Source: Brachybacterium phenoliresistens | GTDB lineage: Bacteria > Actinomycetota > Actinomycetes > Actinomycetales > Dermabacteraceae | NCBI RefSeq assembly: GCF_000576425.1 | Contig: NZ_KK069990.1 | Coordinates: forward strand, 62,001-126,000 | Reading direction: 5' to 3' | Length of the DNA: 64,000 bases | In this document: piece after piece, positions 1 to 64,000 of the stretch | Numbering within the stretch: the first letter of the stretch is position 1 | How the letters are laid out: every line of letters begins with the position of its first letter | Notes under the pieces: generated by a model | The model's input: the letters and a program-made list of their open reading frames with translations, nothing else | The model's database searches: none | What the model was told of the DNA's origin: nothing | Position numbers and translations under genes: made by a program

Positions 1-1064
1 TCGGGGCGGTCCATGCCGTGGCCGGCCGCCTTGCCCCACTGGACCGCCCGCCACATGTCGGCGATGGCCTCGTCCGACGCCCCCGAGCGCAGGGCGCCGC
101 GCAGGTCCGTCTCCTCATGGGAGAACAGGCAGGTGCGCACGCGCCCCTCGGCCGTGAGGCGGGTGCGGCGGCAGTCGGCGCAGAAAGGCCGGGTCACCGA
201 GGCGATGATGCCCATCCGCCCGCGGTGCGCGCCGGTGGCACGATCGGCGACGTCGAACAGCTCGGCGGGGGCGCCGGCGCGCTCCACATCGGCGGGGGAG
301 AGCAGGAAGCGCCCCTCGAGCAGGGCGTGGACGTCCTGGGCGGTGACCATGCTGCTGCGGTCCCAGATGTGGTCCGCGTCCAGCGGCATCTGCTCGATCA
401 CGCGCAGCTGGAGGTCCCGCCGCAGGCACCAGTCCAGCAGATCCGGCAGCTCGTGGTCGTTCACCCCGGGCATCAGTACGGCGTTGATCTTGATCGGGGT
501 CAGCCCCGCCTCCCGCGCCGCGTCGATGCCCTCGAGCACGCGGTGCAGCAGGGGCCGGCGCGTGATGCGCTCGAAGGTCTCGGAGACCACGGAGTCCAGG
601 GAGACGTTGATGCGGTCCAGCCCGGCCTCGCGCAGCTGCGCGGCGCGCACCTCGAGGCCGATGGCGTTCGTGGTCAGCGAGACGTCCGGCGCGGAGGGCA
701 GGGCCGAGATCCCTGCGATGATCTCGGGCAGGTCTGGCCGGGTCAGCGGCTCGCCGCCGGTGAGCCGCACCTGCGTGATCCCCAGGTGCTCGGTGCCGAT
801 GCGCACCATCCGCACGATCTCCTCGCGGGAGAGGAGGTCCTTCGAGGAGAGGAACGTCAGGCCGGAGGCCGGCATGCAGTACGAGCAGCGCAGGTTGCAG
901 AAGTCGGTGAGCGAGACGCGCAGGTCGGTCGCCTCCCGGCCGAAGCGGTCCAGCAGGGCCGGGGAGGCGGGGCGATCGGCCGTGTCGGGAAGGCGCACGG
1001 CGGCGGGGTCCGTCGTGCGGGGCCGGGGGATCCCCAGCGCCACGCCGCGTCCTGCCCTGGGCAT
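1..1064 (-). CDS. moaA: GTP 3',8-cyclase MoaA (partial, C-terminus beyond left edge)
   Basis: Radical-SAM enzyme that converts GTP to 3',8-cyclo-GTP, the first step of molybdopterin synthesis; cytosolic. 354 residues are visible. The radical-SAM cysteine motif CNLRCSYC is at residues 56-63, followed by the SAM-binding stretch LTGGEPLTRPD. Near the left edge the second 4Fe-4S cluster is visible as FCADC and RTCLF, then a GKAAGHGMD stretch typical of the MoaA C-terminus. Only the last residues, including the family's terminal Gly-Gly, should be missing. ATG at 1064 is preceded by a GGAGGGG ribosome site. It is divergent from moeA, which starts the rest of the MoCo cluster. Family assignment is firm. 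Confidence 0.93.
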   Translation of the reverse strand, partial: MPRAGRGVALGIPRPRTTDPAAVRLPDTADRPASPALLDRFGREATDLRVSLTDFCNLRCSYCMPASGLTFLSSKDLLSREEIVRMVRIGTEHLGITQVRLTGGEPLTRPDLPEIIAGISALPSAPDVSLTTNAIGLEVRAAQLREAGLDRINVSLDSVVSETFERITRRPLLHRVLEGIDAAREAGLTPIKINAVLMPGVNDHELPDLLDWCLRRDLQLRVIEQMPLDADHIWDRSSMVTAQDVHALLEGRFLLSPADVERAGAPAELFDVADRATGAHRGRMGIIASVTRPFCADCRRTRLTAEGRVRTCLFSHEETDLRGALRSGASDEAIADMWRAVQWGKAAGHGMDRP

Positions 1065-1108
1065 CGCGCCCCCTCCCTGCGGCGCGCCGGGTGCGCGCCG
1101 TCCCGTCC

Positions 1109-1114
1109 AGGATA
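1109..1114 (-). promoter_or_regulatory. Putative moaA -10 box (TATCCT)
   Basis: TATCCT on the minus strand, about 45 nt before the moaA ATG, in the 237-nt gap between moaA and moeA. A GATACT box at 1245-1250 on the plus strand could serve moeA. I see no convincing -35 for either and no MoCo-riboswitch-like structure. Confidence 0.4.
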
Positions 1115-1301
1115 GGGGCCCGCCCCGCGCCGGCGGGGATCGGGCGGGCCCCGTTGCCGGGTCGAGACCCGCCGGGGTCGTGCCGCGGGGCGTGGGCGTC
1201 CCCGCGGCCGGGGGCGGCGGGGCGCGCTCCGGGGGCCGGAGGCCGATACTGGAGGGGTGCGCCGAGGTCGCTCGGCGCCCGCACCCGAGGGAAGGACGCC
1301 G

Positions 1302-2549
1302 ATGGACCGGATCCCGCTCGCCGATCACCGCGACGACGCGATCGCCCTGCTCGCCGCCCATCGCACGCGAGAGATCGTGCCCGTCACGGGCGCGCTGCTC
1401 GGGCGGGTGGCCGCGGCCGATGTCCGGGCCCGCACCGACGTCCCCGCGGCGGACAACTCCCAGATGGACGGCTATGCCGTCGCCGCGGCCGATCTCGCGG
1501 GCGACGGCGCCGCGGCGCGCCTCCGGCTCGCCCCGGCGATCGCCGCCGGCGCCGGGGTGCGCGACCACGTCCCCGGCACCGCGACCCCGATCATGACCGG
1601 CGCCCCCGTCCCGCGCGGCGCGGACCTCGTCGTCCCCGTCGAGGAGAGCGGCCCCGGCAGCTTCGAGGGCGCCCCGCCCGCCGGCGAGGAGATCGACCTG
1701 CGTCCCGCCGTCGCCGCGGCCGGTCGCTTCGTGCGCCGCGCCGCCTCCGACACCCGCGCCGGGGACCTGATCCTGCGCGAGGGGACCGTGCTCACCCCGG
1801 CACGCATCGCCCACCTCGCCGCCTGCGGGATCGACCGTCTGCGCGTGCTCGTGCCGATGCGCGCCCTGGTCCTGTCCACCGGCAGCGAGGTGCAGGATGC
1901 CTCCACGGCGCTGCGGGAGGGCGGCGCCTTCGACGCCAACGGTCCGGGCCTCGCCGCCGCCCTGGTCGACGCCGGCGCGGAGGTGGTCGGCGCCGCCCGT
2001 GTCGTGGACGATCCCGCCGAGCTGCTGCGCACCCTCGAGTGCCAGGCCGCCGCGACCGGGGCCGATCTCGTCGTGAGCAGCGGCGGTGTCAGCGCGGGCG
2101 CGTTCGAGGTGGTCCGCCAGGCCGCCGAGCTGCCCGGCGTGCGGCTGGCCTTCCCGAAGGTGGCGATGCAGCCCGGCGGCCCGCAGGGCATCGGCACCGT
2201 GGAGGCCGACGGCCGCCGCCTGCCGTGGCTGGCGTTCCCGGGCAACCCCGTCTCCGCGCTGCTGAGCCTTGAGCTGGTGGCCCGGCCCGCGCTCGGAGCC
2301 GCGCCGCGCACGACGCTGCGCCTGCCCGTCCGCCTGGACGAGCCCGCGCCCTCGCCGCGCGACCTCGAGCAGTACCGGCGCGCCCGGCTGCTGCCGTCGG
2401 GGGAGGTGCGGCTGGTCAGCGGCCCTTCCTCGCATCTGCTGGGGGCGCTGGCGCTGTCCGATGCTCTGGTGCGGGTGCCGGCCGGCGTCGACATGGTGAA
2501 CGATGGGGACATGCTCGAGACCCTGCTGCTCCCGGGCGCCGGCGCATGA
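1302..2549 (+). CDS. moeA: Molybdopterin molybdenumtransferase MoeA
   Basis: Inserts molybdate into adenylylated molybdopterin to give active MoCo. 415 residues, normal for the family. Visible motifs are DNSQMDGYAV near residue 50, the MogA-like fold motif SSGGVSAG near residue 258 and FPGNPVSA near residue 310. ATG 1302 is preferred over an in-frame GTG at 1257 because GAGGGAAGGA lies at 1287-1296. It begins a four-gene run (moeA-moaC-mog-moaE) in which each gene overlaps the next by ATGA, so the run is very probably one operon with translational coupling. Confidence 0.95.
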   Translation: MDRIPLADHRDDAIALLAAHRTREIVPVTGALLGRVAAADVRARTDVPAADNSQMDGYAVAAADLAGDGAAARLRLAPAIAAGAGVRDHVPGTATPIMTGAPVPRGADLVVPVEESGPGSFEGAPPAGEEIDLRPAVAAAGRFVRRAASDTRAGDLILREGTVLTPARIAHLAACGIDRLRVLVPMRALVLSTGSEVQDASTALREGGAFDANGPGLAAALVDAGAEVVGAARVVDDPAELLRTLECQAAATGADLVVSSGGVSAGAFEVVRQAAELPGVRLAFPKVAMQPGGPQGIGTVEADGRRLPWLAFPGNPVSALLSLELVARPALGAAPRTTLRLPVRLDEPAPSPRDLEQYRRARLLPSGEVRLVSGPSSHLLGALALSDALVRVPAGVDMVNDGDMLETLLLPGAGA

Positions 2550-3070
2550 CCGGCGCAGACCTCTCCCATGTGCGCGAGGACGGCTCCGCCCGCATGGTCG
2601 ACGTGACCGACAAGGCCGTCACCTCCCGCGCCGCCACGGCCCGGGCCGTGCTGCGTACCCGCCCCGACGTCATCGACCGCATCGCCGAGGGCACCCTGCC
2701 CAAGGGCGAGGCCCTGCCCGTGGCGCGCATCGCCGGGATAATGGGCGCCAAGCGCACCCCGGACCTCATCCCCCTGTGCCACCCGCTGCCGCTGTCCGGG
2801 GTGGAGCTGGACCTCGACCCCCACGACGACGTCGTCGAGATCCGCGCCCGGGTGCGGACCCGCGGCGTCACCGGCGTGGAGATGGAGGCGCTGACCGCCG
2901 TGAGCGTCGCGGCGCTGACCGTCTTCGACATGATCAAGGCCGTCGACCACCTCGCCGTGATCGAGCAGATCCGGGTCGAGGAGAAGTCCGGCGGGAAGAG
3001 CGGCGACTGGAGCCGGGGCGATGCGCCGGCCGCAGCCGCAGGCCCCGAGGAGCAGGAGGGCCCGCGATGA
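2546..3070 (+). CDS. moaC: Cyclic pyranopterin monophosphate synthase MoaC
   Basis: Rearranges 3',8-cyclo-GTP made by MoaA into cyclic pyranopterin monophosphate. 174 residues. Characteristic segments are PKGEALPVARIAGIMGAK near residue 55, LCHPLPLS near residue 77 and GVEMEALTAVSVAALTVFD near residue 110; these carry the conserved Lys, His and Asp/Glu of the active site. The last 25 residues are an Ala/Gly/Glu-rich tail beyond the conserved domain. It overlaps the end of moeA by ATGA. Confidence 0.95.
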   Translation: MTGADLSHVREDGSARMVDVTDKAVTSRAATARAVLRTRPDVIDRIAEGTLPKGEALPVARIAGIMGAKRTPDLIPLCHPLPLSGVELDLDPHDDVVEIRARVRTRGVTGVEMEALTAVSVAALTVFDMIKAVDHLAVIEQIRVEEKSGGKSGDWSRGDAPAAAAGPEEQEGPR

Positions 3071-3612
3071 GGGAGATCCCCGCCCGGCGCAGCGACGCCG
3101 ACTGCCGCATCCCCGATCCGGAGAACCCGGCGCTCCTGCTCGGCAGCGCGCGCGTGGTCATCGCCTCGACCCGTGCGGCCGACGGCACCTACGAGGACCG
3201 CACCGGCCCCCTGCTGCACGCCTGGCTCGCAGGCCGCGGCCTGGACATCGGCCCCGTCGTCGTCGTGCCCGACGGCCCCGAGGTGGGGCGGGCCGTCGGC
3301 GCGGCGATCGCGGACGGCGTGGACGTGCTCATCACCTCCGGCGGCACCGGCATCTCCCCGAGCGACGTCACCCCCGAGCAGACGGCTCCCCACCTGGACC
3401 GGGAGCTGCCGGGGATCCTCGAGGAGGTGCGGCGGCGGGGCCTGGCGAACTCCCCGGCCGCCCTGCTCAGCCGCGGCCTCGCCGGCATGGCCGGGCGGAC
3501 CGTCGTGGTGAACCTGCCCGGGTCCCGCGGCGGGGTGAAGGACGGCATCGCCGTGCTCGACCCGATCCTGGACCACCTCCTGGACCAGCGCGACGGCGGT
3601 GGCCACGCATGA
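3067..3612 (+). CDS. mog: MogA/MoaB-family molybdopterin adenylyltransferase
   Basis: Adenylylates molybdopterin to prepare it for MoeA. 181 residues with the MoCF_biosynth fold: VVIASTRAADG near residue 27, the signature TSGGTGISPSDVTPE near residue 88 and NLPGSRGG near residue 147. The start ATG overlaps the moaC stop. The family is clear; whether it is closer to MogA or MoaB cannot be decided from sequence alone, but as it is the only member visible here it probably supplies the adenylyltransferase step. Confidence 0.9.
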   Translation: MREIPARRSDADCRIPDPENPALLLGSARVVIASTRAADGTYEDRTGPLLHAWLAGRGLDIGPVVVVPDGPEVGRAVGAAIADGVDVLITSGGTGISPSDVTPEQTAPHLDRELPGILEEVRRRGLANSPAALLSRGLAGMAGRTVVVNLPGSRGGVKDGIAVLDPILDHLLDQRDGGGHA

Positions 3613-4211
3613 GCGGCCCCGGCTCCGCCGCGCCGGACGGGCCGACCGAGCAGACCGCGACCCCGAGCGCCGCGGTCCCCGACGCCGTGGCACCGGAGCG
3701 TGCACCGGAGGCCATCGGCCGCACCCCCTTCGGCGCCGACCCGCAGCAGCTGCGTGTCCCCGGCGACCCGGCGCTCGGCGAGGCCGGCGCGCGCGTGCGC
3801 CGCGCGAGCGTGGGGGAGGAGCCGATCTCCGTCGAGGAGATGGCCAGCGCCGTCGCCGATCCGCGCTGCGGGGCCGTGGTCACCTTCGACGGGGTGGTCC
3901 GCGACCATGACGGCGGGCGCACCGTGCTCTCCCTGGACTACAGCGCCCACCCCCTGGCGCAGCAGGCGCTCGCCGAGGCCGCGCGGGACGTGGCCGCGAG
4001 CCATGAGGACGTGCTCATCGCCCTCGCGCATCGCATCGGCCCGCTGCGCATTGGCGACACCGCCCTGGCCTGCGCGGTCGCGGCGCCGCACCGCAAGCTC
4101 GCCTTCTCCGCCTGCGACGCGCTGGTCGACGAGGTCAAGCGCCGCGTCCCCATCTGGAAGCACCAGCGCTTCGCCGACGGCGAGGCCGAATGGGTCGGTG
4201 CCGGCGGCTGA
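3609..4211 (+). CDS. moaE: Molybdopterin synthase catalytic subunit MoaE
   Basis: Large subunit of molybdopterin synthase; transfers sulfur from thiocarboxylated MoaD to cyclic pyranopterin. 200 residues, against about 140-150 for the family; the extra length is an Ala/Pro/Glu-rich N-terminal extension of about 65 residues. The core shows FDGVVRDHDGGRTV near residue 93, LAHRIGPLRIGD near residue 140, and the C-terminal Lys-containing DEVKRRVPIWKHQ that holds the active-site lysines. It overlaps mog by ATGA. No moaD follows, so the sulfur-carrier subunit must be encoded elsewhere, perhaps left of moaA. Confidence 0.93.
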   Translation: MSGPGSAAPDGPTEQTATPSAAVPDAVAPERAPEAIGRTPFGADPQQLRVPGDPALGEAGARVRRASVGEEPISVEEMASAVADPRCGAVVTFDGVVRDHDGGRTVLSLDYSAHPLAQQALAEAARDVAASHEDVLIALAHRIGPLRIGDTALACAVAAPHRKLAFSACDALVDEVKRRVPIWKHQRFADGEAEWVGAGG

Positions 4212-4318
4212 CCCCGCACCGCCGCCCGCACCGCGCCGCCCCGCCCCCGCGCCGCCCTGCCCCGCCCTGGCCGCCCCCGTATCGCGCCGCCCTGCCCTGC
4301 CCCCGCGCGGACGGCTGT

Positions 4319-4374
4319 CGAGTGCCGGCTGGCGAGCCAAAATCGGCCCATTCTGGTTCGCCAACCGGCACTCG
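4319..4374. repeat. Long imperfect palindrome P1
   Basis: A 56-nt inverted repeat. The outer 20-nt arms, 4319-4338 and 4355-4374, match at 18 of 20 positions, and the inner 16 nt are also partly symmetrical. It is AT-richer than its surroundings, has no U-tract and lies between two plus-strand genes. A tandem repeat follows directly. Unknown element; see findings. Confidence 0.85.
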
Positions 4375-4421
4375 TGCCGTGGCCGGTGCGGGCCGACGTG
4401 CCGTGGCCGGTGCGGGCCGGC
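4374..4421. repeat. 24-bp tandem duplication
   Basis: Two adjacent 24-nt units, 4374-4397 and 4398-4421, differing at one position. They start at the last base of palindrome P1. The rest of the 262-nt gap (4212-4318) is C-rich low-complexity DNA without a gene. Confidence 0.8.
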
Positions 4422-4461
4422 GCGCCGCGGTGCGGTTCACCCGGGGGACATCTGCGAGGGC

Positions 4462-4467
4462 TAGCGT
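4462..4467 (+). promoter_or_regulatory. -10 box (TAGCGT) of a leaderless promoter
   Basis: TAGCGT followed by 6 nt and then the ATG at 4474. This is the geometry seen repeatedly in the window and implies transcription starting at the start codon. No clear -35. Confidence 0.5.
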
Positions 4468-4473
4468 CGGGCC

Positions 4474-5364
4474 ATGCGCATCCTGCACCTGACCGACACG
4501 CATCTCTTCGCCGATCCCGCCGCCCGGCACTACGACCGCATCGCCACCGCCGATGCGCTGCGGGCGGTGCTCGAGAACCTCTCCGGGCTGCGGGGCGTGG
4601 ACCTCGTGGTGCACTCGGGGGACGCCTCCGAGGACGGCAGCGTCGCCAGCTACCGCCTGCTGCACGAGATGCTGGACCCGTTCGCCGCGCGGCTCGGGGC
4701 GAAGCTCGTGGTCGCCATGGGCAACCATGACGTCCCCGCCGCCTACGCGCAGGTCGCCGGGCCCGGCGACCACGCCGCGCCCTACCAGGACCGGGTGGTC
4801 ACCACCGGCGACGGGGCGCGGGCGGTGGTGCTGGACACGAGCGTCCCCGGCGCCGGCTACGGCCATCTCGACACCGTGCAGCTGGACTGGCTGCGCCGGA
4901 TCCTCGCGGTGCCGGCCCGCCGCGGCACCGTGCTGGTGCTGCACCACCCGCCGCTGGCGGCGGCCACCCCCCTGCTGCGCGCCCTGGACCTCGACGGGCT
5001 GGACGAGCTCTCCGCCGCGATCGAGGGCACGGACGTGCGCGTGATCCTCTCGGGCCACTACCACCACGCCCTCGACGGCCGGCTGGGCTCGGTGCCCGTG
5101 CACGTGGCGCCGGGGGTGACGAACGTGGTCGACCCGCTGGGCGCGGATCAGCACGAGCGCGCCCTCGCGCTCTCGGGGGCGAGCCTGGTGGAGTTCGACG
5201 GGCGCAGCGCGCAGTCGGCGCCGCGGATCACCACCTCCGTCTGGCCGAACGCGGGGGACCTCCCGGCCGACGGCGACCCCGGGCAGCGGCTCGCGCCGGT
5301 CTACGACTTCGACGAGGAGGCGGTGCGCGGCATCGTCGAGGCCGCCGGGCGCCGACACGTTTAG
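4474..5364 (+). CDS. CpdA-type metallophosphoesterase (cyclic-nucleotide phosphodiesterase family)
   Basis: Calcineurin-like phosphoesterase of 296 residues with the ordered metal-site motifs TDTHLF (residue 7), SGDASEDG (near 48), GNHD (near 88), LHHPP (near 155) and SGHYHH (near 192). These are the motifs of CpdA/Icc enzymes that hydrolyse 3',5'-cAMP with a dinuclear metal centre; substrate is inferred from family only. Cytosolic, no signal peptide. The stop codon TAG lies inside the CIRCE operator of the groS-groL operon, so transcription of this gene reads across the HrcA site. Confidence 0.8.
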   Translation: MRILHLTDTHLFADPAARHYDRIATADALRAVLENLSGLRGVDLVVHSGDASEDGSVASYRLLHEMLDPFAARLGAKLVVAMGNHDVPAAYAQVAGPGDHAAPYQDRVVTTGDGARAVVLDTSVPGAGYGHLDTVQLDWLRRILAVPARRGTVLVLHHPPLAAATPLLRALDLDGLDELSAAIEGTDVRVILSGHYHHALDGRLGSVPVHVAPGVTNVVDPLGADQHERALALSGASLVEFDGRSAQSAPRITTSVWPNAGDLPADGDPGQRLAPVYDFDEEAVRGIVEAAGRRHV

Positions 5365-5387
5365 CACTCGTCTTGCGCGAGTGCCAA
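5361..5387. promoter_or_regulatory. CIRCE operator 1 (HrcA site)
   Basis: TTAGCACTC-N9-GAGTGCCAA, a one-base departure from the classical TTAGCACTC-N9-GAGTGCTAA. It covers the stop codon of the preceding phosphodiesterase gene and the -35 of the groS promoter, so HrcA binding would block RNA polymerase. Confidence 0.93.
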
Positions 5388-5401
5388 GGCGGTCCTAGAG
5401 T
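5373..5401 (+). promoter_or_regulatory. groS-groL promoter
   Basis: TTGCGC (5373-5378), a 17-nt spacer and TAGAGT (5396-5401). The -35 is embedded in CIRCE 1. The expected start near 5408 lies at the edge of CIRCE 2, giving a leader of about 135 nt before groS. Confidence 0.7.
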
Positions 5402-5409
5402 TGTCCCCG

Positions 5410-5436
5410 TTGGCAGTCACCTGGCCCGAGTGCCAG
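5410..5436. promoter_or_regulatory. CIRCE-like operator 2 (degenerate)
   Basis: TTGGCAGTC-N9-GAGTGCCAG. It has exactly the 9-9-9 geometry of CIRCE, with 7 of 9 consensus bases in each arm, and starts 49 bp after operator 1, just downstream of the predicted start point. Confidence 0.72.
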
Positions 5437-5541
5437 AGCTGCCAGACGGGTCCCCACCCGGTCGGCACCGCGACGACGACCGCTCCGGGGATCCGAACCC
5501 GGAACTCTCAGAGTCATTCATCGAAGAAGGAGTGGATCCGC

Positions 5542-7429
<1,888 letters not shown>

Positions 7430-7462
7430 TCCTCGCGCCCCCGGGGATCCGATCCCCGGATC

Positions 7463-7504
7463 GCAGGGCGGGCGGTACGACCGAGGTCGTGCCGCCCGCC
7501 CTGC
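7463..7504 (+). terminator. groL terminator hairpin
   Basis: 20-bp stem (7463-7482 with 7485-7504, 19 of 20 plus one G-U pair) and a 2-nt loop. A smaller palindrome precedes it at 7441-7459. No U-tract, as for all terminators here. Confidence 0.8.
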
Positions 7505-7561
7505 GTGCATCCCGCCCGTCCGACCGGCGGCGCCTGGCGCCTCCCGGACGGGCGAGCGGCC

Positions 7562-7567
7562 TACTAT
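7562..7567 (+). promoter_or_regulatory. -10 box (TACTAT)
   Basis: TACTAT overlaps the ATG at 7566. This argues that the ATG is not a start and that translation begins at GTG 7605. Confidence 0.55.
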
Positions 7568-7604
7568 GACGTCGTCGCAGTCCACACAGGAGGGGAGGGG
7601 ATCC

Positions 7605-8300
7605 GTGAGCCGACCAGGCCGCCGTGACAGCTCGCCCGTCGCGCAGTCCACCCGGATCTTCGGGCCGCCCGCCCCCGCGGTGATCGGCACCGTCCTCGCA
7701 TCCTTCGTGTTCGTCATCGTCCTCGAGTTCCTCGTGCTCATCAGCTTCGTGGGCCAGCGCCTGTGGAACCACCCGCTGATGCTCCACGACCTCGTGTTCA
7801 CCCTGCCGCTGCTTGGGTGGGTGCTCGTGCTGGCCGCGAGCATCGTGATGGTCGCGCGGATCGTCACCACCTGGCTGCAGCTGACCGACGTCGGCGTGGA
7901 CGTGCACGGCCTGTTCCGCCGCAGCATCACCATGACCTGGGCCGAGGTGGGCCGCGTCGTCGCGGTGCAGCAGATCGACCGCGGGGCCTCCCCGGCGGAG
8001 ATGCTCGAGCGCTCCGGCTCCCCCTACGACGGGGTCTTCGTGCTGGACCGCGGAGGGCGGCGCCTGGTCAACGTCTCCGGGCGCTTCTTCGGCTTCGGCG
8101 CCCAGCATGCCATGGTCGAGCGGGCCCGCGCCGCCGGGGTGGAGGTGCGCGACATCGAGCTCATCACGCCCCGCGAGCTGCACGCCCTGGAGCCCCATGC
8201 GCTTTCCTTCATCGACCGCCACCCCCACCTCGTGCTGCTGGGCCTGGCGGCCTTCTACGTCGCGCACAACGTGCTGACCTTCGTCATCTGGGGCCTGTGA
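7605..8300 (+). CDS. PH-domain-like membrane protein, function unknown
   Basis: 231-residue membrane protein. Hydrophobic spans lie at about residues 23-48, 58-85 and 208-231. The soluble middle (about 90-190) looks like a small beta-rich bacterial-PH domain that senses or scaffolds at membranes; this is tentative. GTG 7605 is chosen because AGGAGGGGAGGGG sits at 7588-7600 and the upstream in-frame ATG 7566 lies inside a -10 box. The next gene overlaps it by GTGA, suggesting co-expression with the pseudouridine synthase. No specific function can be given. Confidence 0.7.
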   Translation: MSRPGRRDSSPVAQSTRIFGPPAPAVIGTVLASFVFVIVLEFLVLISFVGQRLWNHPLMLHDLVFTLPLLGWVLVLAASIVMVARIVTTWLQLTDVGVDVHGLFRRSITMTWAEVGRVVAVQQIDRGASPAEMLERSGSPYDGVFVLDRGGRRLVNVSGRFFGFGAQHAMVERARAAGVEVRDIELITPRELHALEPHALSFIDRHPHLVLLGLAAFYVAHNVLTFVIWGL

Positions 8301-9415
8301 GCGAGGGCTCCGGGCCCGGCGGGCCCGCCGCGGGCGCCGGGCGCGCCCCGGACGCCGGCCACCCCGCATCGGGTGCCGACCACCCCGCATCCGGTGCCGA
8401 CCAGCCCGCCCCGGGGGCCCGCCCGGGCCGCGCCGCCCGGCGCCGCCTGCGGCGTCCCACCCCGCCGCTGCCGCAGCGCGAGGGGCTGGACCCCCTGCGG
8501 GTGCGGCTCGAGGCCGGCGGACGGGCCCTCGACGCGCTCGCCGCGCGGCTGCCCGCCCTGCGCGACCCGGCGGCCACCGACCTCGCGCTGCGCTTCGCCC
8601 GCGGGGAGATCGTCCGGGGCTCCGGGCGCCCGGTCGCGGCCGATGAGGAGCTCGCCCCCGGCACCGAGCTGTGGCTGCACCGCGAGCTCGCCCCCGAGCA
8701 CGTCCCCGAGGTCGCGCTGCCGATCCTCCTGCACGACGAGCACCTGCTGGTCCTGGACAAGCCCCACGACATGGCGACCATGCCCCGCGGCGCGCACATC
8801 CGCTCCAGCGCCCTGGTGCGGCTGCGGCGCCTCACCGGGATCGAGACCCTCACGCCGCTGCACCGCCTGGACCGACGCACCGCAGGCGTGCTCGCCTTCG
8901 GCATCCGCCCCGAGGAGCGGGCCGCCTACCAGAGCCTCTTCGCGCGCGGCGAGGTCGAGAAGGAGTACCGCGCACGCGTCCAGGAGCCGCCCGCGCAGGA
9001 CGGGCCGCCCGCGCAAGACGGACCGGCCGCTCAGGACGGACCGCCCGCGCAGGACGGGCCGAGCTGGGCGCCGGGGGAGGCCTTCACCCTGCGCGACCGG
9101 CTCGTGCGGCGCCGCGGCGCGCTGCAGACGCAGGTCGTGCCCGGCGAGCCCAACGCCCTCACGCACGTGCGGGTGCTGGGCTCCGCGCCGGGGGTGCGGG
9201 ACCTCGCCCTCATGCCGCGCACCGGGCGCACCCATCAGCTGCGCGTGCAGCTGGCCCATCGCGGCGCCCCGATCCTGGGCGACGACCTCTACCCGCAGGT
9301 GCGGGCCCTCGGCCCCGAGGACCCGGTGCTGCACCTGCTGGCCCTGCGCCTGGCGTTCCGCGACCCGATCACGGGCGCCCCGCGCGAGCTGATCAGCGGC
9401 CGCCGCGTACCCTGA
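8297..9415 (+). CDS. RluA-family pseudouridine synthase
   Basis: 372 residues. Isomerises uridine to pseudouridine in RNA; target RNA unknown. The catalytic motif HRLDRRTAGVLAFG is near residue 190, with its Asp as nucleophile, preceded by LLVLDKPHDMATMPRG and followed by RTGRTHQLRVQLAH. Two low-complexity segments are unusual: an N-terminal stretch of about 70 residues with repeats of HPASGAD type, and four copies of the hexapeptide PPAQDG or PAAQDG at residues 231-254 inserted between catalytic-domain strands. GTG 8297 overlaps the stop of the preceding membrane-protein gene. Confidence 0.88.
   Translation: MSEGSGPGGPAAGAGRAPDAGHPASGADHPASGADQPAPGARPGRAARRRLRRPTPPLPQREGLDPLRVRLEAGGRALDALAARLPALRDPAATDLALRFARGEIVRGSGRPVAADEELAPGTELWLHRELAPEHVPEVALPILLHDEHLLVLDKPHDMATMPRGAHIRSSALVRLRRLTGIETLTPLHRLDRRTAGVLAFGIRPEERAAYQSLFARGEVEKEYRARVQEPPAQDGPPAQDGPAAQDGPPAQDGPSWAPGEAFTLRDRLVRRRGALQTQVVPGEPNALTHVRVLGSAPGVRDLALMPRTGRTHQLRVQLAHRGAPILGDDLYPQVRALGPEDPVLHLLALRLAFRDPITGAPRELISGRRVP
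8987..9058 (+). repeat. 4 x 18-bp in-frame tandem repeat
   Basis: Four 18-nt units at 8987, 9005, 9023 and 9041, encoding PPAQDG, PPAQDG, PAAQDG and PPAQDG. Copy changes would preserve the frame. Confidence 0.88.
9408..9413 (+). promoter_or_regulatory. -10 box (TACCCT) of a leaderless promoter
   Basis: TACCCT lies in the last codons of the pseudouridine synthase gene, 6 nt before GTG 9420. It suggests a separate leaderless transcript and supports GTG 9420 over ATG 9423. Confidence 0.5.
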
Positions 9416-9419
9416 GGGC

Positions 9420-10202
9420 GTGATGGTGGACGAGGACGGCGCGCCGGGCGCCCTGGAGGAGGCCGCGCCCTCCCCGCGCCGCACCCGCGACGGCCTCGTG
9501 CTGGTGGGCCCGAGCATCCGCGCGCGATACCTCCCCGGAGCGCTCATCGGCCTGCCGATGGTCTCCCTGCTGCTGGCCCCCTTCGTCGCGGCCGGCCTCG
9601 AGCAGTGGCGCGACGCCCGCGTCGCCGCCGGCGCGGGCGGACCCCTGGTGAGGCTGCTCGAGCCGATGGCCGCGCAGATGCTGCTGGGCTGGCTGCTGCT
9701 GTGGGCGCTGCTGGCGCTGTGGGCGCTGGTGCCGATGATCGCCACCCATCGGGTGGTGCTGCTGGACGAGGCCGCCGGCACCGTCCGCCTGCGGCGCGGG
9801 CTGCGCACGGGGGAGCCGGTGCCCGTGTCCGAGGTCGTCTACGCCGTGGGCGAGGCCGAGCGCGGGTACGAGGCGCTGATCGGCATCGGCGCCCCGGAGC
9901 GGCCCGAGGACCAGGCCGCCCGGCAGTGGCGGATCCCGAACATCGGCTGGGACGACGCCGGCTTCGACGGGCTGCGCGCCCTGCAGTCCGCGGCCGGGCT
10001 GCGTGCCGCCCCGCCCCGCCCCGTGCTGCTGGCCGAGGCCCGGCGCCGCCGCCGCGCGGACGCGCACCAGGAGATGGCCCAGCGCATCGGCATGCCCTGG
10101 CGGGAGGAGTACGCGCACGACGAGGCGGCCTTCCAGCGCGACTTCGACCACGCCCGCCGGGTGCTCGGCGGCAAGGAGCCGCCCTCGGGGGGCGGCGGCT
10201 GA
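9420..10202 (+). CDS. Membrane protein of unknown function (family member A)
   Basis: 260 residues with two hydrophobic spans at about 39-60 and 78-104, then a soluble region. The C-terminal helix carries EMAQRIGMPWREEYAHDEAA near residue 220. A related pattern occurs in the two unknown membrane proteins beyond guaB3 (13993 and 15042). I do not recognise the family. It lies just upstream of guaB but has its own promoter signal, and guaB has another, so co-transcription is not required. Confidence 0.65.
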   Translation: MMVDEDGAPGALEEAAPSPRRTRDGLVLVGPSIRARYLPGALIGLPMVSLLLAPFVAAGLEQWRDARVAAGAGGPLVRLLEPMAAQMLLGWLLLWALLALWALVPMIATHRVVLLDEAAGTVRLRRGLRTGEPVPVSEVVYAVGEAERGYEALIGIGAPERPEDQAARQWRIPNIGWDDAGFDGLRALQSAAGLRAAPPRPVLLAEARRRRRADAHQEMAQRIGMPWREEYAHDEAAFQRDFDHARRVLGGKEPPSGGGG

Positions 10203-10352
10203 GCAGCCGTCGGCGCGCCGGCGCGCCCGGGGCCGCTCCCGGGGCGGACCGGTGTGCCCGCCATCGGCCGAGGAGCCCGCCCGCCCGCCGGTGCGCCGCC
10301 GGGGTGTCCGGTGCCACGTCCCCCGAGGCTGATCGGGGCGCCGCCCCGCGGG

Positions 10353-11867
<1,515 letters not shown>

Positions 11868-11959
11868 CCGGCCCCGGCGCCGCCCGCTGACCCGCCAGGG
11901 CCCCGGGCCCGAGCGGAGCTCCCGCCCGCCGCCGATCGATCCCGGCTGCGAACACGAAA

Positions 11960-12015
11960 GGCGGCCTCAGAGCCGCGGGCCAGGCGATTGCCTGGCTCGA
12001 GGCTCTGAGGCCGCC
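11960..12015 (+). terminator. guaB terminator (nested hairpin)
   Basis: Perfect 15-bp outer stem (11960-11974 with 12001-12015) enclosing a second 7-bp stem, GCCAGGC-GATT-GCCTGGC (11979-11996). The rest of the 254-nt gap holds nothing else I can identify. Confidence 0.8.
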
Positions 12016-12121
12016 GTCCGTGCACAGGCGATCCCGTGTCGCGGGAGAGACGGCGCGGCCCCGGCCCCCGCGTTGTGGATGACGGACCAGGCCTGTCCGT
12101 GATCGCACCTACCCTGGAGGC

Positions 12122-12868
12122 ATGAGCATCGCACCGCCGGCCTGGACCTCCGCACCCCTGCTGGGCTTCGACACCGAGACGACCGGGACGGACGTCGCGA
12201 CGGACCGGATCGTCACCGCGGCCCTGGTCCATTCGGTGGGCCCCGGGCGGGAGAACGAAACGGTCGCCACCTGGCTGATCGACCCGGGGGTCCCGATCCC
12301 GGAGCAGGCCGCACGGATCCACGGGATCAGCACCGAGCACGCCCGCGAGCACGGCGCGGCCCCCGGCCCCGCGCTCGACGAGGTCGCCGGGATGCTGGCC
12401 GATGCCCTGTCCCGGGACGTGCCGCTGGTCGCCTTCAACGGCAGCTTCGACGTGGCGATCCTCGAGAACGAGCTGCGCCGGCTGGGCCTTCCGACCCTCG
12501 CCGAGCGTCTGGGCCGGCAGATCGCCCCGATGATCGACCCGCTGGTCCTGGACCGTGGCCTGGACCGCTACCGCAAGGGCAAGCGCACCCTCACCGACCT
12601 CCTCGAGGTCTACGGCATCCACCAGGACGGCCGCCTGCACACGGCGGACGTCGACGTCTCCGCCACCCTGGACGTGCTGCGCGCGCAGGTGACGAAGTTC
12701 GACGCCCTCGGCGCGATGCCTCTCGCGGAGCTGCACCAGCAGCAGATGACCTGGCACCGCGACTGGGCGGAGAACTTCAACAAGTTCCTCTCCAGCCGGG
12801 GTCGCACGCCCGATGTGCCGCTGGACTGGCCGATCGCCGACGTCGCCGTTCCCGCGCCGGTAGACTGA
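12122..12868 (+). CDS. DEDDh 3'-5' exonuclease (DnaQ/epsilon-like)
   Basis: 248 residues. The three exonuclease motifs are ordered: FDTETTGTD (Asp-Glu, residue 15), AFNGSFDVAIL (near 104) and HTADVDV (His/Asp, near 175). This is the DEDDh nuclease domain of the DNA polymerase III epsilon family, here without a polymerase or BRCT domain. Such stand-alone proteins act in DNA repair or RNA trimming; the substrate is unknown. TACCCT-N6-ATG suggests a leaderless start, although the six bases (GGAGGC) could also act as a ribosome site. Confidence 0.85.
   Translation: MSIAPPAWTSAPLLGFDTETTGTDVATDRIVTAALVHSVGPGRENETVATWLIDPGVPIPEQAARIHGISTEHAREHGAAPGPALDEVAGMLADALSRDVPLVAFNGSFDVAILENELRRLGLPTLAERLGRQIAPMIDPLVLDRGLDRYRKGKRTLTDLLEVYGIHQDGRLHTADVDVSATLDVLRAQVTKFDALGAMPLAELHQQQMTWHRDWAENFNKFLSSRGRTPDVPLDWPIADVAVPAPVD
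12861..12866 (+). promoter_or_regulatory. -10 box (TAGACT) of guaB3
   Basis: TAGACT lies in the last codons of the exonuclease gene, 6 nt before GTG 12873. It implies that guaB3 is transcribed on its own as a leaderless mRNA. Confidence 0.5.
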
Positions 12869-12872
12869 CCCG

Positions 12873-13985
12873 GTGATGAGCGAGATCGAGATCGGCCGCA
12901 ACAAGCGGGGACGACGCAGCTACAGCTTCGACGACGTGGCAGTGGTCCCCTCCCGCCGCACCCGCGACCCGGAGGACGTCTCCACCGCGTGGCAGGTGGA
13001 CGCCTACCACTTCGACATCCCGATCTTCGCTGCGCCGATGGACTCCCTCATGTCCCCGGCCACGGCGATCGAGCTGGGCCGCCACGGCGGGCTGGGCGTG
13101 CTGGACCTCGAGGGCCTGTGGACCCGGCACGAGGACCCGACCGCCCAGCTGGAGCGGATCGCGAACGCCTCCGAGGGCGAGGTCGTGCAGGTCCTGCGGG
13201 ACGCCTACGCCGCGCCGGTGCAGCCCGAGCTGATCACCGCGCGCATCGGCGAGCTGCGGGAAGCCGGCGTGACGGCGGCCGGGGCCCTGTCCCCGCAGCG
13301 CACCCAGGAGCACTGGCGCACCGTGGTCGACGCCGGCGTGGACCTCTTCTTCATCCGCGGGACGACGGTCTCGGCGGAGCACGTCTCCAGCGACCGCGAG
13401 CCGCTGAACCTCAAGCGGTTCATCTACGAGCTGGACGTCCCCGTCATCGTCGGCGGCTGCGCGACCTACACGGCGGCCCTGCACCTCATGCGCACCGGCG
13501 CGGCCGGCGTGCTCGTCGGCTTCGGCGGCGGCGCCTCCCACACCACCCGCGAGACCCTCGGCATCCAGGTGCCGCTGGCCACGGCGGTGGCCGATGTCGC
13601 GGCCGCGCGCCGGGACTACATGGACGAGTCCGGCGGCCGGTACGTGCACGTCATCGCCGACGGCGGCCTGGGCCGCTCCGGGGACCTCGTCAAGGCGATC
13701 GCCTGCGGCGCCGACGGCCTCATGGTCGGGGCGGCGCTCGCCCGCGCCGAGGAGGCCCCCGGCGCCGGCCACCACTGGGGCAGCGAGGCCCACCATCCCG
13801 TGCTGCCCCGCGGGCACCGCGTCGAGGTTGGCACGGTCGCCCCGCTCGAGCAGATCCTCTACGGGCCCGGCCTGAACGCCGAGGGAACCACCAACCTCGT
13901 CGGGGCGCTGCGGCACGCCATGGCCACGACGGGCTACCTGGACCTCAAGGAGTTCCAGCGCGTCGAGGTCGTCGTCACCACCTGA
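12873..13985 (+). CDS. guaB3: GuaB3-family IMP dehydrogenase-related protein
   Basis: 370 residues, a TIM barrel related to IMP dehydrogenase but without CBS domains. It begins in family style (EIGRNKRGRRSYSFDDVAVVPS) and keeps FAAPMDSLMSP and the phosphate-binding ADGGLGRSGDL. In the catalytic loop the Cys of guaB (GSICTT) is replaced: here the sequence is GGGASHTTRE, with His at residue 223. Actinobacterial GuaB3 proteins are commonly regarded as lacking ordinary IMP dehydrogenase activity, so a regulatory or different redox role is possible. GTG 12873 is chosen over ATG 12876 from the -10 geometry. Confidence 0.88.
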   Translation: MMSEIEIGRNKRGRRSYSFDDVAVVPSRRTRDPEDVSTAWQVDAYHFDIPIFAAPMDSLMSPATAIELGRHGGLGVLDLEGLWTRHEDPTAQLERIANASEGEVVQVLRDAYAAPVQPELITARIGELREAGVTAAGALSPQRTQEHWRTVVDAGVDLFFIRGTTVSAEHVSSDREPLNLKRFIYELDVPVIVGGCATYTAALHLMRTGAAGVLVGFGGGASHTTRETLGIQVPLATAVADVAAARRDYMDESGGRYVHVIADGGLGRSGDLVKAIACGADGLMVGAALARAEEAPGAGHHWGSEAHHPVLPRGHRVEVGTVAPLEQILYGPGLNAEGTTNLVGALRHAMATTGYLDLKEFQRVEVVVTT

Positions 13986-13992
13986 GGCAGCG

Positions 13993-15045
13993 ATGACGCG
14001 CCCCCGCCGCGCCGCGGCCCCCGGCCGGACCGCCACCGTGATCCTCGGATCGGTGGCGCTGGCGGTGAGCATCCCGCTGCTGTACCTGCCCACGAGCTCC
14101 GGATGGTCGCTCGCGGAGATGATCCTCCTGCAGGCGGGTCGTCGGCTGGAGACCGTGCTCAACGGGGAGCTGGCCGGGATCCTGTCCCGGCAGGGGAGCA
14201 TCGTCCTGATCGTCGTACTGGTCGTGCTCCTGTTCGCCATACCCCTCGCGCGGCTGCGCGGCCGCGCCGCCGAGGCCACCGCGGAGGCCACCCGGCGTCA
14301 GCGCCGGCTGCGGGAGCGGCGACGCCAGGAGCGGCGGCGGGACCGCGACGGGGAGCGGCGGCGCGGCGGCGCCGGCCCAGGCGCCCTCTCCGCGCAGGAG
14401 AGCGCGCCCGTGCCGGAGAGCCTCGCCCGCGGGCTGCACCTCCCTGGGACGGGCGGCGACGTCCCCGTGCTGCATCGGACGACCGAGCAGCTGCGCGCCC
14501 TCGCCGCCCAGCACCAGATGCCGTGGCGTCCCGAGTACGCGACCCCCGGCGGTGCCCGCGCGCTGCTGGAGATCCTGCTGCTGCGCGGAGCGGACATCGG
14601 CGGGCCCGGAGACGTCCCCGAGCCCGCACCGGAGCCCGGTCCGGCGCCCGCCGCCGGCATTTCTCCCGCCCCGGGGTCTTCCCGTGCCGCGGACTCCGCT
14701 CCTGCCTCGGACACTCCTCCTGCCCCGGAAGCCGCTCCTGCAACTGAATCCGGCCTCGACCTCGGCTCTGCCGCCGCTCTCGCGGCGACTCCCGCCCCGG
14801 ACTCCGCTGCGGCCGATGCCCCGCAGGGTCCCGACGCCGCGCCGTCCCCGGGGGCCGGGGCGAGCACGGCGTCCGGGGCGAGCACGGCGTCCGGCTCGGC
14901 CTCCCTCGGCTCGGTGTACACCTCGACCACGCTCTACGAATCCTCGAGCTACGCCTCCTCCGCGAGCCCGCCCGCCGACGCGGCCGCAGCGGGCTCTGGC
15001 GAGACCGCGGACACGGATGCGGACGAGATGGGGGAGGAGCGATGA
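13993..15045 (+). CDS. Membrane protein of unknown function (family member B)
   Basis: 350 residues. Hydrophobic spans at about 14-32 and 68-90 are followed by an Arg-rich basic stretch (about 93-120), a short conserved-looking part containing QHQMPWRPEY near residue 173, and a long Ala/Pro/Ser-rich tail (about 215-350). The tail ends with a Ser/Tyr-rich patch. It starts 7 nt after guaB3 and overlaps the next membrane-protein gene by ATGA, so it may be co-expressed with both. I do not recognise it. Confidence 0.6.
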   Translation: MTRPRRAAAPGRTATVILGSVALAVSIPLLYLPTSSGWSLAEMILLQAGRRLETVLNGELAGILSRQGSIVLIVVLVVLLFAIPLARLRGRAAEATAEATRRQRRLRERRRQERRRDRDGERRRGGAGPGALSAQESAPVPESLARGLHLPGTGGDVPVLHRTTEQLRALAAQHQMPWRPEYATPGGARALLEILLLRGADIGGPGDVPEPAPEPGPAPAAGISPAPGSSRAADSAPASDTPPAPEAAPATESGLDLGSAAALAATPAPDSAAADAPQGPDAAPSPGAGASTASGASTASGSASLGSVYTSTTLYESSSYASSASPPADAAAAGSGETADTDADEMGEER

Positions 15046-15668
15046 GCGGCATCGCACGTGCTGCGGTCTCGCTGCTGCTCGCCGTGGTCCTGGCCGGCGC
15101 GATCCTGCTGGACTTCGTGCCCTGGGTCCTCGAGCCCCGGATGATCCCCTACATCCTTCCCCATCTGCTGCAGCCCTCCACCGGGTTCCTCAGCCTCGTG
15201 CTGGTGCTGTTCCTGGTCATCTGGCTGCCGCTGGGGCTGCCCGGCGCCCGGCTCGCCGCAGCGCTCCGGCCGGACGGGAGCGCCGCCCAGGGGTCGCGGC
15301 CCGATCTGCCGTCCCGACCGGACGCCGGGGAGGGGAGGGCGAGCATGCGCTCCGGCTCGGCCGCCGAGCACGCCGCACAGGAGGTCGAGGCGAGCGAGGC
15401 GGAGACCCCCTGGATCCGGGTCTCGTCGGGCTTCCCCTCCGCGTCCCCCGGGCAGGATCCCCGGGCGGCGGAGGATCGACCCCGGGAGGTCCCCGCGGGC
15501 GCCTGCGAGATCCCGCTGGATGCCGTGACGACGATGGATGCGCGCCGGCGCCACGAGATGGCCCGCGCCCTGGACATCTCGTGGGACGGCCGCCTCGCCC
15601 GCGACGACGAGGCATGGCTGCGCGCCTGCGCCGGGGGTCTGCAGCGCGCCCGACGACGCCACCGCTGA
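15042..15668 (+). CDS. Membrane protein of unknown function (family member C)
   Basis: 208 residues with hydrophobic spans at about 5-26 and 43-66, a variable Ala/Ser/Pro/Glu-rich middle, and a C-terminal helix containing HEMARALDISWDGRLARDDE. This resembles the C-terminal motif of the 9420 gene in spacing of Glu-Met-Ala, Trp, Ala and Asp. Its ATG overlaps the stop of the preceding gene by ATGA. Function unknown. Confidence 0.6.
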   Translation: MSGIARAAVSLLLAVVLAGAILLDFVPWVLEPRMIPYILPHLLQPSTGFLSLVLVLFLVIWLPLGLPGARLAAALRPDGSAAQGSRPDLPSRPDAGEGRASMRSGSAAEHAAQEVEASEAETPWIRVSSGFPSASPGQDPRAAEDRPREVPAGACEIPLDAVTTMDARRRHEMARALDISWDGRLARDDEAWLRACAGGLQRARRRHR

Positions 15669-15785
15669 CCGCCGCCCGCCTGCCACGCTCCTGCCCCCTC
15701 GGGCCTTGCCCCGCGCGCGGATCGCGCGCATGCTGGTTCTGACACCGCGTCATCACCCTCGTGGTGGCGCACGGCAGGAGGAGCC

Positions 15786-16424
15786 ATGCACAGCACCGCA
15801 GGTCCCGCACCGGACGCGCCGTTCTCCGAGCGTCTGCGCACGCAGACGCGGGCCGAGCACGAGGCCGCCGAGCAGAGCGGGTTCATCGGCGCGCTGCTGG
15901 GCGGGCGCCGGGACGAGGCCGACTACTGGCGGCTGGTCGCCCAGTACCTGCCGATCTACGAGGCGCTCGAGGACGCGATCTCCGCGGCGGCCGCACGGGA
16001 CCCCCTCGCCGCCGCCTTCCACGACCCGCGGCTGGCGCGTGCCGAGGCGATCCGGGCGGACCTTGCCGCACGGTTCGGGCCGCGGCCCCGGGTCGACCCG
16101 CCGCTCGAGGTCACCTCCCGGTATGCGCGGCGCCTCGCCGGCGCCCCGGTGCCCGCGCTGCTGGCGCACCACTATCTGCGCTACCTCGGCGACCTCTCCG
16201 GCGGGCAGGCGATCGGGGCCCTGGTGGCGCGCCATTACGGGGTGCCGCCCGAGCAGGGCCGGCTGTGGGACTTCTCCGCGCTCGGCTCGCCGAAGCGGTA
16301 CAAGGACGCCTACCGCGAGCGCCTGGACGGCATCGTGGATCCGGCCGTGCAGGCCGCGTTCCTGGCCGAGGCGAAGGAGGGCTACCGCCTGGCGGCGGAG
16401 CTGTTCGACGCGCTCGAGCGCTGA
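15786..16424 (+). CDS. Heme oxygenase (biliverdin-producing)
   Basis: Degrades heme to biliverdin, iron and CO, chiefly to gain iron. 212 residues, the normal length for HmuO-type enzymes. The proximal heme ligand is His25 in TRAEHEAAE, and the distal-helix motif YLGDLSGGQAIGAL is near residue 132. Start ATG 15786 follows a strong GGCAGGAGGAG. No heme-import genes are adjacent. A DtxR homologue is encoded at 57851, but I find no DtxR box in the 117-nt upstream gap. It converges on the next gene with a 12-nt gap. Confidence 0.93.
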   Translation: MHSTAGPAPDAPFSERLRTQTRAEHEAAEQSGFIGALLGGRRDEADYWRLVAQYLPIYEALEDAISAAAARDPLAAAFHDPRLARAEAIRADLAARFGPRPRVDPPLEVTSRYARRLAGAPVPALLAHHYLRYLGDLSGGQAIGALVARHYGVPPEQGRLWDFSALGSPKRYKDAYRERLDGIVDPAVQAAFLAEAKEGYRLAAELFDALER

Positions 16425-16436
16425 GCCCCCGGCCGG

Positions 16437-17198
16437 TCAGGACCGGATCAGGGCGATGATCCCCCAGATCAGCAGGACCAGCGAGACGAGGCCGAGGCCG
16501 ATCGGGATGACGAACCCGATCCCCAGGCCGATGAGGGTGCCGGCCATCCCCATCTCGGTGTAGGCGACCGCGGAGACGCCCGTGCATTCGACCGTGACCT
16601 CGCCGCTCGCCGCGCGGACGTCGTAGATCTCGACGTAGTCGACGCCGTCGATCTCGCCGGCGGTGTACGTGTTGAGCTCTCGCTCCAGGCTGGCGCCCGT
16701 GGCGGTGCATTCGGCGGTCGCGGCCTCCGACGCCGGGACGGCGATCGAATGCACGCTCATGGTGTCGGCGGTGAAGGTGCCGCCCGAGGGGCCCAGCGGG
16801 ATGGCGCCCTCGCCGGTCCCCACCGTGATCGTCGCCGCGATGATGCCGGCGAGCACCGGCATCACCACCAGGCCGATCGCGTTCGCGATCAGGCCGAGCG
16901 CCCCGAAGATCGTGCGCTTGATGCCCTTGCGCTTGCGCGGTGCGCCGTACCCGGGGCCCGACGGGGCTCCGTAGCCGCTGCCTGCCGGGGACCCGTAGCC
17001 GGCGCCGGCCGGGACGAACTGGCTCGGGGCGCCCGGAGCGCTGGAGGCGGAGGAGCCGTAGGACGGGGCGCCGTAGTCCGGGCCGGCCGAGGGCGCCGAG
17101 CCGTAGCCCGACCCGCCGGGCGCCGGGGACGACCCGTACGGGCCGGGCCCCTGGGTACCGCCGGACGTGCCGCCGCTGTACGGGTCGACGTAGCTCAT
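16437..17198 (-). CDS. Membrane protein with Gly/Tyr/Pro-rich N-terminal domain, function unknown
   Basis: 253 residues. Residues 1-88 are a flexible Gly/Ser/Tyr/Pro-rich stretch (repeated YGSPAG, YGAPSG types). A basic patch (RKRKGIKRT) leads into a hydrophobic span at about 98-122. An extracytoplasmic domain of about 90 residues with Cys pairs follows, then a second span at about 220-250. The layout resembles actinobacterial envelope proteins with intrinsically disordered cytoplasmic tails. ATG 17198 follows GGGAGGGG. It lies 51 nt after ackA on the same strand and may share its transcript. Confidence 0.7.
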   Translation of the reverse strand: MSYVDPYSGGTSGGTQGPGPYGSSPAPGGSGYGSAPSAGPDYGAPSYGSSASSAPGAPSQFVPAGAGYGSPAGSGYGAPSGPGYGAPRKRKGIKRTIFGALGLIANAIGLVVMPVLAGIIAATITVGTGEGAIPLGPSGGTFTADTMSVHSIAVPASEAATAECTATGASLERELNTYTAGEIDGVDYVEIYDVRAASGEVTVECTGVSAVAYTEMGMAGTLIGLGIGFVIPIGLGLVSLVLLIWGIIALIRS

Positions 17199-17249
17199 GG
17201 TGGGTCCCCTCCCTCAGGTGCCCCGCTGCGAGGCAGTACGACAGAGATA

Positions 17250-18488
17250 TCAGGAAGCGGGCCGCCCCGCGACCTCGGCCGCCTGGCGGGCGATCGCACG
17301 CTCCTCGTCGGTGGGCACGACCAGCACCGCGACGGCGGACTCGGGGGCGGAGATGAGCCGCGCCTCCTTGGACCGCACGGCGTTCGCGTCCTCGTCCAGG
17401 ACGATCCCGAACGCCTCGAGCCCCTCGAGCGCGCGCCGCCGCACCAGGGCGGCGTTCTCCCCGATCCCGGCGGTGAAGGTGATCGCGTCGATCCCGCCGA
17501 GCGCGAAGGCGTAGGAGCCGATGTACTTGCGCAGCCGGTGCACGTAGACGTCCAGGGCGAGGGCGGCCTGGTCGTCCCCCGCCTCGACGGCGGCCTCGAT
17601 GTCGCGGAAGTCGCTCATGCCGCACAGCCCCTGCATCCCGGAGCGCTTGTTGAGGATGGTGTCGACCTCGGCGGGGGAGAGGTTCCCCTGGCGCTGCAGA
17701 TGGACGTACACCGAGGGGTCGATGTCTCCCGTGCGCGTGCCCATCACCAGTCCCTCCAGCGGGGTCAGACCCATGGAGGTGTCGAGGGGCCGGCCGCCGC
17801 GCACCGCCGAGGCGGAGGCGCCGTTGCCCAGGTGCAGCACGATCTGGCGCAGGTCCGAGACGTCCCGGCCTCGGGCCGCCAGCAGGGCGCTCACGGTCTC
17901 GGAGACGTAGCGGTGGCTGGTGCCGTGGGCGCCGTAGCGGCGGATCCGATACTCCGCGGCGATCTCGCGATTCAGGGCGTAGGTCGCGCTGGCGGCGGGC
18001 AGGCCGGTGAAGAAGGCGGTGTCGAACACGGCCACGTGCGGGACATGGGGCAGCAGGGCGCGGGCCCCGTCGATCCCGTCGACGGCCGCGTAGTTGTGCA
18101 GCGGGGCGAGGGCGCCGAGGTCCTCGATCTGCTCGCGCACCCACGAGTCGATCAGGGTGGGCTCGGAGAACCGCGCCCCGCCCTGGACGACGCGGTGGCC
18201 GACCGCGATGATGCGGTCGTCCTGCAGCGCGATGCCGACCTCGGAGAACAGCCGCTCGACCACGCGCATGGCCTCGACATGGTCGGGGACCTCCGTCTCG
18301 ACAGACGTCTCGCGGCCCTCGGCCCCGCCCGTCTCGATGCTCGCGCGGCCGGTGCTCTGGCCGATGCGCTCGACGATCCCGGAGGCATGGACCTCGCCGG
18401 TCCCGGGCGTGACCAGCTGGAACTTCAGGGAGGAGGAGCCGGAGTTGATGACGAGGACGCGGGCGGCGTCGGCTGCAGGTGCGGGCAT
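17250..18488 (-). CDS. ackA: Acetate kinase
   Basis: Interconverts acetyl phosphate + ADP and acetate + ATP. 412 residues. The ASKHA motif NSGSSSLKFQL is near residue 15. The acetate-kinase signatures HLGNGAS and DTSMGLTPLEG, and the ATP-binding FTAGIGENAALVR near the C-terminus, are all visible. GAGGAA precedes ATG 18488. It follows pta by 51 nt on the same strand, so the two form the classical overflow pathway; acetyl phosphate is also a phosphodonor. Confidence 0.97.
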   Translation of the reverse strand: MPAPAADAARVLVINSGSSSLKFQLVTPGTGEVHASGIVERIGQSTGRASIETGGAEGRETSVETEVPDHVEAMRVVERLFSEVGIALQDDRIIAVGHRVVQGGARFSEPTLIDSWVREQIEDLGALAPLHNYAAVDGIDGARALLPHVPHVAVFDTAFFTGLPAASATYALNREIAAEYRIRRYGAHGTSHRYVSETVSALLAARGRDVSDLRQIVLHLGNGASASAVRGGRPLDTSMGLTPLEGLVMGTRTGDIDPSVYVHLQRQGNLSPAEVDTILNKRSGMQGLCGMSDFRDIEAAVEAGDDQAALALDVYVHRLRKYIGSYAFALGGIDAITFTAGIGENAALVRRRALEGLEAFGIVLDEDANAVRSKEARLISAPESAVAVLVVPTDEERAIARQAAEVAGRPAS

Positions 18489-18539
18489 GGGTTCCTCGGA
18501 GGGTCGGAGGCGGGCGGGGGAGGCGAGGCGGCGGGCGGA

Positions 18540-20627
18540 TCAGGCGCCGGCGGGCTGGGACTGCGCCTGGATCGCGGTGATGATCACCGTGTTGATGATG
18601 TCGTCGACCAGCGCGCCGCGCGAGAGGTCGTTGACCGGCTTGTTCAGGCCCTGCAGCACGGGGCCGATGGCGATCGCGCCGGCGGAGCGCTGCACCGCTT
18701 TGTAGGTGTTGTTGCCCGTGTTCAGGTCCGGGAACACGAAGACCGTGGCCCGGCCGGCGACCGCGGAGTCGGGCAGCTTGGTCTTGGCGACCGAGGCGTC
18801 CACCGCGGCGTCGTACTGGATGGGGCCCTCGACGCTGAGCTCCGGATGGTGGGCGCGCACGGCCTCGGTGGCCTCGCGGACCTTGTCCACATCGGCCCCG
18901 GAGCCGGAGGAGCCGGTCGAGTAGGACAGCATCGCCACCCGCGGCTCGATCCCGAACTGCACGGCCGTCGCCGCGGACTGCGCGGCGATGTCGGCCAGCT
19001 GCTCGGCGCTCGGGTCGGGGTTCACGGCGCAGTCCCCGTACACCAGCACCCGGTCCTGCAGCGCCATGAGGAACACGGAGGAGACGATCTTCGCGTCGGG
19101 CCGGGTCTTGATGATCTCGAAGCTGGGGCGGATGGTGTGGGCGGTCGAGTGCACGGCGCCGGAGACCATGCCGTCGGCCTCGCCCATCTGCACCATCATC
19201 GTGCCGAAGTAGGAGACGTCCTGGATGCGCTCGCGGGCCTGCTCCAGGGTGACGCCCTTCTTGGCGCGCAGGCGGGCGTACTCCGCGGCGTACTTCTCCA
19301 GCAGCTCCGGGTCCTGCGGGGAGACCACCGTCGCCTCGGAGATGTCGTGGCCCAGCAGCGCCGCCTTCGCCCGGATCGCGTTCTCGTCGCCCAGCAGGAT
19401 GAGGTCCGCGACGCCGCGGGCGAGGATCGACTCGGCGGCGGCGAGGATGCGCGGCTCGTCGCCCTCGGGCAGCACGATCCGCTTCTTCTCGCCGCGGGCG
19501 CGGGCCAGCAGCTCGAACTCGAACATCATCGGCGTGACCACGTCGGAGCGGGAGACGTCGATGCGCTCCAGCAGCGCCTCCAGCGGCAGGTGCTCGCTGG
19601 CGGCGCGGCGGGCGGCATCGACCTTCTGGGCGCTGTCCGCGGTCAGGCGGCTGGAGGTGCCGGCGATCTTCACGGCGGCGTCGAAGGTCGAGTGCTCGGT
19701 GGCGATCACCGGCAGGTCCTGGCCGAGCCCCTCGACGAGGTCGGTGATCTCCTGGGGGATCTCGTAGCCGCCGGTGAGCACGATCGAGGACAGCGCCGGA
19801 TGGGCGCCGGACTGCTGGGCCATGAACAGGCCCGGCAGCAGGTCGTAGCGGTCCCCGGGGGCGACGACCGTGCAGTTCTCGCTGAGGCGCCGCAGCACGT
19901 TGGGCAGGCTCATCGCCGCGACCACCGTGCCCAGGGACACGCGGCCCAGCCATTCGGTGCTGCCCTGGACCAGGGTGCCCTCCACGGCCTCCTGGATGGC
20001 GGCGACCGTCGGCGCCATGATCACGGGGTTCTCCGGCACGGCCGCGACGATCATGCCTTCGCCGAGCTTGGCGGAGACGGCGCCGCGGATGTCCTCGAGG
20101 GCGTCGGCCGCGGAGCGGTTGACGATCAGGGCGATCGGGGCGGCGTGGTGGGAGGAGAACTCGCCGACGGACACCACGGCGAGGCCGGCGATCTCCTCGG
20201 GGCGGCGCTCGAGGCCGGAGACGACGATGACGACGGGGGCGCCGAGGTTCGCGGCGACCTCCGCGTTGAAGGCGAGCTCGGTGGGGTTGGCGACGGAGTC
20301 GTAGTCCGAGCCCAGCACCACCAGCACGGCGTAGCGCTCGGCCAGGGCGTGGTAGCGGCGCAGGATCGCCTCGTGCGCGGCCTCCGGGTCGGCCAGGGCC
20401 GCCTGGGAGTCGACGCCGAGCGCCTCCTCGTAGTCCTGGCTGACGGCCGGATGGGCGATGAGCAGCTCGACCGCCTCGTCCCGCCCGGCGCCGGCCTTGT
20501 ACACCGGTCTGAAGACGCCCACGCGGTCCGACCGCGCGGCGAGCGCCTCGAGGAGTCCGAACGCGACGGTGGACTTCCCGGTCAATCCCTCAGGGCTGGC
20601 GACATACACACTCTGGCACTGGGTCAC
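18540..20627 (-). CDS. pta: Phosphate acetyltransferase
   Basis: Converts acetyl-CoA and phosphate to acetyl phosphate. 695 residues, the long two-part form: an N-terminal P-loop-like domain (SPEGLTGKST near residue 11), a DRTGG-type middle domain (about 200-330) and the C-terminal PTA_PTB catalytic domain (about 370-695) with SYFGTMMVQMGEADGMVSGA. GTG 20627 is chosen because homology begins right after it (QSVYVASPEG); the frame stays open much farther upstream without family similarity. First gene of the pta-ackA unit, divergent from the SURF1 gene. Confidence 0.95.
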   Translation of the reverse strand: MTQCQSVYVASPEGLTGKSTVAFGLLEALAARSDRVGVFRPVYKAGAGRDEAVELLIAHPAVSQDYEEALGVDSQAALADPEAAHEAILRRYHALAERYAVLVVLGSDYDSVANPTELAFNAEVAANLGAPVVIVVSGLERRPEEIAGLAVVSVGEFSSHHAAPIALIVNRSAADALEDIRGAVSAKLGEGMIVAAVPENPVIMAPTVAAIQEAVEGTLVQGSTEWLGRVSLGTVVAAMSLPNVLRRLSENCTVVAPGDRYDLLPGLFMAQQSGAHPALSSIVLTGGYEIPQEITDLVEGLGQDLPVIATEHSTFDAAVKIAGTSSRLTADSAQKVDAARRAASEHLPLEALLERIDVSRSDVVTPMMFEFELLARARGEKKRIVLPEGDEPRILAAAESILARGVADLILLGDENAIRAKAALLGHDISEATVVSPQDPELLEKYAAEYARLRAKKGVTLEQARERIQDVSYFGTMMVQMGEADGMVSGAVHSTAHTIRPSFEIIKTRPDAKIVSSVFLMALQDRVLVYGDCAVNPDPSAEQLADIAAQSAATAVQFGIEPRVAMLSYSTGSSGSGADVDKVREATEAVRAHHPELSVEGPIQYDAAVDASVAKTKLPDSAVAGRATVFVFPDLNTGNNTYKAVQRSAGAIAIGPVLQGLNKPVNDLSRGALVDDIINTVIITAIQAQSQPAGA

Positions 20628-20816
20628 GCGATTCAGGATAGATGTCCGATCCGTGCAGAACCGGGGAGTCCGCAGAGGTCGGACGGATCCCGCGGCGGGC
20701 CGCCGGCTCCGTGCGGCGGCGATGCGCCCGCGGGCGGCCGATGGCCGGTCCCCGCGGACCGCCGATGGCCGGTGAGGTATCGGACACGAGCGGCGCGCCC
20801 TCCCAGGGCGGCTCCG

Positions 20817-20822
20817 TACCAT
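20817..20822 (+). promoter_or_regulatory. -10 box (TACCAT) of the SURF1 gene
   Basis: TACCAT followed by 7 nt and then ATG 20830. It overlaps the in-frame ATG at 20821, which therefore cannot be the translated start if this promoter is used. Confidence 0.55.
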
Positions 20823-20829
20823 GCAGGCC

Positions 20830-21774
20830 ATGCTCCGCACCGCCCTGCGCCCCCGCTTCCTCGGGCTCCTCGCCCTGATGGTCGCGGCGACCCTGGTGTG
20901 CGGACTGCTGGCCACCTGGCAGTGGGACCGGGCGCATCGGGCGATCACCAGCCGATCCGAGCCCACCGATCCGGCCGTGGCCCTCGAGGACGCGCTGCTG
21001 CTGGGCGAGCCCGTCACCAACGAGCGCGCCGGGGATCCGGTGGTGGCCCGCGGCACCTTCGATCCCGCCGAGCAGATCCTCGTGCCCGGGCGCCGCATCG
21101 ACGGCCAGGAGGCCGTGATCGTGGTGAGCGCCCTGCACGTCGTCCAGCCGGACGGCGGCGAGGCCCGCCTGCCCGTGGCGCGCGGCTGGATGCCCGCGGC
21201 CGATGCCACCGGTCCCGACGGCGAGGTCGACCCGGCCCTCGCCCCGGCGGTCCCGGCGGGGGAGATCGAGGTGACCGGGCTGCTCGAGGCGAGCGAGGCC
21301 GCCACCGACGGCGTCTCCGGGCACGTCGCCCAGGAGATCGCGACCCCGCTGCTGGTCAACGAGTGGGGCGAGCCGATGTACTCCGGCTATCTCGCCCAGA
21401 CCTCCGCGGCCGATGGGCTCTCGCCGATGCCCGCCGCGCAGTCCGCCTTCTCCCGCGGACTGGACTGGCAGAACATCGGCTACGCCGCCCAGTGGGTGCT
21501 GTTCGGCGGCTTCTTCCTGTACCTGTGGTGGCGCTCCGTGCGCACCGCGTATCTTGACCAGCGGGCCGATGAGCGCGCCCGCCTCGAGGCGAGCCTGCAG
21601 CCCGCGGACGGCCCGGCCGCCCCGGGTCCGACCGCATCGGCCCCGACCGCATCGGATCCGGCCGCATCGGGCCCGGCCGCATCGGACCCCGATGCCTTGG
21701 CCCCGACCCCTCAGAACCCGAACGACCCGAAGGACGTGACTGGTGTCGACCCCGACTCCGCGACCACTCGATGA
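20830..21774 (+). CDS. SURF1-family cytochrome oxidase assembly protein
   Basis: Helps assemble heme a3-containing cytochrome c oxidase in the membrane. 314 residues with two transmembrane spans at about 12-32 and 214-233 enclosing a periplasm-side domain, the SURF1 layout. Family features include the LATWQWDRAH start of the loop, GRRIDGQE and, before the second span, DWQNIGYAAQWVLFGGFF. The C-terminal 60 residues are a repetitive Ala/Ser/Pro/Asp tail (PTAS, PAAS units). ATG 20830 rather than 20821 is chosen from the -10 position. It overlaps the next gene by 32 nt. Confidence 0.88.
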   Translation: MLRTALRPRFLGLLALMVAATLVCGLLATWQWDRAHRAITSRSEPTDPAVALEDALLLGEPVTNERAGDPVVARGTFDPAEQILVPGRRIDGQEAVIVVSALHVVQPDGGEARLPVARGWMPAADATGPDGEVDPALAPAVPAGEIEVTGLLEASEAATDGVSGHVAQEIATPLLVNEWGEPMYSGYLAQTSAADGLSPMPAAQSAFSRGLDWQNIGYAAQWVLFGGFFLYLWWRSVRTAYLDQRADERARLEASLQPADGPAAPGPTASAPTASDPAASGPAASDPDALAPTPQNPNDPKDVTGVDPDSATTR

Positions 21775-22156
21775 GGTCGCGATCCGCGCCTCGTTCGCCC
21801 GCTACCGCTTCGCGTCCTTCGCCGAGGGCATCGCCCTGCTGGTGCTGGTGTCGATCATGGTGATGCGCTACGGCGTCTACCACGGCGAGGGGCTGTTCAC
21901 CTCGACCTCCCACACCTGGGAGACCATCTCGCAGACCTGGTCGCCCATCCACGGCGTGATCTACATGGTCTACGTGGTCCTGTCCTTCGACCTGTGGATG
22001 CGCATGCGGTGGTCCCTGCCGCGGATGCTGCTGCTCATGCTGTTCGGCGTGGTGCCGGTGCTCTCCTTCTTCGGCGAGCGCTGGACCCACCAGAAGATGG
22101 AGAGCGACCTCCGCCAGCGCCCCACGCTGCAGGACGAGGAGCACCCGCGGCGCTGA
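21743..22156 (+). CDS. DUF3817 family integral membrane protein
   Basis: 137 residues with three hydrophobic spans at about 27-46, 68-86 and 94-110. The RYRFASFAEGIALLVLV start and the central SPIHGVIYMVYVVL match the DUF3817 proteins common in Actinobacteria, whose function is not known. Its GTG lies 32 nt inside the end of the SURF1 gene, which suggests translational coupling. SURF1 and DUF3817 genes sit together in many actinobacteria, so a link to respiratory-membrane biogenesis is possible. Confidence 0.8.
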   Translation: MSTPTPRPLDEVAIRASFARYRFASFAEGIALLVLVSIMVMRYGVYHGEGLFTSTSHTWETISQTWSPIHGVIYMVYVVLSFDLWMRMRWSLPRMLLLMLFGVVPVLSFFGERWTHQKMESDLRQRPTLQDEEHPRR

Positions 22157-22273
22157 GCCGGGACGTCGGGCCCGCCGACCGCGCCGTCGTGCGGCCGCGG
22201 GACCACCGTGCGGCCGCGGGACCAGGGTTCGTGCGGTCGGCGTGTGCTGCGGGAGAGGTCCTGGCGGCGTTCG

Positions 22274-22335
22274 AGAAATTGCACGGTTCTGTACCATGTG
22301 AATCGATTCAGGTGGTACGGAACCGTGCAATTTCT
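22274..22335. repeat. Long palindrome P2
   Basis: Arms of 31 nt with no loop (22274-22304 and 22305-22335), 28 of 31 symmetrical, centred on ATCGAT. Much AT-richer than the genome. It begins AGAAATTGCACGGTTC and ends with the complement. Its right end runs into the first of two direct repeats. Confidence 0.9.
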
Positions 22336-22400
22336 GGAGTGCCCCGCGAAGGCATCCGGGGACGGCGCGATTTCTCGAGTGCCCCGCGCAGGCATCCGGG
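22330..22400. repeat. 31-bp direct repeats with 40-bp period
   Basis: 22330-22360 and 22370-22400 match at 29 of 31 positions. A partial inverted copy of the first 14 nt lies left of P2 at 22266-22279 (12 of 14), so the whole region is a composite of one repeat unit in both orientations. Confidence 0.82.
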
Positions 22401-22564
22401 CCCGGCGACGACGCCACCGTCCCGCCCGGCGATCCGCCGATGCCGCGACCCGGTGAGCCGGGCGCCGGCTGCCGGCCGCCGCCGCCGTGCCGGCCCGGGA
22501 CAGCACCCCGTCGGGTACCGCCCATCTCACGTCGCCCCGCGGGGCTCGACGGGCGTGTCGGCCC

Positions 22565-22570
22565 TAGGAT
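22565..22570 (+). promoter_or_regulatory. -10 box (TAGGAT) of guaA
   Basis: TAGGAT followed by 7 nt and GTG 22578. It includes the first base pair of the in-frame ATG 22569, which makes that ATG an unlikely start. Confidence 0.55.
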
Positions 22571-22577
22571 GGTGGGC

Positions 22578-24179
<1,602 letters not shown>

Positions 24180-24226
24180 TCCCCGGGCGGCGCTGATCGT
24201 CGCCTCCCCGCGCGCTGCGCGGGCAC

Positions 24227-24290
24227 GGAAGGGCCTGTGAGGGCCGGTCACCGGGCGATGACCCGGCGAGCGGCCCCCACAGGCCCTTCC
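24227..24290 (+). terminator. guaA terminator hairpin
   Basis: 20-bp stem (24227-24246 with 24271-24290, 19 of 20) and a 24-nt loop containing a smaller CCGGG/CCCGG stem. It lies between convergent guaA and the SDR gene and could serve both. Confidence 0.82.
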
Positions 24291-24372
24291 GCGTATGTCC
24301 GAAGGTCGCGCGGGCACGTCTGCTCCACATCGCGCGGGCGATCCCGGCCTCCACGCGAGGCCGGCGGCGGCG

Positions 24373-25110
24373 TCACCAGGGGACGGGGCCTTCGGCGTCG
24401 GTGAAGGTGCCGGTGTCCTCGGCGCGGATCGCCCGCAGCAGTACGCGGGCGGCGTCCTCGGGCTCGAGCGGCGCCTGGGCGCGGCTCATCGGCGTCAGGT
24501 CGGTGCGCACGAACCCGGGGCACACCGCGACGACGCCGATCCCGGATTCCGAGAGCGTCTTCGACAGGCCGACGGTCAGGCTGTTCAGCGCGGCCTTGGA
24601 CGCCTGGTAGGCCGGGATCACCGTGCCGAAGTACGGCGAGGCCGGATCCAGCTGGTCCTGCAGCGAGCCCATGCGCGAGGAGACGTTGACGATGCGCCCG
24701 CCCGGGGCCTCCCGCAGCAGGGGCAGGAAGGCGTCGATCATCGCCGCGGCCCCGAGGACGTTCGTGGCGAAGGTGCGGCGCACCATCGCGGGGTCCACGG
24801 CGGCCGCCGGGTCGGCATCGGTCGCCTCCGGCAGGATGCCGGCGTTGTTCACGAGCACGTCGAGGTGGCCGGCCGACGCGGCGACGGCGCTCGCGGCCGC
24901 GGCGACGCTGTCCTCGTCGGTCACGTCCAGCACCAGGCCGGTCACGCGGCCGCGCCCGTCCCCGGGCGAGCTGCCGAGCTCGCGGACGGCGGCGTCGACC
25001 CCGGCGGCGTCGCGGCCGGTGACGATGACGTCCTCGCCCTCGGTGAGGAGCAGTTGGGCCAGGGCGCGGCCGATGCCGCGGGTGGAACCGGTGATGAGTG
25101 CGGTGGACAT
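24373..25110 (-). CDS. Short-chain dehydrogenase/reductase
   Basis: 245 residues with a classical SDR Rossmann fold: cofactor motif TGSTRGIG (residues 7-14), LDVTDE near 64, NNAG near 88, catalytic Ser in NVSSRMG near 140 and YQASK (Tyr/Lys) near 165. The TGR after the second strand suggests NADPH preference. The PGFVRTDLTPM segment is like carbonyl reductases. Substrate unknown. ATG 25110 follows GGAGGT; the frame is open farther upstream but without family similarity. Confidence 0.87.
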   Translation of the reverse strand: MSTALITGSTRGIGRALAQLLLTEGEDVIVTGRDAAGVDAAVRELGSSPGDGRGRVTGLVLDVTDEDSVAAAASAVAASAGHLDVLVNNAGILPEATDADPAAAVDPAMVRRTFATNVLGAAAMIDAFLPLLREAPGGRIVNVSSRMGSLQDQLDPASPYFGTVIPAYQASKAALNSLTVGLSKTLSESGIGVVAVCPGFVRTDLTPMSRAQAPLEPEDAARVLLRAIRAEDTGTFTDAEGPVPW

Positions 25111-25336
25111 GTCCGACCTCCAGGCTGGGGGATGCTGTGCCTCCAGCATCCGGGGCCAGGACCGGCAGGACCAGCGGGAATCGGACAACTCAGCCGGGGT
25201 GATGGCGGGCGGCCCTCAGGGGGCGATGATCGTCCGCAGCTGCGGTCCGGGGCCCGCGATCAGGGCCGTCGGCCCCGCGCTCGCGCGGCCCGGCCCGACC
25301 CGGCCCGGCCCGATCCGGCCCGACCCGCCTCCGCCG

Positions 25337-25390
25337 GGAGGTCATTCTCCGTCGCTTGAACGCTCCTTCAAGCGACGGGGAATGACCTCC
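25337..25390. repeat. Long palindrome P3
   Basis: 24-nt arms (25337-25360 and 25367-25390), 23 of 24 symmetrical, with a 6-nt loop CGCTCC. The arms contain TCATTC and GCTTGAA and are AT-richer than flanking DNA. As RNA it would be a near-perfect stem without a U-tract. Confidence 0.9.
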
Positions 25391-25477
25391 ACGGCGCGTG
25401 GCGGGGCGAGCGGGAGGTCGCGGCGCGTGGTGGGGCGAGCGGGGCGTCCCGGCGTGAGGTGGGGCGAGGGAGGCGGC
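25391..25477. repeat. Three imperfect ~29-bp tandem repeats
   Basis: Units start at about 25391, 25421 and 25450 and share GGCGNGTGGNGGGGCGAGCG-like cores, with decay in the third. They abut palindrome P3 directly. Confidence 0.7.
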
Positions 25478-25520
25478 ACGTGTGCGGAGGCTCGGGGCGC
25501 TCAGATGCTCGGCGCCCGGG

Positions 25521-26615
25521 TCACCGCTCCGGGGGCTCGAGCAGGCGGGAGGGGTGGGCCTCGGCGGAGGCGTGCCAGGACTGGGTGCGGGCGAAGGTCT
25601 CCCAGCCCATGGAGGTGTACATGCCGTCGGCGCGGGTGGGGGAGTCGGCGTCGACCTCGAGGTCGATGTGGGTGCGGCCGCGCTCGGCGGCATCGGCGAT
25701 CGCGGCGTGCAGCAGCGCCTTGGCGATGCCGTGCCCGCGGGCGGAGCGGTGCACGCCGAGGTACTCGAGATAGGTGCCCTCGCCGCGGTCCGCGCGCGCC
25801 GGGACCGCGGCGGCGACCAGGCCGCCGGCGGGCAGGCGGCGGCCGTCGCGTTCGATCTCCGCGATCCACCAGTGGTCCCAGTCCGCTTTCTCGGGGTTCT
25901 CGATGAGGCGCTGGACGAACTCGGCGAAGGACTCCCGGTAGGAGTTGAAGTGGTCCTGGAAGGAGTCCTCGAGCATGCGGTGCACGGTGCGGACGTCCTG
26001 GGCGACGGGGAGCCCGGAGGGGTGGCGGTGGACGCGGCGCACGCGCACGCCCTCGCGGGGCGCGGGGAGGCCGGTGACCTCGCCCGGGTGGACAGGCCGG
26101 CGCATGTGCAGCCAGGTGCGCACCATCGAGTAGCCGTTCGCGGCGAGGATGCGGCCGCGGTCCCGGTCGGCCTCGGCGGCATCGGCCGAGAGCTGGGTGG
26201 AGGGCAGTCCGCGGTGGCGGGCGAAGGACCCGCCGACCTCCTGGGCCCAGTCCAGCAGGGCCCCGGCCAGCTCCTCGCGCTGCGGTGCACCGGCGGCGAT
26301 CACCCACTGCACGTTGGTGCGACCGGCGGCGCGGTCCTCGAGGGAGATCCAGCCGATGGGCGGGCGGTCGGTGGTGGGGCGGCCGTCGGCCCGGACCGGG
26401 ACCACCACCACCTGCCGGCGGGACCAGGACTTCAGGCCCACCAGACGCGACCGCAGCCCGGGGCGCTGGGCCGAGGCGTCGGGGGTATGGCGGTGCAGGT
26501 CCGCGGTGACCAGATCGCACAGGGGCTCCACGTCCGACTCCAGCGGGAGGCGGGTGGTGAGCCGCTCGGAGAGTCCGGGCGGCATGGTCGGCGGGAAATG
26601 GTCGGTGAGGGGCAC
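25521..26615 (-). CDS. Double-domain GNAT acetyltransferase
   Basis: 364 residues with two tandem GNAT folds. In the C-terminal fold the acetyl-CoA loop region reads YLEYLGVHRSARGHGIAKALL near residue 290, matching the Gln/Arg-x-x-Gly-x-Gly/Ala motif; the N-terminal fold (residues about 15-180) is degenerate in this loop. This resembles actinobacterial enzymes of the mycothiol-acetyltransferase-like group, but the substrate cannot be read from sequence. GTG 26615 gives the longest family-like N-terminus; ATG 26585 is an alternative. Start choice is uncertain. Confidence 0.78.
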   Translation of the reverse strand: MPLTDHFPPTMPPGLSERLTTRLPLESDVEPLCDLVTADLHRHTPDASAQRPGLRSRLVGLKSWSRRQVVVVPVRADGRPTTDRPPIGWISLEDRAAGRTNVQWVIAAGAPQREELAGALLDWAQEVGGSFARHRGLPSTQLSADAAEADRDRGRILAANGYSMVRTWLHMRRPVHPGEVTGLPAPREGVRVRRVHRHPSGLPVAQDVRTVHRMLEDSFQDHFNSYRESFAEFVQRLIENPEKADWDHWWIAEIERDGRRLPAGGLVAAAVPARADRGEGTYLEYLGVHRSARGHGIAKALLHAAIADAAERGRTHIDLEVDADSPTRADGMYTSMGWETFARTQSWHASAEAHPSRLLEPPER

Positions 26616-26662
26616 GGAGCCATCGTGCCACGTCCCGGGGCGCAGGGTCCGGGAACGAGTAC

Positions 26663-26707
26663 GGCCGGCGCATCGGACCCCCCGGGTGGGGAGTCGATGC
26701 GCCGGCC
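26663..26707 (-). terminator. Terminator hairpin of the MFS gene
   Basis: Perfect 13-bp stem (26663-26675 with 26695-26707) whose loop can pair further (CCCC with GGGG). It lies downstream of the MFS stop and upstream of the GNAT start on the minus strand. Confidence 0.75.
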
Positions 26708-26773
26708 GGGACGGGACGCCCCGTCCGTCCTCGGGGCGTCCCGGCGGCCCTCGGCGTGCCGAGGGGCGGCGTC

Positions 26774-28570
26774 TCAGCGCTGCGGGGGCGCCTCCGGGCT
26801 CTCGGCCCGGTGCGTGGGGCCCGCGGTCGCGGAGCTCGACACGGCGGTCGCGCCGGCGCGTTCGGCATCGGAGGCCTCGTGCGCATCGGCGGCCTCGTGG
26901 GCCTCGGGCGTCTCGGTGCCGGTGCCCGCGAGCTCGGCGGCCGCATCGGCCCCCGGGGCGGTGGCGGGCTCGTCGGCGCTGTGCAGGGTGTCGCGCAGCG
27001 GCACCTGCTTGATGAACAGCGACAGCACGAGCGCGGCGATCACGAAGGGCAGGGCCGTGAGGAAGACGTGGTGCATGGCCTCGCCCATCCCCATGCGGAT
27101 CGGGTCGACGAGGAAGGAGGGCAGCTTCTCGAGGGCGGCCGGGTCCAGCACCGCGGCCTCGAGGGAGGAGGCGTCCAGGGCGCCGCCGGAGGACATCTGC
27201 GCCATGGCGGCGAGGTCGTCGGCCGGGAGGGACTGGATCTGCTTCTCGATCGCGCTGGACATCTGCGCGGTCATCACGGTGCCCAGCACCGCGGTGCCGA
27301 TCGTCGATCCGAGGTTGCGGAAGAACTGGATGGCGGCGGTGGCCACGCCCAGCTCCCGCTGGGCCACCACGTTCTGCACGACCAGCGTGTAGACCTGCAT
27401 CGACAGCCCCAGCCCCAGGCCGATCACGATCATGGCCAGGGTCAGGTGCCACTGGGTGTCTCCGTACTGGAGGCGGGAGAGCAGCCAGTAGCCGGTCACC
27501 AGCACCAGGCCGCCGGCGATGAGGAAGACCTTGTAGGTGCCCAGACGCGTGATGAGCAGGCCCACCACGATGGAGGTGAGGATCATCGCCACCGACAGCG
27601 GGATGAGGATCGCGCCGGAGTTGGTGGCGGAGACCCCCAGCACGCCCTGGGCGTAGACCGGGATGTAGATGATGGCGCCGAACATGGCCACGGCGATCGC
27701 GAAGGACGCCGCGACGGAGAGGGCGACGATGGGGCGCAGCAGCAGGTGCAGGGGCAGCAGCGGCTCGGACACGCGGGTCTCGACCACGACGAACGCGGCG
27801 ATGAACAGCGCGGCGACGACGTACATGCCGATGATCACCGGGGAGTCCCAGGCGTAGGAGTTGCCGCCCCAGGTGGTGGCCAGCAGGCCGATCACGAGGC
27901 CGGGCGTCAGGGTGAGCATGCCGAGGTAGTCGACCTTGCCCTGCTGGTTGGCGGTCTTCAGGTGCAGGAAGCGCAGGATGAAGACGAAGGCGGCCACGCC
28001 GATGGGCAGGGTGAGGTAGAACAGCCAGCGCCAGCCGAGGTTGTCGGTGACGGTGCCGCCGATGAGCGGGCCCACGACGCTGGTCACGCCGAAGACGGCG
28101 CCCATGATGCCCTGGTACTTGCCGCGCTGCCGGGGCGGGATGATGTCGCCGATGATCGTCTGGGACAGCGGCATGAGGGTGCCCATGCCCAGGCCCTGCA
28201 CGGCGCGCGCGAAGACGAGGAACCAGAAGCCCTGGGCGAGGCCGGCGAGGATCGAGCCGATCATGAACACGGCCAGGCCCCCGAGGTAGAACCAGCGGCG
28301 GCCGTAGAGGTCCGAGAGCTTGCCGACGATCGGCACCGCGACGGCGGAGACGAGCATGGCGGCGGTGGCGATCCAGCTGTAGTGCTCGACGCCGCCGAGC
28401 TCGGCGACGATGCGCGGCATGGCCGGGCCGACGATGGTCTGGGAGAGGGAGGCGACGAACATGCCGAGCATGAGGCCGACGAAGACGAGCTTGCCCTCAC
28501 GGTCGAGCCCGGTGAAGGGTGCGGGGGCGGCGGCGCCTGCGGTCGGCGCCTGGGACGGACTGGTGCTCAC
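26774..28570 (-). CDS. DHA2-family (EmrB/QacA-type) MFS drug exporter
   Basis: 598 residues, 14 predicted membrane spans. MFS motif A (GKLSDLYGRR) follows span 2, and motif C-like GVTSVVGPLIGG is in span 5, the mark of drug/H+ antiporters. A cytoplasmic N-terminal tail of about 25 residues and a long Ala/Glu-rich C-terminal tail (about 535-598) flank the core. It is divergent from a TetR regulator, and the operator at 28682-28706 overlaps its -35 region. Substrate unknown; probably several lipophilic compounds. Confidence 0.9.
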   Translation of the reverse strand: MSTSPSQAPTAGAAAPAPFTGLDREGKLVFVGLMLGMFVASLSQTIVGPAMPRIVAELGGVEHYSWIATAAMLVSAVAVPIVGKLSDLYGRRWFYLGGLAVFMIGSILAGLAQGFWFLVFARAVQGLGMGTLMPLSQTIIGDIIPPRQRGKYQGIMGAVFGVTSVVGPLIGGTVTDNLGWRWLFYLTLPIGVAAFVFILRFLHLKTANQQGKVDYLGMLTLTPGLVIGLLATTWGGNSYAWDSPVIIGMYVVAALFIAAFVVVETRVSEPLLPLHLLLRPIVALSVAASFAIAVAMFGAIIYIPVYAQGVLGVSATNSGAILIPLSVAMILTSIVVGLLITRLGTYKVFLIAGGLVLVTGYWLLSRLQYGDTQWHLTLAMIVIGLGLGLSMQVYTLVVQNVVAQRELGVATAAIQFFRNLGSTIGTAVLGTVMTAQMSSAIEKQIQSLPADDLAAMAQMSSGGALDASSLEAAVLDPAALEKLPSFLVDPIRMGMGEAMHHVFLTALPFVIAALVLSLFIKQVPLRDTLHSADEPATAPGADAAAELAGTGTETPEAHEAADAHEASDAERAGATAVSSSATAGPTHRAESPEAPPQR

Positions 28571-28681
28571 GGAGCTCCTCGGGGGCGATGGTGGACGGAT
28601 TGGAGGGCGAGGCGGGCTCGCCCGATGGCCGCAGCGCGCCGGTGGGCTTCGACCTCCTCATGCTACAGAACTGTTGCATTG

Positions 28682-28706
28682 ACTGCACTATTTCAGTGAG
28701 TGCAGT
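28682..28706. promoter_or_regulatory. TetR-type operator between MFS and tetR genes
   Basis: ACTGCACT-N9-AGTGCAGT, perfect arms. An overlapping smaller symmetry CACT-N5-AGTG lies within it. The site covers the -35 positions for both the MFS -10 (TAGCAT, 28665-28660 minus strand) and the tetR -10 (TACGAT, 28725-28730). Confidence 0.75.
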
Positions 28707-28736
28707 TTCTGTGACGTCCCGGACTACGATGGTCCC

Positions 28737-29363
28737 GTGATCGATGCGGAAGAGACGACGACAGCGCGCGCGGCGCCGGCCGCCCCGGGGCTGCGGGAGC
28801 TCAAGAAGAAGCAGACGCGCGAGGCGATGCATCGCGCCGCCCTCGAGCTCGTCGTCGAGCACGGCTATGCGAACGTGACCGCGGAGATGATCGCGCGGCG
28901 CGCGGGCGTGTCCACGCGCACCTTCTTCAACCACTGGTCCACCAAGGAGTCCGCGATCCTGGGGATCCTCACCGGCCAGTCGGACTCGGTGGTCACGCGC
29001 CTGGTGCCGGCCCTCGAGGAGCTCCCGCACCGCGAGGCCCTGCGCCAGGTCATGCGCGACACCCTCGCGGCGGTGCCCTCCGATCCGGAGCTGCGCGACC
29101 TCAAGAAGGAGGTCATGGCGCGCGAGCCGAAGCTGCACTCGATCTCGACCGGGAACCTCCACACCATCCAGAACGAGATGGTCGACATCCTCACCGGCTT
29201 CCTCGAGGGGGAGGACGCCCGCGAGCGGGCGTTCGTCATCGTGCAGCTCGCCTTCGCCCTGACCCGCAGCGCCTTCGCGGTCGCGATGGCCCGCGGCATC
29301 GAGCTGACGGCCGCCTTCGACGAGGTCGTGGAGCTCTACGACTCGGGGCGCGCGGACATCTGA
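28737..29363 (+). CDS. TetR-family transcriptional repressor
   Basis: 208 residues. The N-terminal HTH domain reads TREAMHRAALELVVEHGYANVTAEMIARRAGVSTRTFFNHW in family order (residues about 28-70), with RRAGVSTRTFFNHW as recognition region; the rest is a helical ligand and dimer domain. GTG 28737 lies 6 nt after TACGAT, so the mRNA appears leaderless. Its position and the shared operator indicate that it represses itself and the MFS exporter, with induction by an exported compound. Confidence 0.9.
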   Translation: MIDAEETTTARAAPAAPGLRELKKKQTREAMHRAALELVVEHGYANVTAEMIARRAGVSTRTFFNHWSTKESAILGILTGQSDSVVTRLVPALEELPHREALRQVMRDTLAAVPSDPELRDLKKEVMAREPKLHSISTGNLHTIQNEMVDILTGFLEGEDARERAFVIVQLAFALTRSAFAVAMARGIELTAAFDEVVELYDSGRADI

Positions 29364-29379
29364 GGGCCGAAGGACGCAG

Positions 29380-29413
29380 GGGTCCCGCCGGGCCGTCGGC
29401 GCGGGCGGGACCC
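29380..29413. terminator. Bidirectional terminator hairpin
   Basis: Perfect 10-bp stem GGGTCCCGCC / GGCGGGACCC (29380-29389 with 29404-29413) between convergent tetR and the acyltransferase gene. Confidence 0.65.
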
Positions 29414-29439
29414 GGGCGGCGTGCCGCCGCCGCGGCGGC

Positions 29440-30519
29440 TCAGCGCAGGAGCCGGCCCTTGCCGCTGGTCCAGCCGCGGCCGTCCGCGAGGCGGTCCGCC
29501 ACGGCCCGCTCGAGCCGGGTGCGGCGGGGCAGATCCGCCGGGTCCACCGGGGGACGCAGCCCGAAGACGAAGAACAGCGCACCGTCCCCGTCCCCGGGGA
29601 TGGTGCCGATCCGCTCCCACAGCGCCGCGAAGCGCGCGAGGTTCGCGTCGGGGCCCAGGATCTGCGCGAACTCGTCGCTGATCAGCCACGAGTCGCAGGT
29701 GAACTCGTGGCCGAAGGCCGGCTCGTCCGGCCCGCGCCCCGCGCCCAGGTCCGCGTAGTGCGCGGTGAAGTACGCGGTCGCCGCCGCGAAGGAGGCCTCG
29801 ACCTCGGCCGGGTCCAGCGGCCCCGTCGCCGGGATGTGGGTGCCGACGACCCAGCGCATCGGCTCCGCCTCGGCGGCCGATGCGGGGCTCGCCTCCGATG
29901 ACCCCGTGGTGTCCTGTGCGTCCGACGGCCGGTCCGCGCCCTGCTCGAGCCGGGCCACCCGACGGCGGGAGAGGTCGAACTGGAGCCGCCCCAGATGCAC
30001 GAGGCGGCCCGCCCAGTTCCCGGTGACCCAGTTCAGCTGATGCAGACCCAGGCGACCGGTGCCCCGGCGGTGGACCCGCATCTGCTGGCCCAGGTCCGCC
30101 AGCACGTGCCAGGACTGCTCGCGATCCAGGCCCCGCGCGGCGTGCCAGGAGCGGACGGTGTCGGTCGACAGGAGGAAGGCGAGGATCGGGATCAGGCCCT
30201 CCCCGGGGGCGAGACGCTGTTGCAGCGCGTCGTGCTCGGCCTTGCGGGCCGCGAGATCCACGGCCGGGACCTCCAGCCCGGCGGCCTCGCGCAGGGCGTT
30301 CGCGGTGCGGGCGACCTCGGCGAGGATCTCGTCGTCGCGGGCCGCGGCATCGGCCAGGGGTGCGAGGTCCTCGGCGTCCTGCCCGGTGATCCCGAGCAGC
30401 GTCAGCAGCTCCGCCCGGGAGGGGGCGGTGAGCATCACCCGGTAGGCGTCGAGGGGGAGATCGGAATCGGCGCGGACCTCGCGCGGCGGGGCGGGCGTGA
30501 CGGCGGCATCGGACGGCAT
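29440..30519 (-). CDS. Acyltransferase with NAT_N/GNAT_C-type domains
   Basis: 359 residues. The layout fits the two-part acyltransferase-domain proteins (N-terminal DUF5596-type domain, C-terminal GNAT-like domain). The C-terminal half contains VGTHIPATGPLDPAEVEASF near residue 222, then EFTCDSWLISDEF and NLARFAALWE. The function of this family is unknown. It follows the oxidoreductase operon on the same strand but has its own leaderless promoter signal (TAGCAT-N6-ATG). A residue 205-222 linker is Ala/Ser-rich. Family call moderate, activity not demonstrated. Confidence 0.7.
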   Translation of the reverse strand: MPSDAAVTPAPPREVRADSDLPLDAYRVMLTAPSRAELLTLLGITGQDAEDLAPLADAAARDDEILAEVARTANALREAAGLEVPAVDLAARKAEHDALQQRLAPGEGLIPILAFLLSTDTVRSWHAARGLDREQSWHVLADLGQQMRVHRRGTGRLGLHQLNWVTGNWAGRLVHLGRLQFDLSRRRVARLEQGADRPSDAQDTTGSSEASPASAAEAEPMRWVVGTHIPATGPLDPAEVEASFAAATAYFTAHYADLGAGRGPDEPAFGHEFTCDSWLISDEFAQILGPDANLARFAALWERIGTIPGDGDGALFFVFGLRPPVDPADLPRRTRLERAVADRLADGRGWTSGKGRLLR

Positions 30520-30525
30520 GGCCCC

Positions 30526-30531
30526 ATGCTA
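30526..30531 (-). promoter_or_regulatory. -10 box (TAGCAT) overlapping a stop codon
   Basis: The TAG of the -10 box is the stop codon of the upstream oxidoreductase gene; 6 nt later comes the acyltransferase ATG at 30519. No room for a ribosome site is left, so translation is probably leaderless. Confidence 0.55.
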
Positions 30532-31680
30532 GGGCGCGGCGACCTCCCGTGGGACCTCCGCTCCTGCCTCCGCGGCTCCGGGGGCCGGCGGGCCGGGCAC
30601 CTCGCCGGCGGGGACCCCGGCGCCCAGGTCCACGGCCTGTGCCTGGGCGGCGAGGGAGAGCTCCGCCGCGGCCAGGGCATGCTCCTGCGTCATGGCGGTC
30701 TGCGTGCCGTCCAGGCAGTCCCGGATCAGGCGGCCGAAGTACGGGAAGCCGGTCATCCCGCGGGCGTCGAAGCGGTGCTGCCCCTCGTGGTCGACCAGCA
30801 GCACCTGTCCGCCGCCGTTCTCGGTGGTGATGTCCACGTACTTGCGGATCTCGAGGTATCCGTCGGTGCCCAGGATCAGGGTGCGGCCGTCGCCGAAGAC
30901 GTCCAGGCCCTCCGGGGTGAACCAGTCCACGCGCACATAGCCCGTGGCGCCGTTGTCCAGCACCACGTGCGCGTCCCCGAAGTCCTGCAGCCCGGGGGTG
31001 TCCGGATGCGCATGGTTGGCGATGGTCGCGCTCGCGATCCGCCCGCCGCGCGCCCCGGTGTAGTGGAGCATCTGCTCGAAGTTGTGGCTGCCGATGTCGC
31101 ACAGGATCCCGCCGTACTGCGCGGGGTCGTAGAACCAGTCCGGGCGCCTCCCGCCCACCCGGTGCGGGCCGAAGCACACCACCTGCAGCACGCGGCCGAT
31201 GGCGCCGCGCTCGATGAGCTGGCCGGCGAGGATCGCCGCCTCGGAGTGCACGCGCTCGCCGTAGTAGACGGCGTACAGCAGGCCGGTGCGCGCGGTCGCC
31301 TCCCGGACCGCCTCGAGCTGCGCGACGGTCGTCATCGGCGCCTTGTCGACGAAGGCATGCTTGCCCGCGGCGATCGCGCGCAGGCCGAGGGGTGCGCGCT
31401 CGGAGGCGATCGCCGCGCTGGCGACCAGCCGCACCGAGGGGTCCTCGAGGATCTCCTCCTCGCGGGTCGCGACGCGGGCGCCGGGATGCTGCGCGGCGAG
31501 GGCCGCCGCACGGTCCGGGTCGCTGTCGTGGACCCAGGCGAGCTCCGCCCCGGCCTCCACCAGGCCCTGGACCATGCCGTGGATGTGGCCGTGGTCCAGG
31601 CCGATGGCGGCCACGGCGAACTCGCCGGGGCCCACCGCCGGCCGAGGGAGAGGATCGAACGTGTAGGGGTGCGGGGTCAT
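30529..31680 (-). CDS. Gfo/Idh/MocA-family oxidoreductase (second in operon)
   Basis: 383 residues. N-terminal NAD(P)-binding Rossmann domain with the variant GLDHGHIHGM instead of the common Gly-x-Gly motif, and VDKAPM near residue 112 in place of the canonical Glu-Lys-Pro. The C-terminal substrate domain contains YGGILCDIGSHNFEQMLHYTG, with the conserved His of this superfamily. Probably oxidises or reduces a sugar or cyclitol. It overlaps the cupin gene by ATGA in a LacI-controlled operon. The C-terminal 30 residues are Ala/Pro/Glu-rich. Confidence 0.85.
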   Translation of the reverse strand: MTPHPYTFDPLPRPAVGPGEFAVAAIGLDHGHIHGMVQGLVEAGAELAWVHDSDPDRAAALAAQHPGARVATREEEILEDPSVRLVASAAIASERAPLGLRAIAAGKHAFVDKAPMTTVAQLEAVREATARTGLLYAVYYGERVHSEAAILAGQLIERGAIGRVLQVVCFGPHRVGGRRPDWFYDPAQYGGILCDIGSHNFEQMLHYTGARGGRIASATIANHAHPDTPGLQDFGDAHVVLDNGATGYVRVDWFTPEGLDVFGDGRTLILGTDGYLEIRKYVDITTENGGGQVLLVDHEGQHRFDARGMTGFPYFGRLIRDCLDGTQTAMTQEHALAAAELSLAAQAQAVDLGAGVPAGEVPGPPAPGAAEAGAEVPREVAAP

Positions 31681-32462
31681 CGATGGTCCTCGGGGGTCTC
31701 GGGGGTCTCAGTGGTCTCGGGGATCTGGGGGCGCTCGGCGTGGTCGGACGGGTCGGTGAGGTCGTAGGCGCGGATCCGCCCGCACATGCCGAAGGCGCGC
31801 TCGGCGGCGGGCGGGGCGGCGCGGTGCATCCGCGCCTGCGTCAGGTGCGCGGTCTCGCCGCGGCCCAGGGCCTCGGTGATCGCGAGAGCCTGCTGGGCAT
31901 GGGCCAGGGGGTGCTCGCGCACGATCCGCGCCCAGTCCTCGGCGCGGTCGCGGACCAGCGCCGCTGCGGCGGCGAGGAACTCCTCGAGCGGTCCCCGGTC
32001 CCCGGCCTCGAGGGCGGTGCGCAGGCGCTGCATGCCCGTCACCGCGAGGTCGCGCCGGCGGGCGGCGCGCTCGGCCCGGTCCGGCCCCTCGCCGAGCGCG
32101 GCGGCCGCGGCGTAGGCGCTGCGGTCGGCGAGATGCTCGGGCGGGAAGGTGAGCACGGCGTCCCCGCCCTCGGGCAGCCCGGCGGCGGACATGAGGATCA
32201 TGATCTCGAGGCCGCCGTGGTTGACGGCGCGGTGCACGGTGCCGGGGGTGAACCACAGGACGTCCCCGGGGGCCAGCGGCGTCGAGCGGGCGCCCTCCGC
32301 GTCGAGGGTCTGGAGCTCCCCGCGGCCTGCGGTGATGACGTACGCCTCGGTGGAGACGAGGTGCACGTGCGGCGCCCCGCCGCAGCGTCCGTCGGGCGCG
32401 GCATCGTCGTAGATGTCCAGATGGGACAGGGCCGTGCCGCCTGGGAAGGAGGGCGCGCTCAT
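31677..32462 (-). CDS. Cupin-domain protein with helical C-terminal extension
   Basis: 261 residues. Residues about 25-100 form a cupin barrel: motif 1 is PHVHLVSTEAYVITAGRGE (His, His, Glu metal ligands) and motif 2 PGDVLWFTPGTVHRAVNHG. The remaining 150 residues are largely helical, rich in Ala, Arg and Glu, and unlike ordinary small cupins. In sugar operons cupins often act as isomerases or sensors; the role here is unknown. It overlaps the flanking oxidoreductase genes by ATGA on both sides, so the three proteins are made together. Confidence 0.8.
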   Translation of the reverse strand: MSAPSFPGGTALSHLDIYDDAAPDGRCGGAPHVHLVSTEAYVITAGRGELQTLDAEGARSTPLAPGDVLWFTPGTVHRAVNHGGLEIMILMSAAGLPEGGDAVLTFPPEHLADRSAYAAAAALGEGPDRAERAARRRDLAVTGMQRLRTALEAGDRGPLEEFLAAAAALVRDRAEDWARIVREHPLAHAQQALAITEALGRGETAHLTQARMHRAAPPAAERAFGMCGRIRAYDLTDPSDHAERPQIPETTETPETPEDHR

Positions 32463-33679
32463 GCGCCCGCAGGCGCCGGATCCGGTGCCTGCTCTGCGGC
32501 CTGCCCGGGCGCGGTCTGCCCCGCGGCGGGCTGATCCGGCGCGTTCTCTCCGGGCGCGGCCTGCCCCGACGCGGTCTGCGCGGCGCCGTACCGCGGGGCG
32601 CGGGCGACGAGCTGGCCGGCGCGGTAGTACGGGTCCGAGGCTGCCAGCGGCAGGTCCACGACCTGCTTCTCGATGCCCGCCGCATAGATGGCGGTGACGA
32701 TCTCCACGGCGCTGCGCCCATCGGCCGCATCGACCCGGGGAGCGCGCCCCTCGAGGAGGGCCTCCAGCAGGTCCCCGATCTGTCCCTCGTGGCCGGTGTG
32801 GGCCAGCGGCACGTGCGCGGCCGCGAGCTCCTCGATGCGCCGGCGCACGGCGGCGTCCCCGCCGGGCTCGGGGAAGCCGCTGGGGGCCGAGGTCTCCGCG
32901 AGGACCTTCCACGGCTGCGAGATGCGGGCGTGCTCGCCCTGGACGACGATCTCCTGCTCCTGGCCGTGGTGGACCACGGAGCTGGTCAGCTGGGCGAGGC
33001 CGCGCCCGTAGCGGAGCACCGCCACCGAGAGGTCCTCGACCTCGCTGTTGTCGTGCTGGGCGTTGGCGAGCATCGCGGTGATCTCCTGCGGGCGGCCCAG
33101 CAGCCACAGCAGCAGGTCGATGTGGTGGATGGCGTGGTTGAGGGTGCAGCCGCCGCCCTCCTTCTCCCACGTGCCGCGCCACCACAGGTCGTAGTAGGAC
33201 AGACCGCGCCACCAGGCGGAGTCCACCCGCACATGGGAGATCGAGCCGAGCAGCCCGGAGTCGACGACCTCCTTGAGGGTGGCGAGGTCGTCGCGGAAGC
33301 GGTTCTGGGCGACCACGCACAGCCGGCGGCCCGAGCGCTCCTGCGCGGCGATCATCGCGTCGCACTCCTCGAGGGAGGGCGCCATCGGCTTCTCGACCAG
33401 CACGTGCACTCCCGCATCGAGCGCGGCGATCGCGAGCGGGGCATGGGTCGAGGGCGGCGTCGCGATGCTCACGAGGTCCAGATCCGCCTGGGCGAGCATC
33501 CGCGCGGGGTCCTCGAAGGCGGTCGCGGCCTCCAGGGTGAACTCCGCGGCGCGCTCCGCGGCCTTGCCGGGGACGACGTCCGCTACCGCGACGATCTCGC
33601 ACAGCTGCCCGAAGGCGAGGTAGGCGCGGATGTGCGCCTGGGCGATCCCGCCGGTTCCGATGATCCCGATCCTCAGCAT
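32459..33679 (-). CDS. Gfo/Idh/MocA-family oxidoreductase (first in operon)
   Basis: 406 residues. Rossmann motif GIIGTGGIAQAHI at residue 4, canonical VEKPM near residue 95 with its catalytic Lys, and GGCTLNHAIHHIDLLLWLLG with the active-site Asp/His pattern near residue 175. NAD(P)-dependent oxidation of a sugar, inositol or glycoside-like substrate is expected. The last 45 residues are an Ala/Gln/Pro repeat tail. First gene of the three-gene operon, behind a consensus promoter and a LacI-type operator. No sugar transporter is adjacent, so uptake must be encoded elsewhere. Confidence 0.88.
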   Translation of the reverse strand: MLRIGIIGTGGIAQAHIRAYLAFGQLCEIVAVADVVPGKAAERAAEFTLEAATAFEDPARMLAQADLDLVSIATPPSTHAPLAIAALDAGVHVLVEKPMAPSLEECDAMIAAQERSGRRLCVVAQNRFRDDLATLKEVVDSGLLGSISHVRVDSAWWRGLSYYDLWWRGTWEKEGGGCTLNHAIHHIDLLLWLLGRPQEITAMLANAQHDNSEVEDLSVAVLRYGRGLAQLTSSVVHHGQEQEIVVQGEHARISQPWKVLAETSAPSGFPEPGGDAAVRRRIEELAAAHVPLAHTGHEGQIGDLLEALLEGRAPRVDAADGRSAVEIVTAIYAAGIEKQVVDLPLAASDPYYRAGQLVARAPRYGAAQTASGQAAPGENAPDQPAAGQTAPGQAAEQAPDPAPAGA

Positions 33680-33738
33680 GCTGGTCCTGTCCCGTCCCGA
33701 GGCGGCCGCACCGGGGTCGGCGCTGGGGGTCCGCGATC

Positions 33739-33754
33739 GTTAATACGTAGTAGC
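33739..33754. promoter_or_regulatory. LacI-type operator
   Basis: GTTAATACGTAGTAGC, a 16-nt imperfect palindrome (6 of 8) with the central C-G step usual for LacI-family sites. It lies on the predicted transcription start of the oxidoreductase operon and upstream of a TAGTAT -10 candidate (33761-33766) for lacI, so it could regulate both. Confidence 0.65.
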
Positions 33755-33759
33755 TCGGG

Positions 33760-33788
33760 ATAGTATGGCGGCCGCCACAGCCCGTCAA
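33760..33788 (-). promoter_or_regulatory. Consensus promoter of the oxidoreductase operon
   Basis: On the minus strand: TTGACG (33788-33783), exactly 17 nt, TACTAT (33765-33760). This is the best housekeeping-sigma promoter in the window. Expected start near 33753, inside the LacI-type operator; the leader is about 74 nt. Confidence 0.8.
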
Positions 33789-33856
33789 GACCCGCTCCGG
33801 GGTCCCGAGCTCGGGACGGACCGCCGAGGGCCGGTGGAGGGCGAAGGGAGCGATCG

Positions 33857-34975
33857 ATGATCAGGAGGCCGACGAGCCGGGACGTCGCCCAGCGCGCCGG
33901 GGTCTCGCAGTCGACTGTCTCGTTCGTGCTCACCGGGCGCCGCGGGATCTCCGCCGCCACCCGCGAGAAGGTGCTGCAGGCCGCTGCGGAGCTGAACTAC
34001 CGCCCCAACCGTGCCGCGCGCTCCATGCGCACCCGCCGCAGCGGCCGGCTGGCCGTGATCATCCCGGACGCCGGGTACAGCCCCGGGGGAGTGCTGCGCG
34101 GGGCGACCGCGACGGCGCAGGAGCACGGCTATGTGCTGGAGGTCGTGGGCCTGCCCGCGGACCCGGCCCAGCGCCGCGCCCGCCTCGAGGAGCTGGTGGG
34201 CTCGGGGGACTACGAGGGGGTGCTCGCGTTCACCCCGCCGGGTCCGGAGGCGCCCGCCGTCCCCGAGGACGGGCCGGTGCTGCTGGTCCTGGCCGAGTTC
34301 GACGAGAGCCTGCACGCCACGGGCGTGCTCACCGACGCCGGGCCGGTGGCCGAGATGATGGACCATCTGGTGCGCCTGGGGCATCGCCGCTTCCTGCACA
34401 TCGCGGGGCCGATGGACTTCCCCTCGGCGGTGGCCCGCCGCGAGACCTACCTGGCGCAGATCGCGCGGCACGGGGTCGAGGACCTCGGCGTCCTCCCCAG
34501 CCGGTGGGACGCCGCCTCGGGCTTCGCGGCGATCGAGTCCCTGCCCGACTCGGCCCCGCCGCTGGCCGTGATCGCCGGCAACGACGTGATCGCGACCGGG
34601 GCGATCCGCGCCGCGGTGCTGCGCGGCTGGTCGATCCCGGGGGACATGAGCATCACCGGATGGGACGACCGCGACACCAGCGCCTACCTCGTCCCCTCGC
34701 TCACCACCGTCCAGGAGGACCGCGAGCTGCTGGGCAGGGTCTCGATGCGGCGCCTCATCGAGGCCGTGCGCCGCCGCGCGGACCCTGCGGCCGATGCCGA
34801 TGCCGATGCCGATGCCGATGCCGATGCCGATGCTGATGCTGGGCTCGGGACCGGGTCCGGCCCCGATCGTCCGGACGAGGGTGCAGTGCCCTCCGCAGCG
34901 CCCTCGACCCAGGACGGGCCGCTGCAGACGGTGGTCTGGCGGGAGTCCGTCGGTCCGCCCGCCCGAGGCCGCTGA
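33857..34975 (+). CDS. LacI-family transcriptional regulator
   Basis: 372 residues. N-terminal HTH TSRDVAQRAGVSQSTVSFVL (residues 5-24) with hinge NYRPNRAARSMRTRRSG, then a periplasmic-binding-protein-like effector domain (about 60-310). The C-terminal 60 residues are unusual: an Ala-Asp repeat (residues 312-327) from a hexanucleotide tract, then a Gly/Pro/Ser tail. AAGGGAG precedes ATG 33857. Divergent from the oxidoreductase operon and probably its repressor; the inducer is likely a sugar or derivative. Confidence 0.9.
   Translation: MIRRPTSRDVAQRAGVSQSTVSFVLTGRRGISAATREKVLQAAAELNYRPNRAARSMRTRRSGRLAVIIPDAGYSPGGVLRGATATAQEHGYVLEVVGLPADPAQRRARLEELVGSGDYEGVLAFTPPGPEAPAVPEDGPVLLVLAEFDESLHATGVLTDAGPVAEMMDHLVRLGHRRFLHIAGPMDFPSAVARRETYLAQIARHGVEDLGVLPSRWDAASGFAAIESLPDSAPPLAVIAGNDVIATGAIRAAVLRGWSIPGDMSITGWDDRDTSAYLVPSLTTVQEDRELLGRVSMRRLIEAVRRRADPAADADADADADADADADAGLGTGSGPDRPDEGAVPSAAPSTQDGPLQTVVWRESVGPPARGR
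34790..34837 (+). repeat. Hexanucleotide microsatellite in lacI gene
   Basis: Seven perfect GCCGAT units plus one GCTGAT, encoding eight Ala-Asp pairs. Slippage would change length without shifting the frame. Confidence 0.93.
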
Positions 34976-35176
34976 GGGCCGCGCCCCCGGTCGCCTCGGC
35001 CCGTCCGTCCTCATCGCCTCGGCCCGCCCGTCCTCGTCCCTGCGGCCCCGTCCGCGCTCGTCCGGACTGGCTCATCGGCCGCGGACCGTCCGCGACCAGC
35101 GGCGGCATGGTTACGATCGTGGTGTTCCGCACACCGACGTCGGCACCAGCCGGCCGGATCCATGCGAGGAGACCCG

Positions 35177-36808
35177 ATGACCCAGAACGCCCAGGCCCAG
35201 CCGGAGGAGGCTCCCGTCCCCGGGCCTGCGACCGAGGCCCCCGCATCGGCCGGACTGTCCGAGCACGCCGCCGCGATCACCGCGGCCTACGCCTTCGAGG
35301 GCGCCCGCATCCACCTGGGCGCGCTCGTCGAGGGCGAGGAGCCCGTCGCCGCGGCGCCGGTGAACCTCGCCCTGTCCATGCTCAACCGCCACGGCCTGAT
35401 CGCCGGCGCGACGGGCACCGGCAAGACCAAGACCCTCCAGGTCGTCGCCGAGCAGGCCGCTGCGGCCGGGACCAGCGTCTTCGTCGCCGACATGAAGGGC
35501 GACCTCTCCGGCATCGCCGTGCCGGGGGAGGCGTCCGAGAAGCTCACCGCGCGTGCCGCGGCGCGCGGCCAGGAGTGGGTGTCCCGGGCCGGGAGGACCG
35601 AGTTCTACAGCCTGGGCGGCCAGGGGACCGGGGTGCCGATCCGCACCACCGTCAGCGACTTCGGGCCCGTGCTGATGTCCAAGGTCCTCGAGCTCAACGA
35701 GACCCAGGAGAGCTCGCTGGGGCTGATCTTCCACTACGCCGACTCGCACGGCCTCGGCCTGCTGGACCTCAAGGACCTGCGCGCCCTGATCCAGTTCCTC
35801 ACCTCCGACGAGGGCAAGGGCGAGCTCAAGGGCATCGGCGGGATCTCCGCGGCGACCGCCGGCGTGATCCTGCGCAGCCTGACCGCCTTCGAGGCCTCCG
35901 GCGCGGACGTCTTCTTCGGCGAGCCCGCCTTCGACACCCAGCATCTCCTGCGCACCGCCGAGGACGGCAGCGGGATCATCTCCTGCCTCGAGCTGCCGGG
36001 GGTCGCGACCCGGCCCCAGCTGTTCTCGACGTTCATGATGTGGCTGCTGGCGGATCTGTACCAGGACCTCCCCGAGGTCGGCGACGCCGACAAGCCCAGG
36101 CTCGTGTTCTTCTTCGACGAGGCGCACCTGCTGTTCCAGGGGGCCTCGAAGGCGTTCCTCGACCAGGTGATCCAGACCGTCCGGCTGATCCGCTCCAAGG
36201 GCGTGGGCATCTTCTTCATCACCCAGACCCCCAAGGACGTCCCCGGCGACGTCCTCGCCCAGCTCGGCAACCGCATCCAGCACGCCCTGCGCGCCTACAC
36301 GCCCGATGACGCCAAGGCGCTCAAGGCGACCGCCTCGACCTTCCCCAGCAGCGAGTACGACCTCGTCGAGGTGATCCCGGCGCTCGGCACCGGGGAGGCG
36401 ATCGTGACCGTGATGAGCGAGGACGGCGCCCCCACCCCGGTGGCGGTGACCGCGGTGCGGGCCCCCGAGTCCTCCATGAACCCGGCGCCCGCCGAGGCCA
36501 TGCAGAAGATCGTGGACGCCTCCGCGCTGCAGGCCGAGTACGGCGAGGCCGTGGACCGCGAGTCCGCCTACGAGATCCTCGCCCGGCGCGACGCCGAAGC
36601 CGCCGGTGCCGCCGCGGAGGAGGCCGACGCGCAGGCCCCGTCGGAGCAGCCCGCCGAGAAGGACGCCCCCGCCCGGCGGTCCTCGGCGAAGGACGACAAG
36701 GGCCTGTTCGACAATCCGGCGGTGAGGTCGTTCCTGCGCTCGGCGGGCACCGTCGTGGGCCGCGAGATCACCCGGTCCCTGTTCGGCACCCGCCGCAGGA
36801 GGCGCTGA
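35177..36808 (+). CDS. HerA-like ATPase, DUF853 family
   Basis: 543 residues. FtsK/HerA-type P-loop ATPase: Walker A GATGTGKTK near residue 77, Walker B LVFFFDEAH near residue 310 and the sensor-like ITQTPKDVPGDVLAQLGNRIQH. DUF853 proteins are described as helicase HerA-like, but a NurA-type nuclease partner, usual for true HerA, is not adjacent. The C-terminal 80 residues are Ala/Glu-rich with a basic end. ATG 35177 follows GAGGAGA. A small membrane protein starts 2 nt downstream. Confidence 0.85.
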   Translation: MTQNAQAQPEEAPVPGPATEAPASAGLSEHAAAITAAYAFEGARIHLGALVEGEEPVAAAPVNLALSMLNRHGLIAGATGTGKTKTLQVVAEQAAAAGTSVFVADMKGDLSGIAVPGEASEKLTARAAARGQEWVSRAGRTEFYSLGGQGTGVPIRTTVSDFGPVLMSKVLELNETQESSLGLIFHYADSHGLGLLDLKDLRALIQFLTSDEGKGELKGIGGISAATAGVILRSLTAFEASGADVFFGEPAFDTQHLLRTAEDGSGIISCLELPGVATRPQLFSTFMMWLLADLYQDLPEVGDADKPRLVFFFDEAHLLFQGASKAFLDQVIQTVRLIRSKGVGIFFITQTPKDVPGDVLAQLGNRIQHALRAYTPDDAKALKATASTFPSSEYDLVEVIPALGTGEAIVTVMSEDGAPTPVAVTAVRAPESSMNPAPAEAMQKIVDASALQAEYGEAVDRESAYEILARRDAEAAGAAAEEADAQAPSEQPAEKDAPARRSSAKDDKGLFDNPAVRSFLRSAGTVVGREITRSLFGTRRRRR

Positions 36809-36810
36809 CC

Positions 36811-37284
36811 ATGGCACCCCCGGCCTCTCCGCCCCTGACCCGGTTCGTCTTCTCCCGGCACTGCCATCCGCTCAGCGCCTGGAGTCGGTGGGCGACCACC
36901 CCGCTGCTGCTGGCGCCCCTGTGGACGCGCTCGGGCCGCGCGGCGCTCGCCGTCGGAGCCTGGTTCGCCCTCAACCCCGTGATGACCCCGCCCCCGGCCG
37001 ATGATCAGGCCTTCGCCACCCGCGCCATGCTCGGCGAGGAGCGCTGGCTGACCGATCACAGCCTCGACCCCGGGATGGGCGCCGTCAACGCCGCGAACTC
37101 CGCGCTGCTGGCGACCGCTGCGGCCGGGGCCTGGTGGCGCAGGCCGCTGCCGGCCGTGCTCGGGACGGCCGGGGCGATGGCGCTGACGATGTACTGCTGG
37201 TCGCGCTACGCCGCGATCGAGGACCGGGCGCGCGCCGCGGACGATGCCGGGACCGCCGCGGCCCCTCCTGGCACGGCGGGATGA
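36811..37284 (+). CDS. Small membrane protein, possibly DUF6653-like
   Basis: 157 residues with hydrophobic spans at about 28-52, 92-108 and 114-132. The N-terminal RHCHPLSAWSRWATTPLLL resembles membrane proteins annotated DUF6653, but this rests on memory of a short motif. It starts 2 nt after the HerA-like gene, so the two are translated from one message. A role in anchoring that ATPase is possible but unproven. Confidence 0.55.
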   Translation: MAPPASPPLTRFVFSRHCHPLSAWSRWATTPLLLAPLWTRSGRAALAVGAWFALNPVMTPPPADDQAFATRAMLGEERWLTDHSLDPGMGAVNAANSALLATAAAGAWWRRPLPAVLGTAGAMALTMYCWSRYAAIEDRARAADDAGTAAAPPGTAG

Positions 37285-37336
37285 CTCGCCTCCGGTGACG
37301 ATGACGGGTGACGGTCGGCGGACCGTCACGGGATGC

Positions 37337-37391
37337 GAGCGGGCCCCGTGCCCGGCGACCTGGACGCGGTCGCCGGGCACGGGGCCCGCTC
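37337..37391. terminator. Bidirectional terminator, 24-bp stem
   Basis: Perfect 24-bp stem (37337-37360 with 37368-37391) and a 7-nt loop TGGACGC between convergent genes. A 9-bp hairpin (37308-37316 with 37321-37329) precedes it. Confidence 0.85.
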
Positions 37392-37428
37392 GCTGCGGTC
37401 GCCCGGGCTCGCGTGCCCGGGCGCGACC

Positions 37429-38172
37429 TCACTTGCCCTGGTTGGCGACGGCCTCGGCGGCGGCCTTCGCGGCGACCGGGTCGAGGTAGCGGCCGCCGGC
37501 GGTGACCGGCTGGAAGTTCTCGTCGAGCTCGTAGACGAGCGGCTGGCCGGTGGGGATGTTCAGGCCCGAGATCTCCTCGTCGGAGATGTCGTCGAGGTAC
37601 TTCACCAGCGCGCGCAGGGAGTTGCCGTGCGCGGCGATCAGCACCGTCTTGCCGCTGGCCAGGTCGGGCTTGATGCCCTCCTCCCAGTACGGCAGGAAGC
37701 GCTCGACGACGTCCTTGAGGCACTCCGACTTCGGCAGCTGCTCGCCGAGGTCCGCGTAGCGGGGATCCTGGTCCTGGCTGAACTCCGTGCCGAACTCGAT
37801 CTCCGGCGGCGGGGTGTCGTAGGAGCGGCGCCAGGCCATGAACTGCTCCTCGCCGTACTTCTCGCGGATCTCCGCCTTGTTCATGCCCTGCAGAGCCCCG
37901 TAGTGGCGCTCGTTCAGACGCCAGTCGCGGTGCACCGGGATCCAGTGCCGATCCGCGGCGTCCAGCGCCAGGTTCGCCGTGGTGATGGCGCGGCGCTGCA
38001 GCGAGGTGTGCACGACGTCGGGGAGGATCCCGGCCTCCTTGAGCAGCACGCCGCCGGCGGCGGCCTCCTTGCGGCCCTTCTCCGTCAGCTGCACGTCCAC
38101 CCAGCCGGTGAACAGGTTCTTCGCGTTCCAGTCGCTCTCGCCGTGGCGGAGCAGCACGAGTGTGTAGGTCAT
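37429..38172 (-). CDS. gpmA: 2,3-bisphosphoglycerate-dependent phosphoglycerate mutase
   Basis: Interconverts 3- and 2-phosphoglycerate in glycolysis and gluconeogenesis. 247 residues. The phosphohistidine motif [10 protein letters not shown] is at residues 7-16; [20 protein letters not shown] and the second catalytic His in [14 protein letters not shown] are all present. ATG 38172 lies 7 nt after TACCCT, so the mRNA is probably leaderless; upstream in-frame codons would cross this -10 box. Confidence 0.96.
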
Positions 38173-38181
38173 GGGTCCCAG

Positions 38182-38203
38182 GGTACGGGGCGCGCCCCGT
38201 ACC
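38182..38203. promoter_or_regulatory. Perfect 22-nt palindrome upstream of gpmA
   Basis: Arms GGTACGGGGCG and CGCCCCGTACC with no loop. It overlaps the predicted gpmA -10 box (38180-38185, minus strand). It could be an operator, or a hairpin ending the dtd transcript. The remaining gap up to 38384 holds nothing else I can identify. Confidence 0.6.
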
Positions 38204-38384
38204 TGCACCTCGGTCCGCTCCGCGAGGGCAGCCCGCCCGGCCGTGAGACGTCCTCCCGCCTGCCTGGCCTCGACCGTGCGTCCCGCCCGGTGTTCCCGGG
38301 AGCGAGGTCCGGACGGGGGCCGGCGCTCTCCGGGGCCTCGGCGTCGAGGGGTCGGAGGCTCGTCGTCCGGCCGGGTCCGGGCCG

Positions 38385-38816
38385 TCAGGCCTCGAGCAGG
38401 ATGGTGACCGGGCCGTCGTTGGTGAGCGAGACCTGCATGTGGGCGCCGAAGCGGCCCTGCTGGACCGGGACGCCGCGCTCGCGGATCGCGGCGACGACCT
38501 GCTCGACCAGCGGCTCGGCGACAGGCCCCGGGGCGGCGCCGTTCCAGGAGGGGCGACGGCCCTTGCGGACATCGGCGTAGAGCGTGAACTGCGAGACCAC
38601 CAGGACGCTCGCGCCCGCATCGAGCACCGAGCGCTCGCCCTCCAGGATCCGCAGCTCGCAGATCTTCCGGGCGATGGTGGCGACCTGCTCGGGCCCGTCC
38701 TCGTGGGTGACGCCGATCAGCGCGAGGATCCCCTCGCCCTCGGTCCGGCCCACCACCTCGCCCTCGACCTCGACCTCGACCTGGGCATGGCTGACTCGCT
38801 GGAGGACTGCACGCAT
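38385..38816 (-). CDS. dtd: D-aminoacyl-tRNA deacylase
   Basis: Hydrolyses D-amino acids mischarged on tRNA. 143 residues, full length. Begins [16 protein letters not shown]; the two active-site motifs SQFTLYAD near residue 79 and NDGPVT near residue 132 are present (Asp replaces the more usual Ser/Thr in the second). TAGCAT-N7-ATG gives a leaderless start. It may be cotranscribed with the upstream kinase gene only by readthrough, as that gene ends 24 nt earlier on the same strand. Confidence 0.95.
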
Positions 38817-38840
38817 GGGGCCGATGCTATCGGGCCGCGG

Positions 38841-40760
38841 TCAGCGCGGGATCGAGCTGATCGGGCGCTCCTGGGTGGGGCTCTCGTCGCCGGCATCGGG
38901 CGAGGCGGAGCTCTCGTGCGTCGGGGGAGCTCCCGCGGGCGCCGCCGAGGGCCCCCTCTGCTGGCCGCCGGTCGAGGGGACCGGGGACGAGGGCGCCAGC
39001 GGCGCATGGATCCCGGAGGCGACCTGCTGCTCCGGGGGCTGGTAGACGGGGGCGGACTGCTGCGAGGCGCTGCGCGGGGCGGTGTCCTCGGGCCGCAGGG
39101 CGGCGGCGCGCGTCGGCGCCGGCGGGACGATGGGGTCCACCGGGCGCGCCGGCACCGTGTGCCCCCAGGGGGTGCCCGGGTCCTGGGCGTCCTGCCCCGG
39201 CGGGGCCTGACGGGGCTGCGCGGCGGGCGGGCCCTCGAGCGGCTGCGAGGCCGCCGGCGCGTGAGGAGCCGGGGGAGCCGGGGGCCCGTGCGGCGCCGGG
39301 GTCCCCTGCTGCACCGGGGGCCCGTGAGGCGCCTGCGGCGCCCCGGTCTGCGGGGGCGTCGCCCGGGCCTGCTCCGCCCGGGCTCGCTCCGCCTCGGCCT
39401 GGAGCTGGGCCTGGCGCGCCTCCCGCGCGGCCTGCGCCTCGCGGGCCTCCTGGGCCTCGCGCTGGGCGCGCTGCAGGCGGCGCTCGGCCTCGCGGGCCGT
39501 CTCCACCCAGCGCTCCGCGACGCGGATGATCGCCTCGGTGGCGGCCTCCCACGCGTTCTCCTGCTGCCGATGCGGGCCGGTGGCCAGGGACAGCACCACG
39601 CCGGCCGCGCGCAGGGCGAGCTCGGTGGCGTCCACGCGCCGGGCGAACACCTCGTGCCAGACGCGGATCGCCTCCTCGACATGCGCCTGGGCGGGGGCGG
39701 AGATCCGGCCGGTGCTGCCGTAGTCGGCGAGCACGCTGAGGTGGGCGAGCAGGCAGGCGAGGTCGTCGGCGCGGCGCCCCGGGCCGACGGTGTCGATGTC
39801 GAGCACGCCGACGACCTCGCCGCCCTGCACGAACAGCTGGGCCTCGTAGAAGTCGCCGTGGACCACGTCGTGCGGGCGCATGTCCAGGCGGCGGCCCACC
39901 GCGGCGAGGCCGTCGCGGATCCCCCGCACGAGCGTCTCGATCCGCGGGGCGAGCGCCGGCACGGAGGAGCTGACCACGCCCGCGTAGAAATCGGCCGAAT
40001 CGGTCCACGGCGCCCGCAGGGGGAGCGTGTACATCGAGGCGGGCAGGCGGTCCAGGGTCGCGACCAGGTCCTCGGCGCGGACGGCCCGGGCGCCCTCCTC
40101 GACGACGGCGTGGGCGAGCGGGCGGCCCGGCAGCTCCTCCATCACCACCAGCCCCTGGTGGTGGGCTGTGACCTGGGGCACGGGAACGCCGGCGGCGAGC
40201 AGCCGCTGATGGCGATCGACGATCTCCCCGCTCTTGTGCGGCTGCATCACCTTGAGGAAGACGGCGCGGTCGGCGAGGCGGGCGCGCAGCACCGCCCGAC
40301 GGCCAGGGCGATAGGAGACGACCTCGATCGGGACCGGGGCGGCGGCGTCCATCCCCGTGGGCACGCCCAGCTCGGCGAGCGTCGTGCCGAGCACGTCGGG
40401 GTAGCACACCCGCGGCAGCATCGGCAGCCAGGGGTCGTGAGGGTAGCGCCAGACCCGCACATTGATGTCCCCGTCCGTCATGACCAGGGAATGCTCCGCC
40501 CCGGCGACGTGCCGTTCGGCCTCGCCGATGTGCGCGCTGGCGCCGAACAGCTCCTCCCGTGCGGGCGCGGAGGGGCCGTCGAGCTCCGGCCAGGAGACGG
40601 TCGTGCGGTACAGGGCCTTCGTCGACCGGCCGGGCCGGTGGTCGACGTGGTCCAGCTCCCACGAGCGCAGCACGCCCCCGGCATTGCTGACAGCGGAGTT
40701 CAGCAGGCCGCCGGCGTCTGGCCCCGTCAGCAGCTCGGAGCCGTCCCGTGAAACAGACAT
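38841..40760 (-). CDS. APH-type phosphotransferase with long Pro-rich tail
   Basis: 639 residues. Residues about 40-400 form an aminoglycoside-phosphotransferase/choline-kinase fold: LKVMQ near residue 175, hinge VVMEELPGRPL near 208, the catalytic HGDFYEAQLF near 300 and the metal-binding GVLDIDTVGPG near 318. A coiled-coil-prone Glu/Ala/Arg segment (about 425-485) follows, then some 155 residues of Pro/Ala/Gln-rich disordered tail. A small-molecule kinase is likely, not antibiotic resistance in particular. The ATG lies 6 nt after TAGAAA and is divergent from DUF3151. Confidence 0.75.
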   Translation of the reverse strand: MSVSRDGSELLTGPDAGGLLNSAVSNAGGVLRSWELDHVDHRPGRSTKALYRTTVSWPELDGPSAPAREELFGASAHIGEAERHVAGAEHSLVMTDGDINVRVWRYPHDPWLPMLPRVCYPDVLGTTLAELGVPTGMDAAAPVPIEVVSYRPGRRAVLRARLADRAVFLKVMQPHKSGEIVDRHQRLLAAGVPVPQVTAHHQGLVVMEELPGRPLAHAVVEEGARAVRAEDLVATLDRLPASMYTLPLRAPWTDSADFYAGVVSSSVPALAPRIETLVRGIRDGLAAVGRRLDMRPHDVVHGDFYEAQLFVQGGEVVGVLDIDTVGPGRRADDLACLLAHLSVLADYGSTGRISAPAQAHVEEAIRVWHEVFARRVDATELALRAAGVVLSLATGPHRQQENAWEAATEAIIRVAERWVETAREAERRLQRAQREAQEAREAQAAREARQAQLQAEAERARAEQARATPPQTGAPQAPHGPPVQQGTPAPHGPPAPPAPHAPAASQPLEGPPAAQPRQAPPGQDAQDPGTPWGHTVPARPVDPIVPPAPTRAAALRPEDTAPRSASQQSAPVYQPPEQQVASGIHAPLAPSSPVPSTGGQQRGPSAAPAGAPPTHESSASPDAGDESPTQERPISSIPR

Positions 40761-40812
40761 GCGACGTTTCTACCAGGGTTCGACCGTACCGGCGAGGCGG
40801 ATGATGCACCCG

Positions 40813-40818
40813 TACCAT
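40813..40818 (+). promoter_or_regulatory. -10 box (TACCAT) of the DUF3151 gene
   Basis: TACCAT-GCAGGC-ATG, nearly the same 14-nt string as before the SURF1 gene. The opposite strand of the same 64-nt gap holds TAGAAA (40772-40767) 6 nt before the kinase ATG, so this is a divergent pair of leaderless promoters. Confidence 0.6.
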
Positions 40819-40824
40819 GCAGGC

Positions 40825-41253
40825 ATGGCTGACAGCACCCCCTCCCTGGACGCGTCGAACCTGCTCGGCGTCCCCCCGACCCTGCTCCCGGAGGACCACC
40901 CCGACACCGAGGTGGCCGCCGCCCTCGAGGCCGATGGCGACCCCCGCGACCTCGCCGCCCGCTTCCCGCACTCCTCGCTGGTGTGGGCGGAGCTCGCGCG
41001 CGACGCGCTCGCCGACGACGACGTGATCGCCGCCTACGCCTATGCGCGTACCGGCTACCACCGCGGCCTGGACGCCCTGCGCCGGGCCGGATGGCGCGGC
41101 CAGGGGCCGATCCCCGCCTCCCATGCGCCCAACCGCGGGTTCCTGCGGGCCCTCGCGCTGCTGGGGGAGACCTCCCGGCGCATCGGCGACGAGGAGGAGG
41201 CCGAGCGCGTGCGCGCCTTCCTCCGGGAGGCCGACCCCTCGCTGGTCGACTGA
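40825..41253 (+). CDS. DUF3151 family protein
   Basis: 142 residues, soluble, Ala/Glu-rich. The sequence SLVWAELARDAL, AYAYARTGYHRGLDALRRAGWRGQGPIP and HAPNRGFLRALALLGE is the DUF3151 core, a TPR-like helical protein widespread in Actinobacteria and, as in Mycobacterium, near purA. Function unknown. ATG 40825 is set by the -10 spacing. purA follows after a 181-nt gap. Confidence 0.88.
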   Translation: MADSTPSLDASNLLGVPPTLLPEDHPDTEVAAALEADGDPRDLAARFPHSSLVWAELARDALADDDVIAAYAYARTGYHRGLDALRRAGWRGQGPIPASHAPNRGFLRALALLGETSRRIGDEEEAERVRAFLREADPSLVD

Positions 41254-41434
41254 TCCCTCGCCGGTCGACCGATCCCGCACCGGTGATGCGCGCCTCGCGC
41301 CGTGCGCAGCTGGGCACGGCGCGGAAGCGCGCTTGGTAGGATCGCGCCGGTCTCCCCCGAGACCCGTCGGCGCCCGGACGGGCACAGCTCCCGTCGTCGG
41401 CGTGCGATCGACCCCGCATCCCTGAGGAGCCGCC

Positions 41435-42730
41435 ATGCCCGCCGTCGTGATCGTCGGAGCCCAGTGGGGCGACGAGGGGAAGGGCAAGGCCACCGACCTG
41501 CTGGGGGAGAGGGTCGACTACGTCGTCAAGCCCAACGGCGGCAACAACGCCGGGCACACCGTGGTCGTCAAGGGCGAGAAGTTCGAGCTCAAGCTCCTCC
41601 CCGCCGGCATCCTCTCCCCGCAGGTGACGCCCGTGATCGGCAACGGCGTCGTGGTCAACCTCGAGGCCCTCTTCGAGGAGATCGGCGTGCTCGAGTCGCG
41701 CGGCGTGGACACCTCCCGCCTGCGGATCAGCGCCAACGCCCACATCGTCGCGCCGTACCACCAGACCCTCGACAAGGTCACCGAGCGCTTCCTGGGCAAG
41801 CGCGCCATCGGAACCACCGGTCGCGGCATCGGCCCGGCGTACATGGACAAGATCGGCCGGCTCGGGATCCGCGTGCAGGACCTCTTCGACGCCTCGATCC
41901 TGCGCCAGAAGGTCGAAGGCGCCCTGCGCCAGAAGAACGAGCTGCTGGTCAAGCTGTACAACCGCCGCGGCGTCGAGGTCGAGGAGATCACGCAGACCCT
42001 GCTCGCCTACGCCGAGCGGCTGCGGCCGATGGTCGTGGACACCACGGAGCTGCTCAACGCCGCCCTGGACCGCGACGAGGTCGTGCTCATGGAGGGCGGC
42101 CAGGCCACCTACCTCGACGTCGACCACGGCACCTACCCCTTCGTGACCAGCTCCAACCCGACGGCGGGCGGCGCCTGCACGGGCACGGGCATCGGCCCCA
42201 CCCGCATCGACCGGGTGATCGGGATCGTCAAGGCGTACACCACCCGCGTGGGCGCCGGCCCGTTCCCGACCGAGCTGTTCGACAAGTGGGGCGAGTTCCT
42301 GCAGACCACCGGCCACGAGGTCGGCGTGAACACGGGCCGCCCGCGCCGCTGCGGCTGGTACGACGCGCTGATGATCCGCCACGCCGTGCGGATCAACGGC
42401 TTCACCGACATCGTGCTGACCAAGCTGGACGTGCTCACGGGCCTGGACGAGGTGCCGATCTGCACCGCGTACGACGTCGACGGCGTGATCCACCGCGAGA
42501 TGCCGATGACCCAGACGGAGTTCCACCACGCCGTGCCGGTGCTCGAGACGCTGCCGGGCTGGACGGAGGACATCTCCTCCTGCCGCACCCTGGAGGACCT
42601 GCCCGAGAACGCGCGGCGCTACGTCGCGCGGCTCGAGGAGCTCGCCGGCTGCCGCATCAGCGCGATCGGCGTGGGACCGGACCGCGAGGCCACCGTCGCC
42701 GTGCACGACCTGCTCCCGCAGTCCGCCTGA
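41435..42730 (+). CDS. purA: Adenylosuccinate synthetase
   Basis: Joins IMP and aspartate with GTP hydrolysis, the first step from IMP to AMP. 431 residues. The GTP-binding P-loop [11 protein letters not shown] is at residues 8-18; [11 protein letters not shown] near 38, [10 protein letters not shown] near 128 and the C-terminal guanine-binding region [10 protein letters not shown] are visible. A TAGGAT -10 candidate at 41337-41342 would give a leader of about 85 nt. Opens a run of close-set plus-strand genes. Confidence 0.97.
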
Positions 42731-42732
42731 CC

Positions 42733-43200
42733 GTGTCCCCCGCCCGGCGCACCGATCCCGAGCAGGGCCGCGCCGCCCTCGAGCTGTGGGCGCGCGACCC
42801 CGACGCCGCCGCGGCGGGCGGTCGGCGCGTGCTCGCCCCCGCCGTCCGCCACACCCTCGAGCTGCTCGCCGAGGAGAACCCCGGCGGCGCCGTCGAGCTG
42901 CGCGTGCCGCCCTATGCCGCCGTGCAGGCGATCGCCGGCACCCGGCATACCCGCGGCACGCCGCCGGCGGTCGTGGAGACCGACCCGCTGACCTGGCTGG
43001 CCCTGGCCGCCGGGGACCTGACCTTCGCCGAGGCCGTCGCCCGCGGCGCCCTGCACGCCAGCGGGGAGCGCAGCGACATCTCGGCCCTGCTGCCGCTGCC
43101 CGGGCCCCGGCGGCTGGTCGCCGCGGCCCGCGCCGCAGCGCCCGGGCCCGACGCCTCTGCCGCCGCCGAGCGGACCGCACCCCTGGAGGAGGGCCGATGA
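42733..43200 (+). CDS. Sterol-carrier-family (SCP2-like) protein
   Basis: 155 residues, soluble. The C-terminal part (TRHTRGTPPAVVETDPLTWLALAAGDLTF, then GALHASGERSDISALLPL) matches the SCP2-like 'sterol carrier family' proteins found beside purine genes in Actinobacteria. It keeps the pattern of an SCP2 fold but binding of a lipid is not established. GTG 42733 is 2 nt after the purA stop, and its stop overlaps cutC by ATGA, so it belongs to the purA transcript. Confidence 0.72.
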   Translation: MSPARRTDPEQGRAALELWARDPDAAAAGGRRVLAPAVRHTLELLAEENPGGAVELRVPPYAAVQAIAGTRHTRGTPPAVVETDPLTWLALAAGDLTFAEAVARGALHASGERSDISALLPLPGPRRLVAAARAAAPGPDASAAAERTAPLEEGR

Positions 43201-43982
43201 GCCTGGCCGTCGAGATCACCGTGGAGGACCTCGCGGGCCTCGAGATCGCCGCCCGCGCGGGAGCGGACCGCATCGAGCTGGCCGAGGACCTCGACCACGG
43301 CGGCGTCACCCCGCGGCCCGAGCTCGCCGCCGAGGCCGTCGCCCGTGCCGCGGCGCTGGTCGCCGAGCGCGAGGCGAAGCCGCACTTCCGCGTCCACGCC
43401 CTGGTGCGCCCCGAGGCCAGCACCGGGGACTTCCTGGGCCGTCCCGAGGAGTTCGTCGCCGACGGCGAGGCCGTGCGGCGCATGGGGCAGCAGGCGGCGG
43501 CGATGGTCGAGGCCGGCTGCGACGGCGTCGTGATCGGCGTGCTCACCGCCGAGGGCGCGCTCGACGTGCCCGCCCTCGAGCAGATCCGGGACGCCGCCCT
43601 CGGCGCCGCCTCCCGCTCCCTGCGCGGCCTGGACCTCACCCTCCACCGCGCCGTGGACGCCCTGCCCGGGGCCGAGGAGCGCGCCGAGGCCGTGCGCACC
43701 GCGCTGCGGCTGGGCTTCCACCGCGTGCTCACCTCCGGGGGCGCGGCCCGTGCGCTCGACGGCGCCGAGGACCTCGCCCGCATGGTGCAGGCCGGCGAGG
43801 GCATCGTGGAGATCATGGCCGGCGGCGGGGTGCGCCCCGTCGACATCCCCGACCTCGCCCGGCGGGCCCGCGTGGACGCCGTGCACACCTCGGCCCGCAG
43901 CCGCACCCCGGATGCCGCCGCCCCCACCCGTACCGACGCCGCCATCGCCCAGGCGGCCGTAGACGCAGCAGGAGCACTGTGA
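43197..43982 (+). CDS. cutC: CutC family protein (copper homeostasis/TIM barrel)
   Basis: 261 residues. TIM-barrel CutC family: AVEITVEDLAGLEIAARAGADRIEL at the start, VRPEASTGDF, GCDGVVIGVLTAEG, DLTLHRAVDAL and LTSGGAARALDGAE in order, ending with HTSARS. In bacteria and humans CutC is linked to copper homeostasis by genetics, but the biochemical activity is unclear. It overlaps the genes on both sides (ATGA and GTGA). CopC is encoded far away at 61411. Confidence 0.9.
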   Translation: MSLAVEITVEDLAGLEIAARAGADRIELAEDLDHGGVTPRPELAAEAVARAAALVAEREAKPHFRVHALVRPEASTGDFLGRPEEFVADGEAVRRMGQQAAAMVEAGCDGVVIGVLTAEGALDVPALEQIRDAALGAASRSLRGLDLTLHRAVDALPGAEERAEAVRTALRLGFHRVLTSGGAARALDGAEDLARMVQAGEGIVEIMAGGGVRPVDIPDLARRARVDAVHTSARSRTPDAAAPTRTDAAIAQAAVDAAGAL

Positions 43983-44497
43983 CCCACCCGAGCGACCCCG
44001 CCTCCCCGCAGCCCGGGAGCACCCCGGCGCCCGCTCCCGACGCCGCCGAGTCCCCGGACCACCCGGTCCCGGCCGATGCTCCGGGCGAGGCCCCCGCGGC
44101 CGACGGCCCCGCGGTCGACGCCCCAGAGGCCGATGCCGCCGAGGCCGATGCCCCTGCGGCCGACGCCCCCGAGGCCGACGGCCCTCGCGGCGCGGAGTCC
44201 GCGGAGGAGGACGGCCCCGCGGCTGACGCCGCCGATGCCGAGGACTCCTCCACCCCGGAGGGCACCGTCATCCTGGTCCGGCGGCGGCGCATGCCGAGCC
44301 TGGGGTTCTGGGTCCTGGGCTGCATGCTGCTGGCGGCCCTGGCCGGGGCCGTCGTGGCCTATGTCGTCGAGGTCCGCTACCTCGCCGGGATGGTGTACTT
44401 CGCCGTGACCGGCGCCGTGTTCTTCGGGCTGCCGCTGGCCGCGCTCGCCGCCCTGGTCGACGCCCTCCGCCACCGCCGCACCGACCGGCGCCGCTGA
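43979..44497 (+). CDS. Membrane protein with acidic disordered N-terminus, unknown
   Basis: 172 residues. Residues 1-93 are almost wholly Ala, Asp, Pro and Glu (repeated EADA/PEAD units); two hydrophobic spans follow at about 106-132 and 138-158, and a basic C-terminus. The GTG start overlaps the cutC stop, and the compositional pattern is shared by several membrane proteins here. Function unknown. A gap of 82 nt precedes purF. Confidence 0.6.
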   Translation: MTHPSDPASPQPGSTPAPAPDAAESPDHPVPADAPGEAPAADGPAVDAPEADAAEADAPAADAPEADGPRGAESAEEDGPAADAADAEDSSTPEGTVILVRRRRMPSLGFWVLGCMLLAALAGAVVAYVVEVRYLAGMVYFAVTGAVFFGLPLAALAALVDALRHRRTDRRR

Positions 44498-44579
44498 GCG
44501 CTCGCCCCGCAGCCCGCAGGGCTGTGCGGTGCGTGACCCCGACGGTTCGGGGGCATCGGGGCTGTGGCATGATGATTCG

Positions 44580-46106
44580 GTGGCACGCGGCGACGGACGA
44601 CTCACCCATGACCTGCTCCCCGGCGAGAAGGGCCCCCAGGACTCGTGCGGCGTCTTCGGCGTCTTCGCCCCGGGGGAGGACGTCGCCAAGCTGACCTACT
44701 ACGGCCTGTACGCCCTGCAGCACCGCGGGCAGGAGTCCGCGGGGATCGCCACCAGCGACGGCGAGCAGATCCTCGTGTACAAGGACATGGGCCTGGTCTC
44801 CCAGGTCTTCGACGAGACCTCCCTGAGCACCCTGCAGGGTCACATCGCCATCGGCCACGCCCGCTACTCGACGACCGGCGGGTCCATCTGGTCCAACGCC
44901 CAGCCGACGCTGGGCCCCCGCCCGGAGGGCACCGTCGCCCTCGCCCACAACGGCAACCTCGTCAACACCCGCGAGCTCGTGGACATGCTCGAGGCCCGCC
45001 GCGGCGGCGCCCGCGCCCCCAAGGGCGAGATCGCCCGCGGCAACACGACGGACACCGCCCTGGTGACGGCGCTGCTGGACGTCGAGGGAGACCTCGCCCG
45101 GGCGATCGCCGATCTCATGCCGCATCTGCGCGGCGCCTACTGCTTCACGATCATGGACGAGACGACCCTGTACGCGGCGCGCGACCCCCAGGGCATCCGT
45201 CCGCTGGTCCTGGGCCGCCTGGACCGCGGCTGGGTGGTCGCCTCGGAGACCGCGGCGCTGGACATCTGCGGCGCCAGCTTCGTGCGCGAGGTCGCCCCCG
45301 GCGAGCTCATCGTCATCGACGAGCAGGGCCTGCGCAGCAGCCAGGTCCTCGAGCCGCGCCCCAAGGGCTGCGTGTTCGAGTACGTGTACCTCGCCCGGCC
45401 GGACACGCGCATCGCCGGTCGCAGCGTGAACGCCTCCCGGGTGGAGATGGGGCGCCAGCTGGCGCGCGAGCATCCCGTCGAGGCGGATCTCGTGATCCCG
45501 ACCCCGGAGTCCGGCACCCCTGCCGCCATCGGCTACGCCCAGGAGTCCGGCATCCCCTACGGCCAGGGCATGGTGAAGAACGCCTACGTCGGGCGCACCT
45601 TCATCCAGCCCAGCCAGACCATCCGCCAGCTGGGCATCCGGCTGAAGCTGAACCCGCTCAAGGAGATCATCGCCGGCAAGCGCCTGGTGGTCATCGACGA
45701 CTCGATCGTCCGCGGCAACACGCAGCGCGCCGTGGTGCGCATGCTGCGCGAGGCCGGGGCCGCCGAGGTGCATGTGCGCATCTCCTCCCCGCCGGTGCGC
45801 TGGCCCTGCTACTACGGCATCGACTTCGCCAGCCGGGCCGAGCTCATCGCCAACGGCCTGGACACCGACGAGATCGCCCGCTCCATCGGCGCGGACTCGC
45901 TGGGCTACATCTCCTTCGACGGGATGGTCGAGTCCACCGAGCAGCCGGCGGGCGAGCTGTGCTCGGCCTGCTTCACCGGGCAGTATCCGGTGCCGCTCCC
46001 CGATCCCCGCGCGCTCGGCAAGAGCGTGCTCGAGCAGAAGAAGGCCGGCGCACCGGGCGCCGGCCCGCATCCCGCCTCCCCCGAGAAGAACGAGGTCCCC
46101 GCGTGA
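44580..46106 (+). CDS. purF: Amidophosphoribosyltransferase
   Basis: First committed step of purine synthesis: PRPP + glutamine to phosphoribosylamine. 508 residues. The catalytic Cys of the Ntn glutaminase domain is at position 23 (DSCGVFGV), so a 22-residue propeptide must be removed, as in the Bacillus-type enzyme. The PRPP loop VVIDDSIVRGNT is near residue 375. The C-terminal CSACFTGQY region has cysteines suited to a 4Fe-4S cluster. GTG 44580 lies 6 nt after a CATGAT box. purM overlaps its stop. Confidence 0.96.
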   Translation: MARGDGRLTHDLLPGEKGPQDSCGVFGVFAPGEDVAKLTYYGLYALQHRGQESAGIATSDGEQILVYKDMGLVSQVFDETSLSTLQGHIAIGHARYSTTGGSIWSNAQPTLGPRPEGTVALAHNGNLVNTRELVDMLEARRGGARAPKGEIARGNTTDTALVTALLDVEGDLARAIADLMPHLRGAYCFTIMDETTLYAARDPQGIRPLVLGRLDRGWVVASETAALDICGASFVREVAPGELIVIDEQGLRSSQVLEPRPKGCVFEYVYLARPDTRIAGRSVNASRVEMGRQLAREHPVEADLVIPTPESGTPAAIGYAQESGIPYGQGMVKNAYVGRTFIQPSQTIRQLGIRLKLNPLKEIIAGKRLVVIDDSIVRGNTQRAVVRMLREAGAAEVHVRISSPPVRWPCYYGIDFASRAELIANGLDTDEIARSIGADSLGYISFDGMVESTEQPAGELCSACFTGQYPVPLPDPRALGKSVLEQKKAGAPGAGPHPASPEKNEVPA

Positions 46107-47248
46107 GCGCAGCGTCCCCCCAGCCGATCACCTACGCCGCCGCCGGGGTCGATACCCACGCCGGGGACAAGGCCGTCGAGCTCATGAAGGAGGCGGTCGC
46201 CGCCACCCACGGCCCCGAGGTCCTCGGCGGGGTCGGCGCCTTCGCCGGCCTGCTGGACGTCTCCGCCCTCAAGGACTACGAGCGTCCGCTGCTCGCCTCG
46301 AGCACCGACGGCGTCGGCACCAAGATCGCGATCGCGCGCGCCCTGGACATCCACGACACCATCGGCCAGGACCTGGTGGCGATGGTCGTCGACGACATCG
46401 TCGTGCTCGGCGCGAAGCCGCTGGCCATGACCGACTACATCGCCTGCGGGAAGGTCGTGCCCGAGCGCATCGCCGACATCGTCCGCGGCATCGCCGAGGG
46501 CTGCCGCCTGGCCGGCTGCGCCCTGGTCGGCGGGGAGACCGCGGAGCACCCCGGCCTGATGGCCCCCGAGGACTACGACGTGGCCGGTGCGGCCGTGGGC
46601 GTGGTGGAGGCCTCCAAGGTCCTGGGGCCGGAGCGGGTCGAGGCCGGCGACGTGATCATCGGGATGGACTCCTCGGGCCTGCACTCCAACGGCTACTCGC
46701 TCGTGCGCGCCGTGATCGACGCGGCGGGCCTGGGCTGGGACACGCATGTGGAGGAGCTCGGGCGCACCCTCGGCGAGGAGGCCCTCGAGCCCACCCGCAT
46801 CTACACCCGCGACCTGCTGGACCTGCTGGAATCGCCGGCGGGGGAGGGCGTGCACGCCCTCTGCCATGTCACCGGCGGCGGGCTCGCCGCGAACCTGGCC
46901 CGCGTGGTCCCCGCGGGGCTGGGCGCGGCCGTGGACCGCGCCACCTGGACGCCGGGAGCCATCTTCGAGCGCGTCTCGACCTGGGGCTCGGTCCCGCTGG
47001 CCGATCTCGAGGCGACCCTGAACATGGGCCTGGGCATGGTGGCCGTGGTCTCCGCCGATGCGGCCGATGCCGTCCTCGCGCAGCTCGAGTCCGCGGGCCT
47101 GCCCTCGCGGGCGATCGGACGGATCCATCCGCAGGATGCGCTGGCGGCCCCGCGTCCCAGCACCTCCGACGTCCTCGTCTCCGGGACCAAGGGCGTGGAC
47201 GGGGGCGCCGTCCTCATGACCGGCACGCATCCGGGCTGGGGCGCGTGA
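46103..47248 (+). CDS. purM: Phosphoribosylformylglycinamidine cyclo-ligase
   Basis: Closes the imidazole ring (FGAM to AIR) with ATP. 381 residues. Visible are SSTDGVGTKIAIA near residue 64, the Asp-rich DDIVVLGAKPLAMTDY near 97, VGGETAEHPG near 146 and HSNGYSLVR near 193. GTG 46103 overlaps the purF stop (GTGA), so the two enzymes are coupled. A tight hairpin follows, and then DUF3073 and bldC, the same neighbourhood as in Streptomyces. Confidence 0.96.
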   Translation: MSAASPQPITYAAAGVDTHAGDKAVELMKEAVAATHGPEVLGGVGAFAGLLDVSALKDYERPLLASSTDGVGTKIAIARALDIHDTIGQDLVAMVVDDIVVLGAKPLAMTDYIACGKVVPERIADIVRGIAEGCRLAGCALVGGETAEHPGLMAPEDYDVAGAAVGVVEASKVLGPERVEAGDVIIGMDSSGLHSNGYSLVRAVIDAAGLGWDTHVEELGRTLGEEALEPTRIYTRDLLDLLESPAGEGVHALCHVTGGGLAANLARVVPAGLGAAVDRATWTPGAIFERVSTWGSVPLADLEATLNMGLGMVAVVSADAADAVLAQLESAGLPSRAIGRIHPQDALAAPRPSTSDVLVSGTKGVDGGAVLMTGTHPGWGA

Positions 47249-47267
47249 TCGGACCCGCCGCGCACAC

Positions 47268-47299
47268 GACGAAGGCGGCCCCGGGGGGCCGCCTTCGTC
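47268..47299 (+). terminator. purM terminator hairpin
   Basis: 15-nt arms GACGAAGGCGGCCCC and GGGGCCGCCTTCGTC, 2 nt apart, so the top pairs open to form the loop. It lies between convergent purM and DUF3073. Confidence 0.85.
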
Positions 47300-47374
47300 A
47301 TGCTGTGCTCGATGCCGCGGTCGGTTCCGCGGTTCCCGGGCTCCGGATGGTGCGGAGCCCGCGGGGTGGGGGCG

Positions 47375-47572
47375 TCAGCGTCGCCGCGCCGATGCGGGCG
47401 AATCATCCGCCCACTCGTCGGTCCCCTCGTCGTCCCAGTCGCCCTGCTCCTCGTTCGCGGAGGCCTTCGACTGCAGCTCGCGCTGGAGCGCGGTGAGGTC
47501 GGTGGGCGGGCTGTAGTACTTGAGGTCCCGAGCCACCTTAGTCTGCTTGGCTTTCTGTCGGCCACGACCCAT
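47375..47572 (-). CDS. DUF3073 family protein
   Basis: 65 residues, highly charged. Starts MGRGRQKAKQTKVARDLKYY and continues SPPTDLTALQRELQ, the DUF3073 signature; the C-terminal half is Asp/Glu-rich and ends with Arg residues. Function unknown; the basic N-terminus could bind nucleic acid. ATG 47572 is where family similarity starts. It is conserved beside purM and bldC in Actinobacteria. Confidence 0.93.
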   Translation of the reverse strand: MGRGRQKAKQTKVARDLKYYSPPTDLTALQRELQSKASANEEQGDWDDEGTDEWADDSPASARRR

Positions 47573-47844
47573 GGATCTGACCCCCTGTGCGTCGGGTGCG
47601 GGCGAGGCGGCCCGGAAGATGGCAGTGATTTCGGAACCCAACCTTACAACGAACGCGCCGTGGGGCGGTAACCCGAACGGCGTGAGGTCGCGCTCACGTC
47701 GGCGCCGATGCCGGACAGGGAGGGGCGTCGAGGCGACGAGAGCTCCGAAAGCGGTATCCGAGGGCGTAGGCTTGCTGTTCACGACATGACTGTGACGATG
47801 GGCGGGCGTGGCCGCGCCCCGAGAACGAGGAGGGGACACCCCCG

Positions 47845-48069
47845 ATGGCTGCATCCGCGGAGAACCACGATGTTGCGACGGCGTCGATCGGCAGTCTCAT
47901 GACGCCGGCCGAGGTCGCGAAGCTCTTCCGCGTCGATCCCAAGACGGTGACCCGCTGGGCCCAGTCCGGGAAGCTGTCCTCGCTGCGCACCCTCGGCGGT
48001 CATCGACGCTACCGCCGCGACGAGGTGGAGAAGCTCCTGCAGGAGAACCTGCAGGCAGAGAGCCTCTGA
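47845..48069 (+). CDS. bldC: BldC-type MerR-like transcriptional regulator
   Basis: 74 residues. A lone winged-helix DNA-binding domain, MTPAEVAKLFRVDPKTVTRW then GKLSSLRTLGGHRRYRRDEV. This is the BldC family: in Streptomyces BldC controls the timing of development and binds direct repeats cooperatively. Here the organism need not sporulate; the family is general in Actinobacteria. AGGAGGGG precedes ATG 47845. The 272-nt gap shared with divergent DUF3073 is the likely site of regulation; a TAGGCT box near 47766 is a weak candidate. Confidence 0.93.
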   Translation: MAASAENHDVATASIGSLMTPAEVAKLFRVDPKTVTRWAQSGKLSSLRTLGGHRRYRRDEVEKLLQENLQAESL

Positions 48070-48079
48070 GCCCCTCTCC

Positions 48080-49123
48080 GTGACGCGCGCCGCCCGTCGC
48101 AGGACGAGCGATGCCGGGTGGCGCCGGGACGTCCTGGGCGCGGGCTTCCGCTGCCGGACGCTGGACCTCGGCGAGGACGAGGAGGGCCCGCTGCGGGCGG
48201 TGGCGGTGCGCTGCCTGCCCGGACCTGCCGCCTCGCGCGGCGCGGCGCAGGCCGCGCAGCGCCGTCGCATCCCGGTGCTGCTGATCCACGGCTGGTCCGA
48301 CTACGTGCTGGACCGCCGCCTCATGCTGCATCTGTATGCACGAGGCTTCGACGTGTGGGGAGTGGACCTGCGCAAGCACGGGCGCAGCCTCCTGCCCGGG
48401 CAGACCCCCACCGCGGTGCGGGACCTGTCCGAGTACGACGCCGAGATCGCGGCGATGCTGGACCTGATCGGCCGGGACCGTCCCCCGGTCCTGCTCGCCC
48501 ACTCCACCGGCGGCCTCACGGCCGCGCTGTGGGCGCAGCGCCGCCCGGGGACGGTGCGCGCGCTGGTGCTGAACTCCCCGTGGCTGGAGTTCCACGCCGG
48601 CGCCGCCGCCCGGGAGGCGATCCGCCCCGCGCTGCGCGCCCTGGCGCAACGGGCGCCGACGGCACGGGTGCTGCCCCGCGGATCGACGCACTACACCCGC
48701 ACCACCCATGCCCTGTTCGGCGGCGAGACGCCCTACTCGCTGCGCTGGAAGCCGCCGGGCGGCCACGACTTCCCGGCCTGCACGCTGAGCGCCGTGCTCG
48801 AGGGGCAGGCGCGACTGCGCCGCGGCGGGCCCCTCGCCGTCCCCACCCTCGTGCTCCACTCGTCCCGCTCGGTGTTCGGGCTGCGCTTCCGCTCCGACAT
48901 GGCCGAGGCCGACATCGTGCTGAACGTGCGGACCATCGCTGCGGCCGCCCGCCAGCTGGGGCCGTCGGTGCGCATCGAGCCCGTCGACGGGGCGCGCCAC
49001 GACGTCTTCCTCTCCGCCCCGGCGGTGCGCAGGCGGGCCCTGGAGATCGTCGAGGACTGGCTGAGGGAACTCCCGGACATCGGTCCTACGATGACTCGGG
49101 ACGTCCCGCCGGGACGCCCGTGA
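48080..49123 (+). CDS. Alpha/beta hydrolase
   Basis: 347 residues, cytosolic. The fold elements are the oxyanion LLIHGWSDY near residue 78, the nucleophile elbow AHSTGG with Ser near residue 141, and the catalytic His in DGARHDVFLS near residue 312; the acid is probably Asp in the SDMAEAD region. A basic N-terminus of 15 residues precedes the domain. Lipase or esterase activity is inferred; substrate unknown. GTG 48080 is 10 nt after bldC. Confidence 0.82.
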   Translation: MTRAARRRTSDAGWRRDVLGAGFRCRTLDLGEDEEGPLRAVAVRCLPGPAASRGAAQAAQRRRIPVLLIHGWSDYVLDRRLMLHLYARGFDVWGVDLRKHGRSLLPGQTPTAVRDLSEYDAEIAAMLDLIGRDRPPVLLAHSTGGLTAALWAQRRPGTVRALVLNSPWLEFHAGAAAREAIRPALRALAQRAPTARVLPRGSTHYTRTTHALFGGETPYSLRWKPPGGHDFPACTLSAVLEGQARLRRGGPLAVPTLVLHSSRSVFGLRFRSDMAEADIVLNVRTIAAAARQLGPSVRIEPVDGARHDVFLSAPAVRRRALEIVEDWLRELPDIGPTMTRDVPPGRP

Positions 49124-49181
49124 GCGTGCACGCCGCGTCGGGGCCAGGTGCTCCCGCCGCGCATCGACGGGGAGGTGGACC

Positions 49182-49634
49182 GTGGCCGCAGCGCCCGATG
49201 ACCTGCACCGGCTCGCCGCGGCGCACCGCCGCGCCGCGGACCGGCTGACCCTGCTGCGCCTGCGCCTGGCCCGGGGGATGTCCGCCCTCGAGGGCGGAGT
49301 GGTGCACGAGACCTGGGTCGAGGAGGTCTACCCGGGCATCGGCGCCCTGGTCCGCGCGCTGCGCGCCGACCACGACCGCCTCGAGGCGGCGGCCGCCGCC
49401 GCGGAGCGTGCCAGCGGCCGCCGGATGGGCGGCTATGCGGGGGCGGGCTTCCTGGGGCGCGGCGACCGGGCCCGCGAGCAGGTCGAGCAGGTGCGCCAGG
49501 TGATCGCCTTCCGCGGGCACGACCTCGGGGCGAGCATCGGCGGCTACCCCTTGAGCCCGCGCGGCCGGGCGGTCCCGCCGCACCCCTCCGAGACCCTCGG
49601 CGCGGCCACACCGGGCTACGAGGACGAGGACTGA
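49182..49634 (+). CDS. Unknown helical protein
   Basis: 150 residues, soluble and mainly helical (DLHRLAAAHRRAADRLTLLR, then ALRADHDRLEAAAAAAERAS) with a Gly-rich C-terminal third. GTG 49182 is preceded by GGGGAGGT. It follows the hydrolase gene by 58 nt and its 3' end overlaps the convergent membrane-protein gene by 19 nt. I do not recognise the family; codon bias supports that it is real. Confidence 0.55.
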   Translation: MAAAPDDLHRLAAAHRRAADRLTLLRLRLARGMSALEGGVVHETWVEEVYPGIGALVRALRADHDRLEAAAAAAERASGRRMGGYAGAGFLGRGDRAREQVEQVRQVIAFRGHDLGASIGGYPLSPRGRAVPPHPSETLGAATPGYEDED

Positions 49635-50719
49635 GCCGGCCCCTCCGAGCGCGGCCCCTGCCTGCCAGGCCCCTCCGGGCGCGGCCCCTGCGAGCCCGGC
49701 CCGCCCGACCGCAGGGCGCCGGCTGCTGCGGCCAGGGCTCCGGCCGCGACCGGGACGATCACCGTGGAGACCATGAGCACCAGGGCCGCCGCGGCCGCAT
49801 CGGCCCCCGGGACCCCCAGCGCGATCAGCGAGGCGGCGCCGACCGCTTCGGTCACCCCGGCGCCGCCCGGGGTCAGCGGCACCATCGCCACCACCCGGCC
49901 CAGCGCGAAGACCGCGACCGCCGCAGCGACGGAGAGATCCGCGTCCACGGCCCGCAGCGCCAGCAGCAGCACGAGCAGGTGCGCCAGGCGCGCGCCGATC
50001 TGGCCCGCCAGCAGCGCCGCGCCGCGGCGGCGCAGCAGCACCAGCAGCGCGTCGCGCACGTCCACGGCCGCGGCGGCCGCGGGCACCAGCGGGGACAGGC
50101 GCTCGGCCACGGCCGCCACCAGCGGCCGCGAGAGGACGACGGCGACCGCGGCGAGGGACAGGACGCCTCCGGCCGCGGCGACCAGCGCGGCCGCCCAGGT
50201 CCCCGGCAGGTCCAGCTGTGCGCCCGCCACGACGTAGGCGACCAGCCCCGCCCCGGGGACCAGCACGGCGGTGACGGCGAGGTCGCCGAGGGAGAAGGCG
50301 AGCAGTCCGAGGACGATCGTGCTCACGCCCAGCCCGCCCCGCCGCAGCAGCCAGCCCAGCATGCCGGTCCCCAGCAGGGCGCCGCCCGGGATCGCGATGC
50401 TCATCGCGGAGGTCGCCGCGTACGCCGGGAGCAGGCGGGCGGTGCGGCTGCCGGGGACCACGGCGCGCAGCGACAGGGTCTCCAGGACCAGGGCCAGCAG
50501 CCCCAGGCCGATCGCGGCCGCGATCACCCCGGCGGGCAGGCGCCCGAGCTCGGCGAGGATCTGCGGCCAGGAGGCGCCGGCGAGCCAGGGGAGCCCCAGG
50601 GCCAGGACGAGGACCAGGAGGACGGCGGAGGCCGCGGCGGTGATCACGCGGCGCCGGCCTGCCCGCGGCCGACGCTCGAGATCCGCGACGAGGTCCTCGG
50701 GGAGGTCGAGTTCGGCCAT
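49616..50719 (-). CDS. LPG-synthase-TM (UPF0104)-type membrane protein
   Basis: 367 residues with about 8 membrane spans and the 'flippase-like' layout of the lysylphosphatidylglycerol synthase TM region. Recognisable pieces are SIAIPGGALLGTGMLGWLLRRG near residue 112 and VPLTPGGAGVTEAVG near residue 295, the conserved loop of this family. No aminoacyl-transferase domain is attached, so lipid or glycan transport is more likely than LPG synthesis. The C-terminus is a Gly/Pro/Arg repeat tail (GPRPEGP type) that overlaps the convergent gene. Confidence 0.78.
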   Translation of the reverse strand: MAELDLPEDLVADLERRPRAGRRRVITAAASAVLLVLVLALGLPWLAGASWPQILAELGRLPAGVIAAAIGLGLLALVLETLSLRAVVPGSRTARLLPAYAATSAMSIAIPGGALLGTGMLGWLLRRGGLGVSTIVLGLLAFSLGDLAVTAVLVPGAGLVAYVVAGAQLDLPGTWAAALVAAAGGVLSLAAVAVVLSRPLVAAVAERLSPLVPAAAAAVDVRDALLVLLRRRGAALLAGQIGARLAHLLVLLLALRAVDADLSVAAAVAVFALGRVVAMVPLTPGGAGVTEAVGAASLIALGVPGADAAAAALVLMVSTVIVPVAAGALAAAAGALRSGGPGSQGPRPEGPGRQGPRSEGPAQSSSS

Positions 50720-50788
50720 GGCTGTGATTCTCGCACGCGGGGGAGCGACGTCCGGGCCGGAGCGGCGGCCCCCGAGTATGCTGACACC

Positions 50789-51133
50789 ATGTCAGCTCTT
50801 ATCGGGATCCTCGTCGTCCTCCACCTCCTCTGCTGGGCCGTCGCGCTGGGCACCTGGGTCGCCGCCGCGCGCACCAAGGAGCCGAACCCCGGCATGTTCC
50901 ATGCCGCCGCCGGTGCGCTCGCGTTCGGCGTCGTGCTGATGGCGATCGGCATGGCGACCGGGGGCGGCGGCCACCTCTGGTACACCCTCAAGCTCGTGTT
51001 CGCCCTGATCGTGGCGATCAGCGCCTTCGTGGCGCGGCGCCAGGGGCCGCAGACCCCGGCCGCCGTGTGGTTCGCGATCCCCGCCGGGATCGTGATCAAC
51101 GTGATCATCGCCGTGTTCCACATCGGCGCCTGA
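50789..51133 (+). CDS. Small integral membrane protein, unknown
   Basis: 114 residues, four hydrophobic spans (about 3-24, 36-56, 65-82 and 92-112), little outside the membrane. TATGCT-N6-ATG gives a leaderless start at 50789. The frame continues upstream across the divergent gene but without hydrophobic or family character. Function unknown. Confidence 0.7.
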   Translation: MSALIGILVVLHLLCWAVALGTWVAAARTKEPNPGMFHAAAGALAFGVVLMAIGMATGGGGHLWYTLKLVFALIVAISAFVARRQGPQTPAAVWFAIPAGIVINVIIAVFHIGA

Positions 51134-51138
51134 GCCGC

Positions 51139-51162
51139 CCGCGGGCCCGGCCGGGCCCGCGG
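51139..51162. repeat. 24-nt perfect palindrome
   Basis: Loopless palindrome with arm CCGCGGGCCCGG, just after the preceding small membrane-protein gene; probably folds as a hairpin terminator, although a dimer-binding site is also possible. Confidence 0.6.
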
Positions 51163-51269
51163 CGCCCCCAGGACCAGCGGCCCCGGCCCCCCGCCGCCCC
51201 GCGCCGGTCGTCCACAGCGACGGCGCGGGGCGCTCGTGCGTCCGGGCGCGCGCCTATCCTGGGGGAGCC

Positions 51270-54092
51270 ATGACTCTGTTCGACGATTTCTCGCTGCCCG
51301 ATGCCTTCCGACGCCTGGAAGGGGTGCGGGCGGTTCCCGCGAGCGCGTCGGACGCCGACGCCCCCGCGGCGCCCGATGCCGCCCCGCCGTACGAGGACGC
51401 CCCGCCGAGGGACGCCGACGCCCCGCCGCGCGAGGACGAGCTCCCGCCCCCGCCGGACGACGACCAGGCCCCGCCGGATCCGGAGGACGTCCCGCCGCCG
51501 CCGGAGGACCGGGACCCGCAGTGGGCCCCGGCGCACGGCGCGACGGGCCCGGGGCCGCACGGCCCCGCGGGCGCTGCGCGTCGTCCCTGGGCCGCGCCGG
51601 AGGAGGTCGGGGCCGGCCTCGCCGAGCTGGTCGAGGGCCTGAACCCGCCGCAGCGCGAGGCCGTCGAGCACCGCGGCAGCCCGCTGCTCATCGTCGCCGG
51701 CGCCGGCTCGGGCAAGACCCGCGTTCTCACCCGTCGCATCGCGCACCTGCTGCGCTCGGGGCAGTCCCTGCCCGGGGAGATCCTCGCGATCACCTTCACC
51801 AACAAGGCCGCCGCCGAGATGAAGGAGCGCGTGGCCGAGCTGGTGGGCCCCGTCGCGCGCAGCATGTGGGTGTCGACCTTCCACTCCGCCTGCGTGCGGA
51901 TCCTGCGCCGCGACGCCCAGGCCGCCGGCCTGAAGAGCTCCTTCACGATCTACGACTCCGCGGACTCCCTGCGGCTGATCACGAACATCGCCAAGGATTT
52001 CGGCCTCGACGTCAAGAAGAACCCGCCGCGGGGCATCGCCAGCCGCATCTCCACCCTGAAGAACGACCTCGTCGACCCGATCGACTGGGCCGATCAGGCC
52101 GAGGCGTCCAAGAACCCCTGGGACCGCTCGATCGCCCAGGTGTACACCGCGTACACCGAGCGCCTGCGCCAGGCCAACGCCGTCGACTTCGACGACATCA
52201 TCGGCCTCACCGTGAACCTCCTGCGCGAGAACCCCGCGATCCGCGAGGGCTACCGCCGCCGCTTCCGCCACGTGATGGTCGACGAGTACCAGGACACCAA
52301 CCCCGCGCAGTACGCCCTGGTGCGCGAGCTGGTGGGGGACGACCCGCACGCCGACCTCACCGTCGTGGGCGACTCCGACCAGTCGATCTACGCCTTCCGG
52401 GGCGCGACGATCCGCAACATCGTCGAGTTCGAGGAGGACTTCCCCTCGGCCCGCACCATCGTGCTCGAGCAGAACTACCGCTCCACGCAGAACATCCTCA
52501 CCGCGGCCAACGCCGTCATCGAGGAGAACCAGGGGCGGCGCAAGAAGAACCTGTGGACCGACCACGGCGCCGGCGAGAAGATCACGCTGTACGTCGCGGA
52601 CGACGAGCAGAGCGAGGCGCGGTACATCGGCCGCCAGATCGACGCCCTCGTCGATGCCGGCCGCAAGGCCTCCGACGTGGCGATCTTCTACCGCGCCAAC
52701 GCCCAGTCCCGCGCGCTCGAGGACCAGCTGATCCGCGTCGGCCTGCCCTACCGGGTCATCGGCGGGACCCGCTTCTACGAGCGCCGCGAGATCAAGGACG
52801 CCATCGCCTACCTGCGCGTCCTCACCAACCCGGCCGACGAGATCAACCTGCGCCGTATCCTCAACGTCCCCAAGCGCGGCATCGGCGACCGGGCGGAGGC
52901 CGCGATCGCCCTGCTGGCCGAGCAGGAGCGGATCGGGTTCGCGGAGGCTCTGCGCCGCGCGGAGGAGGCCCCGGGCATCGCGACCCGCTCCCTCAGCGCC
53001 GTGCGCCGGTTCGTGGCCATGCTCGAGGAGCTCGGCGAGCTGCTCGAGCGGGGCGAGGGGCCGGCCGAGGTGCTCGAGGCGATCCTGCAGAAGTCCGGCT
53101 ACTACGAGGAGCTGCAGAAGAGCGACGACCCGCAGGACGAGTCCCGGCTGGAGAACCTCGCCGAGCTGGTCAGCGTCGCCGCCGAGTTCGAGGCGCAGAT
53201 GGAGGCCGTCGCCGCCGCCGGCAGCGAGTTCGAGGACCTCGAGGGCGAGGACGCGACCGCCGGGCCCGAGGGCGCCGCCGGCGCCGATGCGGCGCCCGGC
53301 GCCGGGGCGGATGCGGCTCCCGGCGAGGACGTCGCGCCCGATGCGGCCCTGCTCGCCGGGGACGACCCGGAGGCGACCCTCATCGACCAGTTCCTGGAGA
53401 AGGTCTCCCTCGTCGCGGACGCGGACCAGCTCCCGGGCCAGGAGGACCAGTTCGTCACCCTGATGACGCTGCACACCGCCAAGGGCCTCGAGTTCCCCGT
53501 CGTCTTCCTCACCGGCCTGGAGGACGGCACCTTCCCGCACCAGCGCACCCTCACCGACCCCGAGCAGCTCGAGGAGGAGCGCCGCCTCGCCTACGTCGGC
53601 ATCACGCGCGCCCGCGAGAAGCTGTACATCACCCGCGCCCAGATGCGCGCGACCTGGGGCGCCCCGCAGTTCTTCCCGGGCAGCCGCTTCCTCGACGAGA
53701 TCCCCGAGGAGACCCTGGACGTGGCGCGCGCCGGCTCGACCCTCTCGGGCGCCGGGTTCTCCGGCTCGGGCGGCTACGGCAGCTCCGGCGGGTACGGCGG
53801 CTCGGGCGGCTACGGCGGCGGGCGCCGCGGACCCTCCGTCACCGGGGTCGGCGTGGGCGGCGGGCGGCGCGACGTCAGCCGCCCGTCCTTCGGCTCGGGC
53901 CGCACCCCGACGCCCACGGCCAAGCTGCCCTCCCTCGCCGTGGGGGACCGGGTCACCCACGACTCCTTCGGCATGGGCACGGTCACCGAGGTCTCGGGGC
54001 TGGACGAGAAGACGCAGGTCGAGGTGGAGTTCAAGGCCCCGCACGGGCGCAAGCGCCTGCTGCTGCGCTACGCCCCGATCACGAAGCTCTGA
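51270..54092 (+). CDS. pcrA: ATP-dependent DNA helicase PcrA/UvrD
   Basis: Superfamily-1A 3'-5' helicase for DNA repair and replication-fork maintenance. 940 residues, about 180 longer than usual. Q-motif LNPPQREAV near 120, Walker A GAGSGKT near 145, motif II DEYQDTNPAQ near 337, motif V TLHTAKGLEF near 733 and motif VI YVGITRAREKL near 775. The additions are an acidic Pro/Asp N-terminus (about 20-100), an Ala/Gly/Asp insert near 660-690, and a Gly/Ser/Tyr-rich linker (about 825-880) before a Tudor-like domain (VGDRVTHDSFGMGTV) that in PcrA binds RNA polymerase. Confidence 0.95.
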   Translation: MTLFDDFSLPDAFRRLEGVRAVPASASDADAPAAPDAAPPYEDAPPRDADAPPREDELPPPPDDDQAPPDPEDVPPPPEDRDPQWAPAHGATGPGPHGPAGAARRPWAAPEEVGAGLAELVEGLNPPQREAVEHRGSPLLIVAGAGSGKTRVLTRRIAHLLRSGQSLPGEILAITFTNKAAAEMKERVAELVGPVARSMWVSTFHSACVRILRRDAQAAGLKSSFTIYDSADSLRLITNIAKDFGLDVKKNPPRGIASRISTLKNDLVDPIDWADQAEASKNPWDRSIAQVYTAYTERLRQANAVDFDDIIGLTVNLLRENPAIREGYRRRFRHVMVDEYQDTNPAQYALVRELVGDDPHADLTVVGDSDQSIYAFRGATIRNIVEFEEDFPSARTIVLEQNYRSTQNILTAANAVIEENQGRRKKNLWTDHGAGEKITLYVADDEQSEARYIGRQIDALVDAGRKASDVAIFYRANAQSRALEDQLIRVGLPYRVIGGTRFYERREIKDAIAYLRVLTNPADEINLRRILNVPKRGIGDRAEAAIALLAEQERIGFAEALRRAEEAPGIATRSLSAVRRFVAMLEELGELLERGEGPAEVLEAILQKSGYYEELQKSDDPQDESRLENLAELVSVAAEFEAQMEAVAAAGSEFEDLEGEDATAGPEGAAGADAAPGAGADAAPGEDVAPDAALLAGDDPEATLIDQFLEKVSLVADADQLPGQEDQFVTLMTLHTAKGLEFPVVFLTGLEDGTFPHQRTLTDPEQLEEERRLAYVGITRAREKLYITRAQMRATWGAPQFFPGSRFLDEIPEETLDVARAGSTLSGAGFSGSGGYGSSGGYGGSGGYGGGRRGPSVTGVGVGGGRRDVSRPSFGSGRTPTPTAKLPSLAVGDRVTHDSFGMGTVTEVSGLDEKTQVEVEFKAPHGRKRLLLRYAPITKL

Positions 54093-54504
54093 GCGGCGGG
54101 GCGACGACCTCGACCTCGAAGCCCTCCGCGTTCTCGGCGTACCAGGCGGTGTGGTCCGCTCCGCCGGCGTGCGGGTAGGCGTCCGCGAACAGCTCGGTCC
54201 AGCCGTGCGCGGGGGCCTGGTCGCGCAGGGCGTCCAGGGCTTCGCCGTCGGGGCAGGTCAGCGCCAGATGGTTCAGGCCGGGGGAGAGGCGGTCGTGCCG
54301 CGTGCCGCGGCCGTCCCCGGACTGCTCCAGCACGATGTAGGGGCCCGAGGCATGCCGCCAGATCCGCCCCCGGTCCCAGCCCTCGACCCGTTCGGCGGTC
54401 CAGCCCAGGCGGGTCAGCAGCCATCCGAAGGACGCCTCGGCCGGTCCGAGGTCATGGGTCCACAGCTCCAGGTGATGCAGCCCGGCCGGCGGCTGCTCAG
54501 ACAT
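54079..54504 (-). CDS. VOC-family (glyoxalase/dioxygenase-fold) protein
   Basis: 141 residues. Vicinal-oxygen-chelate fold: LHHLELWTHDL at residue 9, with His as the first metal ligand, and the second half-module PGLNHLALTCPDGE near residue 72, ending FEVEVVAPP. Metal-dependent lyase, isomerase or resistance protein; substrate unknown. ATG 54504 overlaps the previous gene by 8 nt. The 3' end overlaps pcrA by 14 nt in convergent orientation. Confidence 0.82.
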   Translation of the reverse strand: MSEQPPAGLHHLELWTHDLGPAEASFGWLLTRLGWTAERVEGWDRGRIWRHASGPYIVLEQSGDGRGTRHDRLSPGLNHLALTCPDGEALDALRDQAPAHGWTELFADAYPHAGGADHTAWYAENAEGFEVEVVAPPLRAS

Positions 54505-54991
54505 CGCGGCGCCGCGGGGCGTCGTCCCCGTCCAGGTCGTCCCCGTCCGGGTCCTCGTCGTCCGGGTCCTCGTCCTCGGAGCGCAGGGACTCCAGCAGCA
54601 CCCAGCCGAAGCGCAGCGCCATGATCCCCAGGACCAGCACCAGCACGACCTGGATCGGGATCTGCACGCCGGTGCGGGTGACGACGAACCAGATGATGAG
54701 GATCGACAGACCCATGAGCACCGCGTCGCGGAACGCCGCGAGCAGCCGGCGCCCGAGGTTCGCCTCGCGGATCCTGCGCCCGGCGACGGTGGCGTAGGCG
54801 GCCGCATCCCGGCGGGCGCGGCGCCGCGAATCCCGGGTGCCCTCGTCCAGCGCCTTCCCCGCGGCCCGCGCATAGGCGCCGGCGCGCTGCGAGCTGCGCC
54901 GGGTGGACTCCTGCGCCTGCCGGGCGAGGTCCGGGGCCTGCTTGCGCGCCGTGTTCCGGGCGGCCTTCGCGTAGGTCCTCCAGTCAGCCAT
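54497..54991 (-). CDS. Unknown membrane protein, basic N-terminus and acidic tail
   Basis: 164 residues. The first 85 are Arg/Ala-rich and helical, two adjacent spans lie at about 88-108 and 112-132, and the C-terminus is Asp/Glu-rich (EDEDPDDEDPDGDDLDGDD). ATG 54991 follows GAGGAGGAGAG. Its end overlaps the VOC gene. Not recognised. Confidence 0.62.
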   Translation of the reverse strand: MADWRTYAKAARNTARKQAPDLARQAQESTRRSSQRAGAYARAAGKALDEGTRDSRRRARRDAAAYATVAGRRIREANLGRRLLAAFRDAVLMGLSILIIWFVVTRTGVQIPIQVVLVLVLGIMALRFGWVLLESLRSEDEDPDDEDPDGDDLDGDDAPRRRDV

Positions 54992-55014
54992 GCTCTCCTC
55001 CTCGAGGGCGTCGC

Positions 55015-55278
55015 TCAGCGTCGGGGGTCATCGTCGTCGCGCCAGCGGATGTCGCCCCCGCCGCGCGGCGGAGGCGAGGGACGGGACGCCCGGTGCTCGT
55101 GGTAGTAGGACAGCGCCACGTTCAGGCCGACCGTGATCACCAGGGAGAGCACGAAGCTCGCCACGGTGGAGCGGACGCCGACGACGCGCAGCAGGATGAA
55201 CAGCACGAGCAGCATCACAAGGCTGGCACCGAGCTGGTCGCGGATGCGCTGGACGAAGCTGCGGGGTTGTCGGGGCAC
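55015..55278 (-). CDS. Small two-span membrane protein, unknown
   Basis: 87 residues with spans at about 18-36 and 40-60 and a charged C-terminus ending DDDDPRR. It resembles DUF4229-like proteins only in size and layout. TACCAT-N6-GTG supports GTG 55278 as a leaderless start. It lies 23 nt upstream of the previous gene on the same strand, so the three minus-strand genes here may form an operon. Confidence 0.6.
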   Translation of the reverse strand: MPRQPRSFVQRIRDQLGASLVMLLVLFILLRVVGVRSTVASFVLSLVITVGLNVALSYYHEHRASRPSPPPRGGGDIRWRDDDDPRR

Positions 55279-55488
55279 CCCGGCATGGTAGCCGGGTCCG
55301 CTGGGCGGGGCCCGACGGGCGACGAGACCGTGCCCGCGAGACGACCACAGGGTGAACGGGGTGCCGGATCACACCGCCGTGTCCGTACCATCGGCCGGCC
55401 GCGACTAAGGTGGAGATGTTCCCAGGGACGGCTCCCCGGCCGATGACGGCCCGCCGTCCGCTGTCGACAGCGAGAGGACGAGAATCCC

Positions 55489-56658
55489 GTGGACCTGTTC
55501 GAATACCAGGCCCGTGATCTCTTCGAGAAGCACGGAGTGCCCGTGCTCGGAGGAGTCGTCGCGGAGGATCCTGCAACTGCCAAGGCTGCGGCGCAGCAGC
55601 TGGGCACCCCCGTCGTGGTGGTCAAGGCCCAGGTGAAGACCGGCGGCCGCGGCAAGGCCGGCGGCGTGAAGATCGCCAAGTCCCCCGAGGAGGCGGAGGC
55701 GAAGGCCGCCGAGATCCTCGGCATGGACATCAAGGGGCACACCGTGCACCGCGTGATGATCGCGGCCGGTGCCGACATCGCCGAGGAGTACTACTTCTCG
55801 CTGCTGCTGGACCGGGCGAACCGCAACTACCTGGCCATGTGCTCGGTCGAGGGCGGCGTGGAGATCGAGCAGCTCGCCGTCGAGCGCCCCGAGGCCCTGG
55901 CCCGCGTGGCCGTGGACCCGAACGTCGGCATCGACGAGGCGAAGGCGAAGGAGATCGTCGAGGCGGCGCGGTTCGACGCCGAGACCGGCGCCAAGGTCGC
56001 CCCCGTGCTGCAGAAGCTGTGGGACGTCTACCGCGAGGAGGACGCCACCCTCGTCGAGGTCAACCCGCTGGTCAAGACCGGTGCGGGCGACATCGTCGCG
56101 CTCGACGGCAAGGTGACCCTGGACGAGAACGCCGAGTTCCGCCACGAGGACCACGCCGCCCTGGTGGACGCGAAGGACGAGGATCCGCTCGAGGCCAAGG
56201 CCAAGGCGCTGGACCTCAACTACGTCAAGCTCGACGGCGAGGTCGGCATCATCGGCAACGGCGCGGGGCTGGTCATGTCCACCCTGGACGTCGTCGCGTA
56301 CGCCGGCGAGGAGCACGGGGTCAAGCCCGCGAACTTCCTCGACATCGGCGGCGGCGCGAGCGCCGAGGTGATGGCCAACGGCCTCTCGGTGATCCTCGGC
56401 GACGAGCAGGTCCGGGCGGTCTTCGTGAACGTCTTCGGCGGCATCACCGCCTGCGACGCGGTCGCCAACGGCATCGTCGGCGCCCTCGAGAAGCTCGGCG
56501 AGAGCGAGAACAAGCCGCTGGTCGTCCGCCTGGACGGCAACAACGTCGAGGAGGGGCGCGCCATCCTCGAGAAGGCGAACCACCCCCTGGTCACCCTGGC
56601 CGACACCATGGACGGCGGGGCCGCGCAGGTCGCCGCTCTGGCCGCGAACGGAAAGTGA
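55489..56658 (+). CDS. sucC: Succinyl-CoA ligase (ADP-forming) subunit beta
   Basis: TCA-cycle enzyme making ATP (or GTP) from succinyl-CoA, with SucD. 389 residues. ATP-grasp domain with [19 protein letters not shown] near residue 40 and the Mg-binding EVNPLVKT near residue 190; the CoA-ligase domain has [16 protein letters not shown] near residue 310. GTG 55489 is chosen because the family N-terminus [18 protein letters not shown] follows directly. sucD starts 12 nt downstream. Confidence 0.97.
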
Positions 56659-56670
56659 GCTCCTCCCACC

Positions 56671-57558
56671 ATGTCTATCTTCCTTGACGACTCCAGCAAG
56701 GTCATCGTGCAGGGCATGACGGGCTCGGAGGGCATGAAGCACTCCCAGCGCATGCTCGCCTCGGGCACGAACATCGTCGGCGGCGTGAACCCGCGCAAGG
56801 CCGGCCAGCAGGTCGAGTTCGACGGCGGCGTCTCCGTGCCCGTCTTCGGCACGGTCGCCGAGGCCATGGAGGCCACCGGCGCGAACGTCTCGGTCGTCTT
56901 CGTGCCGCCGAAGTTCGCCAAGGCCGCCGCGATCGAGGCCATCGACGCGGGCATCGAGCTGTTGATCGTGATCACCGAGGGCATCCCGGTGAAGGACTCC
57001 GCGGAGTTCTTCAACTACGCCCAGGCCAAGGGCGCCACCCGCATCATCGGCCCCAACTGCCCGGGCATCATCAGCCCCGGGAAGTCAAACGCGGGCATCA
57101 CCCCGGCGAACATCACCGGTCCCGGCAAGCTGGGCCTGGTCTCGAAGTCGGGCACCCTGACCTACCAGATGATGTACGAGCTCTCGGACATCGGCTTCAC
57201 CACCTGCATCGGCATCGGCGGCGACCCGGTCATCGGCACCACGCACATCGATGCGCTGGCCGCCTTCGAGGCCGATCCCGACACCGTCGGCGTCGTGATG
57301 ATCGGCGAGATCGGCGGCGACGCGGAGGAGCGTGCGGCCGCCTACATCAAGGACAACATGTCCAAGCCGGTGGTCGGCTACGTCGCGGGCTTCACCGCCC
57401 CCGAGGGCAAGACCATGGGCCACGCGGGCGCGATCGTCTCTGGCTCGGCCGGCACCGCGCAGGCGAAGAAGGAGGCCCTCGAGGCCGCCGGGGTCAAGGT
57501 CGGCAAGACGCCCACCGAGACCGCGGAGCTCATGCGGGAGATCATCGCGGGCCTCTGA
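56671..57558 (+). CDS. sucD: Succinyl-CoA ligase (ADP-forming) subunit alpha
   Basis: Partner of SucC; it carries the phosphorylated His. 295 residues. The CoA-binding Rossmann domain starts with [25 protein letters not shown] near 128 is followed by [12 protein letters not shown] near 213. The catalytic phosphohistidine is His251 ([13 protein letters not shown]). A hairpin terminator follows, and dtxR comes next with its own ribosome site. Confidence 0.97.
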
Positions 57559-57592
57559 CCCGCCCCGATCCTCCGCGGCCGCGCGCCGCACC

Positions 57593-57626
57593 CGGGACCC
57601 CGTCGGCACCTGCCGGCGGGGTCCCG
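57593..57626 (+). terminator. sucCD terminator hairpin
   Basis: 16-bp stem (57593-57608 with 57611-57626, 15 of 16) and a 2-nt loop. The rest of the gap up to 57850 is G/C-rich low-complexity DNA with a TAGGAT box at 57785-57800 as a possible dtxR -10. Confidence 0.78.
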
Positions 57627-57850
57627 TCGCATCCGAGCCGGGCCGAGCCGGGCCGGGCCGGCCGAGGCAGCGGCCCTCCCGTGCACGCCCGGTCCTCTCC
57701 AGGGCCTCCCCGGGGCCTCCCCGGGGCCGACCGCGGGCCGCTTCGCGGCGGGCAGAGCGCGAGAGGGCCCGGGCGTCGGCGCGGGGACGTAGGATCGTCG
57801 GTGATGCGCTCCGGCGGGAGCGGCGAGATACGGCAGGCGGAGGAGCACAC

Positions 57851-58585
57851 GTGAGCGGCGACCTGATCGATACGACCGAGATGTACCTGAAGACGGTCTT
57901 CGAGCTCGAGGAGGCGCACATCCCGCCCATGCGCGCCCGGATCGCCGAGCGTCTGGGGCACAGCGGCCCGACCGTCTCGCAGACCGTCGCCCGCATGGAG
58001 CGCGACGGCCTGCTGCACCTCGACGAGGAGCGCCACATCCGTCTCACGGAGCTGGGCTGGTCGCGCGCCACCTCGGTGATGCGCAAGCACCGTCTGGCCG
58101 AGCGCCACCTGCTGGACCACCTGGGCCTGGAGTACGCGCTCGTGCACGAGGAGGCCTGCCGCTGGGAGCACGTGATGAGCCTCGAGGTCGAGAAGCGCAT
58201 CGCCGAGCGCATCGATGCCCCGTACCTCGATCCCTACGGCAATCCCATCCCCGGACTGGCGGAGCTCGGCCTGGCCGACCTCCCGGCGCAGGAGACGGCC
58301 CTCACCCCCGAGGGTAAAGACCGGCCCAAGCTGCTCAGCGTGCTGCTGGGCGATGCGCCCGACGGCACCCGCATGTCCGTCCGGCTCGACCGGATCGGCG
58401 AATGGGCGCAGAGCGAGTCCGAGGTCCTGGACGAGCTCGCACGTCACGGCCTCCGGCCGGGCGTGGACGTCGACGCGGAGCGCCTGGGCCGCGGTTACGC
58501 GCTGCAGGTCGCCGACGGCGAGGTCCTCGAGGTCTCCGATCACGTCGCAGGTCAGCTCGCTGTGACGCCGCTCACCCGGCAGTAA
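57851..58585 (+). CDS. DtxR/IdeR-type iron-dependent repressor
   Basis: 244 residues. Winged-helix domain (AERLGHSGPTVSQTVARMERDGL), dimerisation domain and C-terminal SH3-like FeoA domain (from about 150). It keeps the DtxR metal ligands: Met11, and Cys103, Glu106 and His107 in EACRWEHVM. The Cys points to iron rather than the manganese-type MntR. It should repress iron uptake genes when iron is plentiful; none are adjacent. GTG 57851 follows GGAGGAG. The heme oxygenase at 15786 is a plausible but unproven target. Confidence 0.93.
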   Translation: MSGDLIDTTEMYLKTVFELEEAHIPPMRARIAERLGHSGPTVSQTVARMERDGLLHLDEERHIRLTELGWSRATSVMRKHRLAERHLLDHLGLEYALVHEEACRWEHVMSLEVEKRIAERIDAPYLDPYGNPIPGLAELGLADLPAQETALTPEGKDRPKLLSVLLGDAPDGTRMSVRLDRIGEWAQSESEVLDELARHGLRPGVDVDAERLGRGYALQVADGEVLEVSDHVAGQLAVTPLTRQ

Positions 58586-58773
58586 AGGAAGCGTCAAGCT
58601 CTTCCCCAGACCCTGTACCTGAGCGGGGCGCGCGGGGGTGCGCCGCATAGGGTCGAGCACGTGCCCGGACCATGTCCGGGCATCCCCGCCCGGCAGCCCA
58701 CCGCGCACCGAGCCTGGGGTCCACATCAGCACAGTGCGCGGGAGCGGAACGCTCGGGGCAGGGGAGCGACATC

Positions 58774-59697
58774 GTGTCGAATACTGCGAAGAACACCCAT
58801 CGCCGCCCGATGCGGACGGTGACGCCGGTCGTGCGCGCTGGGCGCGCCGCCGCAGGTGCCGCCGTGGCCGCCGGGATGCTCTTCGGCGGAGCCGCCGCCG
58901 CGACCGCCGACGGGGAGTCCGACGCCGTCACCGCCGACGTCCAGGCTGATGCCGCCGCCGCGCCGGCCGTGATCGTCCCCGCCGCCGTCGAGCCCGTGAA
59001 CATCCCCGCCGTCGACGCCGCCGCCGAGACCGAGGCGACCGGCCTGGTCGCGCTCGAGGCCCCCGCGCTCACCGTGACCGTCCCCGAGCCCGAGCCCGAG
59101 GTCGTCGAGGCCCCGGAGGAGGACGCCGAGCAGGCCGAGGACTCCTCCGAGGAGCAGTCCTCCGAGGACGGGGCCGACGAGTCCGAGGAGTCCTCCTCCG
59201 ATTCCGGCGAGTCCTCCCGCGACTCCGACAGCTCCGACTCCGAGGAGTCCGACTCCGACGAGTCCTCCTCCCGCTCCGATTCCGAGGAGTCCTCCGACTC
59301 CGAGGACGAGTCCTCCTCCACGTCCGAGGAGAAGGAGAAGTCCTCCCCGGCGCCCTCCGCCGCCAAGGGCAGCAGCATCCTCGCCACCGCCCGCTCGGGC
59401 ATCGGCGTCCCCTACGTGTGGGGCGGCGACGACCCCAGCGGCTGGGACTGCTCCGGCTTCGTGCAGTGGGTGTACGGCCAGCACGGCATCTCGCTGCCGC
59501 ACTCCGCCGGCTCGCAGGTCGCCCAGGGCACCAGGATCTCCCGCTCCGAGGCCCGCCCCGGCGACCTCGTGTACAAGCCCGGCCACATCGGCATCTACGC
59601 CGGCGACGGTCGTTTCGTCGACGCGGGCAACCCCCGCGTGGACACCACCGAGCGCGACATCTACTCCGGCGACTGGTCCTACTACCGGATCGGCTGA
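58774..59697 (+). CDS. Secreted NlpC/P60 peptidoglycan hydrolase
   Basis: 307 residues. Signal sequence with a basic start (HRRPMRTVTPVVRAG) and an Ala/Gly hydrophobic core, cleavage expected near Ala-Thr-Ala-Asp about residue 48. The mature protein has an Ala/Val/Pro linker, then an extreme Ser/Glu/Asp stretch (about 115-190), then the NlpC/P60 domain with catalytic Cys226 (WDCSGFVQW) and His271 (GHIGIYAG). It cleaves peptide stems of peptidoglycan in daughter-cell separation or wall turnover. GTG 58774 follows GGGGAG; a TAGGGT box at 58648 suggests a leader of about 114 nt. Confidence 0.9.
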   Translation: MSNTAKNTHRRPMRTVTPVVRAGRAAAGAAVAAGMLFGGAAAATADGESDAVTADVQADAAAAPAVIVPAAVEPVNIPAVDAAAETEATGLVALEAPALTVTVPEPEPEVVEAPEEDAEQAEDSSEEQSSEDGADESEESSSDSGESSRDSDSSDSEESDSDESSSRSDSEESSDSEDESSSTSEEKEKSSPAPSAAKGSSILATARSGIGVPYVWGGDDPSGWDCSGFVQWVYGQHGISLPHSAGSQVAQGTRISRSEARPGDLVYKPGHIGIYAGDGRFVDAGNPRVDTTERDIYSGDWSYYRIG

Positions 59698-59726
59698 ACC
59701 GGACCTCGCTGACACCGACGCATCCC

Positions 59727-59761
59727 GCACGGCCCCGCACCTGCCCGGTGCGGGGCCGTGC
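59727..59761 (+). terminator. NlpC/P60 gene terminator
   Basis: Perfect 15-bp stem GCACGGCCCCGCACC / GGTGCGGGGCCGTGC with a 5-nt loop, 30 nt after the stop. Confidence 0.88.
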
Positions 59762-59835
59762 GCGTCGCGGCGGCCGCCCGGCCGAGCCGCCGGGTGCGCC
59801 GGGGCCGTCCAGGCGGGGCCGCTACGGTGCCGTCC

Positions 59836-60672
59836 ATGACCTCTCTGCGCGATGCCCTGGCCTCGCTCCTCCTGCTCGCGGCCACGGTGCTGGGAGCCCT
59901 GTGGCTGCCGGCCCTCTGGATCGCCGACCATGTGGTGGACCAGGACGGCTTCCTCGCCATCACCCAGCCGCTGGCCGATGACCCGGAGTTCCGGACCACC
60001 CTGACCGACCAGGCCGTCGCGGCCCTGCTGGACGATGGGCGGATCCCCGGCTGGATCGCGGACCGCGTCGAGCCCGTCGCCCAGGAGCAGGCCGCCAGGC
60101 TCTCCGAGACGGAGGCGTACGACACCATGTGGCGCGCGGCGATGGTGCAGGTCCACCACGCGCTGCTGACCCCGGGGGCGGACGATGTGGTGGTCGATCT
60201 CGCCCCGGCGGCCGATGCCCTCCTCACCCGGGTCGAGGAGGTGGTGCCGCTGCTGGACCTGGACGCCCCCGAGTCGCTGCCGTTCACGATCGCGACCATC
60301 CCCGGCGGCAGCGTGCTGGAGAAGCTCGCCGTCCTGGACGTGTGGGGCCCGCGGCTGGGCTGGGCGGCGCTGGCCTGCGCCGTGCTCGCCGTGCTGGTGG
60401 CCGGCCACCGGCGGGCGGCCCTCGCGGGCGCCGGCGTCGCGGCGATCCTCGCCGCGGCGGCGGTCTGGCTGCTCACCGTGCAGGTCGAGACCCTGGTCCC
60501 GGACCGCCTGGACCAGGCGGACTTCATCGGCCCCCTGCTGCAGGTGTTCGAGGCACGGCTGGCCGCGGACCTCGCCCCGCAGGCGATGATCCTCGCCGGC
60601 GCGGGGGCGGCGACGGTGGTCGCCGGCGCGCTGGCGCTCGCGCTGCTGCCGCGTCGCCGTGCTCGGCGCTGA
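59836..60672 (+). CDS. Membrane protein of unknown function
   Basis: 278 residues. A first span at about 7-30, a long outside domain (about 33-165) rich in Leu, Ala and Asp, and two or three more spans (about 175-192, 196-214 and 253-273). TACGGT-N7-ATG gives a leaderless start. The layout (Ala-rich four-span protein) is common in Actinobacteria but I cannot name the family. Confidence 0.65.
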   Translation: MTSLRDALASLLLLAATVLGALWLPALWIADHVVDQDGFLAITQPLADDPEFRTTLTDQAVAALLDDGRIPGWIADRVEPVAQEQAARLSETEAYDTMWRAAMVQVHHALLTPGADDVVVDLAPAADALLTRVEEVVPLLDLDAPESLPFTIATIPGGSVLEKLAVLDVWGPRLGWAALACAVLAVLVAGHRRAALAGAGVAAILAAAAVWLLTVQVETLVPDRLDQADFIGPLLQVFEARLAADLAPQAMILAGAGAATVVAGALALALLPRRRARR

Positions 60673-60726
60673 TCTGCGGAGCTGACAGAGGCTGCGGTGC
60701 TGGGGACGCCGCGGCCCGGAGCGGTG

Positions 60727-61062
60727 CTACTTCGGTGCGGCGCGGCGTCCCATCTCCGCGCCCCAGCCGCCATGGAGGTCCGACGAGGCGACGCAGTCGA
60801 AGCCGGTGGTTGCCGTGCTCGGACGAGTGATCGTCCCGGAGATCAGATACTGCGTGCCGCTGAGGCGCTCGGTGGAACGGACATCGATGTCGCTCCCGGG
60901 GTTCGCGTGCTGGGCGACCTGCGTGCAGAGCGCTTCGACGGCTTCTCTCGTCTCGGTGGAGTGATGGAGAACCCCTGCGATCACGGCCGCGATGCCGCCC
61001 GCGGCGAGCGCGCAGCAGAACCGCGACCACGCTCGTCGGTCCTCCCGCGTGCTCTGCCTCAC
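60727..61062 (-). CDS. Small membrane-anchored protein, unknown
   Basis: 111 residues. A single hydrophobic span at about 15-33 preceded by an Arg-rich N-terminus, then a short external domain with Cys residues (EALCTQVAQH and FDCVASSDL). The pattern SGTQYLISGTITRP suggests a small beta domain. GTG 61062 is the likely start; the open frame extends back across the tRNA gene, which cannot be coding. Lower GC and a less typical codon use than its neighbours. Confidence 0.5.
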   Translation of the reverse strand: MRQSTREDRRAWSRFCCALAAGGIAAVIAGVLHHSTETREAVEALCTQVAQHANPGSDIDVRSTERLSGTQYLISGTITRPSTATTGFDCVASSDLHGGWGAEMGRRAAPK

Positions 61063-61094
61063 TCCGTCGCCGCCCGATCCGATGCTTTCTCTTG

Positions 61095-61167
61095 TGCCCC
61101 CGGGCAGATTCGAACTGCCGACACCCGCTTTAGGAGAGCGGTGCTCTATCCCCTGAGCTACGGGGGC
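61095..61167 (-). tRNA. tRNA-Arg (anticodon CCU)
   Basis: 73-nt cloverleaf: acceptor GCCCCCG/CGGGGGC, D-stem GCTC/GAGC with an 8-nt loop, anticodon stem CCGCT/AGCGG with loop CTCCTAA, 5-nt variable loop, T-stem GGCAG/CTGCC with TTCGAAT, discriminator A. Anticodon CCU reads AGG, a rare codon here. CCA is not encoded. Confidence 0.95.
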
Positions 61168-61198
61168 ATGGGGCCGCTCTCGCGGCACGCCGCGCACC

Positions 61199-61204
61199 AT
61201 CGTA
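61199..61204 (-). promoter_or_regulatory. Putative tRNA-Arg -10 box (TACGAT)
   Basis: TACGAT on the minus strand, 31 nt before the tRNA 5' end. No clear -35. The remaining DNA up to copC (243-nt gap) is low complexity with no other feature seen. Confidence 0.4.
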
Positions 61205-61410
61205 GTCCACGGTCCGCGCCGCGCCGCCGCGGTGCCCCAGGGTATGCCCGTCCTCACGTCGGCCCGTGCGGTGCTCGACGGCGCCCTCGCCCGCGGGGCG
61301 GTCCCGCCGCGGGTCCGGGCCGGGCGCGGCGGGCACGGGCCTCCGCGACCGGTCCCCGGCGCGAGATTCCTGACCCGGGATCCCAGCCCCGAGGGCTAGG
61401 GTGCGGCCCT

Positions 61411-62022
61411 GTGATCCTCGAACTTCCGCATTCCCTCCGTCGTCTGCCGGCGCTGCTCGCCCTCGCGCTGCTGCCCGTCCTGCTCGTGATGGGCGCCGCG
61501 GCGCCCGCGTTCGCGCACGACCACCTGGTCTCCTCCGACCCGGAGGACGGCGCCCAGCTGGAGGCGAGTCCCGAGGCGATCACGCTGACCTTCTCCGCGG
61601 ACGTCATGGACGTCTCCCCGGTGGTGCGGATCGTCGACGCGCAGGAGCAGACCGTCCTCGAGGAGACGCCGACCATCGACGGGACCACGGCGACCCTGGC
61701 GCTCGACGAGCCGCTCCCCGCGGGCGACTACACGGTGCAATGGCGGGTGGTCTCCTCCGACGGGCACCCCATCGAGGGGACCTTCGCGATCGCCGTCCAG
61801 AATGACGCCGCGACCGAGGAGCCCACCGAGAGCGCGAGCCCCGCGGAGGAATCCCCGGCCGTCGAGACGACCGCGGCGCCGAGCTCCGAGCCTGCGGCCG
61901 AGGCCGCTCCCGAGGTCGAGGAGGGGAACGACGCGCTGCTGCCGGTCTTCCTGGGCCTCGGGGTGATCGTGGTGATCGGCGTGGTCATCGCGCTGCGGGC
62001 GGGTCGCTCCGGGCGACGCTGA
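61411..62022 (+). CDS. CopC-domain copper-binding protein
   Basis: 203 residues. A signal peptide is cleaved after Ala35 (APAFA), exposing mature N-terminal His36 of HDHLVSSDPEDGA, the usual Cu(II) ligand. The CopC domain ends with WRVVSSDGHPIEGTF, which holds the second His. A Thr/Glu/Pro linker leads to one C-terminal span (about 174-195), anchoring it in the membrane. Involved in copper binding or delivery. TAGGGT-N8-GTG suggests a leaderless start. No CopD is adjacent. Confidence 0.9.
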   Translation: MILELPHSLRRLPALLALALLPVLLVMGAAAPAFAHDHLVSSDPEDGAQLEASPEAITLTFSADVMDVSPVVRIVDAQEQTVLEETPTIDGTTATLALDEPLPAGDYTVQWRVVSSDGHPIEGTFAIAVQNDAATEEPTESASPAEESPAVETTAAPSSEPAAEAAPEVEEGNDALLPVFLGLGVIVVIGVVIALRAGRSGRR

Positions 62023-62047
62023 GCGGAGGCCCCGCCTTCCGGACGGC

Positions 62048-62083
62048 GAGGAGCGCCCGATGCTGCGGCATCGGGCGCTCCTC
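62048..62083. terminator. Bidirectional terminator, 16-bp stem
   Basis: Perfect stem (62048-62063 with 62068-62083), loop TGCG, followed by TAT; lies between convergent copC and the antitoxin-like gene. Confidence 0.88.
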
Positions 62084-62122
62084 TATCCAGTGGGAGCCCG
62101 GAGGCTCGGAGAGCCGGAAGGC

Positions 62123-62317
62123 TCAGTTCTGCTGCTCGTCGCCACCCAGCCCGAGCTGATCGCGAGCGGCCTCGGCGCCCTGGTCGACGTAGCCGTCGAC
62201 CTGGTCGGGCGTCCTCTCCTTGATCTTGTCGGTCACGGCCTCGGTGACCGCGTCCACCTGGTCCGGGTTCTCGCTGGCGAGATCCTTGGCCTTGTTCAGC
62301 GCGTCGTCGAACTTCAT
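62123..62317 (-). CDS. Rv0909-type antitoxin-like small protein
   Basis: 64 residues, helical and acidic: KFDDALNKAKDLASENPDQV then TDKIKERTPDQVDGYVDQG. This is the MT0933/Rv0909-type 'antitoxin' pattern, also reminiscent of CsbD-like stress proteins. The expected toxin gene is not present on either side, so the name says little about its job; it may be a stress protein. ATG 62317 follows GGAGGAGAC. Confidence 0.6.
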   Translation of the reverse strand: MKFDDALNKAKDLASENPDQVDAVTEAVTDKIKERTPDQVDGYVDQGAEAARDQLGLGGDEQQN

Positions 62318-62466
62318 GGATGTCTCCTCCTGTCGAAGCACCGGCCTGACTGTGGCCGACGCCACCCACCGTAGGTCACGAAATGGTCTCGGACAACCGA
62401 AAGAGCCGGATCCGGCGTGTCCCGCATACTGAGGATCGACCCAGACCACGGCGGAAGGACCCGACG

Positions 62467-63258
62467 ATGATGGACAAGAGCTCCCGGTGGGACCAGGTGC
62501 TGGCGATGCTCGCGCGGGACAAGCGCCTCGGCGTCAGCGAGGTCGCCCAGGAGCTCGGGATCAGCGAGTCGACGGTCCGCCGCGACTTCGTGGAGATGGA
62601 GCGCGCCCAGCTGGCCCGCCGCACCCACGGCGGCATCGTCGCGATCGACGTCGCCTACTCGCTGGCCATCAACGCCCGCGCCGGGGACCAGGCGGCCGAT
62701 GCCCGCGAGCGGGTCTCGGACTTCGCCGCCGGGCTCGTCGAGCCCGGCCAGATCGTCGGCTTCAACGGCGGCCGCTCCACGACCGCGACGGCCCGCACCG
62801 TCGTCTCCCGCCCCGACATGGACTCCCGCGACGGCCGTCCGGGCCTGACCGTCGTCTGCGCGGCCCTGAACATCGCGATCGACGCGGTGCTGCGGCCCGC
62901 GATCCGCACCGTCGTCCTCGGCGGGGTCGCCGAGCCGCACTCCTTCGAGCTGACCGGTCCGCTCGCGACCGCGACGATGCGCGACCTGTGGCTGGACATC
63001 ATGTTCGTGGGCATGATCGGCCTGGACGTGCAGGCCGGTCTGACCTGCCACTCCGATGCGGAGGCCGGGGTGACGCGGACGATGATCGGTCATTCCCGCC
63101 GCGTGGTGGGGCTCGCCACCGCCGACAAGATCGGCGAGCGGGCCATGGCCGGGATCTGCCCCATCGGCGCCCTGACCGACCTCGTGATCGCCGGGGAGCT
63201 GGACGAGGAGCTGCGCCGCCACCTCCAGGAGACCTCGGTGCGCCTGCACGAGGTCTGA
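62467..63258 (+). CDS. DeoR-family transcriptional regulator
   Basis: 263 residues. The HTH near residues 20-45 reads LGVSEVAQELGISESTVRRDFVEME, the DeoR signature, followed by RRTHGGIV and a sugar-phosphate-sensing DeoRC domain (GQIVGFNGG, VLGGVAEPHSFELTG). Probably a repressor responding to a phosphorylated sugar. The regulated genes are not in view. ATG 62467 follows GGAAGGACC. Upstream, two CGAAA motifs (62379 and 62398) 19 bp apart could be its operator. Confidence 0.85.
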   Translation: MMDKSSRWDQVLAMLARDKRLGVSEVAQELGISESTVRRDFVEMERAQLARRTHGGIVAIDVAYSLAINARAGDQAADARERVSDFAAGLVEPGQIVGFNGGRSTTATARTVVSRPDMDSRDGRPGLTVVCAALNIAIDAVLRPAIRTVVLGGVAEPHSFELTGPLATATMRDLWLDIMFVGMIGLDVQAGLTCHSDAEAGVTRTMIGHSRRVVGLATADKIGERAMAGICPIGALTDLVIAGELDEELRRHLQETSVRLHEV

Positions 63259-63338
63259 TCCGGCGCGTGCCGTACACCTCCCGCCGGCCACGGCACGCCT
63301 CCGGTCCCGGCGGCGCCCGGCCCGGTACCGTCGTGACC

Positions 63339-64000
63339 ATGTGGAAGAAGCTGCGTTCGAGGAAGCGGACCGAGCCCGCGACGGAGCCCGTGCGCCAGGA
63401 GCGTCCGCGCAGCGCCGGCCCGGCGAAGACCCTCGAGACCCCGGGCGCCGGAGCCCCCGCCGGGACGCCGGCCGCGCCGGAGGACCAGGCCGCGCGCCCC
63501 GGGGGCGAGGCGCGCCCCGAGGGCGATGTCGAGTTCGCGGTGCGCCACCACACCGGGGCCGTGCACGCCGACGTCGCCCCCGAGCAGGACGAGGACGACC
63601 TCCCGCCCCGCCGATCGGACCTGGTGCCGCTGAGCCGCGCCGATCGCGTGGGCGACGCCCTGGACCGCTGGTCCCAGCAGATCGCCGGCACCACCCGCGC
63701 GACCTCCTTCCTCACCCACATGCGCGAGGGCGACCACGTCCTGGACCTCACCCACTCCCACCCCTCCGGCCTGGCGCAGCTGCTGGCCGGCCGCGGCCCC
63801 ACCCGGCTGTCCTCCCTGGTGCGGGAGGTGGGGGCGCTGGCCGACGCGCGCGCCCACGCCCGGGCGATCCGCGAGACCGCCCAGCGGCAGGCGGAGGAGG
63901 TCGGCCTGACCACCTGCCACCTGGGCATCGGCGAGGCCACCTGGATCCCCGAGGACGGCGGCCGGCCGCTGCAGGCCCCCGTGCTGGTGCGACCCATCAC
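63339..64000 (+). CDS. N-terminal part of a probable DUF4011/helicase-like protein (cut by right edge)
   Basis: 220 codons visible. A disordered Pro/Ala/Glu-rich stretch of about 95 residues is followed by LDLTHSHPSGLAQLLAGRGPTRLSSLVRE near residue 148 and an Arg/Ala helix. This matches the N-terminal region of large actinobacterial AAA/superfamily-1 proteins with a DUF4011 domain. The helicase motifs would lie beyond the window, so this is provisional. TACCGT-N7-ATG supports ATG 63339 as start. Confidence 0.55.
   Translation, partial: MWKKLRSRKRTEPATEPVRQERPRSAGPAKTLETPGAGAPAGTPAAPEDQAARPGGEARPEGDVEFAVRHHTGAVHADVAPEQDEDDLPPRRSDLVPLSRADRVGDALDRWSQQIAGTTRATSFLTHMREGDHVLDLTHSHPSGLAQLLAGRGPTRLSSLVREVGALADARAHARAIRETAQRQAEEVGLTTCHLGIGEATWIPEDGGRPLQAPVLVRPI

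Follow-up and report, generated by a model that had tools for sequence, protein, structure and literature searches.

A dispersed palindrome of Brachybacterium phenoliresistens and its probable partnership with a predicted AbiEi-like nuclease

The window, a 64,000-nt stretch of the Brachybacterium phenoliresistens genome (4.19 Mb in 35 contigs; G000 in our numbering), contains a 56-bp palindrome, P1, at positions 4319–4374. P1 lies between two genes that are both on the + strand, an upstream frame with moaE (3612–4211, start not settled; Pfam MoaE, E 8.4e-33, residues 68–178) and a downstream metallophosphoesterase gene (4474–5364; Pfam Metallophos, E 3.3e-16). The left arm (4319–4338, + strand) is composed of a species-specific outer 10 nt, CGAGTGCCGG, four variable nucleotides and the motif CGAGCC. 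It is followed by a variable central segment of 16 nt (4339–4354) and the right arm (4355–4374, − strand), and 18 of the 20 outer positions pair between the arms. Two tandem 24-nt units (4374–4397 and 4398–4421), identical at 23 of 24 positions, come directly after the palindrome, the first of them starting on its last base. The G+C content is 0.67 over 4319–4378 and 0.74 for the window. The palindrome, its arm matches, the adjoining repeats and the AT-richer composition had all been described in an earlier note made from the letters of this DNA, and each was found as described. The note had also reported that P1 has no U-tract, and this agrees with the sequence, in which no T run follows 4374 and no A run precedes 4319; P1 shares a G+C-rich hairpin with intrinsic terminators but lacks this second element. 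Likewise, the note was right to set aside an HrcA site. CIRCE, the HrcA operator, has the consensus TTAGCACTC-N9-GAGTGCTAA, and the half-sites of P1 stand in the opposite order. A separate inverted repeat at 5362–5388, upstream of groES-groEL, is what we take to be a CIRCE-like element by that consensus. In the window from 3000 to 7000 no Rfam family matched at or above its gathering score (the best E value, 0.91, came from microRNA models).

P1 is contained in ∼200 bp of extra DNA (4212–4421) that separates moaE from the phosphoesterase gene in this genome only. The gene order around P1 is kept in many congeners, and the moaE stop and the phosphoesterase motif are 277 nt apart in the source genome versus 14–106 nt in 15 other species (those of 29 in which both ends were parsed). 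A covariance model built from 12 copies of the source genome (R1) detected no palindrome at this site in 29 congener loci, with two of them, L253 and L268, at the chance level of 13–15 bits. The site looks like a gain in the source genome. The gain amounts to ∼200 bp rather than a clean 56-bp insertion, so a target-site duplication is not readable at P1; none is visible by eye at the edges of 10 copies in the source genome, for which there is no clean empty site for comparison. An origin from a phage or plasmid was rejected, as positions 4300–4440 had no blastn match, and the nuclease described below no tblastn match, in phages or plasmids.

Taken alone, P1 is borderline and within chance for DNA so rich in G+C. 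Of 30 dinucleotide-shuffled versions of the window, three reach or exceed its inverted-repeat score of 15, and six other inverted repeats in the window itself outscore it. A chance palindrome is nevertheless rejected, and P1 is placed above chance, because of the repeat family to which it belongs. The arm pattern GAGTGCCGG-N(23-50)-CCGGCACTC has 10 exact copies in the source genome, all 54–55 nt long, and the reversed control pattern has none; none of the 37 congeners contains an exact copy of the arm pattern. The earlier note had named a copy search through the genome and related species as the test of a palindromic repeat family. Arm searches, the pattern and R1 together place the family at 19 sites in the source genome, and a second covariance model, R2, has matches in 29 of the 38 genomes analyzed from the genus. 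R2 was built from 65 of 78 sites of the source genome and other species of the genus (the 13 excluded sites comprised degenerate copies, duplicated copies and a few more), and it has no match in any of nine genomes from five other genera of the family. The bare arm pattern was also run over a large contig collection, where it hit at least 115 stretches from bacteria of all kinds; with so short a pattern and so large a collection this yield is, by our estimate, near the chance expectation, and it is therefore not taken as evidence of how far the family has spread.

The alignments of the family indicate that pairing of the arms is maintained. The R2 alignment contains 22 base pairs, 91.3% of which are standard pairs (71.4% in shuffled alignments), and 19 of the 22 have changes on both sides. 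Covariation in this alignment is 0.538 versus 0.171, and for the 12 copies of the source genome it is 0.170 versus 0.102; none of 500 shuffles reaches the observed value in either case. The four unconserved arm positions also tend to pair inside single copies of the source genome. Conservation drops sharply at the edges of the palindrome and is low outside them in both G000 and G010, so the 24-bp duplication beside P1, which does not share the conservation of the repeat, appears to be a tandem duplication of local origin that lies outside it. The arms are specific to the species: the outer arm that reads CGAGTGCCGG in the source genome is mostly CGACTGTCAG in G010, mostly CAACAGCCCG in G014 and G027, CTATAGGA in G005 and AGATGTGAGG in G034. 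Several sites are common to different species by descent, with a palindrome present in both species and arms that differ on both sides, which is not accounted for by pure transposition. An insertion sequence that uses the arms as distant terminal repeats was considered and rejected, as single arms (with at most one mismatch) almost only pair around one palindrome. One locus of the source genome (L009 1498–1701, G000:C7:190100–190303) holds a tandem array of three palindromes with a period of ∼72 bp, the middle one of which has decayed.

Comparison of the neighbors of all sites revealed one gene that has palindromes on both sides in several species. In the source genome this gene lies at C19:5060–6151 and encodes a 364-aa protein, a predicted nuclease. 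Of the palindromes compared, P1 is nearest to the two beside this gene (alignment scores of 34 and 30; the other nine score at most 11), and the arm pattern, the covariance model and these scores place it, as a solitary copy, in the family that borders the C19 gene. To the right of the left flanking palindrome (L013 1500–1610, G000:C19 near 4775), the half-arm CCGGCACTCGAG occurs twice more in unpaired form.

Within the genus, 37 of the 38 genomes encode homologs of the nuclease. R2 detects palindromes beside many close homologs, and a model-free inverted-repeat scan found palindromes with other arms beside more distant homologs as well; homologs with palindromes also occur in Leucobacter, Promicromonospora, Pseudarthrobacter, Micromonospora, Rothia, Microbacterium and other genera. 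In a strict scan of 80 nuclease loci, taken from this genus and other actinobacteria, palindromes were located within 500 bp of the gene on both sides in 26 loci, on one side in 25 and on neither side in 29, and R2 finds weaker palindromes in eight of the last group. The density of strict inverted repeats is 1.03 per kb in the 500-bp flanks of the nuclease genes, versus 0.075 per kb in the rest of the same loci and 0.071 per kb in the 29 moaE loci. Where both sides carry a palindrome, the two within a locus are more similar than either is to the palindromes of other loci, and this is so for all 26 loci (mean likeness score of 35.7 versus 7.35; 0 of 10,000 permutations). Matched pairs 600–2500 bp apart were found in 28 of the 80 nuclease loci; a background set of 115 loci (857 kb, obtained with the bare arm pattern) had such a pair in one locus. 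Among the loci fetched with the bare GAGTGCCGG pattern, and not through the protein, is one from Olsenella (L042 2757–4352) in which two weak palindromes flank a distant nuclease homolog. Some homologs appear to be fragmented (L322/L213 in G027, L336 in G034), and palindromes are still present in those genomes.

The structure of the source-genome protein was predicted with a pLDDT of 90, and the protein is predicted to be a fusion in which an AbiEi-like DNA-binding domain precedes an EDxHD/Vsr-type nuclease. Residues 1–224 resemble AbiEi (6y8q; Z 10.0, 174 aligned residues, rmsd 7.1) and Rv2827c (1zel; Z 7.8), and residues 229–333 resemble I-Bth0305I (3r3p; Z 11.2), 3hrl (Z 10.7) and Vsr (1cw0; Z 9.1). 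Residues E232, D265, E276, H282 and D292 are conserved in at least 90% of 26 proteins and are presumably catalytic. Among 26 homologs, the Pfam domains MTES_1575 and DUF559 were detected in 23 and 13, respectively (E ≤ 0.01), and the PADLOC AbiEi models match up to nine; the source-genome protein is under the Pfam cut-off for these domains and has no match to the PADLOC AbiEi models. MTES_1575 is described as a Vsr-type domain in PMC3710099. As reported in PMC7319586, AbiEi and Rv2827c bind inverted repeats of 23 bp, and according to PMC3943268 I-Bth0305I forms a dimer on a target that spans nearly 60 bp. Recognition of a 57-bp palindrome would be plausible for a protein in which the AbiEi and EDxHD folds are combined, and its nuclease domain may also cut the palindrome.

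Most solitary copies resemble the palindromes beside the nuclease of the genome in which they lie. This comparison covered 64 of the 78 sites (8 border a nuclease gene, and 6 are from species with no flanking palindrome), with the flanking palindromes placed by hand and weak ones included. The closest or tied closest palindromes were those beside the genome's own nuclease for 48 of the 64 copies, and mean likeness was 13.4 of 16 to the own nuclease versus 9.1 to those of other species (0 of 10,000 permutations). The remaining 16 are closer to the nuclease of another species, including four of five copies in G026, both in G007 and the only one in G008; the G026 nuclease now has other palindromes, plus one solitary copy that matches them. 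The first nuclease of the source genome is at a site of its own, and 15 others have one common ancestral site. The second (C4:335233) is at a site common to most of the genus. Its palindromes in the source genome, two beside the gene and two solitary, differ in sequence, as a set, from those of the first, and their paired arms were found in none of the 37 congeners. Nuclease lineages tend toward palindromes of their own. Across genomes, the nuclease and the number of R2 matches are moderately correlated (Spearman 0.47, or 0.42 without the source genome), with exceptions in both directions. Three genomes (G020, G023 and G032) have a good homolog and no R2 match anywhere, and R2 matches occur with no intact close homolog among those listed in G034 (27 matches), G030 (11) and G013 (10).

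The matched pairs around the gene and the many solitary copies could also be read as traces of an element that always moves whole, as palindrome-gene-palindrome, and whose gene is then deleted by recombination between the palindromes in the manner of solo LTRs. The separate location of the first nuclease, away from the ancestral site of the 15 others, would fit such an origin. We consider it a poor explanation with little chance of being correct, since there are ∼19 palindrome places for one intact cognate nuclease in the source genome and an unsystematic look at solitary sites recognized no nuclease remnant.

P1 is not the only palindrome of this kind in the window. A solitary 54-bp palindrome at 25337–25390 matches those beside a third nuclease homolog, on contig C18 of the source genome (alignment scores of 28 and 21; the other nine compared score at most 9), and is a second palindrome family of the same kind within the window. 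A 68-bp palindrome at 22271–22338 scores 29.5 bits with R2 and has a slight likeness to the G010 nuclease palindromes (L337, score 13). The strong inverted repeats at 37335–37393, 24226–24291 and 11953–12022 are unlike any nuclease palindrome compared and are perhaps terminators.

The palindrome copies are located at the 3′ ends of genes. Gene contexts were assigned with a home-made caller based on codon G+C, which classified 62 of the 78 sites (9 overlapped a called frame and 7 were unclassifiable) as 31 convergent, 30 co-directional and 1 divergent. The background, a small one of 37 gaps from the window and the moaE loci, contained 6 convergent, 20 co-directional and 11 divergent contexts, so divergent contexts are rarer at the palindrome sites (Fisher p 6e-5). 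This distribution, together with the stable hairpins and the sites that species have in common by descent, is what would be expected if the palindromes were bidirectional terminators or stabilizers of mRNA ends, alike through copying or conversion, with the nuclease gene merely happening to have two of them. However, a 3′-end position is equally typical of tolerated insertions, P1 has no U-tract, and there are just ∼19 places per genome. Terminators would also need neither the match between left and right palindromes in every two-sided locus, nor the clustering at one protein family, nor the likeness of solitary copies to the nuclease palindromes of their own genome. Termination as the sole explanation is therefore unlikely, but the palindromes may function as terminators alongside the nuclease system.

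The orientation data also bear on whether the palindromes are the operators of a regulon, in which the AbiEi-like domain would be a repressor and the flanking copies would be autoregulatory. AbiEi proteins are described as autoregulating through inverted repeats (PMC7319586), and the arms and the protein differ together between genomes. Against this, the sites are at 3′ ends and one of the 62 classified contexts is divergent, a copy is also found downstream of the nuclease gene, and the non-conserved arm positions pair within each copy, which independent half-sites would not need. We regard a regulon as highly improbable on this evidence.

The arrangement that the palindromes and the nuclease gene resemble most closely in working is the REPtron, in which TnpA-REP genes are bordered by REPs (PMC8266576). 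In REPtrons (TnpA-REP/RAYT with REP/REPIN), as here, a gene for a DNA-cutting enzyme (a predicted one in our case) lies between palindromes whose solitary copies are scattered between genes, tandem copies occur, and repeats and enzyme differ together between genomes. The enzymes are unrelated, being HUH/Y1 in REPtrons and AbiEi-EDxHD/Vsr-like here. REPs are also present in hundreds of copies with a GTAG/CGTC foot, whereas here there are ∼19 places with nearly symmetric, footless palindromes of mostly 54–60 bp. Neither foot was found in the flanks of the 10 source-genome copies, and a Y1 transposase as the partner was rejected, as PF01797 has no match in the source genome (5 of 14 control genomes match). 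With both the foot and the Y1 enzyme missing, the system is REPtron-like in working and not a REPtron. The earlier note had proposed a repetitive-extragenic element, a mobile remnant or a binding site; the dispersed family upholds the general idea, a strict REP is contradicted by the same two features, and the link to a nuclease was beyond the reach of the note.

Other known systems share single traits with this one. Elements of the IS200/IS605 type also have a coding sequence between palindromes that can fold as single strands, but here there is no Y1 transposase in the source genome, full symmetric palindromes that are alike stand at both ends, and no guide tetranucleotide was seen. With EDxHD nucleases of the I-Bth0305I/Vsr type the protein has in common the Vsr-like catalytic fold with its conserved acidic and histidine residues, and the target of nearly 60 bp that PMC3943268 gives for the I-Bth0305I dimer is near the palindrome length. 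In contrast to I-Bth0305I, the gene here, as known from sequence alone, is free-standing and chromosomal, lies between two target-like palindromes and has an AbiEi-like fusion. The AbiEi antitoxin of the type IV toxin-antitoxin system AbiE resembles residues 1–224 in fold and, as presented in PMC7319586, binds inverted repeats, whereas the present protein has a nuclease domain and its palindromes flank the gene on both sides and occur elsewhere. The solitary copies are like MITEs in being short, palindromic, non-coding and multi-copy, with ends as in an apparently autonomous element of the genome, but the partner enzyme is not a DDE transposase.

Taken together, P1 is probably, though by no means certainly, a solitary copy of a 56–57-bp palindrome whose cognate partner is a nuclease encoded at another place in the genome, in a system that is REPtron-like with an unrelated enzyme and unrelated repeats. 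The partnership of nuclease and palindrome appears well supported by the genomic comparisons, and movement and cleavage are what we infer from it. The AbiEi-like domain would allow the nuclease to bind its own palindrome, probably with the protein as a dimer across both arms, and the nuclease would nick or cut the palindrome in a hairpin or cruciform form, or act on the duplex. Repair or copying from other copies would spread the palindrome, and the same process would keep the arms paired and the copies alike within a genome. The palindrome-gene-palindrome unit would be the autonomous element, and P1 and similar copies would be non-autonomous copies or solo remnants that persist at the 3′ ends of genes, where they may be least harmful. 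No published account of such a nuclease-palindrome pairing was found in the open-access literature.

A broader proposal, to which we give an even chance, is that these genes and repeats represent an undescribed and widespread mobile system of actinobacteria, in which AbiEi-EDxHD nucleases have their own palindromes of ∼45–75 bp and are able to seed solitary ones, with the specificities of enzyme and repeat changing together. It would be an independent counterpart of the REPtron with a restriction-enzyme-like nuclease, and two unrelated enzyme folds would then have converged on the layout of a gene with palindromes. If this is true, the scattered palindromes of many high-G+C bacteria would have a maker that can be named, the small nucleases annotated as AbiEi-like, DUF559 or MTES_1575. 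The origin and spread of short palindromic repeats would become testable with an enzyme besides TnpA-REP, as each nuclease would bring a predicted DNA substrate, and the family would be a source of site-specific nucleases that may read long palindromes.

Follow-up and report, generated by a model that had tools for sequence, protein, structure and literature searches.

A dispersed Brachybacterium palindrome family, with one member upstream of guaA, is associated with a predicted Vsr-like nuclease gene

Why does a 62-nt palindrome without a loop stand in the spacer upstream of guaA in Brachybacterium phenoliresistens? The window, by which we mean the whole 64,000-nt stretch of DNA analysed here, places it between the gene for what is, by its sequence, a small membrane protein (21743..22156, + strand; homologues in 37 of the 38 genomes of the genus) and guaA itself (ORF at 22578..24179, + strand), a gene order that is kept in congeners. 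The palindrome (22274..22335, unstranded, arms AGAAATTGCACGGTTCTGTACCA) pairs at 28 of 31 positions, just as the first-pass annotation had read it, and its arms can be extended to 39 nt each (22266-22304 and 22305-22343) at 85% complementarity. Folded as RNA, the extended stretch 22266-22343 reaches -57.1 kcal/mol; its dinucleotide shuffles, 200 in number, give -19.5 +/- 3.0 kcal/mol (z = -12.5), and not one of them folds equally well.

On the left of the palindrome, an unstranded extension (22266..22273) contains GCGTTCG just beyond the arm, and this stretch is common to a second copy of the palindrome in the same genome (G000:C26:13905-13966), which has a small gene on one side and a convergent gene on the other. 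The arms of these two copies, which we call subfamily A, differ by paired changes (AAATTGCAC/GTGCAATTT vs AAAATGCAG/CTGCATTTT). On the right is a tandem duplication, with copy 1 at 22319..22358 and a decayed copy 2 at 22359..22398, both on the + strand and 85% identical. The first reading of these repeats, as two 31-nt units fused to the right side of the palindrome, had the 40-bp period right, but the unit itself is 40 nt long, and copy 1 begins within the right arm and takes it in, so that what was duplicated in tandem is the arm with its flank. The inverted copy of the repeat start that was placed to the left, at 22266, does exist but is weak: 22266-22287 matches 22362-22383 over 22 nt at 77%. 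The idea of a single unit used in either orientation is right in the sense that one ~21-nt unit makes up each arm. The spacer upstream of guaA also contains a 19-bp tandem repeat in two copies, CGTGCGGCCGCGGGACCAC, at 22188-22225.

Is the palindrome an isolated oddity? BLAST and a core pattern, the latter allowing 3 mismatches in congeners, suggested as much, with two loci in this genome and none in the 37 congeners. The core pattern had no matches in 85k genomes and viral contigs, a looser pattern gave 62 stretches over all genomes that were mostly unrelated hairpins by inspection, and a DNA search of plasmids for the palindrome found none. Covariance models overturned this candidate reading. 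The first, R1, built from the two subfamily A copies and read on both strands, matched 20 of the 38 genomes of the genus at E <= 1, with a common core (NTTCYGNNCC...GGNNCRGAA) and outer arms specific to each genome. Because R1 favours sequences like itself, we place weight on features that it did not select. Multiple copies in one genome have common arms unlike the R1 query; among 34 members, 22 of the 23 stem pairs have changed on both sides, with 92% of cells paired; and double-change cells number 194 vs 58 in shuffles, slid and shuffled controls alike falling far short. A second model, R2, scores 62 bits on 22274-22335 and finds members in 30 of the 38 Brachybacterium genomes, up to about 25 copies each. 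The same model found no members in five sister genera, represented by 9 genomes, and in the order it matched 6 non-Brachybacterium genomes among 396, with few candidates scored per genome. All of these palindrome counts are minima because the search of this very genome missed 4317-4376, which was found by direct search. The palindrome upstream of guaA is one copy of a fast-evolving palindrome family scattered through Brachybacterium. The genome-wide search that the first-pass annotation had set as a check finds the unit elsewhere in the genome, and its description of a decayed miniature inverted-repeat element was near the mark.

The members listed number 116, in 94 loci. Family palindromes measure ~45-62 bp, most of them 60-62 or 51 bp, and consist of two ~21-nt arms that are alike inside a genome and different between species, with pairing kept via double changes. 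Within genomes, conservation is 0.74-0.93 in the arms, 0.52-0.80 in the loops and 0.47-0.62 in the flanks. We considered whether the lengths of 51 vs 61 bp reflect a regular helical spacing of bound protein and rejected this, as members of 89, 56 and 48 bp contradict it. In several loci (L134, L138, L148, L152, L149) palindromes often sit inside a local tandem duplication, 100-145 bp in size, or next to short tandem repeats. A number of draft contigs also break off no more than a few hundred bases from a palindrome.

What, then, accompanies the family? Clustering of the neighbouring proteins brought out one family of ~360 aa that recurs between palindromes, the other recurrent neighbour families being judged generic. 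For this protein, a predicted nuclease, 40 loci of the genus were picked by protein similarity only, blind to palindromes. A palindrome lies within 450 bp at 22 of the 40, on both sides at 13 and on both sides with matching arms at 12, which leaves 28 loci without a detected matching pair. Among 298 control genes of similar size from palindrome-rich loci, two-sided matching occurred four times, each time at the nuclease itself; the comparison thus stands at 12 of 40 nuclease genes vs 0 of 294 other genes (p = 2e-12). The similarity between left and right arms of the same gene is 12-20 in 14 of 15 cases, vs a median of 5 between different genes. Arm similarity also tracks nuclease identity (Mantel r = 0.44, p = 5e-5), paralogous nucleases of one genome have unrelated arms, and one genome, G010, holds two nucleases that each carry the arm type of one dispersed subfamily (51 bp and 61 bp). 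Copy number follows the same line: a clade-1 nuclease is present in 16 of the 17 genomes with at least 10 palindrome matches vs 3 of the 21 others (p = 1e-6), or 13 of 17 vs 3 of 21 under a stricter score-only cut (p = 2e-4), clade 1 being assigned by tree and, for the fragments in G027 and G034, by identity only. There are exceptions in both directions, in that G023 has a clade-1 nuclease and no R2 palindromes, while G037 has palindromes and no nuclease match at E <= 1e-8.

The reading that we favour, with a probability of roughly 60%, is that the palindrome is a solo non-autonomous repeat, the family of which is tied to a vertically inherited nuclease gene lying between palindromes of its own. 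The nuclease would recognise its palindrome, whether in duplex, cruciform or single-strand hairpin form, and cut at or near it, and repair of the cut would copy the palindrome to new sites and keep the arms alike within the genome, in a way similar to that proposed for RAYT transposases and REP elements. Copies would persist chiefly downstream of genes, where insertion is least harmful, and those that persist may act as 3' hairpins. Subfamily A, to which 22274-22335 belongs, has few copies, and a search of this genome for its cognate nuclease found none, so the copy upstream of guaA may be a relic; the nuclease on contig C4 has a distantly subfamily-A-like palindrome on one side.

The window holds palindromes of three families, 22274-22335 being joined by 4317-4376 and 25337-25390. 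The palindrome at 4317..4376 (unstranded; subfamily B, arms CGAGTGCCGGCTGGCGAGCCA, R2 match 41 bits), a further member of the R2 family that the first-pass annotation overlooked, has an arm type that recurs on either flank of the nuclease gene G000:C19:5060-6151. The third-family palindrome at 25337..25390 (unstranded; GGAGGTCATTCTCCGTCGCTTGAA, 24-nt arms, 96%, 6-nt loop) matches the palindromes of locus L303, and its inner arm is shared with the palindromes that enclose the nuclease gene G000:C18:48450-49391. At 37335-37393, a GC-rich inverted repeat (26 bp, all of it paired, around a loop of 7 nt) matches no palindrome family here and is perhaps an ordinary terminator.

Placement bears on whether the palindromes are instead hairpins under selection, serving as bidirectional terminators or mRNA 3' stabilisers, with a tie to the nuclease that is regulatory (insulation or autoregulation). 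Of 109 palindromes, 54 lie in convergent, 52 in tandem and 3 in divergent spacers, the last making up 29% of intergenic bases (divergent deficit p = 8e-13; genes for these counts were called with a simple codon-usage script rather than a standard gene finder), and in tandem spacers the upstream stop codon is the nearer in 38 of 52 (p = 0.001). Such placement favours selected hairpins, as do arms that are conserved beside less conserved loops and the fact that G-U mismatches mildly outnumber A-C mismatches on the transcribed strand (59 vs 34, p = 0.012), which hints at an RNA role but could also be produced by mutational strand bias. Terminators, however, require no common arm sequence, let alone arms specific to a species or a nuclease. 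Judged by eye, many subfamilies appear to have no U-tract, for example at CCGGCACTCG ends; T-runs after the stem are short in some subfamilies and absent in others. Nor would regulatory hairpins be predicted to form matching pairs around a single gene family and no other, and we regard this explanation as rather unlikely.

The C-terminal domain of the bracketed protein matches PF18741 (MTES_1575) in 24 of 25 members and PF04480 (DUF559) in 16 of 25 at E <= 1; the MTES_1575 scores of 24-31 bits lie under the curated cut-off of 38.2, and one protein scores 21.5 bits for DUF559 vs a cut-off of 20.6. The conserved residues are SPxET, D, EYDGDxHR, W, D, R and GW, with the pattern E232, D265, E276 and H282 in the A4 protein. 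Some members have degenerate nuclease domains, and the N-terminal ~230 residues are conserved. The DUF559 group presumably shares the fold class of Vsr, the very-short-patch repair endonuclease, and the bracketed protein is weakly predicted to be a Vsr-like nuclease of PD-(D/E)XK type. A PDB sequence search with the nuclease gave no significant match to a Vsr structure, and none of the 25 members matched Y1_Tnp. On plasmids the nuclease has one weak match, and in phages and viral contigs none, a near-absence that fits a resident gene rather than a selfish transposon. The locus is syntenic in five species, in which the nuclease shows 46-58% identity vs mostly 65-90% for its neighbours; a nuclease locus with a solo palindrome in G002 was dropped from this comparison, as it is not syntenic. 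In G017 (L283, 1687-5373) the nuclease gene is split by an IS21-type-like gene pair with palindromes still at both sides, and in G020 (L276, 1646-2764) a clade-1 nuclease is reported with an in-frame stop in a genome that is nearly palindrome-free.

A domain akin to restriction-type PD-(D/E)XK families, fast evolution relative to neighbours and a single arm type for each nuclease would also suit a defence or addiction enzyme, the palindromes being its chromosomal recognition or protection sites. Against this, no PADLOC model matched the nuclease convincingly, no recurring methylase or defence partner was seen among the neighbours, and the sites number only ~10-25 per genome and are located 3' of ordinary genes, all of which makes a defence role quite improbable.

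Still less probable is that the palindromes are left over from some conventional insertion sequence or MITE family independent of the nuclease, even though their dispersed inverted-repeat structure and the local tandem duplications around several copies would agree with it. No insertion sequence was seen with the same arms, which are shared instead with a nuclease-like gene; arm matches beyond the listed members are at control level or are more palindromes of the same kind; loops are less conserved than arms; and the statistical association with the nuclease gene would be left aside. Target-site duplication is likewise absent, flank matches being no longer than in the control. With no such duplication, and no pair of empty and filled sites shown between close strains, the dispersal of palindromes by the nuclease is something that we infer.

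Around guaA itself, the adjacency with the membrane-protein gene is conserved in 28 congeners, in all of which the palindrome is absent and the spacer before guaA is -5 to 256 bp, vs 421 bp here. The proposal that the palindrome is a cis-regulatory element of guaA, as a purine-responsive leader or the multi-site regulatory region first suggested, has its position ~240 nt upstream of guaA in its favour and nothing else, and is refuted, with next to no chance of being right, because the gene order is kept in those 28 congeners without the palindrome, while an Rfam search of the window returned tRNA only and nothing in the guaA spacer, and related palindromes adjoin unrelated genes. The two outcomes that the first-pass annotation had named as evidence against its own proposal, absence of the unit elsewhere and a purine RNA in relatives, did not appear either.

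How does the nuclease-linked repeat compare with known systems? DNA uptake sequences of Neisseria and Pasteurellaceae consist of a species-specific unit, two inverted copies of which stand at the ends of genes and act there as terminators, and in this arrangement they resemble the Brachybacterium palindromes. Single Brachybacterium units, in contrast, are virtually never found outside palindromes, and copy numbers are far lower; an uptake-like role for single units was rejected, as arms outside palindromes in the loci scanned were at control level or proved to be further palindromes. The nuclease shares the C-terminal pattern D...EYDGDxHR...W..D..R with MTES_1575 (PF18741) and DUF559 (PF04480) proteins but falls mostly below their curated cut-offs and has the additional conserved N-terminal part of ~230 residues; from Vsr it differs in lacking a significant PDB sequence match and in its genomic context. 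In the open-access papers searched, no reports tying DUF559 proteins to palindromes were found.

The only comparable pairing of enzyme and palindrome found in the literature searched is that of RAYT and REP. REP elements and BIMEs are dispersed palindromes, mainly in convergent and tandem spacers, and the enzyme gene lies between two of them; enzyme and palindrome co-evolve, the enzyme evolves faster than its neighbours and copy number follows the enzyme (PMC2817692, PMC3733652). Compensatory changes and local clusters have also been described for REP elements (Nunvar et al. 2010, PMC2817692; Di Nocera et al. 2013, PMC3733652). The Brachybacterium system shows each of these features: an enzyme gene flanked by two cognate palindromes (12 of 40 loci in the genus, 7 loci outside), co-evolution (Mantel p = 5e-5), copy number tied to the enzyme (16/17 vs 3/21), a preference for convergent and unidirectional spacers (54 and 52, with 3 divergent), compensatory changes with local clusters, and a nuclease that evolves faster than its neighbours. 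It differs in having a Vsr-like PD-(D/E)XK-type protein rather than a Y1/HUH tyrosine transposase, palindromes of 45-62 bp with two ~21-nt arms, a variable spacer and no GTAG or CGTC tag, and at most about 25 copies detected in a genome vs often more than 100. Of 115 members, 12 have GTAG or GGAG, and 25 CGTC, no more than 12 nt from an end, with no fixed position evident among the members listed. Since both the enzyme and the palindrome structure differ, we do not count the family as a member of REP/RAYT, though it would work like one. By word search, Actinobacteria are absent from both papers (PMC2817692 and PMC3733652).

The pairing of predicted nuclease and palindrome recurs in other actinobacterial families. 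Across the phylum, 49 of 149 genomes contain the nuclease family. Seven of 66 additional loci beyond the genus have palindromes on both flanks, and in all seven the arms match, vs 1 of 287 mismatched left/right pairings at the same threshold; the other 59 loci are without a detected matching pair. We give even odds to the broader proposal that such units, each a PD-(D/E)XK-type nuclease with a private palindrome that it copies, exist Actinomycetota-wide and represent a second independent origin of the REP/RAYT lifestyle. If a second, unrelated enzyme has the same signature, resident palindrome-enzyme pairs arise repeatedly. It would also be the first role for the large uncharacterised group of DUF559-like proteins in Actinobacteria, and it would supply a set of nuclease-palindrome pairs for testing the joint change of nuclease and site.

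Some further arrays outside the genus are worth recording. In a Coriobacteriaceae MAG (L208, 2780-4570), GGTTCTGTGCC inverted repeats are clustered after a Vsr-like gene, and their core motif is the one also seen in Brachybacterium. Bifidobacterium pullorum and a same-order genome (L201, L259) have TTCCGTACCA inverted repeats clustered within a single spacer, with no nuclease found in the stretch examined. In other families of the order (L261, L265), spacers are crowded with the inverted units GGGAGAGTTTTGTACCG and CCAGCGATTCGTGCCGG, which may be additional families of the nuclease-linked palindrome kind.
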